Assembly: GCA_026125795.1 (NCBI GenBank)
Contig: JAHCKM010000002.1
Location: 1,302,001 to 1,366,000 of the forward strand
DNA length: 64,000 bases
Reading direction: 5' to 3'
DNA from: Burkholderiaceae bacterium
GTDB lineage: Bacteria > Pseudomonadota > Gammaproteobacteria > Burkholderiales > Burkholderiaceae_C
Made by a program: the position numbers and the translations under genes
Part shown: one piece after another, positions 1-64,000 of the stretch
Layout of the letters: each line of letters begins with the position of its first letter
Numbering within the stretch: the stretch's first letter is position 1
The notes under the pieces: generated by a model
The model's database searches: none
What the model saw: the letters and a program-made list of their open reading frames with translations, nothing else
Told to the model about the DNA's origin: nothing

Positions 1-1055
1 GCGTGTTCCCGTGGCTGTTGTGGCAGGTCACGCGCACCGGCTCGCGCGAGCTCTTCACGCTGTGCGTGGTGGCCGCGGCGGTGAGCATCGCCTGGGGCTC
101 GGCGCAGCTGTTCGGCGTTTCTTATGCGCTCGGCGCGTTCTTTGCCGGCATGGTGCTGCGCGAGTCGCAGTTCAGCCAGCGCGCGGCGCACGACACGCTG
201 CCGCTGCGCGATGCGTTCTCGGTGCTGTTCTTCGTGTCGGTGGGCATGTTGTTCGACCCCCAGGTGCTGGTCGACAAGCCGCTGCGTGTGCTGACGGTGC
301 TGGCCATCATCGTGTTCGGCAAGTCGGTGGCCGCGGCGCTGCTGGTGCTGGCCATGCGCTATCCGCTGAACACCGCGCTCACCGTGTCGGCCAGCCTGGC
401 GCAGATCGGCGAGTTCTCCTTCATCCTCGCCGGCCTGGGTGTGGCGCTCGGCATGCTGCCCAAGGAAGGCCAGAGCCTGATCCTGGCCGGTGCGCTGATC
501 TCGATCGCGCTCAACCCGCTGGTGTTCGCCACCATCGAACCGGCGCAGCAATGGCTGCGCAAGCACTCCAGGCTGGCGCGCCAGCTCGAGCAGCGCGACG
601 ATCCACTGGCCGAGCTGCCGGTGTCGACCGATCGCAAGTTCCTCGCCAACCAGGTGGTGCTGGTCGGCTACGGCCGGGTCGGCCGGCACATCGCGCAGGC
701 GATGTACGCGCGCGGCGTGCCGCTGGTGGTGGCCGACCAGAACCGCGAGCTGGTCGAGCGGCTGCGTGGCGAGGGCCGCGCCGCGGTGTTCGGCAACGCC
801 GTCGATCCCGAGACGCTGGTGCAGGCGCACGTGGCCGATGCACGCATGCTGGTCATCGCCACACCCGAGACGCTCGAGGTGCGGCGGATGGTGGAGACGG
901 CACGTGCGCTGAACCCCGACATCGACGTGGTGGTGCGCAGCCACAACGTGGAGGAGGCGCAGCTTCTGCAGCGCGACATCAATGGCCGGGTGTTCGTCGG
1001 CGAGAGCGAGCTGGCGCGCTCGATCACCGAGCACGTGCTGCGGCGCGTGACGTAG
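1..1055 (+). CDS. Monovalent cation:proton antiporter, KefB/YbaL type (3' part)
   Basis: The gene enters from the left edge, so its start and first membrane helices are missing; 350 residues are visible. The visible half has several hydrophobic helices of the Na+/H+ exchanger fold, then a cytoplasmic TrkA-N (RCK) Rossmann domain beginning near visible residue 218, with the nucleotide-binding motif GYGRVG and an acidic residue ending the second strand (VVADQN). This layout is that of KefB/KefC/YbaL inner-membrane antiporters, which exchange K+ or Na+ for protons under nucleotide or glutathione-adduct control. The protein ends soon after the RCK-N domain, closer to YbaL than to KefC with its long tail. 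The substrate cannot be told from the sequence. Confidence 0.88.
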   Translation, partial: VFPWLLWQVTRTGSRELFTLCVVAAAVSIAWGSAQLFGVSYALGAFFAGMVLRESQFSQRAAHDTLPLRDAFSVLFFVSVGMLFDPQVLVDKPLRVLTVLAIIVFGKSVAAALLVLAMRYPLNTALTVSASLAQIGEFSFILAGLGVALGMLPKEGQSLILAGALISIALNPLVFATIEPAQQWLRKHSRLARQLEQRDDPLAELPVSTDRKFLANQVVLVGYGRVGRHIAQAMYARGVPLVVADQNRELVERLRGEGRAAVFGNAVDPETLVQAHVADARMLVIATPETLEVRRMVETARALNPDIDVVVRSHNVEEAQLLQRDINGRVFVGESELARSITEHVLRRVT

Positions 1056-1106
1056 GCGCTCGGTCGCCAGGGCTTTGCGCCGGCGGCACAATGCGCGTTC
1101 GTCCCC

Positions 1107-2069
1107 ATGCCGTCCGCGCAGTCCCAAGCCGTTCCCGCCCCGTCGTCCAGCAGCCAGCAGCTCGCGCTCGCTGCTGGCCTGATCGTGGTGATGGTCTGGG
1201 GTGCCAACTTCTCGGTGCAGAAGGCGCTGTTCGAGCTGCTGCCGCCGGCCGCATTTCTGTTCGCGCGCTACCTGCTGATGCCGCTGTGCGCGGCGCTGCT
1301 GCTGCTGCACGCAAATCGCTGGCGCTGGTTGCGGCTGCCGCGCCGCGATGCGCTGCAGCTGGCGTGGCTCGGCATCCTGGCGCACACCCTGCATGTCAGC
1401 ATGGTGACCTTCGGCATCCACTGGTCGACCGCGTTCTCCAGCGCGCTGATCATGGCCTGCGCGCCGGTGTTCACGCTGTTGATCCTGCACGTGTCGGGCC
1501 ACGAGCGGCTGACGCGCGGGCAGGTGGCGGGCGTGGCGCTGGCGTGCGCCGGCGTGCTGGTGTTCCTGTCCGACAAGCTGCTCGGGCGCCAGTGGGCCGC
1601 GACCGGCGGTGACTTGATGATGCTGTTCTCGGGATCGCTGTTCTCCTACTACACGGTGATGACCAAGCCGCTGATCCAGCGCCATGGCGGCGTGGCGGTG
1701 ATGGCCTATGCCACCTTGGCCGGCAGCCCGCTGCTGGTGCTGCTCGGCCTGCCCACCGCATGGAGCGCGCCCTGGGGCGACATGGGCGCGTGGCACTGGT
1801 TCCTGCTGCTGTGGGCCGCGCTGGTATCGGCGTTCCTCGGCTGGCTGGTATGGGGCTGGGTCAACGAGCGCCGCGGCGTCGCGCGCACCGCGCCGCTGCA
1901 ATACCTGATGCCGCTGGTGGCCGGCGTGGTGGCATGGCTGGCGACCGGCGAGCGCTTCACCGCGGTGAAGATCGGCGGCGCGATCGTCACGCTGGCCGGC
2001 GTGGCGCTGGCGCAGTTCTCGACGCGCGCCAACGATCCGGTGCGCGAGGCGCCGGCGCAGGTGGATTGA
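1107..2069 (+). CDS. EamA/DMT-family inner-membrane transporter
   Basis: The 320-residue protein has about ten hydrophobic segments in two similar halves, the usual length and layout of drug/metabolite transporters with two EamA domains. Typical signatures are the early VVMVWGANFSVQKALF helix and the second-half segment [23 protein letters not shown], in which small and charged residues border the helices. Members export amino acids, nucleobases or small metabolites; the substrate is not predictable here. It starts 51 bases after the antiporter stop on the same strand, with a CACAAT sequence at 1087-1092 that resembles the -10 elements seen upstream of other genes in the window, so it may have its own promoter. 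Confidence 0.9.
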   Translation: MPSAQSQAVPAPSSSSQQLALAAGLIVVMVWGANFSVQKALFELLPPAAFLFARYLLMPLCAALLLLHANRWRWLRLPRRDALQLAWLGILAHTLHVSMVTFGIHWSTAFSSALIMACAPVFTLLILHVSGHERLTRGQVAGVALACAGVLVFLSDKLLGRQWAATGGDLMMLFSGSLFSYYTVMTKPLIQRHGGVAVMAYATLAGSPLLVLLGLPTAWSAPWGDMGAWHWFLLLWAALVSAFLGWLVWGWVNERRGVARTAPLQYLMPLVAGVVAWLATGERFTAVKIGGAIVTLAGVALAQFSTRANDPVREAPAQVD

Positions 2070-2127
2070 CCTCGAGTCGCGCTATCCTGCGCCGTGGCCA
2101 TCACGGCCGAGCATGCAAGGAGTCCCC

Positions 2128-2595
2128 ATGGTTGTAGCGCCGATTCGTCTGGCCGTTCTGGCCTTGTTTGGCACCACGATGGCGTCGTCGGTGTGGGCCG
2201 ACAGTGTCGCGTCGTCGGCGTCGAGCGCCGGCTCGGCATCGCTCGGCAGCATCTCCGACTCGATCGGCAACTCGAGCCGGAGCTCGTCGCCCGACAATCG
2301 CACCGCCGACGGCGACTACCGCGTGATCGAGGTGGCCGAGCTGGCCGGCAAGCCGGGCATGCTGCAGCTCACACTGCAGGCCACGCAGGGCGAGACACAC
2401 GAGTTCACGCTCAAGCTGCCGCGCGAGGCGCTCGGTGCCAGGGGCATCGCGGTGGGCGATGTCGTGCACGCGCGCAATCGGCCCTATGGCCTGGAGTTCG
2501 CGCGGCTGAACGATGCGCGCACGCGCGAGGCATTCTTTCTCGTGCTGGCCGACGATTGGCACAAAGAGCTCGACTCGCGCCCGCTGTCGCTCTGA
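2128..2595 (+). CDS. Small secreted protein of unknown function
   Basis: 155 residues beginning MVVAPIRLAVLALFGTTMA, a signal peptide likely cleaved after SSVWA. The mature part starts with a Ser/Ala-rich stretch (about residues 22-55) followed by a compact beta-rich segment (DYRVIEVAELAGKPGMLQL onward). I chose the ATG at 2128 because AAGGAG at 2117-2122 sits directly before it, while an upstream in-frame ATG at 2113 would itself precede that ribosome site. The gene overlaps or abuts the DUF2145 gene behind it, so the two are probably co-translated and both act in the periplasm. No family is recognised. Confidence 0.75.
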   Translation: MVVAPIRLAVLALFGTTMASSVWADSVASSASSAGSASLGSISDSIGNSSRSSSPDNRTADGDYRVIEVAELAGKPGMLQLTLQATQGETHEFTLKLPREALGARGIAVGDVVHARNRPYGLEFARLNDARTREAFFLVLADDWHKELDSRPLSL

Positions 2596-3491
2596 CGCGG
2601 GCAGCGCTGCTGGCGGCGGCGCTCGGCATGGCCGGCGCCGGCGCCCACGCGGCATCGGCGTCGCAGCGCTTCTGTGACCGGCCGTCACCGCTGAGCGCCC
2701 AGCAGCAGGACCGCCTGCTGCAGGTGGCCGCGCTGGTGCGGCGCGAGCTCGAAGCCTCGGGCCATCGCGTGGCACTGATCTCGCGCTCCGGCTTGAACCT
2801 GCAGCGCTGGGGCATCCGTTATTCGCACGCGGGCCTGAGCTTGAAGGACAACGAGACGCCGTGGTCGGTGCGGCAGCTCTACTACGCCTGCGACGAACGG
2901 CGCCCACGCCTCTATGACCAGGGCCTCGCGGGCTTCCTGTTCGGCACCGACGATCCTCAAGTGGGCTACGTGTCGATCGTCTGGATGCCCAGCGCGCGGG
3001 CCGCCGACGTCGAACGTGCAGCGCAGGACAAGGCGCGCGCGTTGCGCCTGATCGCGGGACGCTACAGCGCCAATGCGTTTCCGTTCAGCCTGCGTTATCA
3101 GAACTGCAACCAGTGGGTGGCCGAGCTGCTCGCCACCGCCTGGGGCGATCTCGACGATGGCGCCGATCTGCGCGCGCGGGCGCAATCGTGGCTGGCCGGG
3201 CACGGCTATGCGCCGCCGGCGGTCGAGGTGCGCTCGCACGCCTACATGTTCGCCGGCACCTTCGTGCCGTGGATCCGCTACGACGACCACCCGGCCGACG
3301 ACCGCTTCGCGCTGCGCTTTCGCACCAGCCTGCCGGCGGCGCTCGAAGCCTTCGTGCGCGAACGCGCGCCCGGTGCACGCCGCGTCGAGCTGTGCCACGA
3401 TGCCACGCGGGTGGTGATCCACGAAGGGTGGGACAACGTGCCCGAGGGATGCGTGCCGCGCGCCGGCGACCGCGTGATCGCGCTCGACTGA
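2592..3491 (+). CDS. DUF2145-family secreted protein
   Basis: The mature sequence contains the features I associate with DUF2145: the RYSHAGLSLKDN segment, LYDQGLAGFL, and FSLRYQNCNQWVAELLATAW with a Cys/Asn/Gln cluster; its function is not established. The start is uncertain. The first ATG (2628) would cut into the hydrophobic core of an obvious signal peptide. A CTG at 2592, overlapping the upstream stop as CTGA, would give MTRAALLAAALGMAGAGAHA, a complete signal peptide, and 299 residues. A TTG at 2556 would add twelve residues. I give the CTG version as the simplest, with the caveat that CTG starts are rare. The C-terminal half is Arg-rich with a Cys pair near the end. Confidence 0.8.
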   Translation: MTRAALLAAALGMAGAGAHAASASQRFCDRPSPLSAQQQDRLLQVAALVRRELEASGHRVALISRSGLNLQRWGIRYSHAGLSLKDNETPWSVRQLYYACDERRPRLYDQGLAGFLFGTDDPQVGYVSIVWMPSARAADVERAAQDKARALRLIAGRYSANAFPFSLRYQNCNQWVAELLATAWGDLDDGADLRARAQSWLAGHGYAPPAVEVRSHAYMFAGTFVPWIRYDDHPADDRFALRFRTSLPAALEAFVRERAPGARRVELCHDATRVVIHEGWDNVPEGCVPRAGDRVIALD

Positions 3492-3517
3492 AGGGTTCTG
3501 CCACGAGCCGGCGCATG

Positions 3518-3549
3518 CGGCTTTCAACGGCACGCGCCGCTGAAAGCCG
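3518..3549. terminator. Strong hairpin between convergent genes
   Basis: A 9-bp arm CGGCTTTCA (3518-3526) pairs perfectly with TGAAAGCCG (3541-3549), and an inner CGGC/GCCG stem closes a four-base loop. It lies between the ends of the DUF2145 gene and the converging small secreted gene, so it probably terminates one or both. There is no U-tract, so it may instead act as an mRNA 3'-end stabiliser. Confidence 0.5.
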
Positions 3550-3599
3550 GGCGGAACGCCAGCGCTTTCGCGGCGGTGGACGGCGAGCGTCTGTCGGGA

Positions 3600-3839
3600 C
3601 TAGATGCCGAGCGTCTTCTTGGCTTCGCCCAGGGCTTTCATCGATTCGGCATGGTTGCCGGCCTTGTGCGCGGCCTCGCCATCGGCACGCAGCTTCTTGA
3701 CATTGGCGGCGTCGGCGTCGCTCAGCTTGGGGTTGGTGGCGAGCTTGGCGTCGATCGCTTTCATCTCGTTGGGACAGTTGTGCGCCAACGCGACGCTGGC
3801 GGCGCCCGCCAGTGCCAACATGAACAGCCATCTCTTCAT
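3600..3839 (-). CDS. Small secreted helical protein
   Basis: 79 residues starting MKRWLFMLALAGAASVALAH, a clear signal peptide with probable cleavage after ALA. The mature part (about 60 residues) has a single Cys and a Lys/Ala-rich amphipathic helical region ending AKKTLGI. The start at 3839 is supported by AAGGAG upstream on the minus strand, and a promoter is visible further upstream (TTGACC at 3904-3909, TACAGT at 3880-3885). No enzyme motif is present; the family is unrecognised but resembles small periplasmic helical proteins common in Burkholderiales. Confidence 0.8.
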   Translation of the reverse strand: MKRWLFMLALAGAASVALAHNCPNEMKAIDAKLATNPKLSDADAANVKKLRADGEAAHKAGNHAESMKALGEAKKTLGI

Positions 3840-3879
3840 GGGGTGCTCCTTGCGAGGATGCGGTTCGAGCCGGGCGGCC

Positions 3880-3909
3880 ACTGTAGGCACGCGTGACGGC
3901 GCCGGTCAA
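3880..3909 (-). promoter_or_regulatory. Sigma70-type promoter of the small secreted gene
   Basis: Read on the minus strand: -35 TTGACC (3909-3904), 18-base spacer, -10 TACAGT (3885-3880). The -10 is embedded in a 15-base word that recurs exactly upstream of another small minus-strand gene at 59625-59639. Confidence 0.5.
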
Positions 3910-3989
3910 GGCGATCAACCCGGACGATCACCAGGCGGGCCGCAAGGCGCCTTGTCGCGCCGCCGACCGCCCCCAATTGCGACCACAGC

Positions 3990-4009
3990 CCCTGCCCGAA
4001 CGGGCAGGG
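3990..4009. repeat. Perfect 9-bp inverted repeat in a divergent intergenic region
   Basis: CCCTGCCCG (3990-3998), two bases, then CGGGCAGGG (4001-4009). It lies in the 251-base gap between the divergent genes at 3839 and 4091, about 80 bases before the latter. It could be an operator or an mRNA leader hairpin; nothing else in the gap is identifiable apart from the minus-strand promoter. Confidence 0.4.
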
Positions 4010-4090
4010 CGCAGCTGGCCCGTCGGCGGAGGCGCGCCGCGATCGAGACGCGCACGATCGTGGCCCGCCTCAACGAACGAGCATCGACAC

Positions 4091-4975
4091 ATGAACCGCG
4101 ACTCCGAACCTCTGCAACTGGCCGACGCCGTCGAACGCGTGGCCGCGTCGGTGGTGGGCCTGGCGACGCGCCGCCTGCGCAGCGCGGGCGTGGTGTGGCG
4201 CGACGGTGTGGCGGTGGCCACTGCGTCCGCGTTGTGGCGCTCGAGCCGCGTGGCGGTGGTGCTGCCCGATGGCGAACAGGTCGAAGGCAGCGTGCGCGGC
4301 ATCGACCCGGCCACCGATCTCGCGGTGGTGGCGTTTGCCGGCAGCAGCGCCACTCCTGTGCTGTTCGATGGTGATGCCCCGGCCTCGCGTGTCGGCGACG
4401 TGGTGTTCGCGGTCGGTCGGGAGCCGTCGGGCGCCGTCCAGGCGAGCTTTGGCCACATCGGCGCTGCGGCCGGAGCGTGGCGCACGTGGCGCGGCGGCCG
4501 GCTTGACCGCTTGATCCGGCTCGACGGCGGTCTGTACCCCGGCTTGCTCGGTGCCGCGGTGGGCGACGCCAGCGGCCGCGTGCTCGGCATTGCCAGCGCA
4601 GCGTTCTCGCGCCACCACGGCGTGGTGGTGCCGCGCGCGACGATCGAGCGTGTGATCGAGCCGCTGCTGACGCACGGCCGCGTCGCGCGCGGCTACCTCG
4701 GCATCGCCGCGCAGCCGGTGCGCGCGCAGCGCGACGGCGTGGCCGTCGACGGCCTGCTCGTCACCTCGGTGGCCGACGACAGCCCGGCCGGGCGTGCCGG
4801 GCTGCTGGTGGGCGATGTGATCGTCACGCTGGGCGGCCAGCCGGCGGGCAGCCTGGAGCGCGTGCGCGATCAGCTGCAAGTGGGGGCGCAGATCGAGCTG
4901 GGCATTGCGCGCGGCGGCCGGGCGCAGGCGCTGACGCTGGAGGTCAGCGAGCGGCCGCACGCGCGTTGTGGTTGA
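4091..4975 (+). CDS. HtrA-like pseudoprotease (S1C fold plus PDZ, catalytic residues lost)
   Basis: 294 residues with the trypsin-like double barrel (about 15-190) and one C-terminal PDZ domain (about 200-285, starting RGYLGIAAQPV and containing SPAGRAGLLVGDVI). It aligns with HtrA/DegP, but only the Asp of the triad is kept (TDLAVV, D76). The His position falls in AVATASALW (about 42-50), which has no His, and the NPGNSGGPL motif has become YPGLLGAAV (149-157), so Ser is Leu153. There is no signal peptide, suggesting a cytoplasmic protein. It probably binds peptides or regulates the intact protease two genes downstream. Its TGA lies 5 bases before the next ATG. Confidence 0.88.
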   Translation: MNRDSEPLQLADAVERVAASVVGLATRRLRSAGVVWRDGVAVATASALWRSSRVAVVLPDGEQVEGSVRGIDPATDLAVVAFAGSSATPVLFDGDAPASRVGDVVFAVGREPSGAVQASFGHIGAAAGAWRTWRGGRLDRLIRLDGGLYPGLLGAAVGDASGRVLGIASAAFSRHHGVVVPRATIERVIEPLLTHGRVARGYLGIAAQPVRAQRDGVAVDGLLVTSVADDSPAGRAGLLVGDVIVTLGGQPAGSLERVRDQLQVGAQIELGIARGGRAQALTLEVSERPHARCG

Positions 4976-4979
4976 ACGC

Positions 4980-5465
4980 ATGCCTCAGATCGTGATCGTC
5001 AGCACCACGCCGTTGCTCGCCGATGGCGTGGCGGGCGCGTTGCGCGGTGTGGAAGGCTGGCGCGTCCGCTTCGGCCACGCCGACGATGACGCCGATGCGT
5101 GGGTGATGCCGACCGCCGACGACGTGACCGTGCGGGGTGCCGGCGGTGCGAGCGCGCAGCTCTCGGCCGGCGTGAGTGCGAGCCGCCTGCGCGCCGCGCT
5201 CGCCGCGGTGCTCGAAGGCCTGTCGGTGCGCGAGCTGCCGTGGACGCTGCACGACGCGTCGACACGCGAGCCGCTGACGCCGCGCGAGATCGAGGTGTTC
5301 GAGCTGCTGGGCAAGGGGCTGTCCAACCGTGACATCGGCGGCGTGCTGGGCATCTCGGCGCACACGGCCAAGTACCACGTGGCGCAGATCCTGGCCAAGG
5401 TGGGTGCCGCCACGCGGGCCGAGGCGGTGCGTGAAGGGTTGCGCCAGGGCTGGATCGGGCTGTGA
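4980..5465 (+). CDS. LuxR-type HTH regulator with degenerate receiver
   Basis: 161 residues. Residues 98-160 are a LuxR/FixJ-type helix-turn-helix (LTPREIEVFELLGKGLSNRD, then ISAHTAKYHVAQILAKVGA), which binds DNA. The N-terminal ~95 residues look like a receiver domain in outline (IVIVSTTPLLADGV, final helix SASRLRAALAAVLEG) but lack the acidic pair after strand 1 (Ser-Thr instead) and show no phosphoacceptor Asp, so phosphorylation control is unlikely. An alternative GTG start lies at 4968, inside the upstream gene. Tight packing between two HtrA-fold genes suggests it controls their expression or is controlled by them. Confidence 0.85.
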   Translation: MPQIVIVSTTPLLADGVAGALRGVEGWRVRFGHADDDADAWVMPTADDVTVRGAGGASAQLSAGVSASRLRAALAAVLEGLSVRELPWTLHDASTREPLTPREIEVFELLGKGLSNRDIGGVLGISAHTAKYHVAQILAKVGAATRAEAVREGLRQGWIGL

Positions 5466-5480
5466 ACGGATCGGAGTGAC

Positions 5481-6449
5481 GTGAAGCGCGACGACACATC
5501 CCTGCTCGACGATGACCTGGAGCTGCTCGACGCCTACTCGCGCACGGTGATCCAGACGCTGGAGCTCGCGCGCGGCGGCGTGGTGTCGCTCAAGACGCAG
5601 GCGCGGCGCGGCGTGCACACGATCGAGGGCGCGGGTTCTGGTTTCTTGATCACGCCCGACGGCTACGTGCTCACCAACCAACACGTGGCCGACGCCGGCC
5701 ATTCCGTCGTGGTGACACTCGACGATGGCAGCGAACAGGCGGCGCAGAAGGTGGGCGGCGATGTCGACACCGATCTGGCGCTGCTGCGCATTGACAACGC
5801 GGCGGCGCTGCCGCACCTGGAGCTCGGCGAGTCGAAGTCCCTGCGTGTAGGACAGGTGGTGATCGCCATCGGCAATCCGCAGGGCCTGGCGCAGACCGTG
5901 ACCACCGGCGTCGTGTCGGCGCTCAACCGCAGCCTGCGCGCGCGCAGCGGCCGCCTGATCGAAGGCGTGATTCAGACCGACGCCAGCCTGAACCCCGGCA
6001 ACTCCGGCGGCCCGCTGCTCGACACCCGCGCGCAGGTGGTGGGTGTGAACACGGCCATCATCGCCGGCGCGCAGTCGTTGTGCTTCTCGATCCCGGCCGA
6101 CACCGCGCGCTGGGTGGTGAGCGAGCTGCTGCGCCATGGGCGCGTGCGCCGCGCCTGGCTGGGCGTGAAGGCGCAGACCGTGCCGCTGCCTCGTCGCACG
6201 GTGGTGCACCACGGTCTGGACGTGCCGAGCGCCGTCAGTGTCGACGAGGTTCTGGCCGACGGGCCCGCCGAGCGCGCCGGCGTGAAGGCCGGCGACCGCA
6301 TCGTGAGAGTCGACGGTCTGCCGATCAAGGACGTGGACACGCTGAACCGCGTGCTCGGCGGCGAGCGCATCGGCCGCAGCGTGCACGTGGAACTGCTGCG
6401 CGGCGTGCAGAAGCTCGCGCTGCAGCTGGTGCCGGCTGCGCGCGCCTGA
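5481..6449 (+). CDS. HtrA/Deg-like serine protease with PDZ domain, no signal peptide
   Basis: 322 residues: S1C protease domain (about 25-220) and one PDZ domain (about 225-315). The triad is complete: His68 in GYVLTNQHVAD, Asp98 in VDTDLALL, Ser175 in NPGNSGGPLL. The N-terminus (MKRDDTSLLDDDLELLDAYS) is acidic and not a signal peptide, so unlike DegP/DegS the enzyme seems cytoplasmic. The GTG start at 5481 is preceded by GGAG at 5473-5476. It is the third gene of a unit with a pseudoprotease and a LuxR-type regulator; the likely role is regulated cleavage of unfolded or PDZ-recognised proteins. Confidence 0.9.
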   Translation: MKRDDTSLLDDDLELLDAYSRTVIQTLELARGGVVSLKTQARRGVHTIEGAGSGFLITPDGYVLTNQHVADAGHSVVVTLDDGSEQAAQKVGGDVDTDLALLRIDNAAALPHLELGESKSLRVGQVVIAIGNPQGLAQTVTTGVVSALNRSLRARSGRLIEGVIQTDASLNPGNSGGPLLDTRAQVVGVNTAIIAGAQSLCFSIPADTARWVVSELLRHGRVRRAWLGVKAQTVPLPRRTVVHHGLDVPSAVSVDEVLADGPAERAGVKAGDRIVRVDGLPIKDVDTLNRVLGGERIGRSVHVELLRGVQKLALQLVPAARA

Positions 6450-6554
6450 TCGCGCCCGGGTGCGTCCGTGCGGGGCCGCGCTCCGTAAGTGCGGGTGCTC
6501 GACGATGCCGTCTCCCGGACGGCCTGCGCAGTCCCATAACACGAACGCACCGCC

Positions 6555-7028
6555 ATGCTGCCCCCTTGCTCCTTCACGTTGCTGGACCAGCGCGCCGGCT
6601 TCCACATCGAGGGGCGCGGTCGCCCCGTGGTGCTGCTGCATGGCGCCTCGGACGGCGAAGGCACGGTGCGCACGCTGCTCGAGCGCATGGGCCACAGCCA
6701 TCGTGTGATCGCGGTCGACGTCGACCCGCAGCGCGGCCCGGATTCGGTCGACAGCGTGCTGCGCATCGGATTGCTACCGGGCGAACGCTTCCACCTGGTC
6801 GGCCATCGGCAGGGCGTGGCGGCGGCGTTGCGCATCGCGCAAGCTCGCCCCCGGCGCTTGTACAGCCTGACGTTGTGCCAGTCCGAACCTGCAGAATTCG
6901 AGGACTTGCGCCACATCATCGCGCCGACGCGCTGGCAGTCGGGACGCGACGGACACGCACCGGCGATCGACCGCTTCATCCGCGACGTCGATGCGCTCGA
7001 CCTGCCGACCCCGTGGCGCGCGGGCTGA
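6555..7028 (+). CDS. Alpha/beta-hydrolase-fold fragment lacking the nucleophile
   Basis: 157 residues resembling the first half of an alpha/beta hydrolase: the oxyanion-loop motif VVLLHGAS (residues 25-32) and the nucleophile elbow FHLVGHRQGVAAALRIA. In active members the elbow is G-x-S-x-G; here it reads G-H-R-Q-G, so Ser is Arg85. The protein stops about 70 residues after the elbow, without room for the catalytic acid and His. It is therefore either a decayed gene or a small non-enzymatic derivative. Separate from the HtrA unit by 105 bases in which I see no clear signal. Confidence 0.6.
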   Translation: MLPPCSFTLLDQRAGFHIEGRGRPVVLLHGASDGEGTVRTLLERMGHSHRVIAVDVDPQRGPDSVDSVLRIGLLPGERFHLVGHRQGVAAALRIAQARPRRLYSLTLCQSEPAEFEDLRHIIAPTRWQSGRDGHAPAIDRFIRDVDALDLPTPWRAG

Positions 7029-7043
7029 GGCCGGCCGGTCCGG

Positions 7044-7427
7044 TCAGGGTGCGCTGCACGCCGGGTTCGTGCCGGCGTTGGGCTTGGTCTCGACGATCAG
7101 CACATGCGTCGGCGTGTCGCCGACGTTCTCCCCGACGTGGGTCTGCGCCGGCGACCACATCACATCGCCGGCCTTGAACTCGCGCGCCAGGACATGACCG
7201 TCGGGCAGGTGCAGCCTGCGCTTGAAGGTGGATAGTGCGTACAGCACGAAAGCCGGGTGTCGGTGCGGATGGGTCCTGTCACCGGGCAGGTCGCGGTACT
7301 CGAGCACGCGCACGCAGGGGTTGTCGAGCAGCTGCTGGTATTTGCCGCCATCGGTGTGCACCGGGTCTTGCGCGTGCGCGGCCGCGCAGGCACACAGGAG
7401 TGCGGCGAGCAGTGGGATATGCACCAT
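7044..7427 (-). CDS. Secreted cupin-fold protein
   Basis: 127 residues; MVHIPLLAALLCACAAAHAQ is a signal peptide cleaved after AHA. The mature protein is a single small cupin barrel: HPHRHPAFVLYAL supplies a His cluster of cupin motif 1 and PAQTHVGENVG the His of motif 2, so a metal site is plausible. Similar proteins are annotated as cytoplasmic or periplasmic cupins of unknown substrate. It is transcribed divergently from the LysR-type gene at 7536, which is the usual position for a target of that regulator. Confidence 0.8.
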   Translation of the reverse strand: MVHIPLLAALLCACAAAHAQDPVHTDGGKYQQLLDNPCVRVLEYRDLPGDRTHPHRHPAFVLYALSTFKRRLHLPDGHVLAREFKAGDVMWSPAQTHVGENVGDTPTHVLIVETKPNAGTNPACSAP

Positions 7428-7502
7428 GGTTGGACCTTTTCCGCTTCGAAGTCGCAGGCTAGGGCGTCGCTGCCCGTGGCGGAAGCCGCAGTTCTGCACA
7501 AT

Positions 7503-7524
7503 GGGGCCGCAGCATTGCGGCCCC
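7503..7524. repeat. Perfect 9-bp inverted repeat just upstream of the LysR-type gene
   Basis: GGGGCCGCA (7503-7511), GCAT, TGCGGCCCC (7516-7524); the ATG of the regulator gene follows at 7536. In RNA it would form a stable hairpin occupying the ribosome-binding region, and in DNA it is a candidate operator for the divergent pair. Confidence 0.45.
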
Positions 7525-7535
7525 TTCGTTGAGAC

Positions 7536-8429
7536 ATGTTCGATTGGAACGACCTGCGGTACCTGCTTGCCGTGGCGCGTGACGGCAGTACCATCGCTGC
7601 CGCTCGCTCGCTGGGGGTGAATCAGTCGACCGTGCAGCGCCGCCTCGCCGAGTTGGAGCGCCGGCTCGGCCAGCCGGTCGCCGAACGTCAGGCAGGCGGC
7701 TACCGGCTGACAGCTTTCGGTGCGGCGCTGCTGCCGCACGCGACCGAGGTGGAGCGTGCGGTTCTGGCTGTGCAGCGGCGCATGGACGATGCGCGGCGTG
7801 ACTTGAGCGGCGTGGTCCGCGTGACCTGCCCCGAGCCGATGGTGGGCCGGCTTACGCACTCCGCACCGCTGGAGCGCTTTCGCCAGCGTTATCCGCAACT
7901 GCATCTGGAGTTCGTGATGAGCGACCGCTACGTCGACCTGCGCGACGGCAGCGCCGACGTTGCGCTGCGCTCCGGCGACACCGACGACACCCATCTGGTG
8001 GGTCGCAAGATCGGGGACTCGCTGTGGGGCGTGTATGCGAGCCAGGCCTATGTCGAGCAGCACGGCAAGCCCGCCTCGGTGGACGAGATCAGACAGCACG
8101 CGGTGGTAGCTTTCGATGCCTCGATGGCGAACCATCGCGCTTCGCAATGGCTGCAGCAGGTGGTTCCCGGCGCGCGCGTGGTGGCGCGTCATGGCAGCGT
8201 ACTGAGCGCGCTGTATGCCGTGAAGGCCGGTGTCGGCGTCGCCGCCTTGCCCACGGCGATCGCCGAGTCGGAGCCGTCGCTGCAGTGCGTACTCGGTCCG
8301 ATTCCCGAGCTCACGCGCATCTGGCGCATCCTCACGCTGCCGCAGTTGCGGCGCGTACCACGTGTGGCGGCGTTCTTCGACCACATGGTCGACGAGCTGG
8401 ACGCGCTGCGGCCCATCATCACCGGATGA
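7536..8429 (+). CDS. LysR-family transcriptional regulator
   Basis: 297 residues, the normal LysR length. The winged helix-turn-helix occupies residues 1-60 (FDWNDLRYLLAVARDGSTIA then GVNQSTVQRRLAELERRLGQ), followed by a linker helix and a periplasmic-binding-protein-like effector domain (about 90-290). The protein probably controls the divergent secreted cupin gene and/or the hydrolase gene that overlaps its end by four bases (ATGA at 8426-8429). The inducer is unknown. Confidence 0.92.
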   Translation: MFDWNDLRYLLAVARDGSTIAAARSLGVNQSTVQRRLAELERRLGQPVAERQAGGYRLTAFGAALLPHATEVERAVLAVQRRMDDARRDLSGVVRVTCPEPMVGRLTHSAPLERFRQRYPQLHLEFVMSDRYVDLRDGSADVALRSGDTDDTHLVGRKIGDSLWGVYASQAYVEQHGKPASVDEIRQHAVVAFDASMANHRASQWLQQVVPGARVVARHGSVLSALYAVKAGVGVAALPTAIAESEPSLQCVLGPIPELTRIWRILTLPQLRRVPRVAAFFDHMVDELDALRPIITG

Positions 8430-9238
8430 CGCGCAGTCAGCCGATGCAGCGCCTCTTCGCGTTCCTCGCGGTGGCCGTGCTGCTGTACGGCCTGGTCCTC
8501 GCGCTGCTGTGGTGGGGTCAGGAGCGCTTGTTGTTCCTGCCCACGCCGATGGCCGCAGAGCACCACCTGGTACTCGAGCCCGGGGTGCACGAGCGCACGG
8601 TCGACGTTCCGGGCGCGCGCCTGCATGCGCTGCACCTCAGGCTGCCATCACCGCGCGGCGTGGTGTTCTTCCTGCACGGCAATGCCGGCAACCTGGAGGG
8701 CTGGTTCTCCGACCTGCAGGTCTACCGGCGCGCCAACTTCGACCTCTTCATGCTCGACTACCGCGGCTACGGCAAGAGCAGCGGCCGGATCCAGAGTGAG
8801 GCGCAATTGCATGCCGACGTGCGCGCCGCGTGGGACTCGATCGCGCCGGAGTACGCGAGCAAGAAACGCGTGCTGCTCGGCCGCTCGCTCGGCAGCGGGC
8901 CCGCCGTTGCGCTGGCGCTGCAGATTCAGCCGGAGCTGACGGTGCTGGTGTCGCCGTATTCGAGCATGCGAGCGCTGGCGGCCGAGGTCTATCCGTGGGT
9001 GCCGGTGGCGCTGCTTCGTTATCCGCTCGCCACCGACGAGGCGATCGTTCGATTGCGCACCCCTGTGCTGCTGTTGCACGGCGAGCGCGACGACATCATC
9101 GGCCCCCACCACAGCGAAGCGCTGAAGCGGCTGCATCCGCCGGCGCGCCTTCACATCGTGAAGGGCGCCGGGCACAACGACCTGCAGGCGTTCGACGACT
9201 ACGAGGCCGCGTTGCAGGCGGCGCTCGACGCAGTCTGA
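8426..9238 (+). CDS. Membrane-anchored alpha/beta hydrolase (BEM46/YfhR-like)
   Basis: 270 residues. One N-terminal membrane helix (about 6-28, rich in Leu/Ala/Val) precedes an alpha/beta-hydrolase domain with VVFFLHGNAGN, the DYRGYGKSSG loop and the nucleophile elbow GRSLGSG; a catalytic Asp (HGERDDI) and His (GAGHNDL) follow in the right order. The HGNAGN motif and the N-terminal anchor are typical of the BEM46/ABHD13-like group, whose substrates are mostly unknown. Start ATG 8426 overlaps the stop of the LysR gene, so translation is coupled. Confidence 0.88.
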   Translation: MTRSQPMQRLFAFLAVAVLLYGLVLALLWWGQERLLFLPTPMAAEHHLVLEPGVHERTVDVPGARLHALHLRLPSPRGVVFFLHGNAGNLEGWFSDLQVYRRANFDLFMLDYRGYGKSSGRIQSEAQLHADVRAAWDSIAPEYASKKRVLLGRSLGSGPAVALALQIQPELTVLVSPYSSMRALAAEVYPWVPVALLRYPLATDEAIVRLRTPVLLLHGERDDIIGPHHSEALKRLHPPARLHIVKGAGHNDLQAFDDYEAALQAALDAV

Positions 9239-9252
9239 ACGGCTGGGTCAGT

Positions 9253-10251
9253 TCACCCAATCAGTTCGTCGGCGCGCAGCAGCAGCGGCCGCGGGATGGA
9301 CATCCCCATCGCCTTCGCGGCGGCGACGTTGATCACGAACTCGAACCGGCTCGGCTGCTCCATCGGCAGATCGGCCGGACGAGCACCGCGCAGGATGCGA
9401 TCGACCTGTTGGGCGACTTGCCGCAACAGCATTGACCAGTCCGGTCCGTAGGCCATCAATCCGCCCGCCTCGGCGTACTCGCGCAACGTGAACACACCGG
9501 GCAGGCGATGTCGGATCGCGAGATCAGCGATGCGCTGGCGGTTGGCGAAGGTCTGGTAGGTCGGCTCGAGCAGGAAGGCCGACGTGTGCGCCGCGGCGAG
9601 CGGCGGGAGTGCCGCCACCAACTCTTCCTGATTGCGGTAGGGGTGGAACGTCAGTTCGATGTGCATCGCGCGTGCGGCGTCGCGTATTGCCGACTCGAAC
9701 CTTGCCTGCCGTGCGGCATCGGCCGACGGGGGAAACAGCAGACCGACCCGGTTCGCCGTGGGCAGCAGCGTCTTGATGAGCTCCAGCCGCTTGGCCCGCG
9801 TTTCGCCCAGCATCCGCGACACGCCGGTCACGTTGCCGCCTGGGCGGGAAAAGCTCGCGATCAGCCCGTCTTCAACTGGGTCCAGGCCGTTGTAGATGAC
9901 CACGATCGGCAGCGTCGACGTGAGCTTGCGCACGGGCACCGCATCGGGGTCTGCGGTCGCCATGATGACATCCACGCGGGCGTCGACGAGGTCACGCGCG
10001 TAGCCAGCCAGTGTGTCGATCTGGCCGTCCGCAAAGCGCCGCTCGACGAGCAGATTGCGCCCTTCGACCCAGCCCAGGCGCTCCATTTCAAGCCGCCAGG
10101 GGCTTCGCTGCAGTTCCGCGTCCGATGGCCGGCGCGCGCTGCTGAGGACGCCCACGCGCGCCACCCGGTCGGCCGGCTGCGCAGCAGACTCGCCCTGCGC
10201 GGCGGCGACGCCCGAGGCGAGGGTGGCAACGAAGCGGCGGCGGTCCATCAT
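9253..10251 (-). CDS. ABC-type substrate-binding protein (PF04392 type), orphan
   Basis: 332 residues with an N-terminal MDRRRFVATLASGVAAAQG export signal that has the two-Arg look of a Tat or lipoprotein-like leader. The body is a two-lobed periplasmic binding fold of the PF04392 group (RVGVLSSARRPSDAEL, the LVERRFADGQ and GGNVTGVS segments). Related proteins bind aromatic amino acids or unknown ligands; many Burkholderiales copies, like this one, have no permease or ATPase gene beside them. It converges with the hydrolase gene 14 bases away. Confidence 0.85.
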   Translation of the reverse strand: MMDRRRFVATLASGVAAAQGESAAQPADRVARVGVLSSARRPSDAELQRSPWRLEMERLGWVEGRNLLVERRFADGQIDTLAGYARDLVDARVDVIMATADPDAVPVRKLTSTLPIVVIYNGLDPVEDGLIASFSRPGGNVTGVSRMLGETRAKRLELIKTLLPTANRVGLLFPPSADAARQARFESAIRDAARAMHIELTFHPYRNQEELVAALPPLAAAHTSAFLLEPTYQTFANRQRIADLAIRHRLPGVFTLREYAEAGGLMAYGPDWSMLLRQVAQQVDRILRGARPADLPMEQPSRFEFVINVAAAKAMGMSIPRPLLLRADELIG

Positions 10252-10265
10252 GGTCTGCCGGTTGA

Positions 10266-11732
<1,467 letters not shown>

Positions 11733-11746
11733 CGCTGCGCGTCGGC

Positions 11747-11790
11747 GCTGCCCCGCGAGGGGGTGCTGTCCGGCTTGGGGCGGCCCGCCG
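11747..11790. repeat. Short GC-rich dispersed-type repeat
   Basis: The gap after argG carries GCCCCGCGAGGGGG followed by a GGGGCGGCCC block. The same kind of C-block/G-block element occurs at 21031-21075, within ntrB at 21668-21712, and in the 32524-32598 hairpin cluster. It looks like one variant of the short intergenic palindromic repeats of Burkholderiales. Confidence 0.4.
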
Positions 11791-11801
11791 TCGGACGAGG
11801 C

Positions 11802-12560
11802 GTGAGTTCCATCGTTGTCGACGTGCCCGCGCCGGCCCCGTCGGTGCAGGGACGCTTCGATCGGCTCGACGCGCTGCGCGGCGTGGCCATCGTCTGGATG
11901 GCCATCTTCCACTTCTGCTTCGACCTTAACCACTTCGGCTTCTTCGAACCCAGGCACCGCTTCACCGTCGACGTGTTCTGGACCACGCAGCGCACGATGA
12001 TCGTCACGCTGTTCCTGTTCTGCGCCGGGCTGGCACAGGCGGTGGCGCTCGAGCAGAGCCAGTCGTGGCCGCGGTTCTGGAAGCGCTGGGCGCAGATCGT
12101 CGGTTGCGCGCTGCTGGTGTCGATCGGCTCGTACTGGATGTTCCCGCGCAGCTGGATCTTCTTTGGGGTGCTGCACGGCATCGCGCTGATGCTGATCGTG
12201 GTCCGGCTCATGGCGCCGCTCGGCCGCTGGTTGTGGCTGATGGGTGCGGTGGCCATCGTGTGGCCGCTGCTGTGGCGTCACGAGGTCTTCAATCCGCCCT
12301 GGCTCAGCTGGGTTGGCCTGGTCACGCGCAAGCCGGTCACCGAGGACTATGTGCCGCTGCTGCCGTGGCTTGGCGTGATGGCGTGGGGGTTGGCCAGCGG
12401 CCGCTGGCTGCTGGCGCACGCGCGCGGCACGCTGGCCGGACCGATTCCGCGTGCGGCCCGGGGGCTCGCCCTGCTGGGCCGATGGTCGTTGAGTTTCTAC
12501 ATGGTGCACCAGCCGGTGTTCATCGGCACGCTGATGGCCGTGGTGGCGCTGCGGCGCTGA
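11802..12560 (+). CDS. DUF1624/HGSNAT-like integral membrane acyltransferase
   Basis: About 252 residues with seven or so hydrophobic helices. The N-terminal motif RFDRLDALRGVAIVWMAIFH with a His in helix 1 and the closing SLSFYMVHQPVFIG are typical of the heparan-alpha-glucosaminide N-acetyltransferase catalytic-domain family (DUF1624), which transfers acyl groups across the membrane to sugars; the bacterial substrate is unknown. I use the GTG at 11802, because the earlier ATG (11763) would translate part of a GC-rich repeat. Confidence 0.85.
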   Translation: MSSIVVDVPAPAPSVQGRFDRLDALRGVAIVWMAIFHFCFDLNHFGFFEPRHRFTVDVFWTTQRTMIVTLFLFCAGLAQAVALEQSQSWPRFWKRWAQIVGCALLVSIGSYWMFPRSWIFFGVLHGIALMLIVVRLMAPLGRWLWLMGAVAIVWPLLWRHEVFNPPWLSWVGLVTRKPVTEDYVPLLPWLGVMAWGLASGRWLLAHARGTLAGPIPRAARGLALLGRWSLSFYMVHQPVFIGTLMAVVALRR

Positions 12561-12679
12561 CGGCGTCGCGACGCCGCGCGCAGCAGTCCGGGGCCCGGAG
12601 ATGCGCTCCAACCCGCCGCGGTTACGTTTCGCTCCAATCTGCGGCTCAGTGGACGGCCCGACCCGCCGATAGGCCTGTC

Positions 12680-13258
12680 ATGCCGTTCGTGTCGTTGTCG
12701 CAGATATACAAGATCGCGCCCAGCCGGCTCGATGCGGCGCGCGAGCCGGCCCCTCTGCCGGTGGCCGCGATCGACCCCGACGCGCGCCCTCGCCGCCAGC
12801 ACGACGAGCGCAGCGAGGCGGGCCAGCCGAAGGAGGGCGAGCGCCCGCGCGGTCGCGACTGCGACAGCGCACGCCGCTCGCCCTTGATGCGCGCGCTGAT
12901 CCTGGTGCTGCGACCGGCGCAGCCGGCCAACGTGCACGCAGACGTGGCGCTGGAGCGTGCGCTGATTGCGTTTGCGCGGGCGCTGAATCTGGCCTCCAGC
13001 GACACCGATGGCACGCCGCAGCCGGCCGCCGTGCGGGCCGACGAGGCCGCGCGGCGCCGCGCCGAACATGAAGAGGCGCTGCTCGACGCGTTCGCCGCGC
13101 TGGCGCGGGCGGCGGGGCGGCCGGAGGCACCGTCGCGCACCGCGCTGCAGATGCAGCTCGGCGACTTCCTGCACCACCTGGCCCGCGAACTGCACATCGA
13201 CAGCGACCGCGCCGGCGAAGCCACCCAGCCCGGCAGCCTGATCAGCGTTCGCGCGTGA
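12680..13258 (+). CDS. Hypothetical protein
   Basis: 192 residues with no family that I recognise. The first 20 residues (MPFVSLSQIYKIAPSRLDAA) and the C-terminal half, which forms regular amphipathic helices (ALERALIAFARALNL, ALLDAFAALARA, MQLGDFLHHLARELHI), look like real protein; the middle (about 30-70) is Arg/Asp/Pro-rich and probably disordered. Antisense frames of similar length exist, but their composition is far less protein-like. The next gene, rlmB, follows after 79 bases. No signal peptide or membrane helix. Confidence 0.6.
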   Translation: MPFVSLSQIYKIAPSRLDAAREPAPLPVAAIDPDARPRRQHDERSEAGQPKEGERPRGRDCDSARRSPLMRALILVLRPAQPANVHADVALERALIAFARALNLASSDTDGTPQPAAVRADEAARRRAEHEEALLDAFAALARAAGRPEAPSRTALQMQLGDFLHHLARELHIDSDRAGEATQPGSLISVRA

Positions 13259-13337
13259 GCCGGGCGCGCGCCAGCCTTGGCCCTGCAGGGCCGGGCTGCG
13301 AGCCGGGCCACGGGCACGCTCCGGCTACGATGCGCCG

Positions 13338-14075
13338 ATGGCGGCGCGTCAGATTTTGTTCGGTTTTCATGCGGTCACGGTGCGTTTGAAGACCGCGCCG
13401 GAGTCGGTGCGCGAGATCCACGTGGATGCCACGCGACGCGATGCGCGCATGCGCCAGTTCGTTGCGCGGGCGCAGGAAGCCGGCGCGCGCGTGATCGACA
13501 GCGACGACCAGAGCCTGCAGCGCCTGTGCGGCACGCACAAGCACCAGGGCGTGGTGGCCCGCGTGGATGCGGTTTTCAAGGCACGCACGGTCGACGAGGT
13601 GCTCGAGGACGTGGAGGGCGCGCCGCTCCTGCTGCTGCTCGACGGCGTGACCGATCCGCACAACCTGGGCGCCTGTCTGCGTGTGGCCGACGGGGCCGGC
13701 GCGCATGCGGTGATCGCGCCGAAGGATCATGCGGTCGGCATCAACGCCACGGTGGCCAAGGTGGCCAGCGGTGCCGCCGAGACCGTGCCCTACCTGATGG
13801 TGACCAACCTGTCGCGTTGCATCGCCGGGCTCAAGGAACGGGGCATTCGCGTGGTCGGCACCGCGGACGACGCGCCGCAGACGCTGCACCAGGCGGATCT
13901 GCGCGGGCCCCTGGCGCTGGTGTTGGGCGCGGAAGGCAAGGGCCTGCGGCAGCTCACGCGCACGGGCTGCGACGCGCTGGTGCGCATCCCGATGCACGGC
14001 GCGGTGGAAAGCCTCAACGTGTCGGTGGCCGCGGGGGTCTGCCTGTTCGAGGCGCGCCGGCAGCGCGATGCGTGA
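13338..14075 (+). CDS. rlmB: 23S rRNA 2'-O-ribose methyltransferase RlmB (G2251)
   Basis: 245 residues, the usual TrmH/SpoU-family length. The N-terminal substrate-binding domain (about 1-80, ILFGFHAVTVRL start) precedes the SPOUT domain with the three family motifs: DGVTDPHNLGACLRVADGAG with the conserved Asn/Arg, the VLGAEGKGLR segment and VRIPMHGAVESLNVSVAAGV forming the SAM-binding knot. The enzyme methylates G2251 in the peptidyl-transferase P-loop of 23S rRNA. The sirtuin gene starts eight bases before its stop. Confidence 0.95.
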   Translation: MAARQILFGFHAVTVRLKTAPESVREIHVDATRRDARMRQFVARAQEAGARVIDSDDQSLQRLCGTHKHQGVVARVDAVFKARTVDEVLEDVEGAPLLLLLDGVTDPHNLGACLRVADGAGAHAVIAPKDHAVGINATVAKVASGAAETVPYLMVTNLSRCIAGLKERGIRVVGTADDAPQTLHQADLRGPLALVLGAEGKGLRQLTRTGCDALVRIPMHGAVESLNVSVAAGVCLFEARRQRDA

Positions 14076-14811
14076 GGATGCGCACACCGAGCTGAAAGGC
14101 CGAATCGCGGCCGCGCGCTCGTTGTTCGTGCTGACCGGTGCCGGCATGAGCGCCGAAAGCGGCATCGCGACGTTTCGCGACGCGATGACGGGGCTGTGGT
14201 CGCACTTTGATCCCGCGCAACTCGCCAGCGAGCAGGGCTTTCGCGCCGATCCCGCCCGCGTGTGGGACTGGTATGCGGAGCGCCGGGCCGGCGTGCGCGC
14301 CGCTCAGCCCAACGCGGGCCACCTGGCACTGGGCGCTTTCGCGCGCCGCCGGCCGGGCGTGCTGACGCTGGTGAGCCAGAACGTCGACGACCTGCACCAG
14401 CGCGCCGGCAACACCGACACGATCCGGCTGCACGGCGACATCCAGCACGACCAGTGGCTCGATCGCTGCGCGCGCACGCCGGCGTGCGCAGCGAGCGAGG
14501 CGCAACCGGGCCGACCGCCGCAGTGCGCGCGCTGCGGCAACCTGGTGCGCCCGGGCGTCGTGTGGTTCGGCGAGATGCTGCCGCCCGATGCGGTCGCAGC
14601 CGCCGAGCGTGCCGCGCGTGGGTGCGACGTCGCGCTGATCGTCGGCACGTCGGGCGCGGTGTGGCCGGCGGCGGGCCTGGCGTCGCTGGCCCGGCGCCAC
14701 GGCGTGTGGGTGGCCATCGTCAACCCCTCCACGAGCGAGATCGACGAGGACGCGCAAGTCGTGCTGCGCGGCACTGCCGCGCAGGTGCTGCCGCCGCTGC
14801 TGGCCCCTTGA
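14068..14811 (+). CDS. NAD-dependent protein deacylase, sirtuin family
   Basis: 247 residues with the sirtuin signatures in order: TGAGMSAESGIATFR (NAD-binding), SQNVDDLHQRAG, the catalytic His in IRLHGDIQ, a zinc site built from a Cys pair in RCARTPAC and a second pair in CARCG, and the late NAD contact GTSG. It removes acyl groups from Lys side chains using NAD. The zinc ribbon has an unusual two-residue widening (C-x5-C in the first pair rather than C-x2-C), which occurs in some bacterial CobB-like proteins. It overlaps rlmB, so the two are likely co-translated. Confidence 0.92.
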   Translation: MREDAHTELKGRIAAARSLFVLTGAGMSAESGIATFRDAMTGLWSHFDPAQLASEQGFRADPARVWDWYAERRAGVRAAQPNAGHLALGAFARRRPGVLTLVSQNVDDLHQRAGNTDTIRLHGDIQHDQWLDRCARTPACAASEAQPGRPPQCARCGNLVRPGVVWFGEMLPPDAVAAAERAARGCDVALIVGTSGAVWPAAGLASLARRHGVWVAIVNPSTSEIDEDAQVVLRGTAAQVLPPLLAP

Positions 14812-14858
14812 ATTCGCTACCATCGCGGCCGTCTTCAGCAACGGCAACGAGAGATTTC

Positions 14859-15674
14859 ATGGCGATGGATGTGGTGGACTACGAGATCAAGGGCTCGGAG
14901 ATGCAGTTCGTGGAGATCGAGCTCGATCCGGGAGAGGCCGCCATCGGCGAGGCGGGCAGCCTGTTCTTCATGGACGCCGGCATCGGCATGGACGCGGTGT
15001 TCGGCGACGGCTCCAGGGGCCAGGGCGGCCTGTTCGGCAAGCTGCTCGGCGCGGGCAAGCGCCTCTTGACCGGCGAGTCGCTGTTCACCACCGTTTACAC
15101 CAACCAGGCTTCAGCCAAGCAGCGCGTGGCGTTTGCCGCGCCGTATCCCGGAAAGATCCTGCCAATGGAGCTCGACAAGCTCGGTGGCATGCTGATCTGC
15201 CAGAAGGATTCGTTTCTTTGCGCCGCGCGTGGCGTGTCGCTGGGCATCGCGTTGCAGCAGCGGCTCGGCGTCGGCTTCTTCGGCGGCGAGGGCTTCATCA
15301 TGCAGAAGCTCGAGGGCGATGGACTCGCTTTCGTGCACGCCGGCGGCACGATCGTCAAGCGCGAACTCGTGCCGGGCCAGACGCTGATGGTCGACACGGG
15401 CTGCGTCGTCGCCTACACGCCGAACACCAACTTCGAGATCCAGTACGTCGGCAAGATCAAGACCGCGCTGTTCGGTGGCGAGGGCTTGTTCTTCGCCAAG
15501 CTCACAGGCCCGGGCACGATCTGGCTGCAGAGCCTGCCGTTCTCGCGTCTCGCGAGCCGCGTGTTCGCCGCGGCGCCGCAACGCGGCGGTGGCCGCGAGG
15601 AGGGCTCGATCCTGCCGGGTGTTGCGGGCGGCGGGCTGCTGGGGGGCATCCTCGGCGGCGGTGATGACGATTGA
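14859..15674 (+). CDS. AIM24/TIGR00266-family protein
   Basis: 271 residues beginning MAMDVVDYEIKGSEMQFVEI. The body is the beta-rich AIM24 barrel with the typical GEAGSLFFMDAGI, LTGESLFTTVYTNQ and GEGFIMQKLEGDGLAFVHA segments. The C-terminus is a Gly-rich tail ending GGILGGGDDD. Function is unknown in bacteria; the mitochondrial relative affects inner-membrane organisation. Its last 11 bases overlap the next gene. Confidence 0.92.
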   Translation: MAMDVVDYEIKGSEMQFVEIELDPGEAAIGEAGSLFFMDAGIGMDAVFGDGSRGQGGLFGKLLGAGKRLLTGESLFTTVYTNQASAKQRVAFAAPYPGKILPMELDKLGGMLICQKDSFLCAARGVSLGIALQQRLGVGFFGGEGFIMQKLEGDGLAFVHAGGTIVKRELVPGQTLMVDTGCVVAYTPNTNFEIQYVGKIKTALFGGEGLFFAKLTGPGTIWLQSLPFSRLASRVFAAAPQRGGGREEGSILPGVAGGGLLGGILGGGDDD

Positions 15675-16449
15675 CGGGCGACTGCGCGCGCTGGTCGGCG
15701 CCGCGGTTATCGGGTGGGCTGTCGCTTCGCATGCGGCGCCAGACAGCGTGTGGCTCGAAGACCTCACGTCAGCCGAACTGCGCGAGCGCATCGCCGGCGG
15801 CACCACCACCGTGCTGGTGCCGATTGGCGGCACCGAGCAGAACGGCGCGCACCTGGTGCTCGGCAAGCACAACGTGCGCGTGCGGTTGCTGGCCGGACGC
15901 ATCGCCGAACAACTCGGCGATGCGCTGGTGGCTCCGGTGCTGGCCTATGTGCCGGAGGGTGACATCGATCCGCCCACGCAGCACATGCGGTACGCCGGCA
16001 CGTTGTCGATACCGGTCGCGGCGTTCGAGTCGGTGCTCGAGGGTGCCGCACGAAGCTTGCGCCGGCACGGCTTCAGACACGTGGTGCTGCTCGGCGACCA
16101 CGGCGGCTACCAAGCCAGTCTTGAGCGCGTGGCCGGCCGCCTCAACCGCGCGTGGGGCCGCGTAAACGGCGTGATCTTCCTCGCGCAGTATTACCGGGCC
16201 GCTCAGGCGTTCGATGCCACACTCGCTGCCCGCGGTTACACGCAACAGGAGATCGGCCGCCATGCTGGGCTGGCCGACACCGCGCTGGCCTGGGCCGTCG
16301 ACGCGTCGCTGGTGCGGCCGCAGTCCTTGCAGCCGGTGCCCGGTGTGGATGGCGACCCGCGCCGCGCTTCAGCCGAACTGGGCCGGTCGGGTGTGGAGCA
16401 CATCGTGTCGGCGTCGGTGGCGGCGCTGCGGGCCCGCATGAACCCTTGA
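15664..16449 (+). CDS. Secreted creatininase-family protein with altered metal ligands
   Basis: 261 residues with an N-terminal signal peptide (cleavage near SHA-AP, residue 24). The fold is that of creatinine amidohydrolase/MftE, amidohydrolases that normally bind two metals through E-x-H...D plus later His/Glu. Here the first motif reads GGTEQNGAHLVLGKHN, so Glu58 and His63 are kept, while the usual second ligand His is Asn60 and the Asp is His69; GDHGGYQ carries His146. This could be a distinct subgroup with another metal or substrate. It lies 10 bases before a secreted beta-propeller gene, which suggests a periplasmic pair. Confidence 0.85.
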   Translation: MTIDGRLRALVGAAVIGWAVASHAAPDSVWLEDLTSAELRERIAGGTTTVLVPIGGTEQNGAHLVLGKHNVRVRLLAGRIAEQLGDALVAPVLAYVPEGDIDPPTQHMRYAGTLSIPVAAFESVLEGAARSLRRHGFRHVVLLGDHGGYQASLERVAGRLNRAWGRVNGVIFLAQYYRAAQAFDATLAARGYTQQEIGRHAGLADTALAWAVDASLVRPQSLQPVPGVDGDPRRASAELGRSGVEHIVSASVAALRARMNP

Positions 16450-16459
16450 ACACAAGACC

Positions 16460-17809
16460 ATGAATCCACATCCCCGGGTCACAAGCGTGTCGAGACGAAC
16501 CCTGCTGGCCTTGGCCCTGACGCTGCTGTTCACGGCGCTCGGCGCTGCTGTCGCCACGCGATCGGTGCACGCCCAGGCGAGCGCTCCCGCCGCGACCACG
16601 CCAGCCAGCGCGCCGGCGGCGGCGCTGCCAGCGGTGCCCTCCGTGACCACTGTGCCCGGCATGCCGGCGGTGATCGACGCTCGCAACCTATACAGCGAAA
16701 CAGCCAGCGGCAAGTGGAATCCGGCGGTGCAGGGCGACCTCGAGCGCATCTACGTGCCCAACCTGCGCTCGAACGACATCCATGTCATCGACCCGGTGCA
16801 GCTGAAGGTGGTGGACCGCTTCAAGGTCGGCCGCAGCCCGCAGCACGTGGTGCCGTCGTGGGACCTGCGCACGCTGTGGGTGACCAACAATGCCGAGCGC
16901 CGCGACGATGGCACGCTGACGCCGATCGATCCGCGCACCGGCAAGCGCGGCCCCGACGTGGTGGTGGACAACCCGTACAACATGTATTTCACGCCCGATG
17001 GCCGCTCGGCCATCGTGGTGGCCGAGGCCCGCAAGCGGCTCGACTTCCGCGAGCCGCGGACGATGACGCTGCAGTACTCGATCGACGTGCCCGGCTGCTC
17101 CGGCGTGAACCACGCCGACTTCTCGATCGACGGCAGGTTCGCGATCTTCACCTGCGAGTTCGCCGGCACGCTGGTGAAGGTCGACATGGTCGAGCGCAAG
17201 GTGTTGGGCTACCTCAAGCTCCAGATGCCCGCCACCCGCTTCAAGGAGGTGGCCGGCGTGCCGCGCGTCAAGCCGGGGCAGGTGTGGGAGCCCGGTGAGA
17301 CGGAGGTGTGCCGCGTCAAGCGCGGCATGCCGCAGGACATCCGCAGCTCGCCTGACGGCAAGCGCTTCTATGTCGCCGACATGCACGCCGACGGCGTGCA
17401 CGTCATCGACGGTGAATCGTTCGCGCAGGTCGGCTTCGTTCCCACCGGCCTGGGCACGCACGGCCTCTATCCCAGCCGCGACGGCAAGCTTCTCTACGTG
17501 GCCAACCGGGGCTCGCACGACATCCACGGCCGCAGGCTCGGCAACGGCGGCGTCGCGGTGATCGACTTTGCCACCGAGAAAGTGGTGGCGCGCTGGGGCG
17601 TGCCGGGCGGTGGCAGCCCCGACATGGGTAACGTGAGCCCCGACGGCCGCTGGCTGTGGCTCGCTGCGCGCTACGACGACGTCGTCTATCGCTTCGACAC
17701 CAGCAACGGCGACGTGCGCCAGATCAAGGTCGGCGCCGAGCCGCACGGCCTGACCGTGTGGCCGCAGCCCGGTCGCTATTCGCTCGGCCACACCGGCAAC
17801 CTGCGCTGA
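16460..17809 (+). CDS. Secreted YVTN/YncE-type beta-propeller protein
   Basis: 449 residues: an N-terminal signal anchor (about 10-38, LLALALTLLFTALGAAVATR) followed by a Pro/Ala-rich linker and a seven-blade-type propeller of repeats such as RIYVPNLRSNDIHVID, RSPQHVVPSWDLRTLWVTNN, DIRSSPDGKRFYVADMHADG and GKLLYVANRGSHDI. Such propellers act as periplasmic scaffolds or as partners of redox or carrier proteins; no catalytic residues are obvious. Spacing to the creatininase-like gene indicates co-transcription. Confidence 0.88.
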   Translation: MNPHPRVTSVSRRTLLALALTLLFTALGAAVATRSVHAQASAPAATTPASAPAAALPAVPSVTTVPGMPAVIDARNLYSETASGKWNPAVQGDLERIYVPNLRSNDIHVIDPVQLKVVDRFKVGRSPQHVVPSWDLRTLWVTNNAERRDDGTLTPIDPRTGKRGPDVVVDNPYNMYFTPDGRSAIVVAEARKRLDFREPRTMTLQYSIDVPGCSGVNHADFSIDGRFAIFTCEFAGTLVKVDMVERKVLGYLKLQMPATRFKEVAGVPRVKPGQVWEPGETEVCRVKRGMPQDIRSSPDGKRFYVADMHADGVHVIDGESFAQVGFVPTGLGTHGLYPSRDGKLLYVANRGSHDIHGRRLGNGGVAVIDFATEKVVARWGVPGGGSPDMGNVSPDGRWLWLAARYDDVVYRFDTSNGDVRQIKVGAEPHGLTVWPQPGRYSLGHTGNLR

Positions 17810-17855
17810 GTCCACGAAAGGGACGCCGGGGGCGACCTGCGATGATGCGCAGGCC

Positions 17856-18653
17856 ATGCAGACCTTCGGCCTCATCATCGTCGGCGACGAAATCCTCTCG
17901 GGCAAGCGCCAGGACAAGCACCTGCCCAAGGTGATCGAGCTGCTCGGCGCACGCGGCCTGGCGCTGGGCTGGGCGCGTTACGTGGGCGACGATCGCGGCG
18001 CGATCACGGCCGTGTTGTGCGATGCCTTTGCCAGCGGCGACGCCGTGTTCTGCTGCGGCGGCATCGGCGCCACGCCCGACGATCACACGCGCCAGGGCGC
18101 GGCTGCCGCGCTCGGGCTGCCGCTGCAACTTCATCCGCAGGCCCGGGCGTTGATCCTCGAGCGCATGCGCGACGTGGCTCGCGAGCAGGGCCTGCCGTAC
18201 GAGCCCGACCGGCCCGACAACCTGCACCGGCTCAACATGGGCATGTTCCCCGCCGGTGCCGATCTCGTTCCGAACCCGTACAACAAGATCCCCGGGTTCA
18301 GCGTGCGACACGTGCACTTCCTGCCGGGGTTCCCGGTGATGGCGCATCCGATGATCGAGTGGCTGCTCGACACACGCTATGCGCATCTGCACGGCACGCA
18401 GGCGCGCAGCGAAAGGTCGGTGATCGTCACCGGCTCGATGGAGGCCACGCTGACGCCGTTGATGGAGGAGATCGAAGCGTGCTTTCCGGGCGTGAAGGTG
18501 TTCAGCCTGCCGAGCGTCGACCATCCGACGTGGGGCCGTCACATCGAGTTGGGCGTCAAGGGCGAGAGCCGGTCGACTGAGGCGGCGTTCGCCGCGCTGA
18601 AGGCTGGATTGGGTGCATTGGGGGCGGCACTCGGACCCGATCTGGTGCGCTGA
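17856..18653 (+). CDS. CinA N-terminal (molybdopterin-binding-like) domain protein
   Basis: 265 residues. The N-terminal half is the MoCF/CinA domain: FGLIIVGDEILSGKRQDKH, VFCCGGIGATPDDHTRQGAA. The C-terminal pyridine-nucleotide deamidase domain of full CinA is absent. In characterised homologues this domain has ADP-ribose pyrophosphatase or nucleotide-hydrolase activity. The gene ends just before the glnA control region and is not part of that transcript. Confidence 0.9.
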   Translation: MQTFGLIIVGDEILSGKRQDKHLPKVIELLGARGLALGWARYVGDDRGAITAVLCDAFASGDAVFCCGGIGATPDDHTRQGAAAALGLPLQLHPQARALILERMRDVAREQGLPYEPDRPDNLHRLNMGMFPAGADLVPNPYNKIPGFSVRHVHFLPGFPVMAHPMIEWLLDTRYAHLHGTQARSERSVIVTGSMEATLTPLMEEIEACFPGVKVFSLPSVDHPTWGRHIELGVKGESRSTEAAFAALKAGLGALGAALGPDLVR

Positions 18654-18666
18654 ACTGCCGAGGTGA

Positions 18667-18705
18667 TGCACCTTTGAGGTGCCACAATGGCACCGCCTGA
18701 GTGCC
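18667..18705 (+). promoter_or_regulatory. Two tandem NtrC-binding sites upstream of glnA
   Basis: Site 1 is TGCACC-TTTGA-GGTGCC (18667-18683) and site 2 is GGCACC-GCCTG-AGTGCC (18689-18705). Both match the enterobacterial NtrC dyad (TGCACC-N5-GGTGCA) and their centres are 22 bp apart, two helical turns, on the same DNA face. They lie about 90-110 bp upstream of the likely start of transcription, the classic enhancer position. Confidence 0.75.
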
Positions 18706-18757
18706 GGGGTTGTGGTCGCCGATCCTCGCGCCCAGGGCGCCGCCAATGGCAGGTCAA

Positions 18758-18773
18758 TGGCATGGTTTCTGCT
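18758..18773 (+). promoter_or_regulatory. Sigma54 promoter of glnA
   Basis: TGGCATGGTTTCTGCT places GG at 18759-18760 and GC at 18771-18772, exactly 12 bases apart, and matches the -24/-12 consensus TGGCAY-N5-TTGCW in all but one base. With the NtrC boxes upstream this is a nitrogen-regulated promoter. Expected start of transcription is near 18784, giving a leader of about 125 bases. Confidence 0.78.
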
Positions 18774-18907
18774 AGATTGCCGGGTGCTTCGCGGCACGCG
18801 ACCTGCAAGCCCTGCGCCGCAGCCGTCGTTCCCAAGAAGAAGGTCGCCCTGGGGCGACTTCGTTCCCCACAACCTCCAACACTCGCGTTCCGCTTAGGAG
18901 ATTCTTG

Positions 18908-20323
18908 ATGGCAAAGACCGTCGCCGACGTGATGAAGATGGTGAAAGAAAACGAGATCAAGTTCGTTGATTTCCGCTTCACCGATACCCGCGGCAAAGAG
19001 CAACACGTCTCGGTGCCCGTGTCGGCATTCGACGAAGACAAGTTCACCTCGGGTCACGCGTTCGACGGCTCGTCGATCGCCGGCTGGAAAGGCATCGAAG
19101 CCTCCGACATGCTGCTGATGCCCGACCCGGCCACCGCCAACGTCGACCCGTTCTACGAAGAGCCCACGCTGATCCTCACCTGCGACGTGCTCGAGCCCGG
19201 CGACGGCAAGCCCTATGAGCGCGACCCGCGCTCGCTGGCCAAGCGGGCCGAGGCGTACCTCAAGAGCAGCGGCATCGGCGACGCCGCGTTCTTCGGTCCC
19301 GAGCCCGAGTTCTTCATCTTCGACCAGGTGCGCTGGAACGTCGACATGTCGGGCTGCTTCGTGAAGATCGATTCCGAAGAGGCACCGTGGAGCACCGGCT
19401 CGGACTTCGAAGGCGGCAACCTCGGCCACCGGCCGGCGGTGAAGGGCGGTTATTTCCCGGTGCCACCGGTCGACAGCTTCCAAGACATGCGCAGCGAGAT
19501 GTGCCTGCTGCTCGAGCAGATGGGCATCCCGGTCGAGGTGCATCACCATGAAGTGGGCGGCATGGGCCAGAACGAGCTCGGCACCAAGTTCTCCACCCTC
19601 GTGCAGCGCGCCGACTGGCTGATGCTGCAGAAGTACATCATCCACAACGTGGCGCACGCCTATGGCAAGACGGCCACATTCATGCCCAAGCCGGTGGTCG
19701 GCGACAACGGCAGCGGCATGCACGTGCACCAGAGCGTGTGGAAGGGCGGCAAGAACCTGTTCGCCGGTGACGGCTACGCCGGGCTGAGCGAGTTCGCGCT
19801 GTACTACATCGGCGGCATCATCAAGCACGCCCGCGCGCTCAACGCGATCACCAATCCCGGCACCAACAGCTACAAGCGGCTGGTGCCCGGCTTCGAGGCG
19901 CCGGTCAAGCTGGCCTACAGCTCGCGCAACCGTTCGGCGTCGGTGCGCATTCCGTACGTGGCCAACCCGAAGGGCCGTCGCATCGAGGTGCGCTTCCCCG
20001 ACCCCACCTGCAACCCGTACCTGGCCTTCAGCGCGATGCTGATGGCTGGTCTGGACGGCGTGGAGAACAACATCCACCCCGGCGAGGCCGCTACCAAGGA
20101 CCTGTACCACCTGCCGCCGGAAGAAGACGCGAAGATCCCCACCGTCTGCAACAGCCTCGACCAGGCGCTGGAGTACCTGGACAAGGGCCGCGCCTTCCTG
20201 ACCAAGGGCGGCGTGTTCACCGACGCCTACATCGACGCCTACATCGAGCTGAAGATGCAGGAGGTGACGCGCTTCCGCATGACCACGCATCCGGTCGAGT
20301 TCGACATGTACTACAGCCTGTGA
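18908..20323 (+). CDS. glnA: Glutamine synthetase, type I
   Basis: 471 residues, the usual GSI-beta length. It makes glutamine from glutamate, ammonia and ATP and is the main ammonium-assimilating enzyme. Visible motifs: [17 protein letters not shown], the metal-site [46 protein letters not shown], and the adenylylation loop DLYHLPPEE with its Tyr, so activity is probably also controlled by GlnE. The ATG at 18908 follows AGGAG (18896-18900). ntrB and ntrC lie downstream with one small gene between. Confidence 0.98.
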
Positions 20324-20371
20324 TGCGTCCGACCGGCCGGTTGCCGCGCGCAACCGGGCGCCGATCGTGTC

Positions 20372-20401
20372 AAAGGGACGGCCCCCGGGTCGTCCCTTTT
20401 T
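20372..20401 (+). terminator. Intrinsic terminator after glnA
   Basis: AAAGGGACG (20372-20380) pairs with CGTCCCTTT (20391-20399) around a GC-rich 10-base loop and is followed by a T run (20397-20401). Its position 49 bases after the glnA stop separates glnA from the downstream genes; read-through may still supply ntrBC. Confidence 0.8.
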
Positions 20402-20479
20402 CGTTGTGTGTCACCAGTTTGCGACAATGCCGCGTTGGAGATGGGAACGCTGGCCCCGCGGGCCATTGGAGTTTCATCA

Positions 20480-21007
20480 ATGAAACATCGGTCGTGGTCG
20501 CTGTGTTTCCTCGCCTTGGCCGCCCCGGCGGCCTGGTCGCAGGGCGCTGCGGCCACCGCAGCTACCGTGTACCGCTGCCCCGGACCGCCGATCCTGTACA
20601 CGGACCAGATCACGCCGCAGGAAGCCAAGGAAAAGAACTGCCGCACCATCGAAGGCGCGCCGGTGACGATTGTCCAGACCGCCAAGCCCGCTCCGGCTGC
20701 GGCGCGCAAGGGCGAAGCTTCCGCGGGATCGGGCGGGCGCGGCCCGGAGAGCAGGGTCGATCCCAATGCGCAGCGCCAGCGCGACGGCGATGCGCGCAAG
20801 CTGCTCGAGGCCGAGCTGCAGCGCGAGGAGCAGCGCCTGGTCGAGTTGCAGCGCGAGTTCAACAACGGCGAGCCCGAACGGCGCGGCGACGAGCGCAATG
20901 CGCAGAAGTACATCGATCGCGTGGCCGACATGCGGGCGCAGATCGCGCGCAAGCAGGAAGACATCGCTGCGATCAAGCGCGAGATCGCCAAGCTGCAGCA
21001 GCAGTGA
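20480..21007 (+). CDS. DUF4124-like secreted coiled-coil protein
   Basis: 175 residues. MKHRSWSLCFLALAAPAAWS is a signal peptide. Residues 25-65 resemble the small DUF4124 domain (VYRCPGPPILYTDQITPQEA with a later Cys), then a Pro/Ala linker and a C-terminal coiled coil (about 100-175, repeated Glu/Arg/Gln heptads ending IAKLQQQ). Start at 20480 follows TTGGAG (20465-20470). A GACAAT element at 20424-20429 may be its own -10. Similar genes sit between glnA and ntrB in many Burkholderiales; no function in nitrogen control is known. Confidence 0.85.
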   Translation: MKHRSWSLCFLALAAPAAWSQGAAATAATVYRCPGPPILYTDQITPQEAKEKNCRTIEGAPVTIVQTAKPAPAAARKGEASAGSGGRGPESRVDPNAQRQRDGDARKLLEAELQREEQRLVELQREFNNGEPERRGDERNAQKYIDRVADMRAQIARKQEDIAAIKREIAKLQQQ

Positions 21008-21030
21008 GCGCCGTACGGCCGCTCCGAAGG

Positions 21031-21075
21031 CGCTCGCCCCCCCTCGGGGGGACGGTGCAGAGCGCCCAGGGGGCC
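21031..21075. repeat. Dispersed GC palindromic repeat between the DUF4124 gene and ntrB
   Basis: A C7-type block and CGGGGGG block (CGCTCG then CCCCCCCTCGGGGGG, 21031-21051), 17 bases, and GGGGGCC (21069-21075). The same CGCTC...CCCTCGGGGGG...GGGGGCC architecture recurs inside ntrB (21668-21712). Confidence 0.55.
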
Positions 21076-21121
21076 ACGTGATCCGCACGCCGCGGCGCCT
21101 TCAAAGGGCTGCCGCGCGGTG

Positions 21122-22300
21122 ATGATGAGCAGCGAGCAGCGGTACGAGGCCTTTGATCTGCTGGCCACGCTGGTCGCGTTGGCCAAGCCCGACGGCACGG
21201 TGCTGTTCGTCAACGCGGGATTCGAGGCGGTGGTCGGCCTGTCGCGGCGCGCGCTGGTGCGCACCAGCCTGTTCGAGCGCTTCACCGACGCCGCCGCGCT
21301 GCAGGACACGTTGCTCGCGGTGGCGCACAACGAAATCGCCACCGGTCGCCTGCAGGCGACGCTGCGGCGCGGCGGCACGGCGAGCTCACCGGAAGACCTG
21401 CCTGTGCACGTGATCGTCACGCAGGTCGACGCGCGCAGCGACCGCCGCGCCACGCCCGGCTCGGAGCTGGTGCTGGTCGAGATGATCGAGGTCGAGCAGC
21501 AGACACGGCAGGATCGCGAGGAACGCGCGCTCGACCAGATCCAGGCCAATCGCGAGCTGATCCGCAACCTCGCGCACGAGATCAAGAACCCACTGGGCGG
21601 CATTCGCGGTGCGGCGCAATTGCTGGCCATGGAACTGGGCCATCCGCAGGGCAGGCCGAGGGAAGATCGCTCCCCTCGGGGGGCGGCCGCCGGCTACGGC
21701 GGTCCGGGGGCCGTCGGTTCGCCGGAACTCATCGAATACACCGAAGTGATCGTGCACGAGGCCGATCGGCTGCAGGCACTGGTCGACCGGCTGCTCGCGC
21801 CGCACCGGCGCCCTCACCTGGTGGGTGACGTCAACATCCACGAGGTGTGCGAGCGTGTGCGCTCGGTCGTACTGGCAGAGTTTCCGCGCGGCCTGACCGT
21901 GGCGCGCGACTACGACGTGTCGCTGCCGGAGTTCCGGGGCGACCGCGAACAACTCATCCAGGCGCTGCTCAACATCGTGCAGAACGCGGCCCACGCGCTT
22001 GGCGAGCGGGTGGCCGCGGGAGATGCGCGCATCGTGTTGCGTACACGCGTGCAGCGACAGGTGACGATTGGCAAGCAGCGCTGCAGACTGGCACTGGAAT
22101 TGCATGTCGAGGACAACGGGCCCGGTGTGCCCGATGCCATCCGCGATCGCATCTTCTACCCTTTGGTATCGGGGCGCGACGGCGGCTCAGGCCTCGGTCT
22201 CACGTTGGCTCAGATGTTCGTGCAGCAGCACCATGGTTCGATCGACTGTGATTCGGTGCCGGGCCGCACGGTGTTCAAGATCGTGATTCCGCTGCCTTGA
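21122..22300 (+). CDS. glnL: Nitrogen regulation sensor histidine kinase NtrB
   Basis: 392 residues: PAS domain (about 10-120), DHp helix with the phosphorylatable His152 in NLAHEIKNPLGGIRGAAQLL, and a HATPase domain with the N-box (LLNIVQNAAHAL), G1 box DNGPGVPD and G2 GGSGLGLTLA. It phosphorylates or dephosphorylates NtrC depending on PII. About 27 residues (175-201, Gly/Pro/Arg-rich) between the two DHp helices are absent from other NtrB proteins and are encoded by a palindromic repeat; the flanking ELIEYTEVIVHEADRLQALV continues the normal sequence. The frame stays open. Confidence 0.95.
   Translation: MMSSEQRYEAFDLLATLVALAKPDGTVLFVNAGFEAVVGLSRRALVRTSLFERFTDAAALQDTLLAVAHNEIATGRLQATLRRGGTASSPEDLPVHVIVTQVDARSDRRATPGSELVLVEMIEVEQQTRQDREERALDQIQANRELIRNLAHEIKNPLGGIRGAAQLLAMELGHPQGRPREDRSPRGAAAGYGGPGAVGSPELIEYTEVIVHEADRLQALVDRLLAPHRRPHLVGDVNIHEVCERVRSVVLAEFPRGLTVARDYDVSLPEFRGDREQLIQALLNIVQNAAHALGERVAAGDARIVLRTRVQRQVTIGKQRCRLALELHVEDNGPGVPDAIRDRIFYPLVSGRDGGSGLGLTLAQMFVQQHHGSIDCDSVPGRTVFKIVIPLP
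21668..21712. repeat. Dispersed GC palindromic repeat inserted in frame within ntrB
   Basis: CGCTCCCCTCGGGGGG (21668-21683), 22 bases with an internal GCCGCCGGCTACGGCGG dyad, then GGGGGCC (21706-21712). It matches the intergenic element at 21031-21075 in its two conserved blocks and translates into the extra Gly/Pro/Arg-rich segment of NtrB. Confidence 0.6.
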
Positions 22301-22337
22301 TGGATTGCACAGCGCCGACAACGAGAAGACCAAGCCG

Positions 22338-23819
<1,482 letters not shown>

Positions 23820-23866
23820 CACCGCGGGGCTGATCGGGCGCTGCGGCGGTGCGCTCCTGGCGGTGC

Positions 23867-24463
23867 CTACTTCGTGGTCGTGAGGGCGCCGTTGCCGGTG
23901 ACCTGCGCGTAGATCGCGTCGAGTTCCATCCGGTGCGTCCAGCTCACTTCGGCTTCCTGGTACTGCGACTCCGAAGCTTCCTGCACGTCGATGTTGGCGA
24001 TGTCGCCACGCAGGTTCACCGGTGCACGCCGGCGCAACGCCTCGTCGATGCGCACGCGCAGCGGCATGATTTCATCGCTGCGACGTGCACCTTCGAGCAT
24101 GTCGAGCTGGTCCATCGCGCGTTGCAGCACCTTGTCGGGCAGCTCGATCAGCGCGCGCGAGCCGATGCGCGCCAGCGCCTGCTCGAGGTGCCTCAGGTGC
24201 GGCACGACCTGGCGCGCGTCTTCGTGCCGCGCCAGCAGCGCCTGCAACGCCTCGTGCGCCATGCGCAGCGCTTCTCCGCGGCTGCTGCCTCGCGAGCTGG
24301 GGGGCTGCAGCTTCGTCTCCGCGAACACCACGTGCAGCTGCCAACCGATGCGTTTGAGCTTGAGCGGGCGGCTGAACAACTTGCTGGCCCATTTCTTCAG
24401 GGGATTGGGGCCGCTTTTGCGAGCAGTGGCGCTCTTGCCGTTTCGGGCGGTCGCTGCGGGCAT
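23867..24463 (-). CDS. Conserved hypothetical protein
   Basis: 198 residues, soluble, no signal peptide. The N-terminus is basic (Lys/Arg-rich, 1-40), followed by a beta segment (RIGWQLHVVFAETKLQPP), a helical bundle region with many Leu/Ala heptads (about 68-135, EALRMAHEALQALLARHEDA) and an acidic C-terminus (VQEASESQYQEAEVSWTHRM). I do not recognise the family and see no catalytic motif. It converges with ntrC 47 bases away. Codon use and composition match the surrounding genes. Confidence 0.7.
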   Translation of the reverse strand: MPAATARNGKSATARKSGPNPLKKWASKLFSRPLKLKRIGWQLHVVFAETKLQPPSSRGSSRGEALRMAHEALQALLARHEDARQVVPHLRHLEQALARIGSRALIELPDKVLQRAMDQLDMLEGARRSDEIMPLRVRIDEALRRRAPVNLRGDIANIDVQEASESQYQEAEVSWTHRMELDAIYAQVTGNGALTTTK

Positions 24464-24669
24464 GGGTGAAGCGTGTTCGGTTTGGATGTTTTCGGTGGCC
24501 GACGAGCGGTGGACAGGCCGGCGCGAGTGGATGCAGCCTAGCGGAGCGCTGTCGAAAAAGTGTTAAAGGTCACCTTCAATTGCCACGCCGTGTGACGCTT
24601 GTCGCGGCGTCCAACCGTTACCGCGCGCACCCTTGCGCAAGACCAAACGGGCGCCGGTTCGTGTGCCGT

Positions 24670-25479
24670 TCAGGCGCCGGCGGATCCCAGCTCGACCCAT
24701 GCCGGCGCGTGGTCGCTCGGCTTGTCGCGTCCGCGCACGGCACGGTCGACGCCGGCGCGCTGCAGCAGCGCCGCCGCGGCTCGGTTGAGCAGCAGGTGGT
24801 CGATGCGCAGCCCGGCGTTGCGCTCCCAGCGGTTGCGGAAGTAGTCCCAGAAGGTGTACATGGGCTCGCGCGGGTACAGGTGGTGGATCGCGTCGGTCCA
24901 GCCCTGCGTCAACAGCCGCCGATAGGCGTCGCGGGTCTCCGGCTGCAACAGCGCGTCGTTGAGCCATGACTTGGCCGAATAGATGTCGCACGTGTCGTTG
25001 GTCGGCACCACGTTGTAGTCGCCGGCCAGCACCACGGGCTCCTCGCGCCCACACAGCGTCTGCGCATGCTGGATCAAGCGATCGAACCAGGCCAGCTTGT
25101 AGTCGAACTTCGGCCCCGGTTGCGGGTTGCCGTTGGGCAGATAGATTGACGCGACGGTGAGTTCAGCCGCGCCGACGCGCACGCGTGCCTCGAGGTAGCG
25201 GCTGTGCGTGTCGTCGGGATCGCCCGGCAGCCCGCGCCGCTGTTCGTTGGGTGCCGCCCCTTTGGCAAGCACCGCCACGCCGTTGAAGCCCTTCTGGCCA
25301 TGCCACACGGCGCCATAACCGGCTTGGCTGAAGGCGGATTCGGGGAAGGTGGCGTCGGAAGTCTTGAGTTCCTGCAGGCAGGCCACGTCGGGCTGCGACT
25401 CGGCGAGCCACTCGAGCACGCGCGGCAGCCGGCTGGTGATGCCGTTGACGTTGAAGGTCGCGATCTTCATCACGTTCAT
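24670..25479 (-). CDS. xth: Exodeoxyribonuclease III (AP endonuclease)
   Basis: 269 residues of the ExoIII/EEP fold: MKIATFNVNGITSRLPRVLE, metal Glu in ACLQELKT, catalytic GDYNVVP, the RIDHLLL strand and the final SDHAPAW His. It cuts DNA 5' of abasic sites and degrades from 3' ends in base-excision repair. Its ATG at 25479 overlaps the folA stop (ATGA), so it is translationally coupled; a second in-frame ATG at 25470 is the family's usual start. Third gene of thyA-folA-xth. Confidence 0.94.
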   Translation of the reverse strand: MNVMKIATFNVNGITSRLPRVLEWLAESQPDVACLQELKTSDATFPESAFSQAGYGAVWHGQKGFNGVAVLAKGAAPNEQRRGLPGDPDDTHSRYLEARVRVGAAELTVASIYLPNGNPQPGPKFDYKLAWFDRLIQHAQTLCGREEPVVLAGDYNVVPTNDTCDIYSAKSWLNDALLQPETRDAYRRLLTQGWTDAIHHLYPREPMYTFWDYFRNRWERNAGLRIDHLLLNRAAAALLQRAGVDRAVRGRDKPSDHAPAWVELGSAGA

Positions 25480-26027
25480 CGTAGCGGCTTGGATGAGCGC
25501 TTCCTGCGGTAGGTGACGAAATCGAAGGCCAGACCTTCTTCCGGCTGTTGCGGCACGCGCTGCACCTCATCGAAGGCCGCGCGATCCCAGTACGGAAACT
25601 GGGTGTCGCCACTGACGTCGGCCTGCACCTCGGTGAGCTCGAGCACATCGGCCAGCGGCAGCGCTTCGCGGTACAGCTGCGCGCCGCCGATCACGCACAC
25701 CCGGCGCGAAGCATCCAGCCGCAGTTGCGCCAGCCGCAGCGCGGCCGGCAATGATGGCGCCACCTGCGCGCCATCGGCGCGCCAGCCGGCGCGGCGGCTG
25801 ACGACGATGTTGGTGCGCCCCGGCAACGGGCGGTAGCGCGGTGACAGGGAATCCCACGTGCGCCGGCCCATGATCACCGGGCAGCCGCGCGTCACGTCGC
25901 GAAAGTGCGCCATGTCGGCGCTCAGGTGCCAAGGCAGCTTGCCATCGCGGCCAATCACGCCGTTGCGTGCGACGGCGGCGACCAGCACCAGATCGAATGG
26001 ACGATCGGACAATGGGGCCCGGGTCAC
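25476..26027 (-). CDS. folA: Dihydrofolate reductase
   Basis: 183 residues. It reduces dihydrofolate with NADPH, regenerating the folate oxidised by ThyA, whose gene lies 11 bases upstream. Family motifs: LVAAVARNGVIGRDGKLPWH (substrate and NADPH contacts), MGRRTWDSL, RTNIVVSRR, and the conserved CVIGGAQLYREALPLADVLELT with TEV region. N-terminal Asp/Glu of the active site is in the LPWHLSADMAHF segment (Asp). Confidence 0.96.
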   Translation of the reverse strand: MTRAPLSDRPFDLVLVAAVARNGVIGRDGKLPWHLSADMAHFRDVTRGCPVIMGRRTWDSLSPRYRPLPGRTNIVVSRRAGWRADGAQVAPSLPAALRLAQLRLDASRRVCVIGGAQLYREALPLADVLELTEVQADVSGDTQFPYWDRAAFDEVQRVPQQPEEGLAFDFVTYRRKRSSKPLR

Positions 26028-26038
26028 AAAGGCGCTGG

Positions 26039-26851
26039 TCAGACGGCCACCGGCGCTTTGATCGCGGGGTGGGACTGGTAGTCGAGGATCTCGAAGTCGT
26101 CGTACTCGTAGTCAAAGATCGACGGCGGCTTGCGCTTCAGCCGCAGCAGCGGATAGCGCAGCGGCGTGCGGGCGAGCTGGGTTTGCACTTGTTCGAGATG
26201 GTTGTTGTAGATGTGGCAGTCACCACCGGTCCAGATGAAGTCACCGACGTCGAGGTCGCATTGCTGCGCCAGCATGTGCGTCAGCAACGCGTAGCTCGCG
26301 ATGTTGAACGGCACGCCGAGAAACACGTCGGCGCTGCGCTGGTAGAGCTGGCAGCTCAGCCTGCCTCCGGCCACATAGAACTGAAAGAACGCGTGGCACG
26401 GTGCAAGAGCCATCCTCGGCAGATCGGCCACGTTCCATGCGCTCACGATGATGCGGCGCGAGTCGGGGTTGGTCTTGAGCTGCTTGACCACCTCGGCGAT
26501 CTGGTCGATGTGTCCACCGTCGGGGGCTGGCCAGCTGCGCCACTGCACGCCGTACACCGGGCCGAGCTCGCCCTCCGGGCTGGCCCACTCGTCCCAGATG
26601 GTGACGCCACGCTCCTGCAGCCAGCGCGCGTTGGAATCGCCGCGCAGGAACCACAACAGCTCCACAGCGATGCTCTTGAAGTGCACCTTCTTCGTCGTGA
26701 CGAGCGGAAAGCCCTGGTGCAGGTCGAAGCGCATCTGGTGACCGAACACGCTGCGCGTGCCGGTGCCGGTGCGGTCAGCCTTCGGCACGCCGTGCACGAG
26801 CACATGGCGCATGAAGTCCTCGTATTGGGAGCGCACGGGCCGGTTCGACAT
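26039..26851 (-). CDS. thyA: Thymidylate synthase
   Basis: 270 residues, standard ThyA length. It methylates dUMP to dTMP with methylene-tetrahydrofolate. Visible motifs: [19 protein letters not shown], the catalytic Cys in [32 protein letters not shown], and [10 protein letters not shown]. The start at 26851 gives the expected [21 protein letters not shown]-terminus. First gene of the thyA-folA-xth unit. Confidence 0.97.
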
Positions 26852-26864
26852 GATGCGCGGCATT

Positions 26865-28697
26865 CTAGGGCGCGCTGCCGTGCAGATCGAACTGCATCGC
26901 GGCCAAGCGCGCGTACAAGCCGTCGCGCGCCACCAGCTCGGCATGGGTGCCGCTGTCGACGATGCGCCCTTGGTCCAGCACGACGATGCGGTCGGCGCGT
27001 TGCACCGTGGCCAGGCGGTGCGCGATGACGAGCGTGGTGCGATTCTTCATCGCCGCCTCGAGTGCAGCCTGCACCATGCGCTCGCTTTCGGCATCGAGCG
27101 CGCTGGTGGCCTCGTCGAGCAGCAGCAGCGGCGGGTTCTTCAGCATCGCGCGTGCGATGGCGATGCGCTGGCGCTGCCCGCCCGACAGCCGCACGCCGCG
27201 CTCGCCGAGGAAGCTGGCGTAGCCGTCGGGCAGCGCGCTGATGAATTCGTGTGCGAACGCGGCGCGCGCGGCCGCGATCACGTCGGCATCGCTTGCGCCG
27301 GGCCGGCCGTAGCGGATGTTTTCCATGGCGCTGGTGGAGAACACCGTGCTGTCCTGCGGCACGATGCCCACACGAGCTCGCAAGTCGGCCAGCGCCACGT
27401 CGCGCACCGGCACGCCGTCGATGCGCACCTGACCGGAGCGCACGTCGTAGAAGCGCAGCAGCAGGTGGAACAGCGTGCTCTTGCCGGCACCGCTCGGGCC
27501 GACCAACGCCACCGTCTGGCCCGGACGCACGTGGAGCGACACGTCGCGCAGCGCCGCGTGCTGCGGCCGCGACGGGTAGTGGAACGTCAGCTGCTCGAAT
27601 GCCACCGCCGATCCGCCCACAGCGGCCGGCAGCGCTTGCGGTCGAGACGGCTCCTGCACCGGCGAGCGCGCCGCCAACAGTTCCATCAGCCGCTCGGTGG
27701 CGCCAGCGGCGCGCAGCAGATCGCCGTACACCTCCGACAGCACCGCAACGCTGCTGACGAGGATGATCACGTAGACCACGGTCTGGCCGAGGTGGCCGGC
27801 CGTGACCTGGCCGGCCAGCACCGCCTGCGTGCCCTGGTACAGGCCCCACAGAAACGTGCCGAACGTGGCGGTGATGATGAAGGCCACCAGCGCGGAGCGT
27901 ACGCGGGTGCGCCGCCGCGCGGTCTGGAACGCCTCTTCGGTCGAGCGCTCGAAGCGCGACTGTTCCCATGTCTCCTGCACGAAGCCCTGCACGACCGGGA
28001 TCGCATTCAGGACCTCGGCCGCGATCGCGCTGGAGTCGGCCACGCGATCCTGGCTGGCGCGGCTCAAGCGCCGCACGCGGCGCCCGAACAACAGCGACGG
28101 CAGCACCACCAGCACCAGGATGCCAAGCACCTGCGTCATCACGTAGGGGTTGGTGATGATCAGCATCACCAGCGCGCCGAGCCCCATCACCGTGTTGCGC
28201 AAGCCCATGCTCAAGCTCGAGCCGACCACCGTCTGCACCAACGTGGTATCGGTGGTCAGCCGCGACAGCACCTCGCCGGTCTGCGTGGTTTCAAAGAACT
28301 CGGGACTTTGGCGCAGCACGTGGGCATACACCGCGTTGCGCAGATCGGCCGTCACGCGCTCGCCGATCCAGCTCACCATGTAAAAGCGCGCCGCCGAGAA
28401 CAAGCCCAGCGCCAGGCCGACCAGAAACAACGCGAAGAAGTGCTCGCGCAAGGCCATCACACGCTCGCCCGGATCGGCGGCGATCAGGCCCTGGTCGATC
28501 AACGACTTCAGGGCCAGCGGCAGCACCAGCGTGCTGACCGCGGCCCCCACCAGGAACAGCAGGGCCAGCGCGATGCGGCCGCGGTAGGGGCGCAGGAAGG
28601 GCAGCAGGCCCGACAGCGAACGCGTCGAGCCTTTGGCTTCGACGCGCCGCAACGCGGCAACTGCACGCAGCGAGGGAGCGCTGTCGGCGGTGGACAT
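26865..28697 (-). CDS. ABC exporter, MsbA/half-transporter type
   Basis: 610 residues: six-helix transmembrane domain (about 30-330) fused to an ATPase domain (about 370-600) with Walker [12 protein letters not shown], signature [17 protein letters not shown], Walker [13 protein letters not shown] and switch His in VIAHRLAT. It works as a homodimer in the inner membrane, exporting lipids, peptides or drugs; the substrate is not evident. Spacing of 13 bases to thyA suggests read-through, but function is unrelated. Confidence 0.93.
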
Positions 28698-28737
28698 CGC
28701 CGCAGTCTACGGTGAGGCGACCGAGCGCTCAGAAAGA

Positions 28738-28941
28738 TCAGCGCTTCGTGTCCTTGCTGGCCGCCGGAGGTCGCGCCGCGCTTCGCGCGGCATCGCGCCC
28801 GCGCCGTGCCAGCGCATCGCGCAACAGGTATTCCACCTGCGCGTTGGCGCTGCGCAACTCCTGCGCTGCCAAGTGCTCGATCTCGGCCCACAGCTCGGGG
28901 TCGATGCGCAGCAGGAAAGCCTTCTTGTCCGACGAGGTCAC
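28738..28941 (-). CDS. Ribbon-helix-helix (Arc-type) small DNA-binding protein
   Basis: 67 residues with GTG start; AGGA lies 8 bases upstream. Residues 6-45 (KKAFLLRIDPELWAEIEHLA then ELRSANAQVEYLLRDALARR) match an Arc/MetJ-like ribbon-helix-helix: one short strand that would enter the DNA major groove, then two helices. The C-terminal 20 residues are basic and disordered. Such proteins are transcription factors or antitoxins; no recognisable toxin gene follows it. Confidence 0.78.
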   Translation of the reverse strand: MTSSDKKAFLLRIDPELWAEIEHLAAQELRSANAQVEYLLRDALARRGRDAARSAARPPAASKDTKR

Positions 28942-28957
28942 TGGTGAGGTCCTGCAT

Positions 28958-29143
28958 TCAGTCGTACGGCCGATGTCGGTACGGCGCGCCGATGCCGGCC
29001 ATCGGTTGAGTGCCCACCAGGCGGCTCGACGCAGTGAGCCGGAGGCCGCCGAACACCAGAGACCCCGATGACAGCGCGATCATTGCGTGATCGTTCCCGC
29101 AGCCGAGCAGTTGTTCGATCGGGTGTTTCCGGCGGTTCGACAT
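28958..29143 (-). CDS. Small hypothetical protein
   Basis: 61 residues starting MSNRRKHPIEQLLGCGNDHA. Support is mainly the perfect GGAGG four bases before the ATG and its position 16 bases upstream of the ribbon-helix-helix gene on the same strand. It is mildly hydrophobic in the middle (AMIALSSGSLVFGGLRL) with a single Cys. No family recognised; it could be a leader peptide or a toxin-like partner, but that is speculation. Confidence 0.4.
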   Translation of the reverse strand: MSNRRKHPIEQLLGCGNDHAMIALSSGSLVFGGLRLTASSRLVGTQPMAGIGAPYRHRPYD

Positions 29144-29394
29144 GAAGCCTCCGCAAGTATCCAAACGATAGCAATTCAATAGCGTCCTGGACGGAGCGTC
29201 AAGCGCACGACCACGGGCGTGCAGGCGAAGCCGGCACGCACGAACGGGCAGGCACCATCGCCGCTGCCGCGCCGCGTCGGGTATCTACCGGGCCTTCGAA
29301 TGAGGGGGTCGCGCACCGATGCGGTGTTGCGCACCCGAAACGAGGCCGGTGGCCTTCCACTCGATGCGAGGCAGTTGGTCATAATCGTCGCACC

Positions 29395-30213
29395 GTGTCG
29401 CACGAATTGCCCTCGCAGTCTGACTGGATCACGCGCGCCAGTCGCACGCTGGTGCACCTGGGCTTCCTGCCGTCGCTCGCGCTCGTCACGGTGGTGCTGG
29501 TACCGGTGTTCGCCATGCTGGCACCGCTGCTCGTGCTGATGCTCGGTGTCGGTTCGCCCATGGCGGCGGCGCAGGTCGGCGCGTTGTCGGCCCTGATCCT
29601 GGTGCCCTGCATCGGCGCCGTGGTGCTGCGCCTGCTGTTCCAACTCGAGCGCGCGCGAGCTCGCCTGGCTGTGTTGGCCACACAGGATGCGCTCACCGGC
29701 GTGCACAACCGGCGCTACTTCTTCGAGATCGCCGAGCGCGAATGGCAGCGCTGCAAGCGCTACGGCGAGGACGCCGCGCTGCTGCTGATCGACGCCGACA
29801 ATTTCAAGTCAATCAACGATTTGCACGGTCACCTGTGCGGCGACAAGCTACTGGTGGCGATCGCGCGCGCGGTGCGCGCGACTCTGCGCAGCACCGACCT
29901 GATGGCGCGCTTCGGCGGCGAGGAGCTGGTGATCCTGCTGCCGCACACCGACCCGCTCGGCGCGCTCGACGTGGCCGAGCGCATCCGCGAGCGCGTGGCC
30001 GGCGGCCGCCTCGATTGGCACGGCGAGAAGGTGGGCATCACGGTCAGCGTGGGCGTGGCCTCGTACGGCGGCGACGATCGCACGCTCGACGCCCTGGTGC
30101 ACGACGCCGACCTGGCGCTCTACGCGGCCAAGAAGGCCGGCCGCAACTGCGTGCGCGCGGCGCCGATCCGGCCGCGCCGAAGCGGCGAAGCCCACCGCGA
30201 AACCTCGAAGTAG
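29395..30213 (+). CDS. Membrane-bound diguanylate cyclase (GGDEF)
   Basis: 272 residues, GTG start. Two N-terminal membrane helices (about 20-80: FLPSLALVTVVLVPVFAMLA and a second segment) lead through a short coiled coil to a GGDEF domain (about 95-260). The active-site loop reads MARFGGEELVIL (GGEEL, a functional variant of GGEEF), and RSTD five residues before it is the inhibitory I-site RxxD. It should make cyclic di-GMP with product feedback. A CATAAT -10-like box at 29379-29384 places the transcription start almost at the start codon. Confidence 0.92.
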   Translation: MSHELPSQSDWITRASRTLVHLGFLPSLALVTVVLVPVFAMLAPLLVLMLGVGSPMAAAQVGALSALILVPCIGAVVLRLLFQLERARARLAVLATQDALTGVHNRRYFFEIAEREWQRCKRYGEDAALLLIDADNFKSINDLHGHLCGDKLLVAIARAVRATLRSTDLMARFGGEELVILLPHTDPLGALDVAERIRERVAGGRLDWHGEKVGITVSVGVASYGGDDRTLDALVHDADLALYAAKKAGRNCVRAAPIRPRRSGEAHRETSK

Positions 30214-30281
30214 CGCTCGCGCTACGATGTACGCACCGCCGCAGTGCATGCGGCGGCACGCAGCCGTTCGAGGAGACAACC

Positions 30282-31361
30282 ATGCGCGTGGCCGGCGACG
30301 ATCTGCACCTGCACAACGACTACCTGCGCAACTGCTGGTACGTGGCTGCGTGGGCCCATGAATTGATCGACGGCAGGCTGTTGGCGCGCACGATCCTTGA
30401 CCACCCGATCCTGCTCTACAAGGGCGACTCGGGCAGCGCGGTCGCGCTCGACGATCGCTGCTGCCACCGCGGCGCGCGGCTGTCGAAGGGGCGCCTCGAG
30501 GGCGACTGCGTGCGTTGCATGTACCACGGGCTCAAGTTCGACGCCTCCGGCGCGTGCGTGCAGATCCCCGGCCAGGACATGGTCCCCAAGGGCATGAGCG
30601 TGCGCAGCTATCCGGTGATCGAACGCGACTCGCTGGTGTGGATCTGGACCGGCGATGCGGACAAGGCAGACCCGAATCTGATCGTCGACTTTCCGTACCT
30701 GCGCGAGCCCGGCTGGCGCGGCGTGCCCGACTACCTGCACTACGACGCCAACTACCTGCTGATCGTCGACAACCTGGCCGACTTTGCGCACCTCGCATTC
30801 GTGCACCGCCACACGCTCGGTGGCTCCGAGGAGTACGCGTTCAAGACCAAGCCGGTCGAGGTGGAGCGCCAGCCGCGCGGCTTTCGCGTCAAGCGCATGC
30901 ACATGAACGCCGAGGTGCCGCCGTTTCATCGCAAGGTCACGCGCAGCGACGCGCGCATTGACCGCTGGAACGTCGGCACGATGCACATCCCGGGCATCTT
31001 CTTCCTCGAGTCGGGGTTCGCGCCGGCGGGTTCCGGAATCGAGCGCGGCGACATCTCGCAGGCCAGGCAGTACCGCAACTGCCAGTTCTTCACCCCCGAG
31101 ACCGCCAAGACGACCCATTTCTTCTGGAACTACCTGCACAACTGGAACACCGACGACCCGACGATCGCGCTGTCGCTGCACGACTCGATGGTCGAAGGCT
31201 TCCACGAAGACAAGGCCATCATCGAGCAGCAGCAGCGCACGTTCGATGCCGACCCGGATTTCCGCATGCATCCGATCGCGGCCGACGCGCCACTGGCTCA
31301 CTTCAGGCGCGTGCTGGCGCAGTTGATCGCGCAGGAGAAGGGCGCCGCACTGGCGGCATGA
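30282..31361 (+). CDS. Rieske-type aromatic ring oxygenase/O-demethylase alpha subunit
   Basis: 359 residues. The Rieske centre is C-x-H (CCHRGARL) and C-x2-H (CMYHGLKF) near residues 55-85; the mononuclear iron site is the D-x2-H-x4-H pattern in NLADFAHLAFVHRH (about 160-170) plus a later acidic ligand. Length and the N-terminal YLRNCWYVAAWAHEL resemble vanillate O-demethylase/toluenesulfonate methyl-monooxygenase oxygenases, which remove methyl groups from or hydroxylate aromatic acids. GAGGAG precedes the ATG. No reductase gene is adjacent, so it must borrow one. Confidence 0.9.
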   Translation: MRVAGDDLHLHNDYLRNCWYVAAWAHELIDGRLLARTILDHPILLYKGDSGSAVALDDRCCHRGARLSKGRLEGDCVRCMYHGLKFDASGACVQIPGQDMVPKGMSVRSYPVIERDSLVWIWTGDADKADPNLIVDFPYLREPGWRGVPDYLHYDANYLLIVDNLADFAHLAFVHRHTLGGSEEYAFKTKPVEVERQPRGFRVKRMHMNAEVPPFHRKVTRSDARIDRWNVGTMHIPGIFFLESGFAPAGSGIERGDISQARQYRNCQFFTPETAKTTHFFWNYLHNWNTDDPTIALSLHDSMVEGFHEDKAIIEQQQRTFDADPDFRMHPIAADAPLAHFRRVLAQLIAQEKGAALAA

Positions 31362-31362
31362 C

Positions 31363-32457
31363 CTACATCGCCAGCGGTTTCACGTACCCGGTCATCTCGA
31401 GATAGCCGCGCCCCACGCGCCGGCCTCGCGCATCCAGCAGATCGGACAAGCCTTCCCAATACACCGCGCCGTTGCTCGAGCGGCCGTCCAGTTCTTGCGC
31501 GTCCATCAACGCACGCAGGTCGAACGTGCCCGCGGGCGTGGCGAGCTGCCAGTGCACCGGGTACCGCGCCTGCGTCGCCGGACTGGTCCAGCTGCGCTGC
31601 GGCGTGAACCGCAACTCGCCATCATCGAACGTGCGCACGCGACCGTCGGCGCTGCGGTGTGTGCCGCCCGACCACAGGCTGCTGCCGTCGGCGCGCCGCA
31701 AGCGAAAGCCCATCAGAGCGCCGCCGTCATCGAGGTTGATGCCGAACCAGTCCCAGCCGACCGCGCCGGGCGGCATGTACTCGTCGCTCCATTCGTGGTC
31801 AAGCCAGGCGTGGCCCTGCAGGGCAAGCGGGCGCGCGTCGCGTTCGACACGCGCGCGCACACGCAGATGCGGCAGGCTGTAGTAATGGCTGGCCTGCTGC
31901 GGCAGCGGGCCTTTGCGCGAGTGGCCACCCTGTCCCTGCAGCAGCACCGGCTGCGTGGCCTGCAGTTGGAGCGTGAGCTTGAAAGCGGCGTGGGCGCCAC
32001 CGACTTCGCTGTCGTAGCGGCCACCCGGCGAGTCGCCGCTGCGGCGCAGCCACCACGGTCCCAGGCGCACGTCGGTGTCGGTGCGGCGTGCATGGACGTC
32101 TCGTGCCGCCTCGTCGCCCGACCAGCGTTGCAGGCGCTGCAACTGCCAGTGGCGTTGCGCACCCACGTCGCTCAACGCGGCGTGCGCAAACAGCAGTTGG
32201 CGCGGCGCGAAGCGCCCGGGCAATGACGCGGCGAGTCCGGTGCGGTGACGAAAGAACGTCATCTGAAAGCCGATCGGCGGCGCGTCTGCGGGTGGCTCGA
32301 GCCAGCCGGTGGCATACCACCACTCGTTGCGCGCACCCGGGTGCGCGCCGTGGTCGCGCGGCCAGCGCCACACGCGGTCCGCACGCACGGCATCGTCGTC
32401 GCCTTGCGCCCACAACGACGTCGGCACCAGCAACAACGCCCGGCGCGAGAACATCAT
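31363..32457 (-). CDS. AttH/CrtC-like secreted lipocalin-fold protein
   Basis: 364 residues; MMFSRRALLLVPTSLWAQ is a short export signal. The mature protein is the double lipocalin-like fold of the AttH/carotenoid 1,2-hydratase (CrtC) family: PGARNEWWYATGWLEP, QMTFFRHRTG, LQGHAWLDHEWSDEYM, GWDWFGINLDDGGALMGFRL, SPATQARYPVHWQL, GYLEMTGY. AttH is encoded with an ABC transporter (attEFG) in Agrobacterium; here too an FtsX-type permease and an ATPase gene lie upstream on the same strand. Its stop is one base from the converging Rieske gene. Confidence 0.88.
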   Translation of the reverse strand: MMFSRRALLLVPTSLWAQGDDDAVRADRVWRWPRDHGAHPGARNEWWYATGWLEPPADAPPIGFQMTFFRHRTGLAASLPGRFAPRQLLFAHAALSDVGAQRHWQLQRLQRWSGDEAARDVHARRTDTDVRLGPWWLRRSGDSPGGRYDSEVGGAHAAFKLTLQLQATQPVLLQGQGGHSRKGPLPQQASHYYSLPHLRVRARVERDARPLALQGHAWLDHEWSDEYMPPGAVGWDWFGINLDDGGALMGFRLRRADGSSLWSGGTHRSADGRVRTFDDGELRFTPQRSWTSPATQARYPVHWQLATPAGTFDLRALMDAQELDGRSSNGAVYWEGLSDLLDARGRRVGRGYLEMTGYVKPLAM

Positions 32458-32523
32458 GCTGCCCCTGTGCCGCTGCTGCGCGGCGCTCGGCCCGCGGAGG
32501 GGCCGGGCGCTCGCCAGGCGTGA

Positions 32524-32598
32524 CCCGTCCGCAGGGACGGGCCACGTCCGGGCTCGCTCCCCCCGAGGGGGAGCGGCCCGCCGCGAGACGCGGCGGGC
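32524..32598. repeat. Three tandem hairpins between the permease and attH-like genes
   Basis: CCCGTCC/GGACGGG (32524-32541), CGCTCCCCC/GGGGGAGCG (32555-32575) and a 10-bp GCCCGCCGCG/CGCGGCGGGC stem with three-base loop (32576-32598). They fill most of the 211-base gap inside the operon. The middle one is of the dispersed CGCTCCCC type seen elsewhere in the window. They may act as partial terminators or mRNA processing and stability elements. Confidence 0.6.
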
Positions 32599-32668
32599 GT
32601 TTGTGCCGTCCAGGCCCGCGCGGGCGGGCATGGAGCCGTGGCACTCACCCTTCGGAGCGGCCGAGCGC

Positions 32669-35194
32669 TCACCAGTCCTCCTTGACCGCCAGCACCGCCG
32701 AGCGTGACGCGGCACGGCGCGCGGCCAATGCGGCGGTTGCCACACCACACAGCCACACCGCGGCTGCCAATGCCGCGACCTGGAAGCCGGGCACGCGCAG
32801 CGGCATGGTCCAGTGGAAGCTCTGCGGATTGACCACATGCACCAGCACCACGCTGACGCACACGCCCAGCAACAAACCGAGCACCACGCCGGCGGCCAGC
32901 CACACGGCAGCCTCGCCCGCGACGATGGCCAGGACCTGCCGCCTTGTCAAACCCAGATGAGCCAGCAGGCCGAACTCCTTGCGCCGCGCCAGCACTTGCG
33001 CCGACAGGCTCGCCGCGACGCCGATCAGGCCGACCGCGATCGCGACCACCTGCAGGTAGCGCGTGACCGCGAAGCTGCGGTCGAAGATGGCCAGCGACAA
33101 CGCGCGCAGCTCGCGCGCGCTGGCGCTCTCGACCGGCGTGTCGGAGCCTGCCAGCGTGCGCACGCGTTCGGTCACCGCAGTGGCGTCGGCGCCGGGTGCG
33201 AGCCACAGCGCGAGTTCGTTCAGCCGCGGGTCACCGCCGTGACGTTGCCAGGCGGGAGGCGGGATCACCACGGCGCCGAACTGGCGCGCATAGTCGCGCC
33301 ACACGCCGAGCACGCGCACGCGCTGCAGCCCGTCGGGCAGCGGCAGATCGAACTGCGAACCCACCTGCAGGCCGTAGGCCAGGGCCATCGGCTCGCTGAC
33401 GTGGACGCCGGTCTCGCCGGCGGGTGCCGCGATCACGTCGCCGAGCCAGGGCAGGGCGTTGGCGCCGTCGTCAACCGGCCGCACGATCAGCGCCACGGCC
33501 GGCCGGCGCGCATCGAGCGTGACGGCGCGCACGCGCGATGCGCGCACGCGGCTGACGCCCGGCACCTGGGCGGCTGCGGCGGCAAACGAGGCATCGAGCG
33601 TGTTCAAGTCGCCGGCGGCGCTGCCGCCGCTCATGCGCAGATAGAGGTCTGCGGGCAGCACGCTGTCGAGCCACACCGACACGGCGTCGCGAAAGCTGGT
33701 CACCATCACGGTCAGCGCCACCGACAGCGCAAGGCTCGCCACCACACCCGCAACAGCGGCGCTCGCCGTGTGCCGCTGGTGGCGTGCACGTTCTCCAGCC
33801 AGCAGCAGCAAGGGCCGATGGCGCGAAAGCGGACGCGTCAGCAGGGCCTGCACCAACGCGGGCACCAGCGCCACGCCGCCGGCGAGCAGCGCGGCCACCG
33901 ACGCGTATGCCGCCAGCGGCAGGCCACCGATCGCGGGCAACAGGGCGAGGGCCGCAGCGCCTGCGAGCAGCAGCGCGCCTGGCAGCCAGTGCGAACGCCC
34001 GGCGCCGAAACCGGACAGACCCTTGAGCGCCTGCGCCGGCGGCAGGGCCTGCGCCGCTCGCGCCGGCCACCACGCACCGGCCACTGCCGCCGCGATGCCG
34101 AGCGTGCCGTAAAGCGCAGCGGCCGCCCATGACCACTGCAACTGCGGCGCCACGCCCGTGAAGTAGCCGCCGCCGAGATCGCCGCCGAGCGAGCGCAGCG
34201 CGATCGCGGCCAGCGCGGTGCCGGCGATCAGACCCAGCACGCTGCCGGCGCCGCCGAGCAACGCCGCCTCGGCCAGCACGAGCGCACGCCGCTGCGGCGC
34301 GGCGAGACCGAGCACACCGAGCAGCGCAAAGGTCGGCGTTCGTTGCGCCACGGACAGCGCGAGCACCGAATAGACGAGAAAGCCGCCGACCAATAGGGCC
34401 ACCAGCGCCAGCACGCTCAAGTTGACGCGATAGGCACGTGACAGGTTCGACACGCGCTGCGTGGCATCGTCGGGCCGCGCGATTCGCACACGGTCGAGCC
34501 ACGGTTGCCCGGCGATCCAGCGCGCTGCGTCGACGCCCGGCACCAGCTTGATGTCGATGCGCGACAGCTGTCCGAGGCGACCGAAAGCGGCCTGCGCCGC
34601 CGCGATGTCCATCACCAGCAGCGGCGCGCCGCCGAGGGTGAGCGTGCCGCCCAGCCGCCAGTGCCGCCAGCCGTCACGCGTGCGCAGCTCGAGCGTGCCG
34701 TCCCGCGGTGCGTCGAGCCGCTGCAGCGCGGTGGCGTTCGCGAACACCAGGCCCGGATCGAGCGCGCCCAGCCGGTCGACGCCCTCGTTCAGCCGCGGGA
34801 TCAGGGCCGGTGCAACCGCGCCGACCTGCAACGCGTCGATGCCGGTCACGCGCACGCTCAACGCGGCGCGGTCGGTGTCGGCACGGCGTGCCGTGGTGTC
34901 GAGCTCGAGCACCGGGCTTGCCACTGCCACCGCCCCGTCGAGCGCGAGCGCATCCAGCACGGTATCGGGCAGGCCGCTGCCATCGCGCGAGGCCAGCGTC
35001 AGATCGGGCTCGCCGTTGGCCGAGCGCACGGCCGACGCAAACTCCGACAGCGCCGACGCGTTGATCAGTTGCACCGAAAAAGCCAGCGCGACGCCGAGCG
35101 CAACGGCCAGCAACACTGCGCCATGGCGCCATGCGTGCAGGCGCCACTCCGGCCACGACAACGCGCACAACAGGGAGGGCAGCTGCGCCGGCAT
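32669..35194 (-). CDS. FtsX-type ABC permease, fused two-domain (AttFG-like)
   Basis: 841 residues with an N-terminal helix (ALSWPEWRLHAWRHGAVLLA), a large extracytoplasmic domain (about 50-240), three helices with an FtsX core (about 260-400), four to five further hydrophobic segments (about 410-520), a second periplasmic domain, and a C-terminal FtsX triplet containing ARRKEFGLLAHLGLTRRQVL. This is the MacB/LolCE-like mechanotransmission architecture, with two permease halves in one chain. Its ATPase is encoded at 36064-36723. Confidence 0.9.
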   Translation of the reverse strand: MPAQLPSLLCALSWPEWRLHAWRHGAVLLAVALGVALAFSVQLINASALSEFASAVRSANGEPDLTLASRDGSGLPDTVLDALALDGAVAVASPVLELDTTARRADTDRAALSVRVTGIDALQVGAVAPALIPRLNEGVDRLGALDPGLVFANATALQRLDAPRDGTLELRTRDGWRHWRLGGTLTLGGAPLLVMDIAAAQAAFGRLGQLSRIDIKLVPGVDAARWIAGQPWLDRVRIARPDDATQRVSNLSRAYRVNLSVLALVALLVGGFLVYSVLALSVAQRTPTFALLGVLGLAAPQRRALVLAEAALLGGAGSVLGLIAGTALAAIALRSLGGDLGGGYFTGVAPQLQWSWAAAALYGTLGIAAAVAGAWWPARAAQALPPAQALKGLSGFGAGRSHWLPGALLLAGAAALALLPAIGGLPLAAYASVAALLAGGVALVPALVQALLTRPLSRHRPLLLLAGERARHQRHTASAAVAGVVASLALSVALTVMVTSFRDAVSVWLDSVLPADLYLRMSGGSAAGDLNTLDASFAAAAAQVPGVSRVRASRVRAVTLDARRPAVALIVRPVDDGANALPWLGDVIAAPAGETGVHVSEPMALAYGLQVGSQFDLPLPDGLQRVRVLGVWRDYARQFGAVVIPPPAWQRHGGDPRLNELALWLAPGADATAVTERVRTLAGSDTPVESASARELRALSLAIFDRSFAVTRYLQVVAIAVGLIGVAASLSAQVLARRKEFGLLAHLGLTRRQVLAIVAGEAAVWLAAGVVLGLLLGVCVSVVLVHVVNPQSFHWTMPLRVPGFQVAALAAAVWLCGVATAALAARRAASRSAVLAVKEDW

Positions 35195-35232
35195 GCGCCG
35201 ATGGTACGGCGCGGGGTCCGGGGGCTATTCGC

Positions 35233-36000
35233 TCAGGCCGGCAGGGCGTACTCGCGCGTGCCCATCAGATCGATGCCGCAATGCAGCTCGCGCACCCAGG
35301 CGATGAACTGGCCCACCGCAGGCCCCACCAGCGGTGCGCCGTGCTGCGGCACCAGCATGTCGATCTTGAGCTGCGACACCATGTCGGCCCACAGCCGCAG
35401 GATCTTGTTGGACACCATGTAGCGGCGGTGGAACGGCTCCATCTTGGGCAGCAGCGAGCGCAGGTCGTCCACCGGTGTGGCGGCTTGCCGGCCGCCGATC
35501 AGCGAGACCCCGAGATCGCCGGAGAAAAGGATGCGCGACACCGGGTCGTAGAACTGGAAGTTGCCCTCGGCATGCATGAAGTGGGCGGGCACGGCCCAGA
35601 TCTCGCTGCGGCCGATCGGGATGAGCATGCCCGAGTCGGGTATGCCGACGATGCGGCCAGTGGTCTTGCCCGGCTTGCAGAAGTGCGGCGCAAAACGCGC
35701 CCACAGACTTGAGATGTAGAGCTTGGCCTGCGTGGCCGTGGTCCAGCGATCGAGCGCGGCGATGATGTCGGGATCGGCGTGCGAGGCGAGCAGCGCACTC
35801 AGCTTGCTGGGCTGGAAATGCTTCGTCATCGCCATGTACAACTCGTTGTAGGCCAGGTTGCCGCCCGGATCGATGATCGCGCCGGTGTCGCCATCGACGA
35901 TCAGGAACTGATTCGACTGCACGGCCTCGCCCCCTTCGTCACCGAGATCGGTGAACATGAGGCAACGGTGTCCATCTTTCTTGTAGAGCTCGGTTGGCAT
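35233..36000 (-). CDS. MBL-fold protein resembling oxygen-binding diiron (ODP) proteins
   Basis: 255 residues. Metallo-beta-lactamase fold with candidate ligands in the flavodiiron/ODP order: His74, Asp76 and Asp78 (SHADPDI), His143 (AHFMHAEGNF), Asp162 (LFSGDLG) and His220 (VPQHGAPL). Asp76 replaces the usual Glu and the residue after Asp78 is Ile. There is no flavodoxin domain. Related proteins bind O2 reversibly and feed chemoreceptors or phosphodiesterases. The start at 36000 follows AGGGG; it lies between the permease and ATPase genes of an ABC system. Confidence 0.85.
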   Translation of the reverse strand: MPTELYKKDGHRCLMFTDLGDEGGEAVQSNQFLIVDGDTGAIIDPGGNLAYNELYMAMTKHFQPSKLSALLASHADPDIIAALDRWTTATQAKLYISSLWARFAPHFCKPGKTTGRIVGIPDSGMLIPIGRSEIWAVPAHFMHAEGNFQFYDPVSRILFSGDLGVSLIGGRQAATPVDDLRSLLPKMEPFHRRYMVSNKILRLWADMVSQLKIDMLVPQHGAPLVGPAVGQFIAWVRELHCGIDLMGTREYALPA

Positions 36001-36063
36001 CAGAAAACCCCTATTGGAGTAGGGAGTTTCCTGGCGATCCTGGGTGGCCACGCATGACTTTCG

Positions 36064-36723
36064 TCAAGCGGCGGACACGACGGGCTCGATCCCTCCAGGT
36101 TCGAGACGGATCACACGATCGGCGCGTGCGGCGGCAGCCACGGAATGCGTCACCAGCAGGCAGCCCGCGCCCTCGGCGCGCACTTGCTCCGCCAACAGAT
36201 CGAGGATGCGGCCGGCTTGCGCGGGGTCGAGGTTGCCGGTGGGTTCGTCGGCCAGGATCAGCGAGGGCCGGTGGACCAGCGCGCGCGCCAGGGCCACGCG
36301 CTGCAATTGGCCGCCGGACAGTTGCGCCGGCCAGCGCGCGGCGAGATCGCCCAGACCGACGCGCTTGAGCATCTGCGCCACGCGGGCGTCGTCGCGGCGC
36401 TTCAGCAGCAGCAGCGGCAGCGCCACGTTGTCGGCCACGCTCAGGTGCGGCAAGACATGGAACGCCTGGAAGACGAATCCCAGGTGCTCACGGCGCAGCA
36501 GCGCGCGCTCGTCGGCGTCCAGCGCAGTGATCGAACGCCCTTCGAAACGGATCTCGCCGCGGTCGGCATCATCGAGGCCGGCGATGCAGTTCAGCAGCGT
36601 GGACTTGCCCACGCCCGATTCGCCGATCAGCACCACGAACTCGCGGCGCGCCACGCGCAGCGACACTTGCTGGAACACCGGCGTGTCGCCGTAGGACTTG
36701 GCGAGCGCGGTGACCTCGAGCAT
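36064..36723 (-). CDS. ABC transporter ATPase, LolD/MacB type (AttE-like)
   Basis: 219 residues: Walker [12 protein letters not shown]-loop [13 protein letters not shown], signature [16 protein letters not shown], Walker [13 protein letters not shown], switch His LLVTHS. The DEPTGNLD motif is typical of the LolD/MacB/FtsE group that pairs with FtsX-type permeases, in accordance with the large permease two genes downstream. It is first in the unit. An upstream in-frame ATG at 36738 is an alternative start. Confidence 0.93.
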
Positions 36724-36816
36724 CGCGCGATCATGCATGACGCGCGCGCCTGCTCCCCGGGCGCGCTCGGCGAGCGGCAGCACGGCGCCGTCTGCGCCGC
36801 TCGGGGATGAGGTCCG

Positions 36817-38397
36817 TCAGCTGACGCGGAAGACCGCGACCGCCTGCACCAGAGCTTGTGCCTGCTGCTTGAGGTTCTCTGCGGCTGCCGCGCTCTGTTC
36901 CACCAGGGCGGCGTTACGTTGCGTGGCCTCGTCCATCTGCGACACCGCCTGGCTCACTTGGCCGACGCCCGAGCTCTGCTCGGTGCTGGCCGAAGCGATC
37001 TCGCCCACGATGCCGCTGACACGGCCGATCGACGCGACGATCTCCTCCATCGTCTTGCCGGCCAGATCGACCAGCGCGCTGCCCTGATCGACTCGATCGA
37101 CGCTGGCTGTGATCAGCGTCTTGATCTCGCGCGCCGCTTCGGCGCTGCGCTGCGCCAGGCTGCGCACCTCGCCGGCCACCACGGCAAAACCGCGGCCCTG
37201 CTCGCCGGCGCGTGCGGCTTCCACTGCGGCGTTGAGCGCGAGGATGTTGGTCTGGAAGGCGATGGCGTCGATCACGCCGATGATGTCGGCGATCTTGCGG
37301 CTCGAGTCGTTGATGCCTTTCATCGTTTCGACCACCTGACCCATCACGTTGCCGCCCTTGACGGCGACGCTGGCCGCGCTCTGCGCCAGCTCGTTGGCCT
37401 GGCGCGCGTTGTCGGCGTTGTGGCGCACCGTGGTGCCGAGCTGCTCCATCGTCGAAGCCGTTTCCTGCAGCGCGCTCGCCTGCTGCTCGGTGCGGCCGGA
37501 CAGATCCTGGTTGCCGTCGGCGATCTGCGAGCTGGCCGTCGCCACGCTCTCGGAACCCTCGCGCACCTGCGTCACGGCGCGCGCCAGGCTCTGCTGCATC
37601 GACTGCAGGTTGAACATCAGGCTGCGCGTGTCGCCGCCGCGCAACCGCAACTGCGTGGTGAGGTCGCCGCCGGCCACCGCGCGTGCCATCGCCACCGCCT
37701 CGGCCGGCTGGCCGCCGAGCTGCCCGAGCAGCCGGCGCGTGAACCACACCGCGAGACCGAAGCCCGACAGCAGAGCCAGCGCGAGCAGCGCCAGCATGCC
37801 GTTGCGTGTGTGCATGTAGACCTGCTTGGCCTGATCCGATGCCAGCGCGGCGTGCTTGAAGTTGAACGCCGACAGCTGGTCGACCGCGCCCAGCACCTCG
37901 TCCGCCGACATGCTGGCGGCGCCGTCGCTGATGTCGGCGGCATCCTGATGCTTCTTGTCGCGGCCGAGCTGCAGCACGCGCTGGCTGGCCTTGCGGTAGC
38001 CGTCCCATCCCTTGCTCACCGAGGCCGACACCTTCTGCTCGTCGGCGTCGGCAGGCAGCGCGAGGTAGCCCTGCAGAGCGGTCTCCACGGTCTTGGCGGC
38101 AGCGTTGTGCTTCTCGTCGTACTCCGCCAGGTAACTCTTGTCGGTGGCGCGGCTGTGCTTGATCTCGAACTCGCGCGCCTCGATGGCCGCGGCGCGCAGC
38201 TGCGACAGCAGGCCCACGCCCTTGAGCCACTTGTCGTTGAGCGTTTCAGCGTTCTGTTGGATGCGTGCCAGCGCCCACAGCGAGCCGCCGCCGATCAACG
38301 CCGTCATCAACAGCACCACCCCGAAGGCCGCGCTAAGCTGGGCACCGATCGACAGCGAGTTGAGCGCCGTCGACGCACGTTGCAGGACCCTATTCAT
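36817..38397 (-). CDS. Methyl-accepting chemotaxis protein with 4-helix-bundle sensor
   Basis: 526 residues: N-terminal membrane helix (about 20-42), a periplasmic four-helix bundle (about 45-195, MCP-4HB type), second helix ([20 protein letters not shown]), HAMP, and a cytoplasmic signalling domain with the hairpin tip [28 protein letters not shown] split across the glutamate-rich methylation helices. Class 28H-like by length of the signalling helices. No C-terminal CheR-docking pentapeptide is seen (ends AVAVFRVS). The next gene upstream codes a soluble Cache protein. Confidence 0.93.
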
Positions 38398-38418
38398 GCT
38401 GGCCTCCGGTGGCGTGGC

Positions 38419-38919
38419 TTATTTCTTGTGGCCGATGTAGGTCACACCGATGGTCTTGCCCGAGGCGTCGCGAATCGGGTTGTAGCAGGCGTCGAACGCA
38501 GTGCCGAGCACGTCGATCGGGCCGCAGTACATCTGGCCTTTGGTCACCGTCTCGTAGGCGACGTTGCGCGCCAGCTGCGTGCCGATGCCGCGCTTGCCTT
38601 CCGGCGTCAGCACGTTGGTCGACACACGCACGAACTCGTCGCCGTGCTTGACGAACACCGTCGCCGTGGCGTTGTGCGCCTTGCGCACCGCATCGACCAC
38701 ATCGAAGTTGTTGTTGATCTTGCGATCGCCGTAGTAGATGGCGGGCACGTCCTTGCCCGCGACGGTGTCGGTGCCCTGGATTGACGGCGCGCCGATCTTG
38801 GCCAGGCGCGCGTCGAGGTCGGCGATGGTGGCCTTGGGGTCGTAGGACTGGGCTTGCGCGGCCAGACCGAAGGCCAGGCCGGCGACGGCAATGGCCAGCT
38901 TGCGTGTGAACTTGTGCAT
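38419..38919 (-). CDS. Periplasmic single-domain Cache protein
   Basis: 166 residues. MHKFTRKLAIAVAGLAFGLA is a signal peptide; the rest is one Cache_3-Cache_2-like domain (VFVKHGDEFVRVSTNVLTPE, RGIGTQLARNVAYETVTKGQ, YCGPIDVLGTAFDACYNPIR, GKTIGVTYIGHKK) with a Cys pair that may form a disulphide. It is secreted but has no membrane or output domain, so it must signal by binding another protein, most simply the receptor encoded 21 bases downstream. Confidence 0.85.
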   Translation of the reverse strand: MHKFTRKLAIAVAGLAFGLAAQAQSYDPKATIADLDARLAKIGAPSIQGTDTVAGKDVPAIYYGDRKINNNFDVVDAVRKAHNATATVFVKHGDEFVRVSTNVLTPEGKRGIGTQLARNVAYETVTKGQMYCGPIDVLGTAFDACYNPIRDASGKTIGVTYIGHKK

Positions 38920-39000
38920 GAGAGACTCCGCGATTGAAAAAGGAGACGACAGCGGACGACGCTGCACGCCGGCCACGACCGGGTTTTCGGAAGTCTCGTG

Positions 39001-39046
39001 CCGCGCTTGAGCACCAGAAGCGCGGAAGTGGCGGCTCTTCGCCGCC
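39001..39046 (-). terminator. Two tandem hairpins after the DUF3014 gene
   Basis: CCGCGCTT/AAGCGCGG with a nine-base loop (39001-39025) and GGCGGC/GCCGCC with a TCTTC loop (39030-39046). They lie just downstream of the minus-strand DUF3014 stop (39070), so they probably end that transcript; no clear U-tract. Confidence 0.45.
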
Positions 39047-39069
39047 TTGGTTGTGCGACTGCCGCGCCG

Positions 39070-39909
39070 TCAGCGATTGGCGGCGACGATCTGGCGTCGC
39101 AGCTCGGCCAGCTTGGCCTTGAGCACCTGGCGGTGCTGTGCACCGACGCGCAACATGATGCGCTGGCCGGACGACAGCGACTGCAACTGCGGATCGGCAA
39201 ACTCGTAGCGCAGCCACGGCTGGGTCGACGGCACGCTGCCCTTCACCTCGGTCAGCTGCACCAGCGGTGCGCCCGGTGCGGGATCGGGCGTCGCGAGCAG
39301 GTGGTCGATCACCTCGACCACTCGATCGTTGAAGTAGCGGCCTGGATAACCGACTTCTTCGTAGGCCCGCTGCAGCTGCGGATACATGCGCACGTACAGT
39401 GCGGCAGCCTGCTTGGCGTCGACCGACGCGATCCACTGCACCAGCGGCGTATAACGTCCGGCGTTCGCGGGGTTGATGTTGCGCAGTTCGCCGTCGCCGC
39501 CGCTGACGCTGAAGCGCCCCGGCGTCGTCTGCACCGGCCACAAACTCGGCGCGGCGTGGCCGCGCGCGAGGTTGTCGACGGTCACCACCAGCCGGCGCGA
39601 GAAGTCGTCGGTGTGCAGGAAGCGCAGGACCGGCGACTTGCCGAAGGTGTCGATCAACAGCGCGTTCCACTGCGGCGCCGCATCGCCGGAGGCCGGCGCG
39701 GCCGCCGAGGCGGCAAGCGACGCCTCGACCGGGTGGCGGATCGCCGGTTCAGAGGCTGCCGGTGCGGCCGGCTCGGCAGCCGACGCGGGCGCGCTCGGGG
39801 CTTCGGCCACTTGGACGGGGCGCATGCGGTACTGCCACATGTACAGGCCGCCCAGGCCGAGTGCCACCAGCACGAAAGCTGCGGTGGCGATGATCCAGTT
39901 CCTCTTCAT
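39070..39909 (-). CDS. DUF3014 protein with membrane anchor
   Basis: 279 residues. One N-terminal membrane helix (IATAAFVLVALGLGGLYMWQ), a disordered Ala/Pro/Glu linker (about 30-75) and a periplasmic DUF3014 domain (FVHTDDFSRRLVVTVDNLAR region, YTPLVQWIASVDAKQAAALY, LRYEFADPQLQSLSSGQRIM, HRQVLKAKLAELRRQI). Function unknown. The ATG at 39909 has AGGGG upstream. Confidence 0.87.
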   Translation of the reverse strand: MKRNWIIATAAFVLVALGLGGLYMWQYRMRPVQVAEAPSAPASAAEPAAPAASEPAIRHPVEASLAASAAAPASGDAAPQWNALLIDTFGKSPVLRFLHTDDFSRRLVVTVDNLARGHAAPSLWPVQTTPGRFSVSGGDGELRNINPANAGRYTPLVQWIASVDAKQAAALYVRMYPQLQRAYEEVGYPGRYFNDRVVEVIDHLLATPDPAPGAPLVQLTEVKGSVPSTQPWLRYEFADPQLQSLSSGQRIMLRVGAQHRQVLKAKLAELRRQIVAANR

Positions 39910-39985
39910 GCGGCACCCCTGATGCGGCGCAGGCGGCGCCACGGCTGCACCATAACGCGTTTCCTCGATGGTGTTGCCACAACCC

Positions 39986-40924
39986 TCATGCCGGGTTCGA
40001 GAGCCATCGGCGTGCCAGCTGGAGCACTTGCGCCGCCGCCTGCGGACCATCGCAAGCCACGCGTTGGCCCGGCATGCGGCGCAACCAGGTGAGCTGCCGC
40101 TTGGCGAGCTGGCGCGTGGCGGCGATGCCGCGTTCGGCCACGTTGGAAAGGTCGCCCTCGTCGAGCGCCTGCCAGACCTGCCGGTAGCCCACGCAGCGCA
40201 TCGACGGCAGCGACGCATGCAGATCGCCGCGTGCACGCAGCGCGCGCACCTCGTCGACCAGCCCCTCGCGCAGCATCGCGTGAAAGCGATCGCCGATGCG
40301 CTGATGCAGCCAGCCGCGCTCGACGGGCTCGAGCGCGAGCAGCGGCAGCGCCAGCCCCGCCTGCGTGCGCTGTCCGTGCGCTTGCGACAGCGGCCGGCCG
40401 GTCAGCTGCCACACCTCGAGCGCGCGCTGGATGCGCTGCGCGTCGCTCGGCTGCAGCCGCTGCGCGCTCACGGGATCCACGCGCGCCAGCCTGGCGTGCA
40501 TCGCCGGCCAGCCGTGTGCCGCCGCTTGCGCATCGATCGCGGCGCGCACGCCGGCATCGGCCTCGGGCAGCACGTCGAGCCCCTCGAGCAGCGCCTTCAC
40601 GTACAGCATCGTGCCGCCCACCAGCAGCGCGGCGCGGCCGCGTGCGTTGATCTCGCCGATCAGGCGCGCGGCGTCGGCGGCGAAACGGGCCGCCGAATAC
40701 CGCTCGGTGGGCTCCACGATGTCGATCAGGTGATGCGGCACACGCGCGCGCTCGGCGGCACTCGGTTTGGCGGTGCCGATATCCATGCCGCGATAGACCT
40801 GCGCCGAGTCGACGCTCACGATCTCCAGCGGCAGCGCGTCGGCCAGCGCGAGCGCGAGCGCGCTCTTGCCGCTCGCCGTGGGCCCGGCAAGCACCATCGC
40901 TTGCGGCGTCGACTTCGCTTTCAT
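39986..40924 (-). CDS. miaA: tRNA dimethylallyltransferase MiaA
   Basis: 312 residues: P-loop [19 protein letters not shown], substrate motif [20 protein letters not shown], the DLIDIVEP-like [25 protein letters not shown] and the late [11 protein letters not shown]. It transfers a dimethylallyl group to A37 of tRNAs reading U-starting codons. The ATG at 40924 overlaps the stop of the upstream transporter gene (ATGA), so translation is coupled. Usual mutL neighbour is absent. Confidence 0.96.
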
Positions 40925-42162
40925 GTGTGCAGGGCACCATGGCGCCGCACCAGGGTCCAGGCGACGAGCGACGTGACGCCGGCCATTGTGGCCAGCGCTG
41001 CAAAGTACATCGGCGGCGAGCCGGCCCCCAGGTGGCGCCCGAGCCACAGCGTGACGGCCACCGCCACCGGCGCGAGCAAGAAGCCGGTCAGGGCCGACGC
41101 CACGCCTGCCGCGTGGGGAAACGGGCCCACCGCGCCGGCCTGGCCGCACGGCTGGTGCACCCCATGGCCCAGCGTGTACAGCCATTGCGGCACCAGCACC
41201 GTCCACACCGTAGGCCCCGAAACGACGGCGGCCCACCCCATCAGCACACCCGCCAAGGCGGTGAAGCCGGCACCGCGCTGCACCGCGCCGACCAATCCGT
41301 GACGCGCCAGCAGGCGGCGGCAGATGAAGGTGCCGCACACGTAGGCGATCGAATTGCTGCCAAGCGCCAGCCCGCACTGCAACGCGCTCAAACCCAGGTG
41401 CTCGATGAGCACGAAACTGCTGCCGGCCAGGAACACCATCAATCCGCCATACGTGCTGCAAACCAGCAGCGTCCAGGCGCGAAACGCCGGATGTGCCAGC
41501 GTGCGGCCGAGTTGGGCCGCCAGCGGCCGCCACTGCGTGGCTTGGACATTGCGCGCGCGCACGGTTTCGGGAACGCGCCACACGACATAGGCCAGCAGCG
41601 CCGCACCGAACGCACCCAGCAGCGCCATCGTGGGGCGCCAGCCGCCGGCAGCGGCGATGGCGCCGCCGGCCACCGGGGCGCCGATGGCGATCACGCCGAG
41701 GCCGCTGAGCGCCTGCGACATCACGTGCGCGCCGCGCTGCGGCTCGAACACGTCGCGCAGCATGGCGCGCGCGCACACCACGGCCGCCGCCGTGCCGGCA
41801 CCTTGGGCGGCGCGCCACGCCACCACGGCCTGGATGTCGCGCGCCAGCGCGGCGCCGAGCGACGCCAGCGCGAACAGTGCCAGCCCTGCGCGCAACACCG
41901 GCCGGCGCCCGAAGCGGTCGGCCACCGGGCCCCACACCAGCTGTGCCAGCCCGAAGGCAAGCACGAAGGCCGACATCGTGAGCTGCACGGCCGGCATCGC
42001 GGCCGACAGGTCGCGCTGCAGCATCGGCAGCGCCGGCAGGTAGACATCGGTGGCCAGTGCCTGCGTGCCGAGCAGCAGCGCCAGCGTGAGGGCCATCGCA
42101 AACGGCGACGGTACCGGTGTGGATGAAGGCGCGCTCGCCGCCGCGCCCGTCGGACAGGGCAT
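40921..42162 (-). CDS. Bcr/CflA-type MFS drug/proton antiporter
   Basis: 413 residues with twelve hydrophobic helices. The early [22 protein letters not shown] and the loop-2 motif [14 protein letters not shown] are the Bcr/CflA signatures; these inner-membrane antiporters export bicyclomycin, chloramphenicol or small molecules. The start at 42162 is the first ATG that avoids an implausible N-terminal extension. Confidence 0.92.
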
Positions 42163-42287
42163 CGCGCGCAAGCATACCCGTGGCACACCGATTGCCCCCT
42201 GCAGGCCCGGATGCGTTGCGCTTTGCAACGTGTTCCAACGGCGCTCGGGTACGATTTTCTCTCGCTCGCACCAACAAGGAGAACGTC

Positions 42288-42689
42288 ATGAACATGTCGC
42301 GTCGCGTTGTCACGTGGCTGCTGGCCATGAGCCTGAGCTACGCAGGCCTGATGCAAGGGGCTCAGGCAACGATGATCGGAACCGATCAGGTCGTTGCGGC
42401 GGGCGCACAGGTGACGCTCGGCAGCGCGCAGGCGCGCCTGGCCGAGCTGCTGCAGCGCGATGACGTGGTGGCGGCGCTGCGCGAGCGCGGCGTGTCGCCC
42501 GAGCAGGCGCGCGAGCGCGTGGCCGCGCTCAGCGACGACGAGGCGGCACAACTGGCGCAATACATCGACACCGCACCGGCGGGCGGCACCGACCTGCTCG
42601 GCGTGGCCGTGTTCGTCTTCGTGCTGCTGCTGATCACCGACATCCTCGGCTTCACGAAGATCTTTCCGTTCACGCGGTCGATCCGCTGA
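42288..42689 (+). CDS. PA2779-family small membrane-anchored protein
   Basis: 133 residues: signal peptide (residues 1-30, [20 protein letters not shown]), a helical mid-part with repeated Ala/Arg/Glu ([40 protein letters not shown]), and a C-terminal membrane helix ([20 protein letters not shown]). AAGGAG precedes the start. This gene is routinely followed by a PA2778-type cysteine peptidase gene, as here, and the two overlap if the CTG start of the partner is right. Role unknown. Confidence 0.9.
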
Positions 42690-43639
42690 AGCGCTCGCTG
42701 CTTCGGATGGCGGTCGCGTTAGCCGCTGGCGCGGCCGGCGGCTGCGCGTGGACGCCGCCGCAGACGGCGGCGCTGCATGCCGCGCCGCCGGCCGATCTGC
42801 GCGAGCGGATCGAGCTGAGCAGCGTGCCCTACATCGCGCAGACGCCGCTGCATTGCGGGCCGGCGTCGCTGGCGATGGTGTTGCGTCATATCGGACGCGA
42901 CGTGAGCGCCGAACAGCTCGCCGGCGCGGTGTTCCTGCCCGCTCGCGGTGGCACCCTGCAGTCCGAGATGCTGGCCGGCGCACGCCGCCACGATGCGCTG
43001 GCTCAAGTACTGCCGGGCCGCCTCGAGGCCTTGCTGCGCGAGCTGCAGGCGGGGCATCCCGTGGTGGTGCTGCAGAACCTCGGACTGTCGTTCGCGCCGA
43101 CCTGGCATTACGCGGTGCTGATCGGCTACGACCGCCACCGCGACGAGCTGGTGCTGCGCAGCGGCCTGACCGAACGCGCGACCATGACGTTGACCACGTT
43201 CGAGCACACCTGGGCGCGCGGCGGCCACTGGGCCATGGTGGCGCTGCCGCCGGGTGAGCTGGCCGCCAGCGCCGACGAGCGCAGCACGGTCGAAGCGGCC
43301 GTCGCGTTCGAACGCGTCGCGGCCCCGGCATCGGCACTGCGCGTCTACGGCGCGCTGCTGCAGCGCTGGCCGGCCAACCTCGCCGCGGCGATCGGCCTGG
43401 GCCATGCGCAGCTCAAGCTCGGCGATGCCGCCGGCGCCGAGGCCGCCTGGCAGCGCGCGGCCGAGCAGCACGACAGCGCAGCGGCATGGAACAACCTTGC
43501 GATGCTGCGCTGGCAGCGTGGCGACAGGGCCGGCGCGCAGGCGGCCCTGGCGCGTGCGGTTGAGCGCGTGTCGAGCGCCGAGCCTGCCTTTGCCGCGGCC
43601 GTGCAGGCCACGCGGCGCACGATCGAGGCGGCGCCCTGA
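42686..43639 (+). CDS. PA2778-family lipoprotein cysteine peptidase with TPR
   Basis: 317 residues. Lipobox AGGC gives a probable lipoprotein. The peptidase C39-like domain (about 45-190) has the catalytic Cys in TPLHCGPASLAMVLRHIG and His in TWHYAVLIGYD; a TPR-like helical tail follows (about 210-317). The first ATG (42707) lacks the basic N-region; the CTG at 42686, overlapping the preceding stop as CTGA, gives [20 protein letters not shown], a complete lipoprotein signal. Substrate unknown; the family always follows PA2779. Confidence 0.85.
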   Translation: MKRSLLRMAVALAAGAAGGCAWTPPQTAALHAAPPADLRERIELSSVPYIAQTPLHCGPASLAMVLRHIGRDVSAEQLAGAVFLPARGGTLQSEMLAGARRHDALAQVLPGRLEALLRELQAGHPVVVLQNLGLSFAPTWHYAVLIGYDRHRDELVLRSGLTERATMTLTTFEHTWARGGHWAMVALPPGELAASADERSTVEAAVAFERVAAPASALRVYGALLQRWPANLAAAIGLGHAQLKLGDAAGAEAAWQRAAEQHDSAAAWNNLAMLRWQRGDRAGAQAALARAVERVSSAEPAFAAAVQATRRTIEAAP

Positions 43640-43661
43640 GCCTGAAGGACCGCTGGGCGCT

Positions 43662-44267
43662 TCAGGCCAACGCGTGCATGCGCGCCAGCTCGACCATGCG
43701 CTCGATCTCCCGATCGCGCAGGCCGCGGCGGCGCAGCGCGTCGGCGGTCTCGAGCAGGTACTCCAGCGTGGTGCCGAAGCGGCCGCGCGCGTGCTTGAAG
43801 ACGTGCAGCAGCTCGTGCTCGGCCATCGTGCCGACGAAGCTCGGGCTCTGCCGGCTCAACGTGAAGGCCAGTGCGCGCACCTCGCCCTGCGGCGTCCTGC
43901 ACGGCAGGAAGCGCGGGTCGTACACAGCGGTGGGCATCTCGCGCAGCCACAGGCGCTGCAGCTCGGCGGCGGCGCGCTTGCGCGGCACGCGGTACACCAC
44001 GCCACGGCACGAGCCGCCGTGCAGCAGCGCGAACACCAGCCCCGGCTGCTCCGGCGTGCCGCGGTTCACGCGCGAGCGCATGCGCAGCGCGCGGTGCCAG
44101 CCGCGCACATGGGCCAGCCGGTGTTCCTCGGCCTCGAACTCCGGCCGCGCGATCAGCGACGCATAGCCGAACACCCAGAGGTCCTCGCGTCCGCCCCACA
44201 TCGCGGTGGTCCGCAACAACATCTCCTCGGGATCGCGTTTCACCAGGATCGAATCCATCGGCGACAA
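43662..44267 (-). CDS. ChaC-like gamma-glutamylcyclotransferase
   Basis: 201 residues with the cyclotransferase fold signature WVFGYASLIARPEF near residue 31 and the catalytic-Glu region LWLREMPTAVYDPRFLP. ChaC enzymes release 5-oxoproline from glutathione. The residue in the family's YGSLIW motif is Tyr36 in GYASL, as expected. The gene converges with the PA2778 gene 22 bases away; ATG alternatives at 44258 and 44267. Confidence 0.88.
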   Translation of the reverse strand: MSPMDSILVKRDPEEMLLRTTAMWGGREDLWVFGYASLIARPEFEAEEHRLAHVRGWHRALRMRSRVNRGTPEQPGLVFALLHGGSCRGVVYRVPRKRAAAELQRLWLREMPTAVYDPRFLPCRTPQGEVRALAFTLSRQSPSFVGTMAEHELLHVFKHARGRFGTTLEYLLETADALRRRGLRDREIERMVELARMHALA

Positions 44268-44301
44268 GAATGCCAGAGGAGCAGGGTGGTCTAGGCCAAA
44301 C

Positions 44302-44315
44302 GTTGAGGGGTCAAC
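44302..44315. promoter_or_regulatory. Inverted repeat upstream of edd
   Basis: GTTGA-GGGG-TCAAC, a perfect 5-bp dyad 28 bases before the edd start. The four-base spacer is too short for an FNR box (which has TTGA-N6-TCAA). It is a possible operator for a local regulator of the Entner-Doudoroff genes. Confidence 0.35.
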
Positions 44316-44342
44316 TGGGTTTCATCGGAAAATGATCACGGC

Positions 44343-46160
<1,818 letters not shown>

Positions 46161-46167
46161 AGAAAGG

Positions 46168-46803
46168 ATGGCGATGATCGACACCACCACGCTGGCCAGT
46201 CATGGCCCGGTCATTCCGGTGATCGTGCTGCAGCGAGTCGAGCATGCGGTGCCGATGGCCGAGGCCTTGTTGGCGGGCGGCGTGAAAGTGCTCGAGGTCA
46301 CGTTGCGCACGCCGGTGGCGCTCAGGGCCATCGAGGTCATCGCCAACGCCGTGCCGGAGGCGGTGCTCGGTGCCGGCACGCTGCGCAGCGCAGCCGATGT
46401 GCGTTCCGCGCGCGCGGCCGGCTGCCAGTTCGGCGTGAGCCCGGGCTACACGCGTGCCATCGGCACCGAGTGCCGCGAAGCCGGACTGGCCCTGCTGCCC
46501 GGCGTGTCCACCGCCAGCGAGGTGATGGCGGCCAACGACGACGGTCTGATGTTCCTCAAGTTCTTTCCGGCCGTGCCGGCCGGCGGCGTGCCCATGCTCA
46601 AAGCCCTGTACGGGCCGTTTCCCGACGTGTCGTTCTGCCCCACCGGCGGTCTCACGCCCGACAACGCCGCGCAATTCCTGGCATTGCCCAACGTGCGCGT
46701 GTGCGGCGGCTCCTGGCTGACGCCCACCGATGCGATGGAGCAGGGCGACTGGGCGCGCATCACGCGCCTGGCGCGAGAGGCCAGCACGCTGCGCAAGACT
46801 TGA
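46168..46803 (+). CDS. eda: KDPG aldolase (2-dehydro-3-deoxyphosphogluconate aldolase)
   Basis: 211 residues, TIM barrel. It splits KDPG into pyruvate and glyceraldehyde-3-phosphate. The Schiff-base Lys lies in [12 protein letters not shown], and the catalytic Glu in [28 protein letters not shown] is the phosphate loop. AAAGG lies five bases before the ATG. Operon partner of edd. Confidence 0.96.
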
Positions 46804-46820
46804 CGGTCACTGCGGCTCGC

Positions 46821-46850
46821 ACCGGGGCCGGGCATGCACCGGCCGGTTTT
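46821..46850 (+). terminator. Intrinsic terminator after eda
   Basis: ACCGGGGCCGG and CCGGCCGGT form a nine-pair stem with a two-base bulge around GCATGCA, followed by TTTT (46847-46850). It closes the edd-eda transcript and faces the end of the converging glyoxalase gene. Confidence 0.65.
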
Positions 46851-46890
46851 GCCGCCGCCCCCGACACGCAGGTGCCGCGTGGGGTCCGAC

Positions 46891-47289
46891 TCAGGCGTCG
46901 CGCTGGATCAGCTCGATCTTGTAGCCGTCGGGGTCGGTGATGAAGGCGATGATCGTCGTGCCGCCTTTCACCGGACCGGCCTCGCGCGTGATCGCGCCGC
47001 CGAGCGATTGCGCCTGGGCACGCACCTGCTCACAGGTAGCCGCCACGTCGGGCACGCCGATCGCGATGTGGCCATAGGCGGTGCCCATCTCGTACCGGTC
47101 GGTGCCGTAGTTGTAGGTGAGCTCGATCTCGGCGTGCTCGGGGTTGGCGCCGTAGCCGAGGAAGGCGAGGTCGTACTTCTGATCCGGCCGCTCGGTGGTG
47201 CGCAGCAGCTTCATGCCGAGGACCTGCGTGTAGAAGTCGATCGAGCGGCGCAGGTTGCCGACCCGAAGCATCGTGTGGAGGATTCTCAT
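46891..47289 (-). CDS. gloA: Lactoylglutathione lyase (glyoxalase I)
   Basis: 132 residues, the length of the Ni-dependent bacterial GloA. It isomerises the methylglyoxal-glutathione adduct to S-lactoylglutathione. The four metal ligands are visible: His5 (RILHTMLRV), Glu in EIELTYNYG, His in YGHIAIGV, and Glu in YKIELIQ. Its ATG overlaps the stop of the thioesterase gene (ATGA), so the two are co-translated under the MarR-controlled divergent promoter. Confidence 0.95.
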
Positions 47290-47837
47290 CGCGCGTCGAA
47301 GATCAAGCAGGTGGTGGTCGCGTGGGCGTACAGCGTGCCATCGGGGCCGACCAGTCTCCCCTCGGCGGTGGCCACGCGGCTGCCCGAGTGGATCACGTCG
47401 CCGATGGCGCGCACCAAGGGTACGCGATCGGTCAAACCTTTGACGAAATTCACCTTCAACTCCAGCGTCGTGTAGGCCTTGCCGGGCGGCAGCAGCGTGT
47501 GCACCGCGCAGCCGACGCAGGAGTCGAGCAGCGTGGCCATCCAGCCGCCGTGCACGCCGCCCAAGGGGTTGTAGTGCTCGAACGCCGGCGTGCCCTGGAA
47601 CTCGGCATGGCCGTGCCCGGCTTCGACCAGCCAGAACTGCAGCGTGGTCGTGATCGGCGCGCGCGGCAACTCGCCGGCGAGCATGGCTTGGAACACCTGC
47701 AGGCCGGACTTGCCGGTCACCTGATCGGGCCGCGCCAGCCCCACCGGTGCCGAGCGTGCGGCCAGTTCGCTCTCTCGCGCGCGCCAGCGCTGCAGCGTCT
47801 GTTCGGCGTCAGCGTTCGGGGCAGGGGGTTTGTCCAT
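47286..47837 (-). CDS. PaaI-type hotdog thioesterase
   Basis: 183 residues with a hotdog domain: [20 protein letters not shown] holds the conserved G-G-x-x-x-x-x-D pattern, and [16 protein letters not shown] is the second hallmark. Members hydrolyse acyl-CoA thioesters, often aromatic or short-chain. Its start at 47837 lies just behind a symmetric MarR-type operator, so it is probably repressed by the divergent MarR gene. Confidence 0.87.
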
Positions 47838-47858
47838 CGGCGGTCTTCCCGATAAAGG

Positions 47859-47885
47859 TTGTAGGTACAACAATTGTAGCTACAA
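47859..47885. promoter_or_regulatory. Double palindromic MarR operator with symmetric divergent promoters
   Basis: Two dyads, TTGTAGGTACAA (47859-47870) and perfect TTGTAGCTACAA (47874-47885), with centres 15 bp apart. Rightward promoter: -35 TTGTAG (47859-47864), 16-base spacer, -10 TACAAT (47881-47886). Leftward promoter: -35 TTGTAG (47885-47880), 16-base spacer, -10 TACAAC (47864-47859). Binding of a MarR dimer to either dyad would block both. Confidence 0.72.
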
Positions 47886-47892
47886 TGGTCGC

Positions 47893-48351
47893 ATGAACGC
47901 CGCCACGTCCGTGCAACCGCGCGGCTGCACCAATCTCAAGCTGCGCCAGCTGTCGCGCGCGGTGACGCGCCACTACGACGCCTATGTGGCACGCACCGGA
48001 CTGAAGAACACCCAGTATTCGTTGCTCTCCCACGTGGTCCTGCTCGGCCCGATCCAGCCGGTGGAGCTGGCGCGGCGCATGAAGCTCGACGCGTCGACCC
48101 TGACGCGCAACCTGCAGCCGCTGCTGGCGCAGGGCTGGGTCGAGAGCGGTCCGGGCGCCGACGGCCGCAGCCGCACGATCGTCGCCACCGAAGCGGGTCG
48201 CCTCAAGCGCGCCGAAGGCCAGCGCGCCTGGAAGCAGGCGCAGCTCGCGCTCAATGCCCGGCTCGGTGACACACGCGTCGCCCGCCTGCACGACCTGCTC
48301 GATGCCTGCCTGGCCGAGCTCGACACCGCGAAGGAGCCTGCCGATGAGTGA
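47893..48351 (+). CDS. MarR-family transcriptional regulator
   Basis: 152 residues with the winged helix typical of MarR: IQPVELARRMKLDASTLTRN, then LLAQGWVESGPGADGRSRTI forming the wing with the conserved Asp-Arg. A Cys (Cys13) near the N-terminus could sense oxidants but is not in a known motif. It probably represses itself, the MFS gene it overlaps by 8 bases, and the divergent thioesterase-gloA pair. The start codon lies about seven bases after the -10 box, so the mRNA is probably leaderless. Confidence 0.9.
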   Translation: MNAATSVQPRGCTNLKLRQLSRAVTRHYDAYVARTGLKNTQYSLLSHVVLLGPIQPVELARRMKLDASTLTRNLQPLLAQGWVESGPGADGRSRTIVATEAGRLKRAEGQRAWKQAQLALNARLGDTRVARLHDLLDACLAELDTAKEPADE

Positions 48352-49606
48352 TCCCCGCCCGGCCGCGCCAAGGCCCGGTCTGCCGCCGCTGTTGTGGGTG
48401 CTGCTGGCCGCCGCCGGGACGTTTGCACTGACGATGGGTGCGCGCCAGTCGATGGGCTTGTTCGTCAACACGCTGAACTCCCACACCGGCGTCGGTCTTG
48501 CGTCGGTGAGCCTGGCGTTCGCGTTCGGCCAGTTGTGGTGGGGCCTGACGCAGCCGGTGGCCGGCCTGGTGGCCGACCGCATCGGTGCCGGCCGCGTGCT
48601 GATCGTGGGACTGTTGCTGGTCGCGCTCGGCACCGCACTGACGCCGTTCATGTCCAGCACCGCGGGATTGATCTTCGCGATCGGCGTGCTCGCCGCCGGT
48701 GGCGCCGGCATGGCCGGGCCGGCGGTGCTGATGGCAGCCACCACGCGGCTGGTGCCACCCGACCGGCGCGGCGTGGCGAGCGGGATCGTCAATGCCGGCG
48801 GCTCGTTCGGCCAGTTCATCTTTGCGCCGGTGGCGCAGGGCATCACGGCGGCGGCCGGATGGATGAGCGCGCTGTACACCCTGGCGGCGTTCACCTTGCT
48901 GGCGCTGCCGGCGGCATGGGTGCTGCGCACACGCGGGCACGAGAAGACCCCAGCTTCACCGAGCGCCCCGGCCGCAGCGCGCGAGAGTGCGCGCGCGGTG
49001 CTCGCGCGTGCATTCGCGCTGCCGAGCTACCGCTGGTTGTGCGCCGGCTTCTTCGTCTGCGGCTTCCACGTCGCCTTCATTGCCACGCACCTGCCGGGCG
49101 TGGTGGCGAGCTGCCAGCTGCCGCCCGAGGTCGGCGCCTGGTCGCTGGCCGTGATCGGCCTGTTCAACATCCTGGGCAGCCTGACGGTCGGCTGGGCCAT
49201 CGGCTACCAGGGCGGCCGTTGGCGCATGAAGTCGTTGCTGTCGCTGATCTATGCGGCGCGCGCCCTCGCGGTGCTGGTGTTCGTGTTCGCGCCGAAGACG
49301 CCGACCACGATGCTGATCTTCGCGGCGGTGATCGGCTTCACCTACCTTTCCACCGTGCCGCCCACGGCCGGCCTGGTGGCGCGCTTCTTCGGTCCCGCGC
49401 ATATGGCCATGCTGTTCGGCGTGGTGATGCTGTCGCACCAGGTCGGCGGCTTCCTCGGCGCCTACCTCGGCGGCAAGTCATTCGAGTGGACCGGCGGCTA
49501 CGACTGGATGTGGTGGGCCGATATCGTGCTCGCGGTGGGTGCCGCGCTCGCGCACCTGCCGATCGACGAGTCGAAGAAGCCGGCGTTGGCGGCGCAGCCC
49601 GCGTGA
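48344..49606 (+). CDS. MFS transporter (oxalate/formate antiporter-like)
   Basis: 420 residues, twelve hydrophobic helices. TMGARQSMGLFVNTLNSHTG in helix 1 and the loop RIGAGRVLIVGLLL fit the NarK/OFA-like MFS group. The second half contains GFFVCGFHVAFIATHLPGVV and the SLTVGWAIGYQGGRWRMKSL loop, a common feature of this cluster of proteins in proteobacteria. Substrate unknown; regulation by the overlapping MarR gene suggests an efflux or organic-acid role. Confidence 0.9.
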   Translation: MSDPRPAAPRPGLPPLLWVLLAAAGTFALTMGARQSMGLFVNTLNSHTGVGLASVSLAFAFGQLWWGLTQPVAGLVADRIGAGRVLIVGLLLVALGTALTPFMSSTAGLIFAIGVLAAGGAGMAGPAVLMAATTRLVPPDRRGVASGIVNAGGSFGQFIFAPVAQGITAAAGWMSALYTLAAFTLLALPAAWVLRTRGHEKTPASPSAPAAARESARAVLARAFALPSYRWLCAGFFVCGFHVAFIATHLPGVVASCQLPPEVGAWSLAVIGLFNILGSLTVGWAIGYQGGRWRMKSLLSLIYAARALAVLVFVFAPKTPTTMLIFAAVIGFTYLSTVPPTAGLVARFFGPAHMAMLFGVVMLSHQVGGFLGAYLGGKSFEWTGGYDWMWWADIVLAVGAALAHLPIDESKKPALAAQPA

Positions 49607-49613
49607 GAGCCGA

Positions 49614-50096
49614 TCAGCCGCGGCGGGTGGCGTCGATGCCCGGCTGCACGTCGTCGCCGTAGGCACTGCGCCAACGCTGGTTGATGCGGTCGTTGGCGTC
49701 CAGCCGATGGCCGGGCAGGCCATCGTCGGCGTGCCAGCCTTCGATGCGTGTCTCGACCGACCAGTGCGTCGTGGGCTTGAACGCGGCCGGTTCGTCGAGG
49801 CTGCCGATCGACAGGTCCATGAACTCGCTGTCGAGGAACTCGAACGTCAGCGGCGTGCCGCAGTGCGGGCAGAAGCCACGCTGCGCGATCTTGGACGACG
49901 CGTAGTGCGCCGGCGGGGCCAGCCAGCGCACCTGGTCCTTGCGCAGGTTGAGGTAAGCCGCACGCGTGTTGCCGAACGCGAGCTGGCACATGCGGCAGTG
50001 GCAGTAGTAGCCGTCGCGGTGCGTCGGCCGGGCTTCGTAGCGCACACGGCCGCACAGGCAGCCGCCACTCACGGCAGGAAGAGGGGTGTCAGGCAT
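49614..50096 (-). CDS. GFA-family zinc protein
   Basis: 160 residues of the Gfa/CENP-V fold. The Zn-binding Cys motifs are GGCLCGRVRYE, CHCRMCQ and FCPHCGTPL. The archetype, Gfa, speeds the reaction of formaldehyde with glutathione; most paralogues have no tested activity. It converges with the MFS gene (7 bases) and lies 9 bases downstream of an SDR gene on its own strand. Confidence 0.92.
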   Translation of the reverse strand: MPDTPLPAVSGGCLCGRVRYEARPTHRDGYYCHCRMCQLAFGNTRAAYLNLRKDQVRWLAPPAHYASSKIAQRGFCPHCGTPLTFEFLDSEFMDLSIGSLDEPAAFKPTTHWSVETRIEGWHADDGLPGHRLDANDRINQRWRSAYGDDVQPGIDATRRG

Positions 50097-50105
50097 GCAC
50101 CGATG

Positions 50106-50897
50106 CTAAGCCTTGGGCGGCACGGTGTAGTTGAGCGCGCGCCGGCCCCCGTCGACGTAGAGGATTTCGCCGGTGATGTAGCTCGCTGCGTCGCTGAGCA
50201 GGAACGCCACCGCATCGGCCACCTCGGCCGGTTCGCCCAGGCGGCGCAGGGGCGTGCGCGACAGGATGCGGGCCTTCGCCTCCTCGCTGCCGAGCACCGC
50301 GGCGCGCGCCAGCTCGGTGGCGATGGTGCCGGGGCCGACCGCGTTGACGCGGATGCCGTGGTCGGCCAGCGCGAGCGCCATCACGCGCGTGAGCTGGTCG
50401 ATGGCGCCTTTGCTGGCGTTGTAGCTGGCGATCGACGGGATCGCCATCGTGCCGTTGACCGAGCTCATGTTGACGATCGCGCCGCCTCCGTGCGCCTGCA
50501 TTCCACGGGCCACCGCCTGCGCGACCAGGAAGGAGCCTTTCAGGTTGACGGCGATCACGGCGTCCCAGTCGGACTCCGTGATGTCGAGGAAATCGGCCGC
50601 CTTGAAGATGCCGGCATTGTTGACCAGCGCGTTCACCGGCCCGAGGGCACGCACGCTGGCTTCCAGCGCCGCCTCGACATCGGCCTTGCGCGACACGTCG
50701 CAGCGCAGCGCCACCGCCGTTGCGCCCTGGGCCAGCAGTTCGGCGGCCAGCGCCTCGGCCTTTGCCACGTCGACATCCCACAGCGCGACCTTGGCGCCGT
50801 CTCGGGCCAGGCGGCGTGCACAGGCCTCGCCGATGCCTTGTGCCGCACCGGTGACCACCGCCACGCGGTCGTGCAGTGCGAAGGAGGGTTGGACCAT
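50106..50897 (-). CDS. Short-chain dehydrogenase/reductase
   Basis: 263 residues, classical SDR. Cofactor motif VTGAAQGIGEACARRLA; Asp after strand 2 in ALWDVDVAKAEAL (favouring NAD over NADP); NNAGIF; catalytic Ser in NMSSVNGTM and Tyr-x3-Lys in SYNASKGAI. The C-terminal GGRRALNYTV follows the usual substrate loop. Substrate unknown. Confidence 0.94.
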   Translation of the reverse strand: MVQPSFALHDRVAVVTGAAQGIGEACARRLARDGAKVALWDVDVAKAEALAAELLAQGATAVALRCDVSRKADVEAALEASVRALGPVNALVNNAGIFKAADFLDITESDWDAVIAVNLKGSFLVAQAVARGMQAHGGGAIVNMSSVNGTMAIPSIASYNASKGAIDQLTRVMALALADHGIRVNAVGPGTIATELARAAVLGSEEAKARILSRTPLRRLGEPAEVADAVAFLLSDAASYITGEILYVDGGRRALNYTVPPKA

Positions 50898-50903
50898 CGG
50901 CCT

Positions 50904-52121
50904 TCAGGAGTTCTGGTTGGCGTACACCGCCCACAGGCGGCCGAGGTCGGCGGCGCCGTCGTTGCCTTGCACGCTGCGCAGCGTCTGCACCGCCTTGGTC
51001 TTGTTCTTGCCCGATTGCAGCAGCGCCAAGCCGAGCCGCAGCTTGGCGTCTTCGGGGCGCTTCAGGCCGCCCTTGGAGATGCCCCTTTCGATCAGCGCGA
51101 TGCCTTTGTCGTACTGGCCCATGGTGACGTAGTTGTAGCCCACCTGCACCAGCGCGTTGCCGTCTTTCGCCGCGACGGCTTCCTGCTCGTCCTTGGCGAT
51201 GCCGGCTTTGACCTCGGCCTCCTGCTTCACGGCGAGGTCGCGCAGCCGCTTGTGGCGTTCGCCTTCCGCGCCGCTGCCGAGCGCGCCGCTGGCAAAGCCC
51301 TTCTCGACCACGGCCTTGCCCTCCGCCGCATAACCGGCCTGCAGCGCGAGCTGAGCCATCTCCATGTAGTCGTCGCTCTTGGTGAGGTTGCCGGTGGCCA
51401 GGCGCAGGCGGAACAGGTCGAGCGAGAAACGGTCTGAGAACCCGCTCTTGCGCGGCAACTGGCCGAGCAGGATCGACCAGTACTCCTTCTTCGGGTAGTA
51501 CGCCAGCAGCTTGTCGAGTGTGGCGGCGCGCGCCTGCGTCTGACCGGTGCGCTGCTGCGCGTCGGCTAGGCGCAGCAGATCGCCCTCGTCGGGTTTGCGG
51601 CCGGCCTGCTCGGCCGCGGCGACTGCGGCGGCGGACTCCTTGGCAATGGCCGAATAGTCGCCGCTCTGGCTCTGCGCGTAGGCCTGCAGCTGCTTCAGCT
51701 GCGCGCTGGTGCTGCCGGCGGCCTGGGCCTTCTGCACCCACTGGTTGGTGCGCGCCCAGTCCTTCTGCTGGGAGTAGGCGTAGGCGATCTGCTCGGCGAT
51801 CTGCGCCTGCTCTGCGCCGCTCAGCTTGCCGGAGTTGAACAGCGACTCGAAGGCCTGGATCGCGGCGGCGCTGTCGCCGGCGCGCTGCGCCGCAGCGCCT
51901 TTCATGCGATCGATCAACAGCTGCTCAGCGGCGGTCTTGCCGCTCACCGCGTCGGCCTCGCGTGCCTTGGCCAAGGCCTCTCTGCCTTTGCCGGCCTTCA
52001 GCAGGTCGGCGGCCTGCTGCAGCGGCTTGCCGACCTCGGGGCGCACCGTTTGCGCTTGGGCGCCGGCCAGGGCCATCAGAAGGCCGACCGCGGCGATCAG
52101 GTGGTGCAGGGTTTTCATCAA
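50904..52121 (-). CDS. Periplasmic TPR protein of the Ton cluster
   Basis: 405 residues. MKTLHHLIAAVGLLMALAGA is a signal peptide. The mature protein is all helical with TPR-like repeats rich in Ala/Gln/Lys (VGKPLQQAADLLKAGKGREA, DSAAAIQAFESLFNSGKLSG, GNALVQVGYNYVTMGQYDKG, LKRPEDAKLRLGLALLQSGK). Genes of this type follow exbB-exbD-exbD in many proteobacteria and probably tether or organise the energy-transduction complex. Here it lies 46 bases after the second exbD. MMKT and MKT starts are equivalent. Confidence 0.85.
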   Translation of the reverse strand: MMKTLHHLIAAVGLLMALAGAQAQTVRPEVGKPLQQAADLLKAGKGREALAKAREADAVSGKTAAEQLLIDRMKGAAAQRAGDSAAAIQAFESLFNSGKLSGAEQAQIAEQIAYAYSQQKDWARTNQWVQKAQAAGSTSAQLKQLQAYAQSQSGDYSAIAKESAAAVAAAEQAGRKPDEGDLLRLADAQQRTGQTQARAATLDKLLAYYPKKEYWSILLGQLPRKSGFSDRFSLDLFRLRLATGNLTKSDDYMEMAQLALQAGYAAEGKAVVEKGFASGALGSGAEGERHKRLRDLAVKQEAEVKAGIAKDEQEAVAAKDGNALVQVGYNYVTMGQYDKGIALIERGISKGGLKRPEDAKLRLGLALLQSGKNKTKAVQTLRSVQGNDGAADLGRLWAVYANQNS

Positions 52122-52167
52122 GCGAGACTCCTAACGCACACGCGGCGTTGGAGCCGCGTGGTGGGGA

Positions 52168-52587
52168 TCAGTTCAGGAATTGCTCGTTGCCGATCAGGCC
52201 GATCTTGGTGACGCCGAGCCGCTGTGCGTTGGCCATCACCATCGCCACCACTTTGTAGGTGACGAGCTTGTTGGGGCGCAGATGCACCTCGGGCTGGTCG
52301 GGCTGCTGTGCCACCTGTGAGAGCCGGTTGATCAGCTCGTCCTTGTCCACCACCGTGCCGTTCCAGCCGATGGTGCCGTCGAAGTCGATGTCGATGCGCA
52401 CGATCTCCGGCGGCTTGGGCGGCGTCGCGCTGGGGGCGATCGGCATGTTCATCTTCACCGCATGGGTCTGGATCGGGATCGTGATGATCAGCATGATGAT
52501 CAGCACCAGCATCACGTCGATCAACGGCGTGGTGTTGATGTCGATCATCACGTCGTCGGAGCTGCTCTCGCCCACTTGCATGGCCAT
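52168..52587 (-). CDS. exbD: Biopolymer transport protein ExbD (second copy)
   Basis: 139 residues. ExbD layout: one membrane helix (about 20-40, LIDVMLVLIIMLIITIPIQT) with the proton-path Asp in INTTPLIDVML, then a periplasmic domain. It works with ExbB and TonB to couple the proton gradient to outer-membrane import. Clearly different in sequence from the neighbouring copy, so not a recent duplicate. Fourth gene of the cluster. Confidence 0.94.
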   Translation of the reverse strand: MAMQVGESSSDDVMIDINTTPLIDVMLVLIIMLIITIPIQTHAVKMNMPIAPSATPPKPPEIVRIDIDFDGTIGWNGTVVDKDELINRLSQVAQQPDQPEVHLRPNKLVTYKVVAMVMANAQRLGVTKIGLIGNEQFLN

Positions 52588-52599
52588 GGCGCGTGCTCC

Positions 52600-53031
52600 T
52601 TACTGGTTGGGCGGCGGTTCGGTGATGAACCCCACCTTGGCGATGCCGGCGCGCTGGCAAGCCACCACCAGGCGGCCGACGCTCTCGTAGCGCGCGTCCT
52701 GGTCGCCGCGGATGTGCACCTCGGGCTGCGGCTCCTTGACCGCCTCCTTCTTCAGCTCGGCCACCAGCGTGTCGATGTCGGGCATGCGGCGCGTGTTCCA
52801 GTAGACGTCACCGTCCTTGCTCACCGCCAACAGGATGTTCTCCGGCTTGGTCTGCGTCGGGACGTTCCTTTCCTTGGGCAGCGTGAGCTGGATCGATTGT
52901 GTGACGACGGGAATCGTGATCAGGAAGATGATCAGGAGCACCAGCATCACGTCGACCAGCGGCGTGGTGTTGATGGTCGAGTTCATCTGGTCCTCGGCGT
53001 CGTCGTCGGGAGATCCGACAGCCATGGCCAT
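52600..53031 (-). CDS. exbD: Biopolymer transport protein ExbD (first copy)
   Basis: 143 residues. Helix LVDVMLVLLIIFLITIPVVT with Asp in NTTPLVDVML; periplasmic domain ending GFITEPPPN. The two copies share the PLxDVMLVLxI core but differ in the periplasmic part (this one has KERNVPTQTKPENILLAVSK), which suggests they form a mixed ExbD dimer. GGAG-type ribosome site precedes the start. Second after exbB. Confidence 0.94.
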   Translation of the reverse strand: MAMAVGSPDDDAEDQMNSTINTTPLVDVMLVLLIIFLITIPVVTQSIQLTLPKERNVPTQTKPENILLAVSKDGDVYWNTRRMPDIDTLVAELKKEAVKEPQPEVHIRGDQDARYESVGRLVVACQRAGIAKVGFITEPPPNQ

Positions 53032-53069
53032 GGTGGGCTCCTACAAGCTACTCGGGAAGACCTGAGCGT

Positions 53070-53909
53070 TCAACGCTTGCCGGCCAGCAGCACGTTGTGC
53101 AGGTCGCCCGAGAAGGCGCGCACACGCTCCATCACCAGCTTGTTGCGGCGGATCAGCCAGTTGTAGCCCATCACCGCCGGCACCGCGACCGCCAGGCCGA
53201 AGGCCGTCATGATCAGCGCCTCGCCCACCGGACCGGCCACCTTGTCGATCGAGGCCTGGCCGGCGATGCCGATCGCGGTCAGCGCATGGTAGATGCCCCA
53301 CACGGTGCCGAACAGGCCGACGAACGGTGCGGTCGAGCCCACGGTGGCGAGGAACGCCAGGCCGTCCTGCAGCCGGCTCGCGATGTTGTCCACGGCGCGC
53401 TGCACGCTCATCGTGATCCAGGTGTGGCGGTCGATCTGCTCGACCAGGCTGCCCTCGTGGTGCTCGTCGGCCCTGAGCCCCTGTTCGGCGATGAAGCGAA
53501 ACGCGCTGCCTTCGTCGAGCGTCTCCAGGCCTTTCTTGACCGAGCCGGAGGTCCAGAAGTTCTCGCTCGCGGCCTTGGCGCTCTTGAGCAGCTTGCGCTG
53601 CTCGAACAGCTTGGTGAAGATGATGTACCAGCTGCCCATGCTCATGATGATCATGATGATCAGCGTGCCGCGCGCCACGGCGTCGCCTTGCTTCCACAGC
53701 GCTTCCAGGCCGTAGGGGTTGTCGATGGTCTCGGTGGTGACCGTGGGTGCGGGAGCCGGTGCCGCCGGTGCGGGTGCCGCGGCCGGCGCCGGCGCCGCGC
53801 TGGTGTCGGGGGCCGACGCCTGCGCGAAGGCCACCGTGTGCAGCGTGAGGGTCGACAGGCAGAGCGCGGCCGCCAGCAGCGGCGCGCGCAGGATCTTCTT
53901 CAATGACAT
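53070..53909 (-). CDS. exbB: MotA/TolQ/ExbB proton channel
   Basis: 279 residues with an N-terminal signal (LKKILRAPLLAAALCLSTLT) and a Pro/Ala-rich stretch (about 35-55), then the ExbB channel: first helix GTLIIMIIMSMGSWYIIFTK, and a helix pair AFLATVGSTAPFVGLFGTVW and LIMTAFGLAVAVPAVMGYNW. Thr and Ser residues in the latter line the pore. The extended N-terminal region is typical of ExbB from Pseudomonas and Burkholderiales. Start 53909 is behind GGAGG. Confidence 0.94.
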   Translation of the reverse strand: MSLKKILRAPLLAAALCLSTLTLHTVAFAQASAPDTSAAPAPAAAPAPAAPAPAPTVTTETIDNPYGLEALWKQGDAVARGTLIIMIIMSMGSWYIIFTKLFEQRKLLKSAKAASENFWTSGSVKKGLETLDEGSAFRFIAEQGLRADEHHEGSLVEQIDRHTWITMSVQRAVDNIASRLQDGLAFLATVGSTAPFVGLFGTVWGIYHALTAIGIAGQASIDKVAGPVGEALIMTAFGLAVAVPAVMGYNWLIRRNKLVMERVRAFSGDLHNVLLAGKR

Positions 53910-53989
53910 GGGTCCTCCAACACGACAAACGAGCGTGAGAGGCACCCGGCAGGTGCCGCGCACGCGGCAACGGTAGTAAGACAAGCCGG

Positions 53990-54676
53990 CTAGTTCAGCT
54001 TCCAGTCGTACTCGACGAAGGTGGTCAGCGTTTCAGGCTTGCCATCCACCGTACCGGGCTTGAACTTGCACGTCGATTTGATCGCGTTCTCCGCCGCGCG
54101 ATCGAGCAACTTGTGTTCGCGCGACGGCCCCGAGCTCTTGGCGATCTCGGTGGCGGTGGCGCGGCCATCGATGCCCACGGTGACCTTGATGCGCACCACG
54201 CCGGTCGCTTCGGCACGCGCCGCGGCAGGCGGATAGGCGGGCTTCTCGCAGTCGGTGTTGAAGTTCACCTGCGGCGCCACGCGTGCGGGCGGCGCCGGCG
54301 CCGGCGGCGCAGGGGCAGGCTCGGGTGGCGGCGGCGGCGCGATCGTCACCGGCGGCGCGGGCGGCGGCGGCGTGACCTGCACCGTGATCGTCGGCGCCGG
54401 CGGCGGCGGGGTCTCGATCTTGATCTCCGGCGGCGGCATGTAGGCCGGCGGCGGTGGGGGCAGCTTGGGGGGCGGAGGCAGGTTCTCGGGCGGCGGGGGT
54501 GGCGGCGGCTTGACCTCTTCGATGATCTTGGTCTCGATCGGCCCTTTGACCACCTCGACCACCTTGCGCGCCAAGCCGTTCAACAGCGCCCACCCGAGGA
54601 TGATGTGCATCACGATGACGACACCGAGGCCCACCATGTGCTTGGATGGGTTGCGCTGCTGCTCGGCGTAGTTCAC
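53990..54676 (-). CDS. tonB: TonB energy-transducing protein
   Basis: 228 residues: one N-terminal helix (VGLGVVIVMHIILGWALLNG) with His in the transmembrane segment as in other TonBs, a periplasmic Pro-rich spacer (about 60-145, PPPPPPPENLPPPPKL repeats) and a C-terminal TonB domain (about 150-228: VNFNTDCEKPAYPPAAARAE, VTVGIDGRATATEIAKSSG, FVEYDWKLN). It transmits ExbBD energy to TonB-dependent receptors. First gene of the cluster; no TonB-dependent receptor is encoded nearby. Confidence 0.96.
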   Translation of the reverse strand: MNYAEQQRNPSKHMVGLGVVIVMHIILGWALLNGLARKVVEVVKGPIETKIIEEVKPPPPPPPENLPPPPKLPPPPPAYMPPPEIKIETPPPPAPTITVQVTPPPPAPPVTIAPPPPPEPAPAPPAPAPPARVAPQVNFNTDCEKPAYPPAAARAEATGVVRIKVTVGIDGRATATEIAKSSGPSREHKLLDRAAENAIKSTCKFKPGTVDGKPETLTTFVEYDWKLN

Positions 54677-55191
54677 TCGCTGTCCTCCAGTCGACCGCGC
54701 GGCGGGTTGCGCTTGGCGTCGCTGTGCATCTGGTCTGGTCCGCCACCTTGTGGGCGGCGCGCGGCGGCCCCCGTCGCGAAGGCGCGCACTATATCGCGAA
54801 AAAACAGGGCTCCTGTTCGGGGCATCACCCTAAGAAATCATGGGCAAATGCAATGCCGGGGACCCATGCGCGCCTGGCCACCATCGCGACGCCAGGGCTG
54901 CCGACGCGATAGGACTTCGACGCGCACGGCGTGTGCATCGTCCGATCCGCAATCATGCCTGACGCTTGTGTCAGTGGACAGACCAGAAGGCTGCTGCCGG
55001 CGCCGCGCTTCGCCTCTTGCGTGCCGGAACGATGACTTCCGCTCGGACGTCGACGTCGGCATCAGCCCCGCGATCGCGGGGCGTGCGGCCGGTGACGACA
55101 CGTCTTGAGACATGGTTCACACGGTCCGGGGATGGTGCGGCCGCACCGGCGCGGTCAGGCTTGCGGTCACCGTCACAGCGCCACCGCGCGA
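54677..55191. other. 515-base intergenic region between tonB and the repeat-rich membrane protein
   Basis: I see no gene here. Reading toward tonB, GATATAGT (minus strand, about 54788-54795) is a plausible -10 with a poor -35; no clear Fur box was found. A perfect 18-bp palindrome GCCCCGCGATCGCGGGGC lies at 55065-55082, about 110 bases before the plus-strand gene. Short frames on both strands look like random open frames. Confidence 0.4.
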
Positions 55192-56883
55192 ATGCCCACC
55201 CTCCGTCCCGAAGGCTCCGCCCGTGTCGACCCGATCGACCTGTCGGCGTTTGCGCCATTGCGACCGGCCGAGGCCCTGCTGGTGCGCGCCTTTGCTCACG
55301 ATGACATCGCGCGTGTGGGCCTGCGCCGGCCGTTGGTGCCATCGGCCGACATCACGGTGCGCGGTGCGTTGATCGCGCACCTCGCGCGCAGCGGCGGCGC
55401 CGGCGACGTGCCGCCGCATCGCGTGCAGATCGTCGGGGCATGGATCGAGGGCCCGGTCAATCTGCGCGACGCTTCGGTGTCGGAGAGCCTGTGGTTCTTT
55501 CGCTGCGTGTTCGATGCCGTGCCGCGCTTCGACGGCTCGCGCATCGCCGGTAGCCTGAGCTTTCCGGGCTGCCTGCTGCCCAGCCTGAGGGCCGAAGACT
55601 GCACCATCGCCGGCGACCTCGCGCTCAATGCCGGCTGCACCGTGCGGCTCGACGTGCGGCTGGCGCGCACCACGGTGGGCCGCAACCTCAACCTCGGCCG
55701 CGCGCAGTTGCGCGGCGGCGGGCATGTCGACATGCAGGTGCCGCGGCGGCTGATCGCCGACGATGCGCGCATCGCCGGCGATGCGCTGCTCACCGACGGC
55801 TTCGAATGCGACGGCGACGTGCGGCTGGTGGGCCTGCGCGTGGTGGGCGACCTGCGCGCCAGTTCGGCGCGCCTCGCCGGCCACGTCAACGGCGACGGTC
55901 AGCGCGGCGATGCGCTCAACCTCGACCTCGCGCACGTGGCGGGCAGCGTGGTGCTCGACCGCGGCTTCTCGGCAGCCGGCTCGGTGCGGCTGCGCCGCGC
56001 GCAGATCGATGGCGACCTCGATTGCACGCAGGCCGTCTTCGATGCCTTCAACGACATGGGCTGGCGTGGCGCGGTGGCGTTTGCGATCGACCGCGCGCGC
56101 ATCGGCGGCTCGCTGGTGCTGGCGCGGCTCAAGCAGCCCCTGTCGCGCGCCACGCTCGCCGGCGCCAGCGTGGGCACGCTGCACGATGACGACACGAGCT
56201 GGGGCGAGGCGCTGGTGCTCGATGGGTTCGCCTACCGGCAACTGGCGGCGCCGGCACCGGCGTCGTCGGGCTTTCGCATCGACTGGTTGTCGCGCCAGGA
56301 GTCCACGCACATGGGGCGCGACTTCCGCGCCCAGCCGTGGCACCAGCTGATCCGGGTGTTCCAGCGCATGGGGCTGCCGGCGGCGGCGCGCGACGTGGCG
56401 GTGGCGCGCGAGGTGCAGTTGCGCCGCGTCGGCCGCGTGGGCGCCAACGCGCCGGCACGGTTGCGCTGGCTGCCGCGGCTGGCACATCGCGCGTTCGGAT
56501 TGTTCGCCGGTTATGGGCACCGGCCCTGGCGGCCCGTGGCGGCCATGGTGGTGGTGTGGCTGGCGTCTGCGATGGTGTTCGACATCGCCGCCGATCGCGG
56601 TGCGATCGCGCCCACCTCGGCATCGCAGGCCCATGACCGAGTCGGCCTGTCGCAGTACCCGACCTTCAACCCGCTCCTCTACTCGCTGGAGCACCTGGTG
56701 CCTTTCGCCGACCTGCAGCAGCGGCGCCTGTGGTCCGTGGCCAACGAGCGCGCCGCACCCGACGGTTGGGGTATGGCCGCGCGCGTGGTGTCCTGGAACG
56801 AAGCCATGCTCGGGTGGGCCGGGTGGATGCTGGTGGTGCTGTGCCTGATCAGCGCCCTGAACCGACGCCGGGGCGACGCCTGA
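55192..56883 (+). CDS. Large membrane protein with beta-helix-like repeat region
   Basis: 563 residues. Residues ~75-360 carry repeated short strands with regularly spaced Gly/Leu/Asp (EGPVNLRDASVSESLWFFRC, IAGSLSFPGCLLPSLRAEDC, IAGDLALNAGCTVRLDVRL, VVGDLRASSARLAGHVNGDG, IGGSLVLARLKQ), which resemble a right-handed parallel beta-helix of pentapeptide type. The C-terminus has two membrane helices (about 455-475 and 540-557) separated by FNPLLYSLEHLVPFADLQQR, a motif that I associate with two-helix domains attached to other repeat proteins. No catalytic motif. Function unknown; a cytoplasmic sensor coupled to a small membrane domain is plausible. Confidence 0.72.
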   Translation: MPTLRPEGSARVDPIDLSAFAPLRPAEALLVRAFAHDDIARVGLRRPLVPSADITVRGALIAHLARSGGAGDVPPHRVQIVGAWIEGPVNLRDASVSESLWFFRCVFDAVPRFDGSRIAGSLSFPGCLLPSLRAEDCTIAGDLALNAGCTVRLDVRLARTTVGRNLNLGRAQLRGGGHVDMQVPRRLIADDARIAGDALLTDGFECDGDVRLVGLRVVGDLRASSARLAGHVNGDGQRGDALNLDLAHVAGSVVLDRGFSAAGSVRLRRAQIDGDLDCTQAVFDAFNDMGWRGAVAFAIDRARIGGSLVLARLKQPLSRATLAGASVGTLHDDDTSWGEALVLDGFAYRQLAAPAPASSGFRIDWLSRQESTHMGRDFRAQPWHQLIRVFQRMGLPAAARDVAVAREVQLRRVGRVGANAPARLRWLPRLAHRAFGLFAGYGHRPWRPVAAMVVVWLASAMVFDIAADRGAIAPTSASQAHDRVGLSQYPTFNPLLYSLEHLVPFADLQQRRLWSVANERAAPDGWGMAARVVSWNEAMLGWAGWMLVVLCLISALNRRRGDA

Positions 56884-56940
56884 CGCCGAGTTGACAGCCG
56901 GCCGTTCGGTGTAGCCTCACAGTTGAAGATGGAGGCACCG

Positions 56941-57630
56941 ATGACCGATTCCCCAGGCGCTGCAGCGCTGGCCAGCACCGACTTGGTTGACAGCGACCAT
57001 CCCGCGGTGCGCGCCTTTGCGCGCCGGCACGCGGTCGGCGCCAGCGACCGCGAGCGCGCCGTGGCCTTGCACGACGCCGTACGCGACGGCTTTCGCTACG
57101 ACCCCTATCAGGTTGACCTGTCGCCAGCCGGCATGCGCGCCAGCGGCGTCGTCGAGCGCGGATATGGCTGGTGCGTGCCCAAGGCCGCGCTGCTCGCCGC
57201 GGCCTGCAGGGCGGTGGGCCTTCCGGCGCGGCTTGGTTATGCGGACGTGCGCAACCACCTGAGCACCGAGCGCATGCGGCGCACGATGCAGACCGATCTG
57301 TTCATCTGGCACGGCTACACCGACATCTGGATCGACGGCGCGTGGCGCAAGGCCACGCCGGCTTTCAACCGGGAGCTGTGCGAGCGCTTCGGCTTGTTGC
57401 CGCTGGCCTTCAACGGCCACGACGACTCGATCTACCACCCGTACGACCGGGCGGGCAACCGGCACATGGAGTACGTGCACGATCGCGGCGCCTTCGATGA
57501 CATGCCCCTCGCCGCGATCGTGGCCGACTTCGAGCGCACCTATCCGCGCTGGATCCGTCCGGGCAACGAGATGGAGAAGGCCGACTTCCTGGCCGAGGTC
57601 GAACGCGAGGTGCAGGGCGGCGGCAAATGA
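56941..57630 (+). CDS. Transglutaminase-like cysteine protein
   Basis: 229 residues, cytoplasmic. The transglutaminase-like triad is visible: Cys in GYGWCVPKAALLAAACRAVG, His in IWHGYTDIWIDGAW and Asp in the same segment. Such proteins are amidases, peptidases or transferases. GGAGG lies seven bases before the ATG at 56941. It overlaps the hotdog gene by four bases (ATGA), suggesting a joint function on acyl compounds. Confidence 0.87.
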   Translation: MTDSPGAAALASTDLVDSDHPAVRAFARRHAVGASDRERAVALHDAVRDGFRYDPYQVDLSPAGMRASGVVERGYGWCVPKAALLAAACRAVGLPARLGYADVRNHLSTERMRRTMQTDLFIWHGYTDIWIDGAWRKATPAFNRELCERFGLLPLAFNGHDDSIYHPYDRAGNRHMEYVHDRGAFDDMPLAAIVADFERTYPRWIRPGNEMEKADFLAEVEREVQGGGK

Positions 57631-58073
57631 ACGAAGCGCTCGATGTTCCGCAAGGCTTCGTGCCGCTGCCGATGGGCGGCGAATTCATGGCGGTGAACGG
57701 GCCGCTGTATCTGCGCACGGTCGACGGGCGGGCACAGCTCGGCTTTCGCGTACTGGCACGCCACACCAATCCGATGAACATCTGCCACGGCGGCATGCTG
57801 GCCAGCTTTGGCGACATGCTGTTGCCGGTGTGCATCCACCGGCAAAGCGAGATCGGCCGGCGTTTCCTGCCCACCATCAGCCTGCAGATCGACTACCTCG
57901 CGCCGGCGCCGCTCGGTGCCTGGGTGCAGGGCGAGGCTGATGTGCTGCGCGTGACGCGCACCATGGTCTTTGCGCAGGGGCTTGCGCGCGCCGATGGCGA
58001 ACCGGTGATCCGCGTCAGCGGCACCTTCAAGATCGGCCAGCCGTTCGACCGGCCGGTCGAGGCGGCCGGGTAA
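57627..58073 (+). CDS. PaaI/hotdog thioesterase
   Basis: 148 residues. Hotdog signature HTNPMNICHGGMLASFGDML with the conserved His-Gly-Gly, and the second strand PTISLQIDYLAPAPLGAWVQ. It probably cleaves acyl-CoA. The start overlaps the stop of the transglutaminase-like gene, so translation is coupled. Confidence 0.9.
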   Translation: MNEALDVPQGFVPLPMGGEFMAVNGPLYLRTVDGRAQLGFRVLARHTNPMNICHGGMLASFGDMLLPVCIHRQSEIGRRFLPTISLQIDYLAPAPLGAWVQGEADVLRVTRTMVFAQGLARADGEPVIRVSGTFKIGQPFDRPVEAAG

Positions 58074-58107
58074 CCCCGCGCGCAGCGCAGTCCACCGCGA
58101 CCGCCTT

Positions 58108-58142
58108 GCGGCCGGCCAACGCCAAACAGGGCGTCCGGCCGC
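58108..58142. terminator. Bidirectional-type hairpin between convergent genes
   Basis: GCGGCCGG (58108-58115) pairs with CCGGCCGC (58135-58142) and an inner ACGCC/GGCGT stem encloses AAACAG, with a CCA bulge. It sits between the ends of the hotdog gene (58073) and the lipoprotein gene (58151). Confidence 0.55.
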
Positions 58143-58150
58143 GTGCTTTG

Positions 58151-59299
58151 TCAGTGCTTGCGCTGGTTCAACCAGGCCAGCTTGGCGGCATACAGATCGC
58201 GTTCGCTGCTCGAGGTGCTGAGCGACTCGGCCTTCTCCAGACTGCGCTGCGCCGCTTCGACCTCGCCGAGCTGGTACTGGGCCAGCGCGAGCCAGTAGTG
58301 GAACTCGCTGGAATAGTCGGCGCGTGCTACTTCGCGCGCGAAGAAGTCGCGCGCCTGGCGTGCATCGCCGCGGCGCAGCGCAAGCTGGCCCTGGACGAAC
58401 CAGTGGAACGGCGGCTCGGGCTCCAGCGCCGCCAGCCGCGCGGCCAAGGGCTTGGCTTCGGCGTGGCGACCTTGCTGCTCGAGCAGCTGCGACAGGTTGT
58501 GCAGCGCCTGCGTCTGGTGGGGATGGCGCAGCAACAGCGCGTTGTACACGCGCTCGGCGTCGGCCAGCCGCCCGCTGCGCTGGTAGACGACGCCCAGCGT
58601 GTTGATCACGCCGACGAACGATGGGTCGGCGATCAGGCCTTCGCGCGCCCACCAATAGGCCTCGTCGTAGGCCTCGCGCGCCAGCGCTTCGGCAGCGCGG
58701 TTGTTCATGAACATCGACACCACCGTGTTCTCGGCCAGGCGCACGGTGCGCAGGCCCTTGATCTCCCCCGGGGGCAGGAAGTCGATGGTCCAGTGACGGG
58801 CGTCTTCGCCGCGCGCGCGGTCGACGGCGCGGCGTCCGAGCGTGATGTTGATGTGGCCGCTGCGCAGCAGCAGCGTGCCGCTTCGGCTCCAGGTCTCGTC
58901 GGCATAGGCGCTGTGGAACTCGACCTCGAGCCCCAACTCCTTGGCCAGCGCCGCCGTCATGACCACCAGCGAGAGGCAATTGCCGGCGCGCGCCGCGAAC
59001 GCCTGGGACGCGTTGCGCGTGTACGAGGCGTCGTACTCCAGCTTCAGCTCGCCGCGTGTGTAGAGCGCATCCACCAGGCCCTTGGGCTTGCCGTGCCTGC
59101 GCATCAGCGGCCAGGCGCTGCGCAGGTAGTCGCGCATCGCATCGTCGATGGCGAACACTTCCGCCGCACTGATGGCCTGCGCCGGCCTGGCGAACGCATC
59201 GTCGCGCAACAGCGCCTGCGGCTCCACCGGCACGCTCGGCGCGCCGGCACAGCCGAGCAGTGTCATCAGGAGGACGGCGCTGAAGAACCGTCGGAGCAT
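58151..59299 (-). CDS. TPR lipoprotein with transglutaminase-like domain
   Basis: 382 residues. Lipobox LLGC at residue 13-16, so anchored to a membrane. The first half (about 60-200) has a transglutaminase-like Cys/His pair: GNCLSLVVMTAALAKELGLE and RSGHINITLGRR. The second half (about 215-380) is TPR: FVGVINTLGVVYQRSGRLAD, HQTQALHNLSQLLEQQGRHA, SSEFHYWLALAQYQLGEVEA. No direct partner is encoded. Role unknown; may process or bind periplasmic peptides. Confidence 0.85.
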   Translation of the reverse strand: MLRRFFSAVLLMTLLGCAGAPSVPVEPQALLRDDAFARPAQAISAAEVFAIDDAMRDYLRSAWPLMRRHGKPKGLVDALYTRGELKLEYDASYTRNASQAFAARAGNCLSLVVMTAALAKELGLEVEFHSAYADETWSRSGTLLLRSGHINITLGRRAVDRARGEDARHWTIDFLPPGEIKGLRTVRLAENTVVSMFMNNRAAEALAREAYDEAYWWAREGLIADPSFVGVINTLGVVYQRSGRLADAERVYNALLLRHPHQTQALHNLSQLLEQQGRHAEAKPLAARLAALEPEPPFHWFVQGQLALRRGDARQARDFFAREVARADYSSEFHYWLALAQYQLGEVEAAQRSLEKAESLSTSSSERDLYAAKLAWLNQRKH

Positions 59300-59395
59300 C
59301 GAGTCCCCTGCGGGCGCTGCAGCACGCCCAAGCGCGCTGATTGTGCGCCGGACGTGCGGCCGGGATGGTCGGTGTTTTCGGATCGGATGACCCGC

Positions 59396-59581
59396 TCAGA
59401 CGCGCGGCAGGCGCTGCCCGGTCACCACCACTTGCTGGATCTGGCCGGTGCTGACCGCGTACGCCAGGCAGGCCTGCTCATGCCGCGTATCGGCCGTGGT
59501 GCCGAGCGCCGTCAGGATGCCCAGCGTGACGAAGCCCGACAGACCCAAGGCGATGGTGCGGATGGCAAAGCGCTCGAACAT
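59396..59581 (-). CDS. Small single-pass membrane protein
   Basis: 61 residues with start at 59581 behind AGGAGG. One hydrophobic segment (IRTIALGLSGFVTLGILTAL) then a short polar tail with one Cys (EQACLAYAVSTGQIQQVVVT). Its promoter region shares an exact 15-base word (59625-59639) with the small secreted protein gene at 3600-3839. Function unknown. Confidence 0.75.
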   Translation of the reverse strand: MFERFAIRTIALGLSGFVTLGILTALGTTADTRHEQACLAYAVSTGQIQQVVVTGQRLPRV

Positions 59582-59624
59582 GTGATCCTCCTGGCGTGCA
59601 ACCAACCGGGTGGCTGACGAGGGG

Positions 59625-59639
59625 CACTGTAGGCACGCG
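59625..59639 (-). promoter_or_regulatory. Shared 15-base word with -10-like TACAGT
   Basis: On the minus strand the word is CGCGTGCCTACAGTG, identical to 3893-3879. The enclosed TACAGT is a plausible -10 for the small membrane protein gene starting at 59581; no convincing -35 is seen here, unlike the other copy. Confidence 0.4.
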
Positions 59640-59762
59640 CGTCGCGCGCCGCGAGCCGATTGCGACGAACTGCGAGCAGGCGCGGATGAACTGCATGCCG
59701 GCTCGGTGTAATCGAGTTGTCAGACGGCCTCAGGCGGAGCGGCTCGCGCCAATCCCTCCGCT

Positions 59763-60842
59763 TCAGCGGGCGCCGCGTGCGGTGCGCTCGTACCAACCCT
59801 TGCTGCGGTTGACCACGCGCACCACCAGCAGCATCACCGGCACCTCGATCAGCACGCCGACCACGGTGGCCAGCGCGGCGCCCGATTCGAAGCCGAAGAG
59901 GCTGATCGCGGCCGCCACCGCCAGCTCGAAGAAATTGCTCGCGCCGATCAGCGCCGACGGGCAGGCCACGCGGTGCGATTCGCCGAGCCGGCGGTTCAGC
60001 CAGTAGGCCAGGCCCGAGTTGAAGAACACCTGGATCAGGATTGGCACGGCGAGCATCGCGATGACCAGCGGCTGCTTCAGGATGGCCTCGCCCTGGAAGG
60101 CGAACAGCAGCACCAGCGTGGCGAGCAGGGCGGTGATCGACCACGGGCCGATCCTTGCCAGCGTGGCATTGAACGCGCCCTGTCCGCGTGCCAGCAAGGC
60201 CTTGCGCCAGGCCTGCGCGATCAGCACCGGGATGACGATGTAGAGCACTACAGAGGTCAGCAGTGTGTCCCACGGCACCGTGATCGACGACAACCCGAGC
60301 AGCAGCGCGACGATGGGCGCGAACGCGAACACCATGATCGTGTCGTTCAGCGCCACTTGGCTCAGCGTGAAGAGCGGGTCACCGTTCGTCAACCGGCTCC
60401 AGACGAACACCATCGCCGTGCAAGGCGCCGCGGCGAGCAGGATCAGGCCGGCGACATAGCTGTCGAGCTGCTCCGTGGGCAGGTACGGCGCGAAGACGTG
60501 GCGAATGAAGACCCAGCCGAGCAGCGCCATCGAGAAGGGCTTGACCGCCCAGTTGACGAACAGCGTCACGCCGATGCCGCGCCAGTGCTGCTTCACCTGG
60601 TGCAAGGCGCCGAAGTCGACCTTGAGCAGCATCGGGATGATCATCACCCAGATCAACAGGCCGACCGGGATGTTGACGCGCGCGACCTCCATGCGACCGA
60701 CGGCCTGGAACGGCACCGGCAGCATCTGCCCGAGCGCGATGCCGACGACGATGCAGAGGAACACCCACACCGTCAGATAGCGCTCGAAGACGCTCATCGA
60801 CGCGGCTGCGCGGGCCGGTGCAGCCAGCGTGGTGGTGTTCAT
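59763..60842 (-). CDS. acr3: Arsenite efflux permease Acr3
   Basis: 359 residues, ten hydrophobic helices. Acr3 exports As(III), and sometimes Sb(III), using the proton gradient. The essential Cys lies in LLAAAPCTAMVFVWSRLTNG (fourth helix region), followed by GDPLFTLSQVALNDTIMVFA, both near-invariant. Last gene of the arsR-arsI-arsC-acr3 unit. Confidence 0.95.
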   Translation of the reverse strand: MNTTTLAAPARAAASMSVFERYLTVWVFLCIVVGIALGQMLPVPFQAVGRMEVARVNIPVGLLIWVMIIPMLLKVDFGALHQVKQHWRGIGVTLFVNWAVKPFSMALLGWVFIRHVFAPYLPTEQLDSYVAGLILLAAAPCTAMVFVWSRLTNGDPLFTLSQVALNDTIMVFAFAPIVALLLGLSSITVPWDTLLTSVVLYIVIPVLIAQAWRKALLARGQGAFNATLARIGPWSITALLATLVLLFAFQGEAILKQPLVIAMLAVPILIQVFFNSGLAYWLNRRLGESHRVACPSALIGASNFFELAVAAAISLFGFESGAALATVVGVLIEVPVMLLVVRVVNRSKGWYERTARGAR

Positions 60843-60844
60843 GC

Positions 60845-61351
60845 TCAGCTCTTGCCGATCTCGATCAAAGCGGCCTGGAGATCGTGGCGAGTCATCGTGT
60901 GCAGCGGCAACGCGAGCAGCTGCAGCATGCGGTAGCCGATGGCCTGTCGAGTGAGCTCGAACGCGCGGCGCTTGCTTTCATCGCCGCCGTCGGCGTTCGA
61001 CGGATCCGGATAGCTCCAGTGCACCTTGACCGGCTGGCCGCTCTGGCCGCCGACGAACAACGGGCAGGGCTCGGCCGCGGCGCTGTCGCAAACCGTGATC
61101 ACGATCGACAGCGGCGGCGCGCCGGCGCGGCTGAACTCGTCCCAGCTCTTGCTGCGGTAGCCGCCGGTGTCGACGCCGGCGTTCTGCAGCGCCTCGATCG
61201 CGAACGGGTTGATGCGGCCGCTCGGCGCGCTGCCGGCGCTGTGCGCTTTGACATCCTTGCCCAGCCTCACGGCCCAGTGGTTCAGCATGCCTTCGCTCAA
61301 CACGCTGCGCGCCGAGTTGTGCGTGCACAGGACCAGCACGTGGGTCGTCAT
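60845..61351 (-). CDS. arsC: Arsenate reductase, low-molecular-weight phosphatase type
   Basis: 168 residues. P-loop CTHNSARSVLSEGM near the N-terminus (C-x5-R) with the nucleophilic Cys, plus two further Cys in VCDSAAAEPCPLF for the disulphide relay to thioredoxin. It reduces arsenate to arsenite, the substrate of Acr3. Stop lies two bases from the acr3 start. The extra C-terminal region is typical of the proteobacterial branch. Confidence 0.93.
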   Translation of the reverse strand: MTTHVLVLCTHNSARSVLSEGMLNHWAVRLGKDVKAHSAGSAPSGRINPFAIEALQNAGVDTGGYRSKSWDEFSRAGAPPLSIVITVCDSAAAEPCPLFVGGQSGQPVKVHWSYPDPSNADGGDESKRRAFELTRQAIGYRMLQLLALPLHTMTRHDLQAALIEIGKS

Positions 61352-61380
61352 GTGGCTCCGGCTTGTTGCGCGGCGGCAGA

Positions 61381-61899
61381 TCAGCAGCAGGAGGACTTGG
61401 AGGCGGTCACCGCGATGCCGATCGGCTTGCCGCGCGGCGCCGGTGTGCGGCGGGCCTGCGATTCGCCCGCGTCGGCGCTTGCCGCTGGCGTGCAGCAAGC
61501 CGCTGCAGGCGTGGCCTGCTGCCCTTCACTGAACACCGGGATGTTGCCCAGCGTGTGGAAGTGCTCCCACGCGATGCCTTGCGGATCGGTGACCCAGTGC
61601 TTCTCGCTGCGCGCGTAGCAGCACGTGGTCTCGCCCTCGTCGAGCAGCGCCATGTCGGCGGCCTCGGCGCGCGCCTTCATGATCGCGAGCTCCTCGGTGT
61701 CGTCGGTCTGGAAGCCGAGGTGGTCGATGCCGGGTTTGGCGCCGCGCGTCGAGATGGCGAAGTTGATGCGCGGATCTTCGAGCATCCATTTCGCGTAGTC
61801 GCTCTCGACGCGCGCGGGTTCGGCCGCGAACAGTTTCGAATAGAAGCCGATGCTCTTGTCGAGGTCCTCGACGTGCACGTGGACGTGGAATCGTTTCAT
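61381..61899 (-). CDS. arsI: ArsI/CadI-family C-As lyase-like dioxygenase
   Basis: 172 residues, vicinal-oxygen-chelate fold. The iron triad is visible as His5 (MKRFHVHVHV), His in PGIDHLGFQ and Glu in IAWEHFH; the vicinal Cys pair in GETTCCYA is the As-binding site of ArsI. ArsI demethylates methylarsenite to As(III). The C-terminal ~40 residues add two more Cys pairs (AAACCTPA, SSCC), perhaps extra As-binding. CadI proteins share the fold, so the substrate is inferred from the operon. Confidence 0.88.
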   Translation of the reverse strand: MKRFHVHVHVEDLDKSIGFYSKLFAAEPARVESDYAKWMLEDPRINFAISTRGAKPGIDHLGFQTDDTEELAIMKARAEAADMALLDEGETTCCYARSEKHWVTDPQGIAWEHFHTLGNIPVFSEGQQATPAAACCTPAASADAGESQARRTPAPRGKPIGIAVTASKSSCC

Positions 61900-61912
61900 G
61901 GTCTCTCCAGTT

Positions 61913-62242
61913 TCAACAGGTGGTGCGGCGCTTGGCCCTGCCGCCTGGCGCGCAGGTCTTGGCCATGCAGCAGTGGTCGGTCAGGTAGGCGATCAGCTCG
62001 TTCATCCGTTCGAGGGCCGGGCGGTAGTGCAGGTTGCGCCCGACTCGCTCTGCGTTCACCAGGTCGGCGTGCATCAGCTCTTTCAGGTGGAAGGAAAGGG
62101 TCGAGCCGGGGATGTCGAGCATCACGGACAACGCGCTCGGAGTCAGACCCTCGGGCCCGGCACCGACCAAGGCTCGGAAGGTGCGCAAGCGAGCACCCTG
62201 GGCCAACGCGGCGAGCGCAACGACGGCACTTTTCTCGTTCAT
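61913..62242 (-). CDS. arsR: ArsR-type arsenic-responsive repressor
   Basis: 109 residues. ArsR winged helix (LTPSALSVMLDIPGSTLSFH then LKELMHADLVNAERVGRNLH). The As-binding Cys cluster is at the C-terminus, C91-C92-x4-C97 (DHCCMAKTC), like the Acidithiobacillus-type repressors rather than the ELCVCDL helix of plasmid ArsR. Start overlaps the likely start of transcription (see promoter). Controls its own operon. Confidence 0.94.
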   Translation of the reverse strand: MNEKSAVVALAALAQGARLRTFRALVGAGPEGLTPSALSVMLDIPGSTLSFHLKELMHADLVNAERVGRNLHYRPALERMNELIAYLTDHCCMAKTCAPGGRAKRRTTC

Positions 62243-62278
62243 AATTCTAAGTCTATGGAATCATGGAAAAATGGTCAA
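62240..62278 (-). promoter_or_regulatory. arsR promoter and overlapping operator
   Basis: On the minus strand: -35 TTGACC (62278-62273), 17-base spacer, -10 TAGACT (62255-62250). An inverted repeat CATAATTC (62240-62247) and GAATCATG (62258-62265), matching at 7 of 8 positions with a 10-base spacer, straddles the -10 and the start codon and is the likely ArsR site. The -10 is only seven bases from the ATG, so the transcript may be leaderless. Confidence 0.62.
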
Positions 62279-62342
62279 GCCTGCCCATCACCGGGTCGTG
62301 CCTTTGCACCGGCGGCGACCGACGGGCGGCGTCGAGCCCGGG

Positions 62343-62356
62343 TTGACGTGGGTCAA
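62343..62356. promoter_or_regulatory. FNR/Anr-like box 1
   Basis: TTGAC-GTGG-GTCAA, a perfect inverted repeat equal to the FNR/Anr dyad TTGAY-N4-RTCAA. It lies between arsR and the CDF remnant, about 155 bases before the remnant. Confidence 0.5.
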
Positions 62357-62510
62357 GCGACAAGGGCGAGCGCGCTGCATCCTCCTGAAATCTCGTTCAG
62401 CACGCTGCGAGGCATCCCGGACGTTGGTCTTGTGTTCAACGCGGTCCCGTAGCGGCGCTGTCTCGTGCCATGACCCAGCTTCAATCGCGCCTTCGCCCTC
62501 GGCATCGGCC

Positions 62511-62849
62511 GTGATCGGCACATGGAACCTGTTCAAACAATCGCTGCACCTGCTGTTCGACGGCGTGCCCGAGGGCGCGGACCTGCACGCCGTGCAGGCC
62601 CTGCTGGAAGGGCTTCGCGGCGTGGCGCGCGTGCACGATCTGTATGTCTGGGCCATGGGCACCTCGGAAGTCGCCATGACCGCGCACCTGGTGATGCCCG
62701 AGGGACATGCCGGCGACGCCTTCCTGCAGCACGCCACTGAACAACTGCACGACCGTTTCGGAATCGGGCACGCCACGCTGCAGGTGGTGCGCGTGCCGTT
62801 CACCACGCCGTGTGGCGTGCCCTCTGCGTCGCACAAGCCAGGGCGGTGA
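62511..62849 (+). pseudogene. Remnant of a cation diffusion facilitator (CzcD-like), C-terminal part only
   Basis: About 112 codons resemble the C-terminal cytoplasmic domain of CDF metal transporters (IGTWNLFKQSLHLLFDGVPE, ALLEGLRGVARVHDLYVWAM, TSEVAMTAHLVMPEG, LHDRFGIGHATLQV). The transmembrane half that should precede it is missing; the upstream ~230 bases have no homologous frame that I can see. A GTG at 62511 could start translation of the soluble domain, so it might be a retained stand-alone domain, but decay is simpler. Confidence 0.7.
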
Positions 62850-62948
62850 CGCCAGGCATGTGTGAACCGTTGGCCCTGTCGAGTTGCCGGCAGGTCGTCC
62901 GGCACGGCTGATGTCGCGAGTGTGCGACGAGCGCCTCAAACGGTTTGC

Positions 62949-62962
62949 TTGATCGTGGTCAA
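62949..62962 (+). promoter_or_regulatory. FNR/Anr-like box 2
   Basis: TTGAT-CGTG-GTCAA, matching the FNR consensus half-sites with one base of asymmetry. Its centre (62955.5) would put an FNR-activated (-41.5) start near 62997, about 60 bases before the permease gene. Confidence 0.55.
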
Positions 62963-63056
62963 CGTCGCGGCAGGGGACCGGGAGTCTCATCAACAGGTCG
63001 CTGCAGCGTCGTGCGAAACGACTTGGGCTGCCTGAGACTTGCCGCTTTGCGAGGAC

Positions 63057-64000
63057 ATGACCACTTTCCTGCACCTGTTGAACGGCGGAGCCGGCAACCT
63101 GGCCGCCTACCTCGCTGCCCATGTGCTGTTGTGCCTGCTGCCGGCGTTCTTCATTGCCGGTGCCATGACCGCGCTGATTCCCAAGGCGAGCATCACCCGC
63201 TGGTTGGGCCGCAACGCACCGTATCGCGTGTCTTACCCCGCCGCTGCGGCCGCGGGCTCTTTGCTGGCGGTGTGCTCGTGCACGATCGTGCCGCTGTTCG
63301 CAGGCATCTACAAGAAGGGCGCCGGTCTGGGGCCTGCGATCACCTTCTTGTTCTTCGCGCCGGCCGGCAACATCCTCGCGCTCGCGTACACCGGCAGCAT
63401 CCTCGGTGCGGAGTTCGCGTTTGCGCGATTCGTGTTGTGCCTGCTGTTCGGCATCGGCATCGGCCTGCTGATGGCGATGCTGTTCTGGCGCGACGACGCC
63501 AGCCACGACGCACAGACCGATGCCTTGTTCGCCGAGCAGGCGAGCATCGGCCGCGCGGCCACCGGCGTGTTGCTGTCGCTGATCGCGGTGCTGATCGCCG
63601 GCACGCTCAAGCTATCGCTGCTGAATGCCAGTGTCGTCTCGGTCACGCTGCCGTTGCCCTGGGCCGAGGCCTGGCAGGCCACGCTGTTTCACTGGGTGCC
63701 GTTCGACGCCGCCAAGGGCGAAGAGGGCGTGAGCGTGCAAGGCTCGCTGCTGATCGTGCTGCTGCTGCTGATCGGCCTGGCCGCGTGGAAGGGCCTGGAG
63801 AACATCATCGAGGGCGCCAATCGCTGGACCTGGATTGCATTGGGGTTGGCTGCCGCCACGCTGCTGGTGGCGGCCATGCGGCTCACGGCACGCCCCGACG
63901 GGCTGGAGCTCGCGCTCACCGGGCGGGTGTTGGCGGTCGGCGCGGCACTGGTTGCCGTGCTGCATTGCGCGCGCCGGCTCGATGGCGACGCCTGGCGGAG
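63057..64000 (+). CDS. Permease of the PF03773 (ArsP/SaoE-like) family, 3' end cut
   Basis: 314 codons are visible and the frame runs off the right edge. GAGGA lies just before the ATG. Many hydrophobic helices; the family motif is in SLLAVCSCTIVPLFAGIYKK and GPAITFLFFAPAGNILALAY (Cys-Ser-Cys, Pro-rich helix). ArsP members export trivalent organoarsenicals; others handle Cu or Zn, or unknown solutes. Location after the ars genes favours arsenic, the upstream FNR boxes an anaerobic role; both are inferences. Confidence 0.83.
   Translation, partial: MTTFLHLLNGGAGNLAAYLAAHVLLCLLPAFFIAGAMTALIPKASITRWLGRNAPYRVSYPAAAAAGSLLAVCSCTIVPLFAGIYKKGAGLGPAITFLFFAPAGNILALAYTGSILGAEFAFARFVLCLLFGIGIGLLMAMLFWRDDASHDAQTDALFAEQASIGRAATGVLLSLIAVLIAGTLKLSLLNASVVSVTLPLPWAEAWQATLFHWVPFDAAKGEEGVSVQGSLLIVLLLLIGLAAWKGLENIIEGANRWTWIALGLAAATLLVAAMRLTARPDGLELALTGRVLAVGAALVAVLHCARRLDGDAWR

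Follow-up and report, generated by a model that had tools for sequence, protein, structure and literature searches.

The 64,000-nucleotide stretch of Burkholderiaceae DNA analysed here (the window, to which all positions refer) carries a two-gene module, A–B, preceded by an operator-like site; A belongs to the HtrA/PDZ proteins and B is a predicted transcription factor, and the window holds a catalytically dead form of A beside an intact HtrA, here called C. The two genes are linked and conserved across genomes, the catalytic residues of A are lost in one group of these and, in the window's own genome, an exact palindrome is found at the promoter of the module and nowhere else. Judged by gene order and homology, A–B is a compact, patchily distributed module, the unit being the pair and not the triad. 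A sequence-only reading of the window had described A, B and C as a compact triad that looks like a dedicated cytoplasmic proteolysis switch; its observation is confirmed and its interpretation is supported in part.

Locus organization and protein families

A (4091..4975, 294 residues), B (4980..5465, 161 residues) and C (5481..6449, 322 residues, with a GTG start) all lie on the forward strand, with 4 bases between A and B and 15 between B and C; the earlier reading had the gene order and the 15-base gap right but gave 5 bases for the first gap. A is an HtrA-family pseudoprotease with a trypsin-like domain and one PDZ domain, B a NarL/LuxR-type DNA-binding protein with a shortened and degenerate receiver, and C an HtrA-type protease with an intact triad and one PDZ domain. 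Models for Trypsin_2 and then PDZ are matched by both A and C above the Pfam cut-offs. In an alignment of 15 A homologues, Ser46 (4226..4228, forward strand, as for all residues given here) stands at the catalytic His position of the window's A and Leu153 (4547..4549) at the nucleophile position, with the catalytic Asp76 (4316..4318) kept in 15/15; C has His68, Asp98 and Ser175. The loss of His and Ser from A, its Asp76 and Leu153 and the intact triad of C are as the earlier reading had given them.

Export was judged by 19-residue Kyte–Doolittle hydropathy alone. The maximum within the first 80 residues is 1.29 for A and 0.60 for C, and no 19-residue window in this region reaches 1.6 in C or in any of the 15 A proteins (maxima 0.77–1.47); of 86 control HtrA frames, 74 attain 1.6 at some point in the part that precedes their last 300 residues, which is a looser criterion than the one applied to A. 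The controls are the other HtrA matches from the same searches, C-type proteins among them. By this measure neither A nor C has a signal-like stretch, in agreement with the earlier reading, which had found a signal peptide in neither.

The A proteins form a branch of their own within the HtrA family. In a 50-row tree of 15 A, 9 C, 25 of the 86 controls and an extra HtrA from a metagenome-assembled genome named Bryobacter, A is monophyletic with 100/100 support and a long stem. C is set apart from A (100/100), and its group includes three control rows that duplicate C members. The motif GxWxxWxG before the active site and the motif [RQ]LD[GL]G are each present in 15/15 A and 0/86 controls, whereas GNSGG around the nucleophile is present in 0/15 A and 86/86 controls. 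In the window's A, GxWxxWxG contains W130-x-x-W133 (4478..4489), part of a family-specific loop ahead of the active site; in the alignment this segment falls on the loop that precedes the nucleophile, which we take to be L3, the HtrA loop that acts as sensor in DegS. The last or second-last residue is a Cys in 14/15 A, the exception being Bryobacter, and in 0/86 other HtrAs; it is the only Cys in seven of these 14, among them the window's A, in which it is Cys293 (4967..4969). The AlphaFold model of A, made from four alignment rows, is poor (mean pLDDT 63.7), so no geometry is claimed and the model was used for fold recognition only; its top Foldseek match is DegS.

Sequence comparison likewise identifies B as a NarL/LuxR-type regulator with a predicted pseudo-receiver. 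The GerE model (LuxR-type helix–turn–helix, HTH) is matched by B of the window with an E value of 1.6e-14 and by 10/10 homologues scanned. The Pfam receiver model gives no match in B of the window and weak matches in two of the 11 B proteins scanned (E 5e-4 and 0.05), and a profile of ten B proteins aligns over its full length with VraR, ChrA and NarL-type regulators. The Asp pair of VraR is replaced in B: as read by eye, a complete acidic pair occurs in 0/14 B, the second position being Glu in G716. The phosphoacceptor Asp, also assigned by eye, is present in 7/14 B (G066, G192, G090, Cupriavidus, Bryobacter, G1057 and Paraburkholderia sprentiae), is Glu in G716 and is absent from B of the window and of the three other genomes with a dead A, and from G104 and G176. 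The loss of both the acidic pair and the phosphoacceptor from the predicted receiver of the window's B, described in the earlier reading, is borne out, and the lack of a complete acidic pair in 14/14 B indicates that the pseudo-receiver is probably ancestral to the B family. B is only 159–162 residues long in the window's genome, G197 and G721. The model of B from the window (mean pLDDT 82.9) runs strand, helix, strand, three strands, helix, followed by a linker and the HTH; with it, Foldseek returned full-length regulators that superimpose poorly (TM-scores near 0.4).

Conservation of the pair and of its parts

A search of 200 genomes of the family with A gave eight matches at E 8.5e-55 or better, with the next only at 1.1e-31. 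The latter value marks where ordinary HtrAs begin. A profile of A applied order-wide at 1e-45 matched 225/399 genomes, ordinary HtrAs included, and stricter cut-offs were used for this reason: at 1e-60, A was found in at least 11 of 399 family genomes, G1057 being added by a separate search. One of six genomes of the window's genus has A, namely the window's own, which is also the only one in the class (at least 1/274 genomes) among the candidates scored. The profile searches at the order, family and class levels scored five to eight candidates per genome; the counts are lower bounds and a distant A may escape them. Further A genes are found in Cupriavidus sp. IDO, in the Bryobacter genome and on plasmids of P. 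sprentiae and P. phymatum. Contig VBDL01000044.1, which agrees with the contig of G104 in length and coordinates, was taken to be the same and was counted once; the P. phymatum gene is in pieces and was left out of all counts, which refer to 15 complete genes.

B lies directly behind A in 14/15 of the loci with a complete A, the junctions being mostly short or overlapping; the start of B is uncertain in G176 and G066, and B of G653 contains one in-frame stop. The order in Bryobacter is A, another HtrA with an intact triad, B. The annotation of P. sprentiae names A as an S1C family serine protease and B as a response regulator transcription factor. All-against-all comparison of ten A–B loci and one C-type locus, with antisense frames overlapping A, B and C set aside, showed that other genes are common to at most three loci and that long common flanks exist only in G192 and G090, which belong to one genus; flanks so rarely shared point to A–B as a unit. 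The presence of A and B side by side in many genomes also indicates that the arrangement is not chance. The distances between A proteins and those between B proteins are correlated (Mantel r 0.89, 0 of 9999 permutations as high, n = 14). C adjoins the pair in 2/15 loci only, in the window and in G097, which rules out the triad as a conserved unit; the conserved gene order for which the earlier reading had proposed a search thus holds for A–B across genomes but fails for A–B–C. In PHROGs two families were matched, one of proteases and one of unknown function. No description of an HtrA paired with a LuxR-type or pseudo-receiver regulator was found in the literature at the level of titles and abstract openings.

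The His–Asp–Ser triad is kept in 11/15 A, and in the remaining four (the window's genome, G197, G721 and G097) His and Ser are lost in every case. Since most A keep the triad, the catalytic loss is derived and confined to four related genomes, whose A proteins come together in the tree next to the live A of G104, as one group with support of 92/87, short of the starred level. Live forms of A most likely use their triad, as its retention suggests. Homologues that keep His and Ser, which the earlier reading had named as evidence against itself, are in part what is found (11/15 A); its claim of a dead HtrA stands for the window, where His and Ser are lost in a gene still under selection. The only columns fixed in 11/11 live A and lost in 4/4 dead A are those of His46 and Ser153. 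Four further columns (3, 66, 169 and 261) are conserved in 10/11 live A and absent from all four dead A, and six are fixed in dead A and absent from live A, where they are variable.

Could the window's A be a decaying paralogue that has no function? Decay would fit the loss of both His and Ser, the unconstrained Ser position, which is Leu, Asp, Glu or Met among the dead A, and the dN/dS of up to 0.63 in dead pairs that involve G097. Against this, 40 columns are invariant in all 15 A, the terminal Cys is kept in 4/4 dead A, the coupling to B is kept and dN/dS is below 1 in all five dead pairs: 0.25 (G197–G721), 0.36 (window–G721), 0.42 (window–G197), 0.47 (window–G097) and 0.63 (G197–G097). Four live pairs gave 0.18, 0.25, 0.38 and 0.47, so that the G197–G097 pair lies above the live maximum and the window–G097 pair at it; all values are NG86 estimates, which are rough at this high GC content. 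Decay is accordingly disfavoured and very improbable, and plain junk is ruled out by the terminal Cys, the invariant columns and the dN/dS values. The same evidence supports continued selection on dead A and marks it as a kept pseudoprotease, perhaps under somewhat relaxed constraint.

The conserved Cys suggests a further reading, in which the main role of A is to sense redox or metal state: its terminal Cys, in a basic tail, would form an inter-subunit disulfide or a metal site, and this state would be passed to B. Its restriction to A (14/15 versus 0/86) and its being the sole Cys in half of the proteins that have it are in keeping with this, as are two precedents, each taken from an excerpt of the source: MamO is a metal-binding HtrA (PMC4794232) and RitR is a redox sensor with an aspartate-less receiver (PMC5965902). 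No second Cys is found among the invariant columns of A, however, and Bryobacter has no terminal Cys; we regard this reading as unlikely.

C-type proteases are patchy, with matches in 13/200 family genomes at E 1e-65. At this value or better they occur in 4/4 genomes with a dead A, 1/10 with a live A (P. sprentiae, known from its plasmid only, being left out) and 9/192 without A, the last count taking both draws of 200 family genomes as the same set. C is adjacent to A–B in two of the dead-A genomes (the window's and G097) and lies elsewhere in the other two (G197 and G721). The dead-A genomes form one group, so the co-occurrence does not represent four independent events and is suggestive only, and C could have been missed in live-A genomes that are incomplete (G104 76%, G1057 80% and G653 84%). 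In G199, of the same genus as the window, collinear DNA matches span positions 1728–15380; C (82% identical) is at the collinear place, A–B is missing and other genes occupy the gap. G097 has A–B–C in the same order and no DNA match to the window outside these three genes; its locus adjoins kdpD/kdpE-like genes (names by inspection). C-type genes were also matched in 61 plasmid records, and in the five that were read (two from Caballeronia and one each from Rhizobium, Sinorhizobium and Thermomicrobium) neither A nor B was found within about 5 kb.

Two readings of C follow from this distribution. In the first, A–B is a functional pair and C an unrelated neighbour, either because A–B landed beside C or because C outlived A–B in G199. 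The collinear C of G199 and the five plasmid records favour such independence; the recurrence of the same order in G097, at a locus otherwise dissimilar in DNA, and the co-occurrence of C with dead A (4/4, against 1/10 for live A) speak against it, and it remains a possibility of some weight, short of an even chance. The second reading is the proteolysis circuit proposed earlier, in which C degrades B and dead A is an adaptor or inhibitor, and which need not exclude the other readings. The A–B–C order with short gaps in two genera, the C-type protease in every dead-A genome and the different intact HtrA between A and B in Bryobacter are all compatible with it. A precedent is offered by MamE and MamO: the excerpt of the report (PMC4794232) states that MamE-dependent proteolysis needs the presence of MamO, a pseudoprotease, and not its triad; on that account, an intact HtrA can depend for its activity on an HtrA pseudoprotease. 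A and C likewise pair a pseudoprotease of the HtrA fold with an intact HtrA (C adjoins A–B in the window and in G097), but A differs from MamO in that it has no membrane part, is coupled to a transcription factor and has no metal site shown; the likeness is at the level of the HtrA fold and MamO lies outside the 50-row tree. The scarcity of adjacent C, the presence of C without A–B in G199, the nine sampled genomes with a C-type gene and no A, and the lack of any sign that B is a substrate make a three-gene proteolysis circuit improbable.

Upstream of the pair, the palindrome CCTGCCCGAACGGGCAGG (box 1, 3991..4008) is the predicted operator, 100 bp before A. The palindrome CCTGCCCGAWCGGGCAGG, exact or one base off, lies at -97 to -100 in the window's genome, G197, G721 and G104, with a similar palindrome at -92 in Bryobacter and GCTACCCGTTCGGGTGGT at -125 in Cupriavidus. 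A degenerate second box, CCGTCGGCGG (4020..4029), has counterparts of the form CCGWTCGGCGG at -68 to -75 in 10/15 loci, a pattern chosen after looking. With a palindrome matrix whose seed sites were picked by eye, box 1 ranks first in the window's 14-kb locus when its own cluster is left out, and a matrix without relatives of the tested locus finds its best whole-locus match before A, at -73 to -125, in 9/15 loci. The best upstream match in the other six (G066, G192, G090, G653, G716 and P. sprentiae) is at -97 to -134, and 2 to 20 other positions score as high.

Nine genomes were scanned for the palindrome with up to two mismatches. It occurs without mismatch once each in the window's 6.57-Mb genome, in G197 and in G721, always before A; the copy before A in G104 has one mismatch. 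Four more places in the window's genome match with two mismatches each; the three read sit in open reading frames (ORFs) of coding-like GC, and the fourth is C3:577056. Relatives that have no A (G199, G098, G723 and G096) show 0 to 2 forward matches, each with two mismatches. In G097 the site upstream of A differs from the pattern at more than two positions, and the five places within two mismatches are all elsewhere; of three read, two lie outside the ORFs found and one inside. With three mismatches allowed, the window contains 4 matches against 4.35 expected, and only the exact copy stands out. The palindrome lies between A and a small upstream ORF on the opposite strand, no T run follows it and the genome has a single exact copy; on these grounds a terminator and a dispersed repeat are both ruled out.

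The exact palindrome, present once per genome and before A, suggests that B probably controls only its own operon; no other strong palindromic site was found for B, which favours autoregulation over a wide regulon. If B binds the palindrome, as we infer, it would likely regulate just its own operon, in the window's genome, G197 and G721 at the least.

Functional implications

The explanation that we favour, and to which we give about an even chance, is that A–B is a self-regulated cytoplasmic HtrA module in which the dead A of the window acts as a non-catalytic sensor or allosteric partner of B, C or both. B, having no complete phosphorylation pocket, would bind the palindrome, and with it the second box, upstream of A and so set its own operon. 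Live A would be a cytoplasmic HtrA that keeps its triad in most lineages and probably cuts. Their conservation suggests that the PDZ domain, the WxxW loop and the terminal Cys are sensing or assembly parts, through which A may read misfolded ends, redox or metal state and then act on B. In the lineage of the window, dead A would sense or act allosterically without catalysis, most likely by binding B, C or both, and C would in this way be subject, in this genome, to the control of B's operon; we infer both the sensing of a ligand by A and its contact with B or C. Against this explanation stands the fact that in G197 and G721 no C adjoins the dead A and B. A more specific form of the proposal, which we put forward tentatively and consider somewhat unlikely, is a one-operon module whose pseudo-receiver factor controls no other operon and has its state set by a cytoplasmic HtrA/PDZ protein in place of a kinase; the HtrA of one lineage would have become a pure sensor (of a PDZ ligand, or of redox or metal state via the terminal Cys), with cutting passed to a co-controlled second HtrA.

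In the DegS–RseA–sigmaE system, a membrane-anchored HtrA under PDZ-gated control is tied to transcription through an anti-sigma factor. A resembles DegS in having one trypsin-like and one PDZ domain and in being an HtrA tied to transcription, but has neither a membrane anchor nor GNSGG, and it is paired with a pseudo-receiver regulator in place of an anti-sigma factor. With RitR and other ALR regulators, B has in common a receiver with no complete acidic pair, for which control without ordinary phosphotransfer would be expected; B differs from them in having a fixed HtrA/PDZ partner gene and in its shrinkage to 159–162 residues in three genomes. VraR/LiaR, ChrA and NarL align with the B profile over its full length, and B differs from these in the complete acidic pair (0/14) and the receiver Asp (7/14).

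A 2025 review, in the excerpt available, describes the switching mechanisms of bacterial pseudo-receivers as still a mystery (PMC12632262). B, as a regulator of this kind, has a fixed partner protein and a single defined candidate operator, and the system is small enough to be reconstituted in a laboratory strain of E. coli. The terminal Cys of A offers a sharp and simple target. Live and dead A, with His and Ser as the only columns fixed in every live form and lost from every dead one, provide a natural test of the roles of HtrA proteins besides cutting.

Upstream of the A–B module, the window encodes a DUF2145 protein (2532–3488; Pfam E-value of 2.4e-57). In the same-genus genome G199, which carries the HtrA-type protease C at the collinear place, the gap matching the position of A–B (locus L130, 7042–10924) is occupied by genes that were named by inspection as isomerase-like, homospermidine-synthase-like and old-yellow-enzyme-like.

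On plasmid pBPHY01 of P. phymatum (L094, 4908–6325), A is split over two frames and the B-like piece is below the expected length. In genome G653 (L088, 7540–8367) a single in-frame stop lies inside B and A is complete.

Palindromes with 1–2 mismatches relative to the operator pattern predicted for B are present in the dead-A genome G097 at C12:628313, C12:628521 and C4:140686. The first two are spaced 208 bp apart, and C12:628313 and C4:140686 both fall outside the ORFs found.

Two genes similar to C, both annotated as trypsin-like peptidases, lie within a span of less than 6 kb on a Thermomicrobium roseum plasmid (L097, 4875–5849 and 10089–10777). An additional HtrA with an intact triad sits between A and B in a Bryobacter MAG (L011, 4980–5804); in the tree it is placed on a long branch and not within the C group. 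The module in this MAG has likewise gained a second HtrA.
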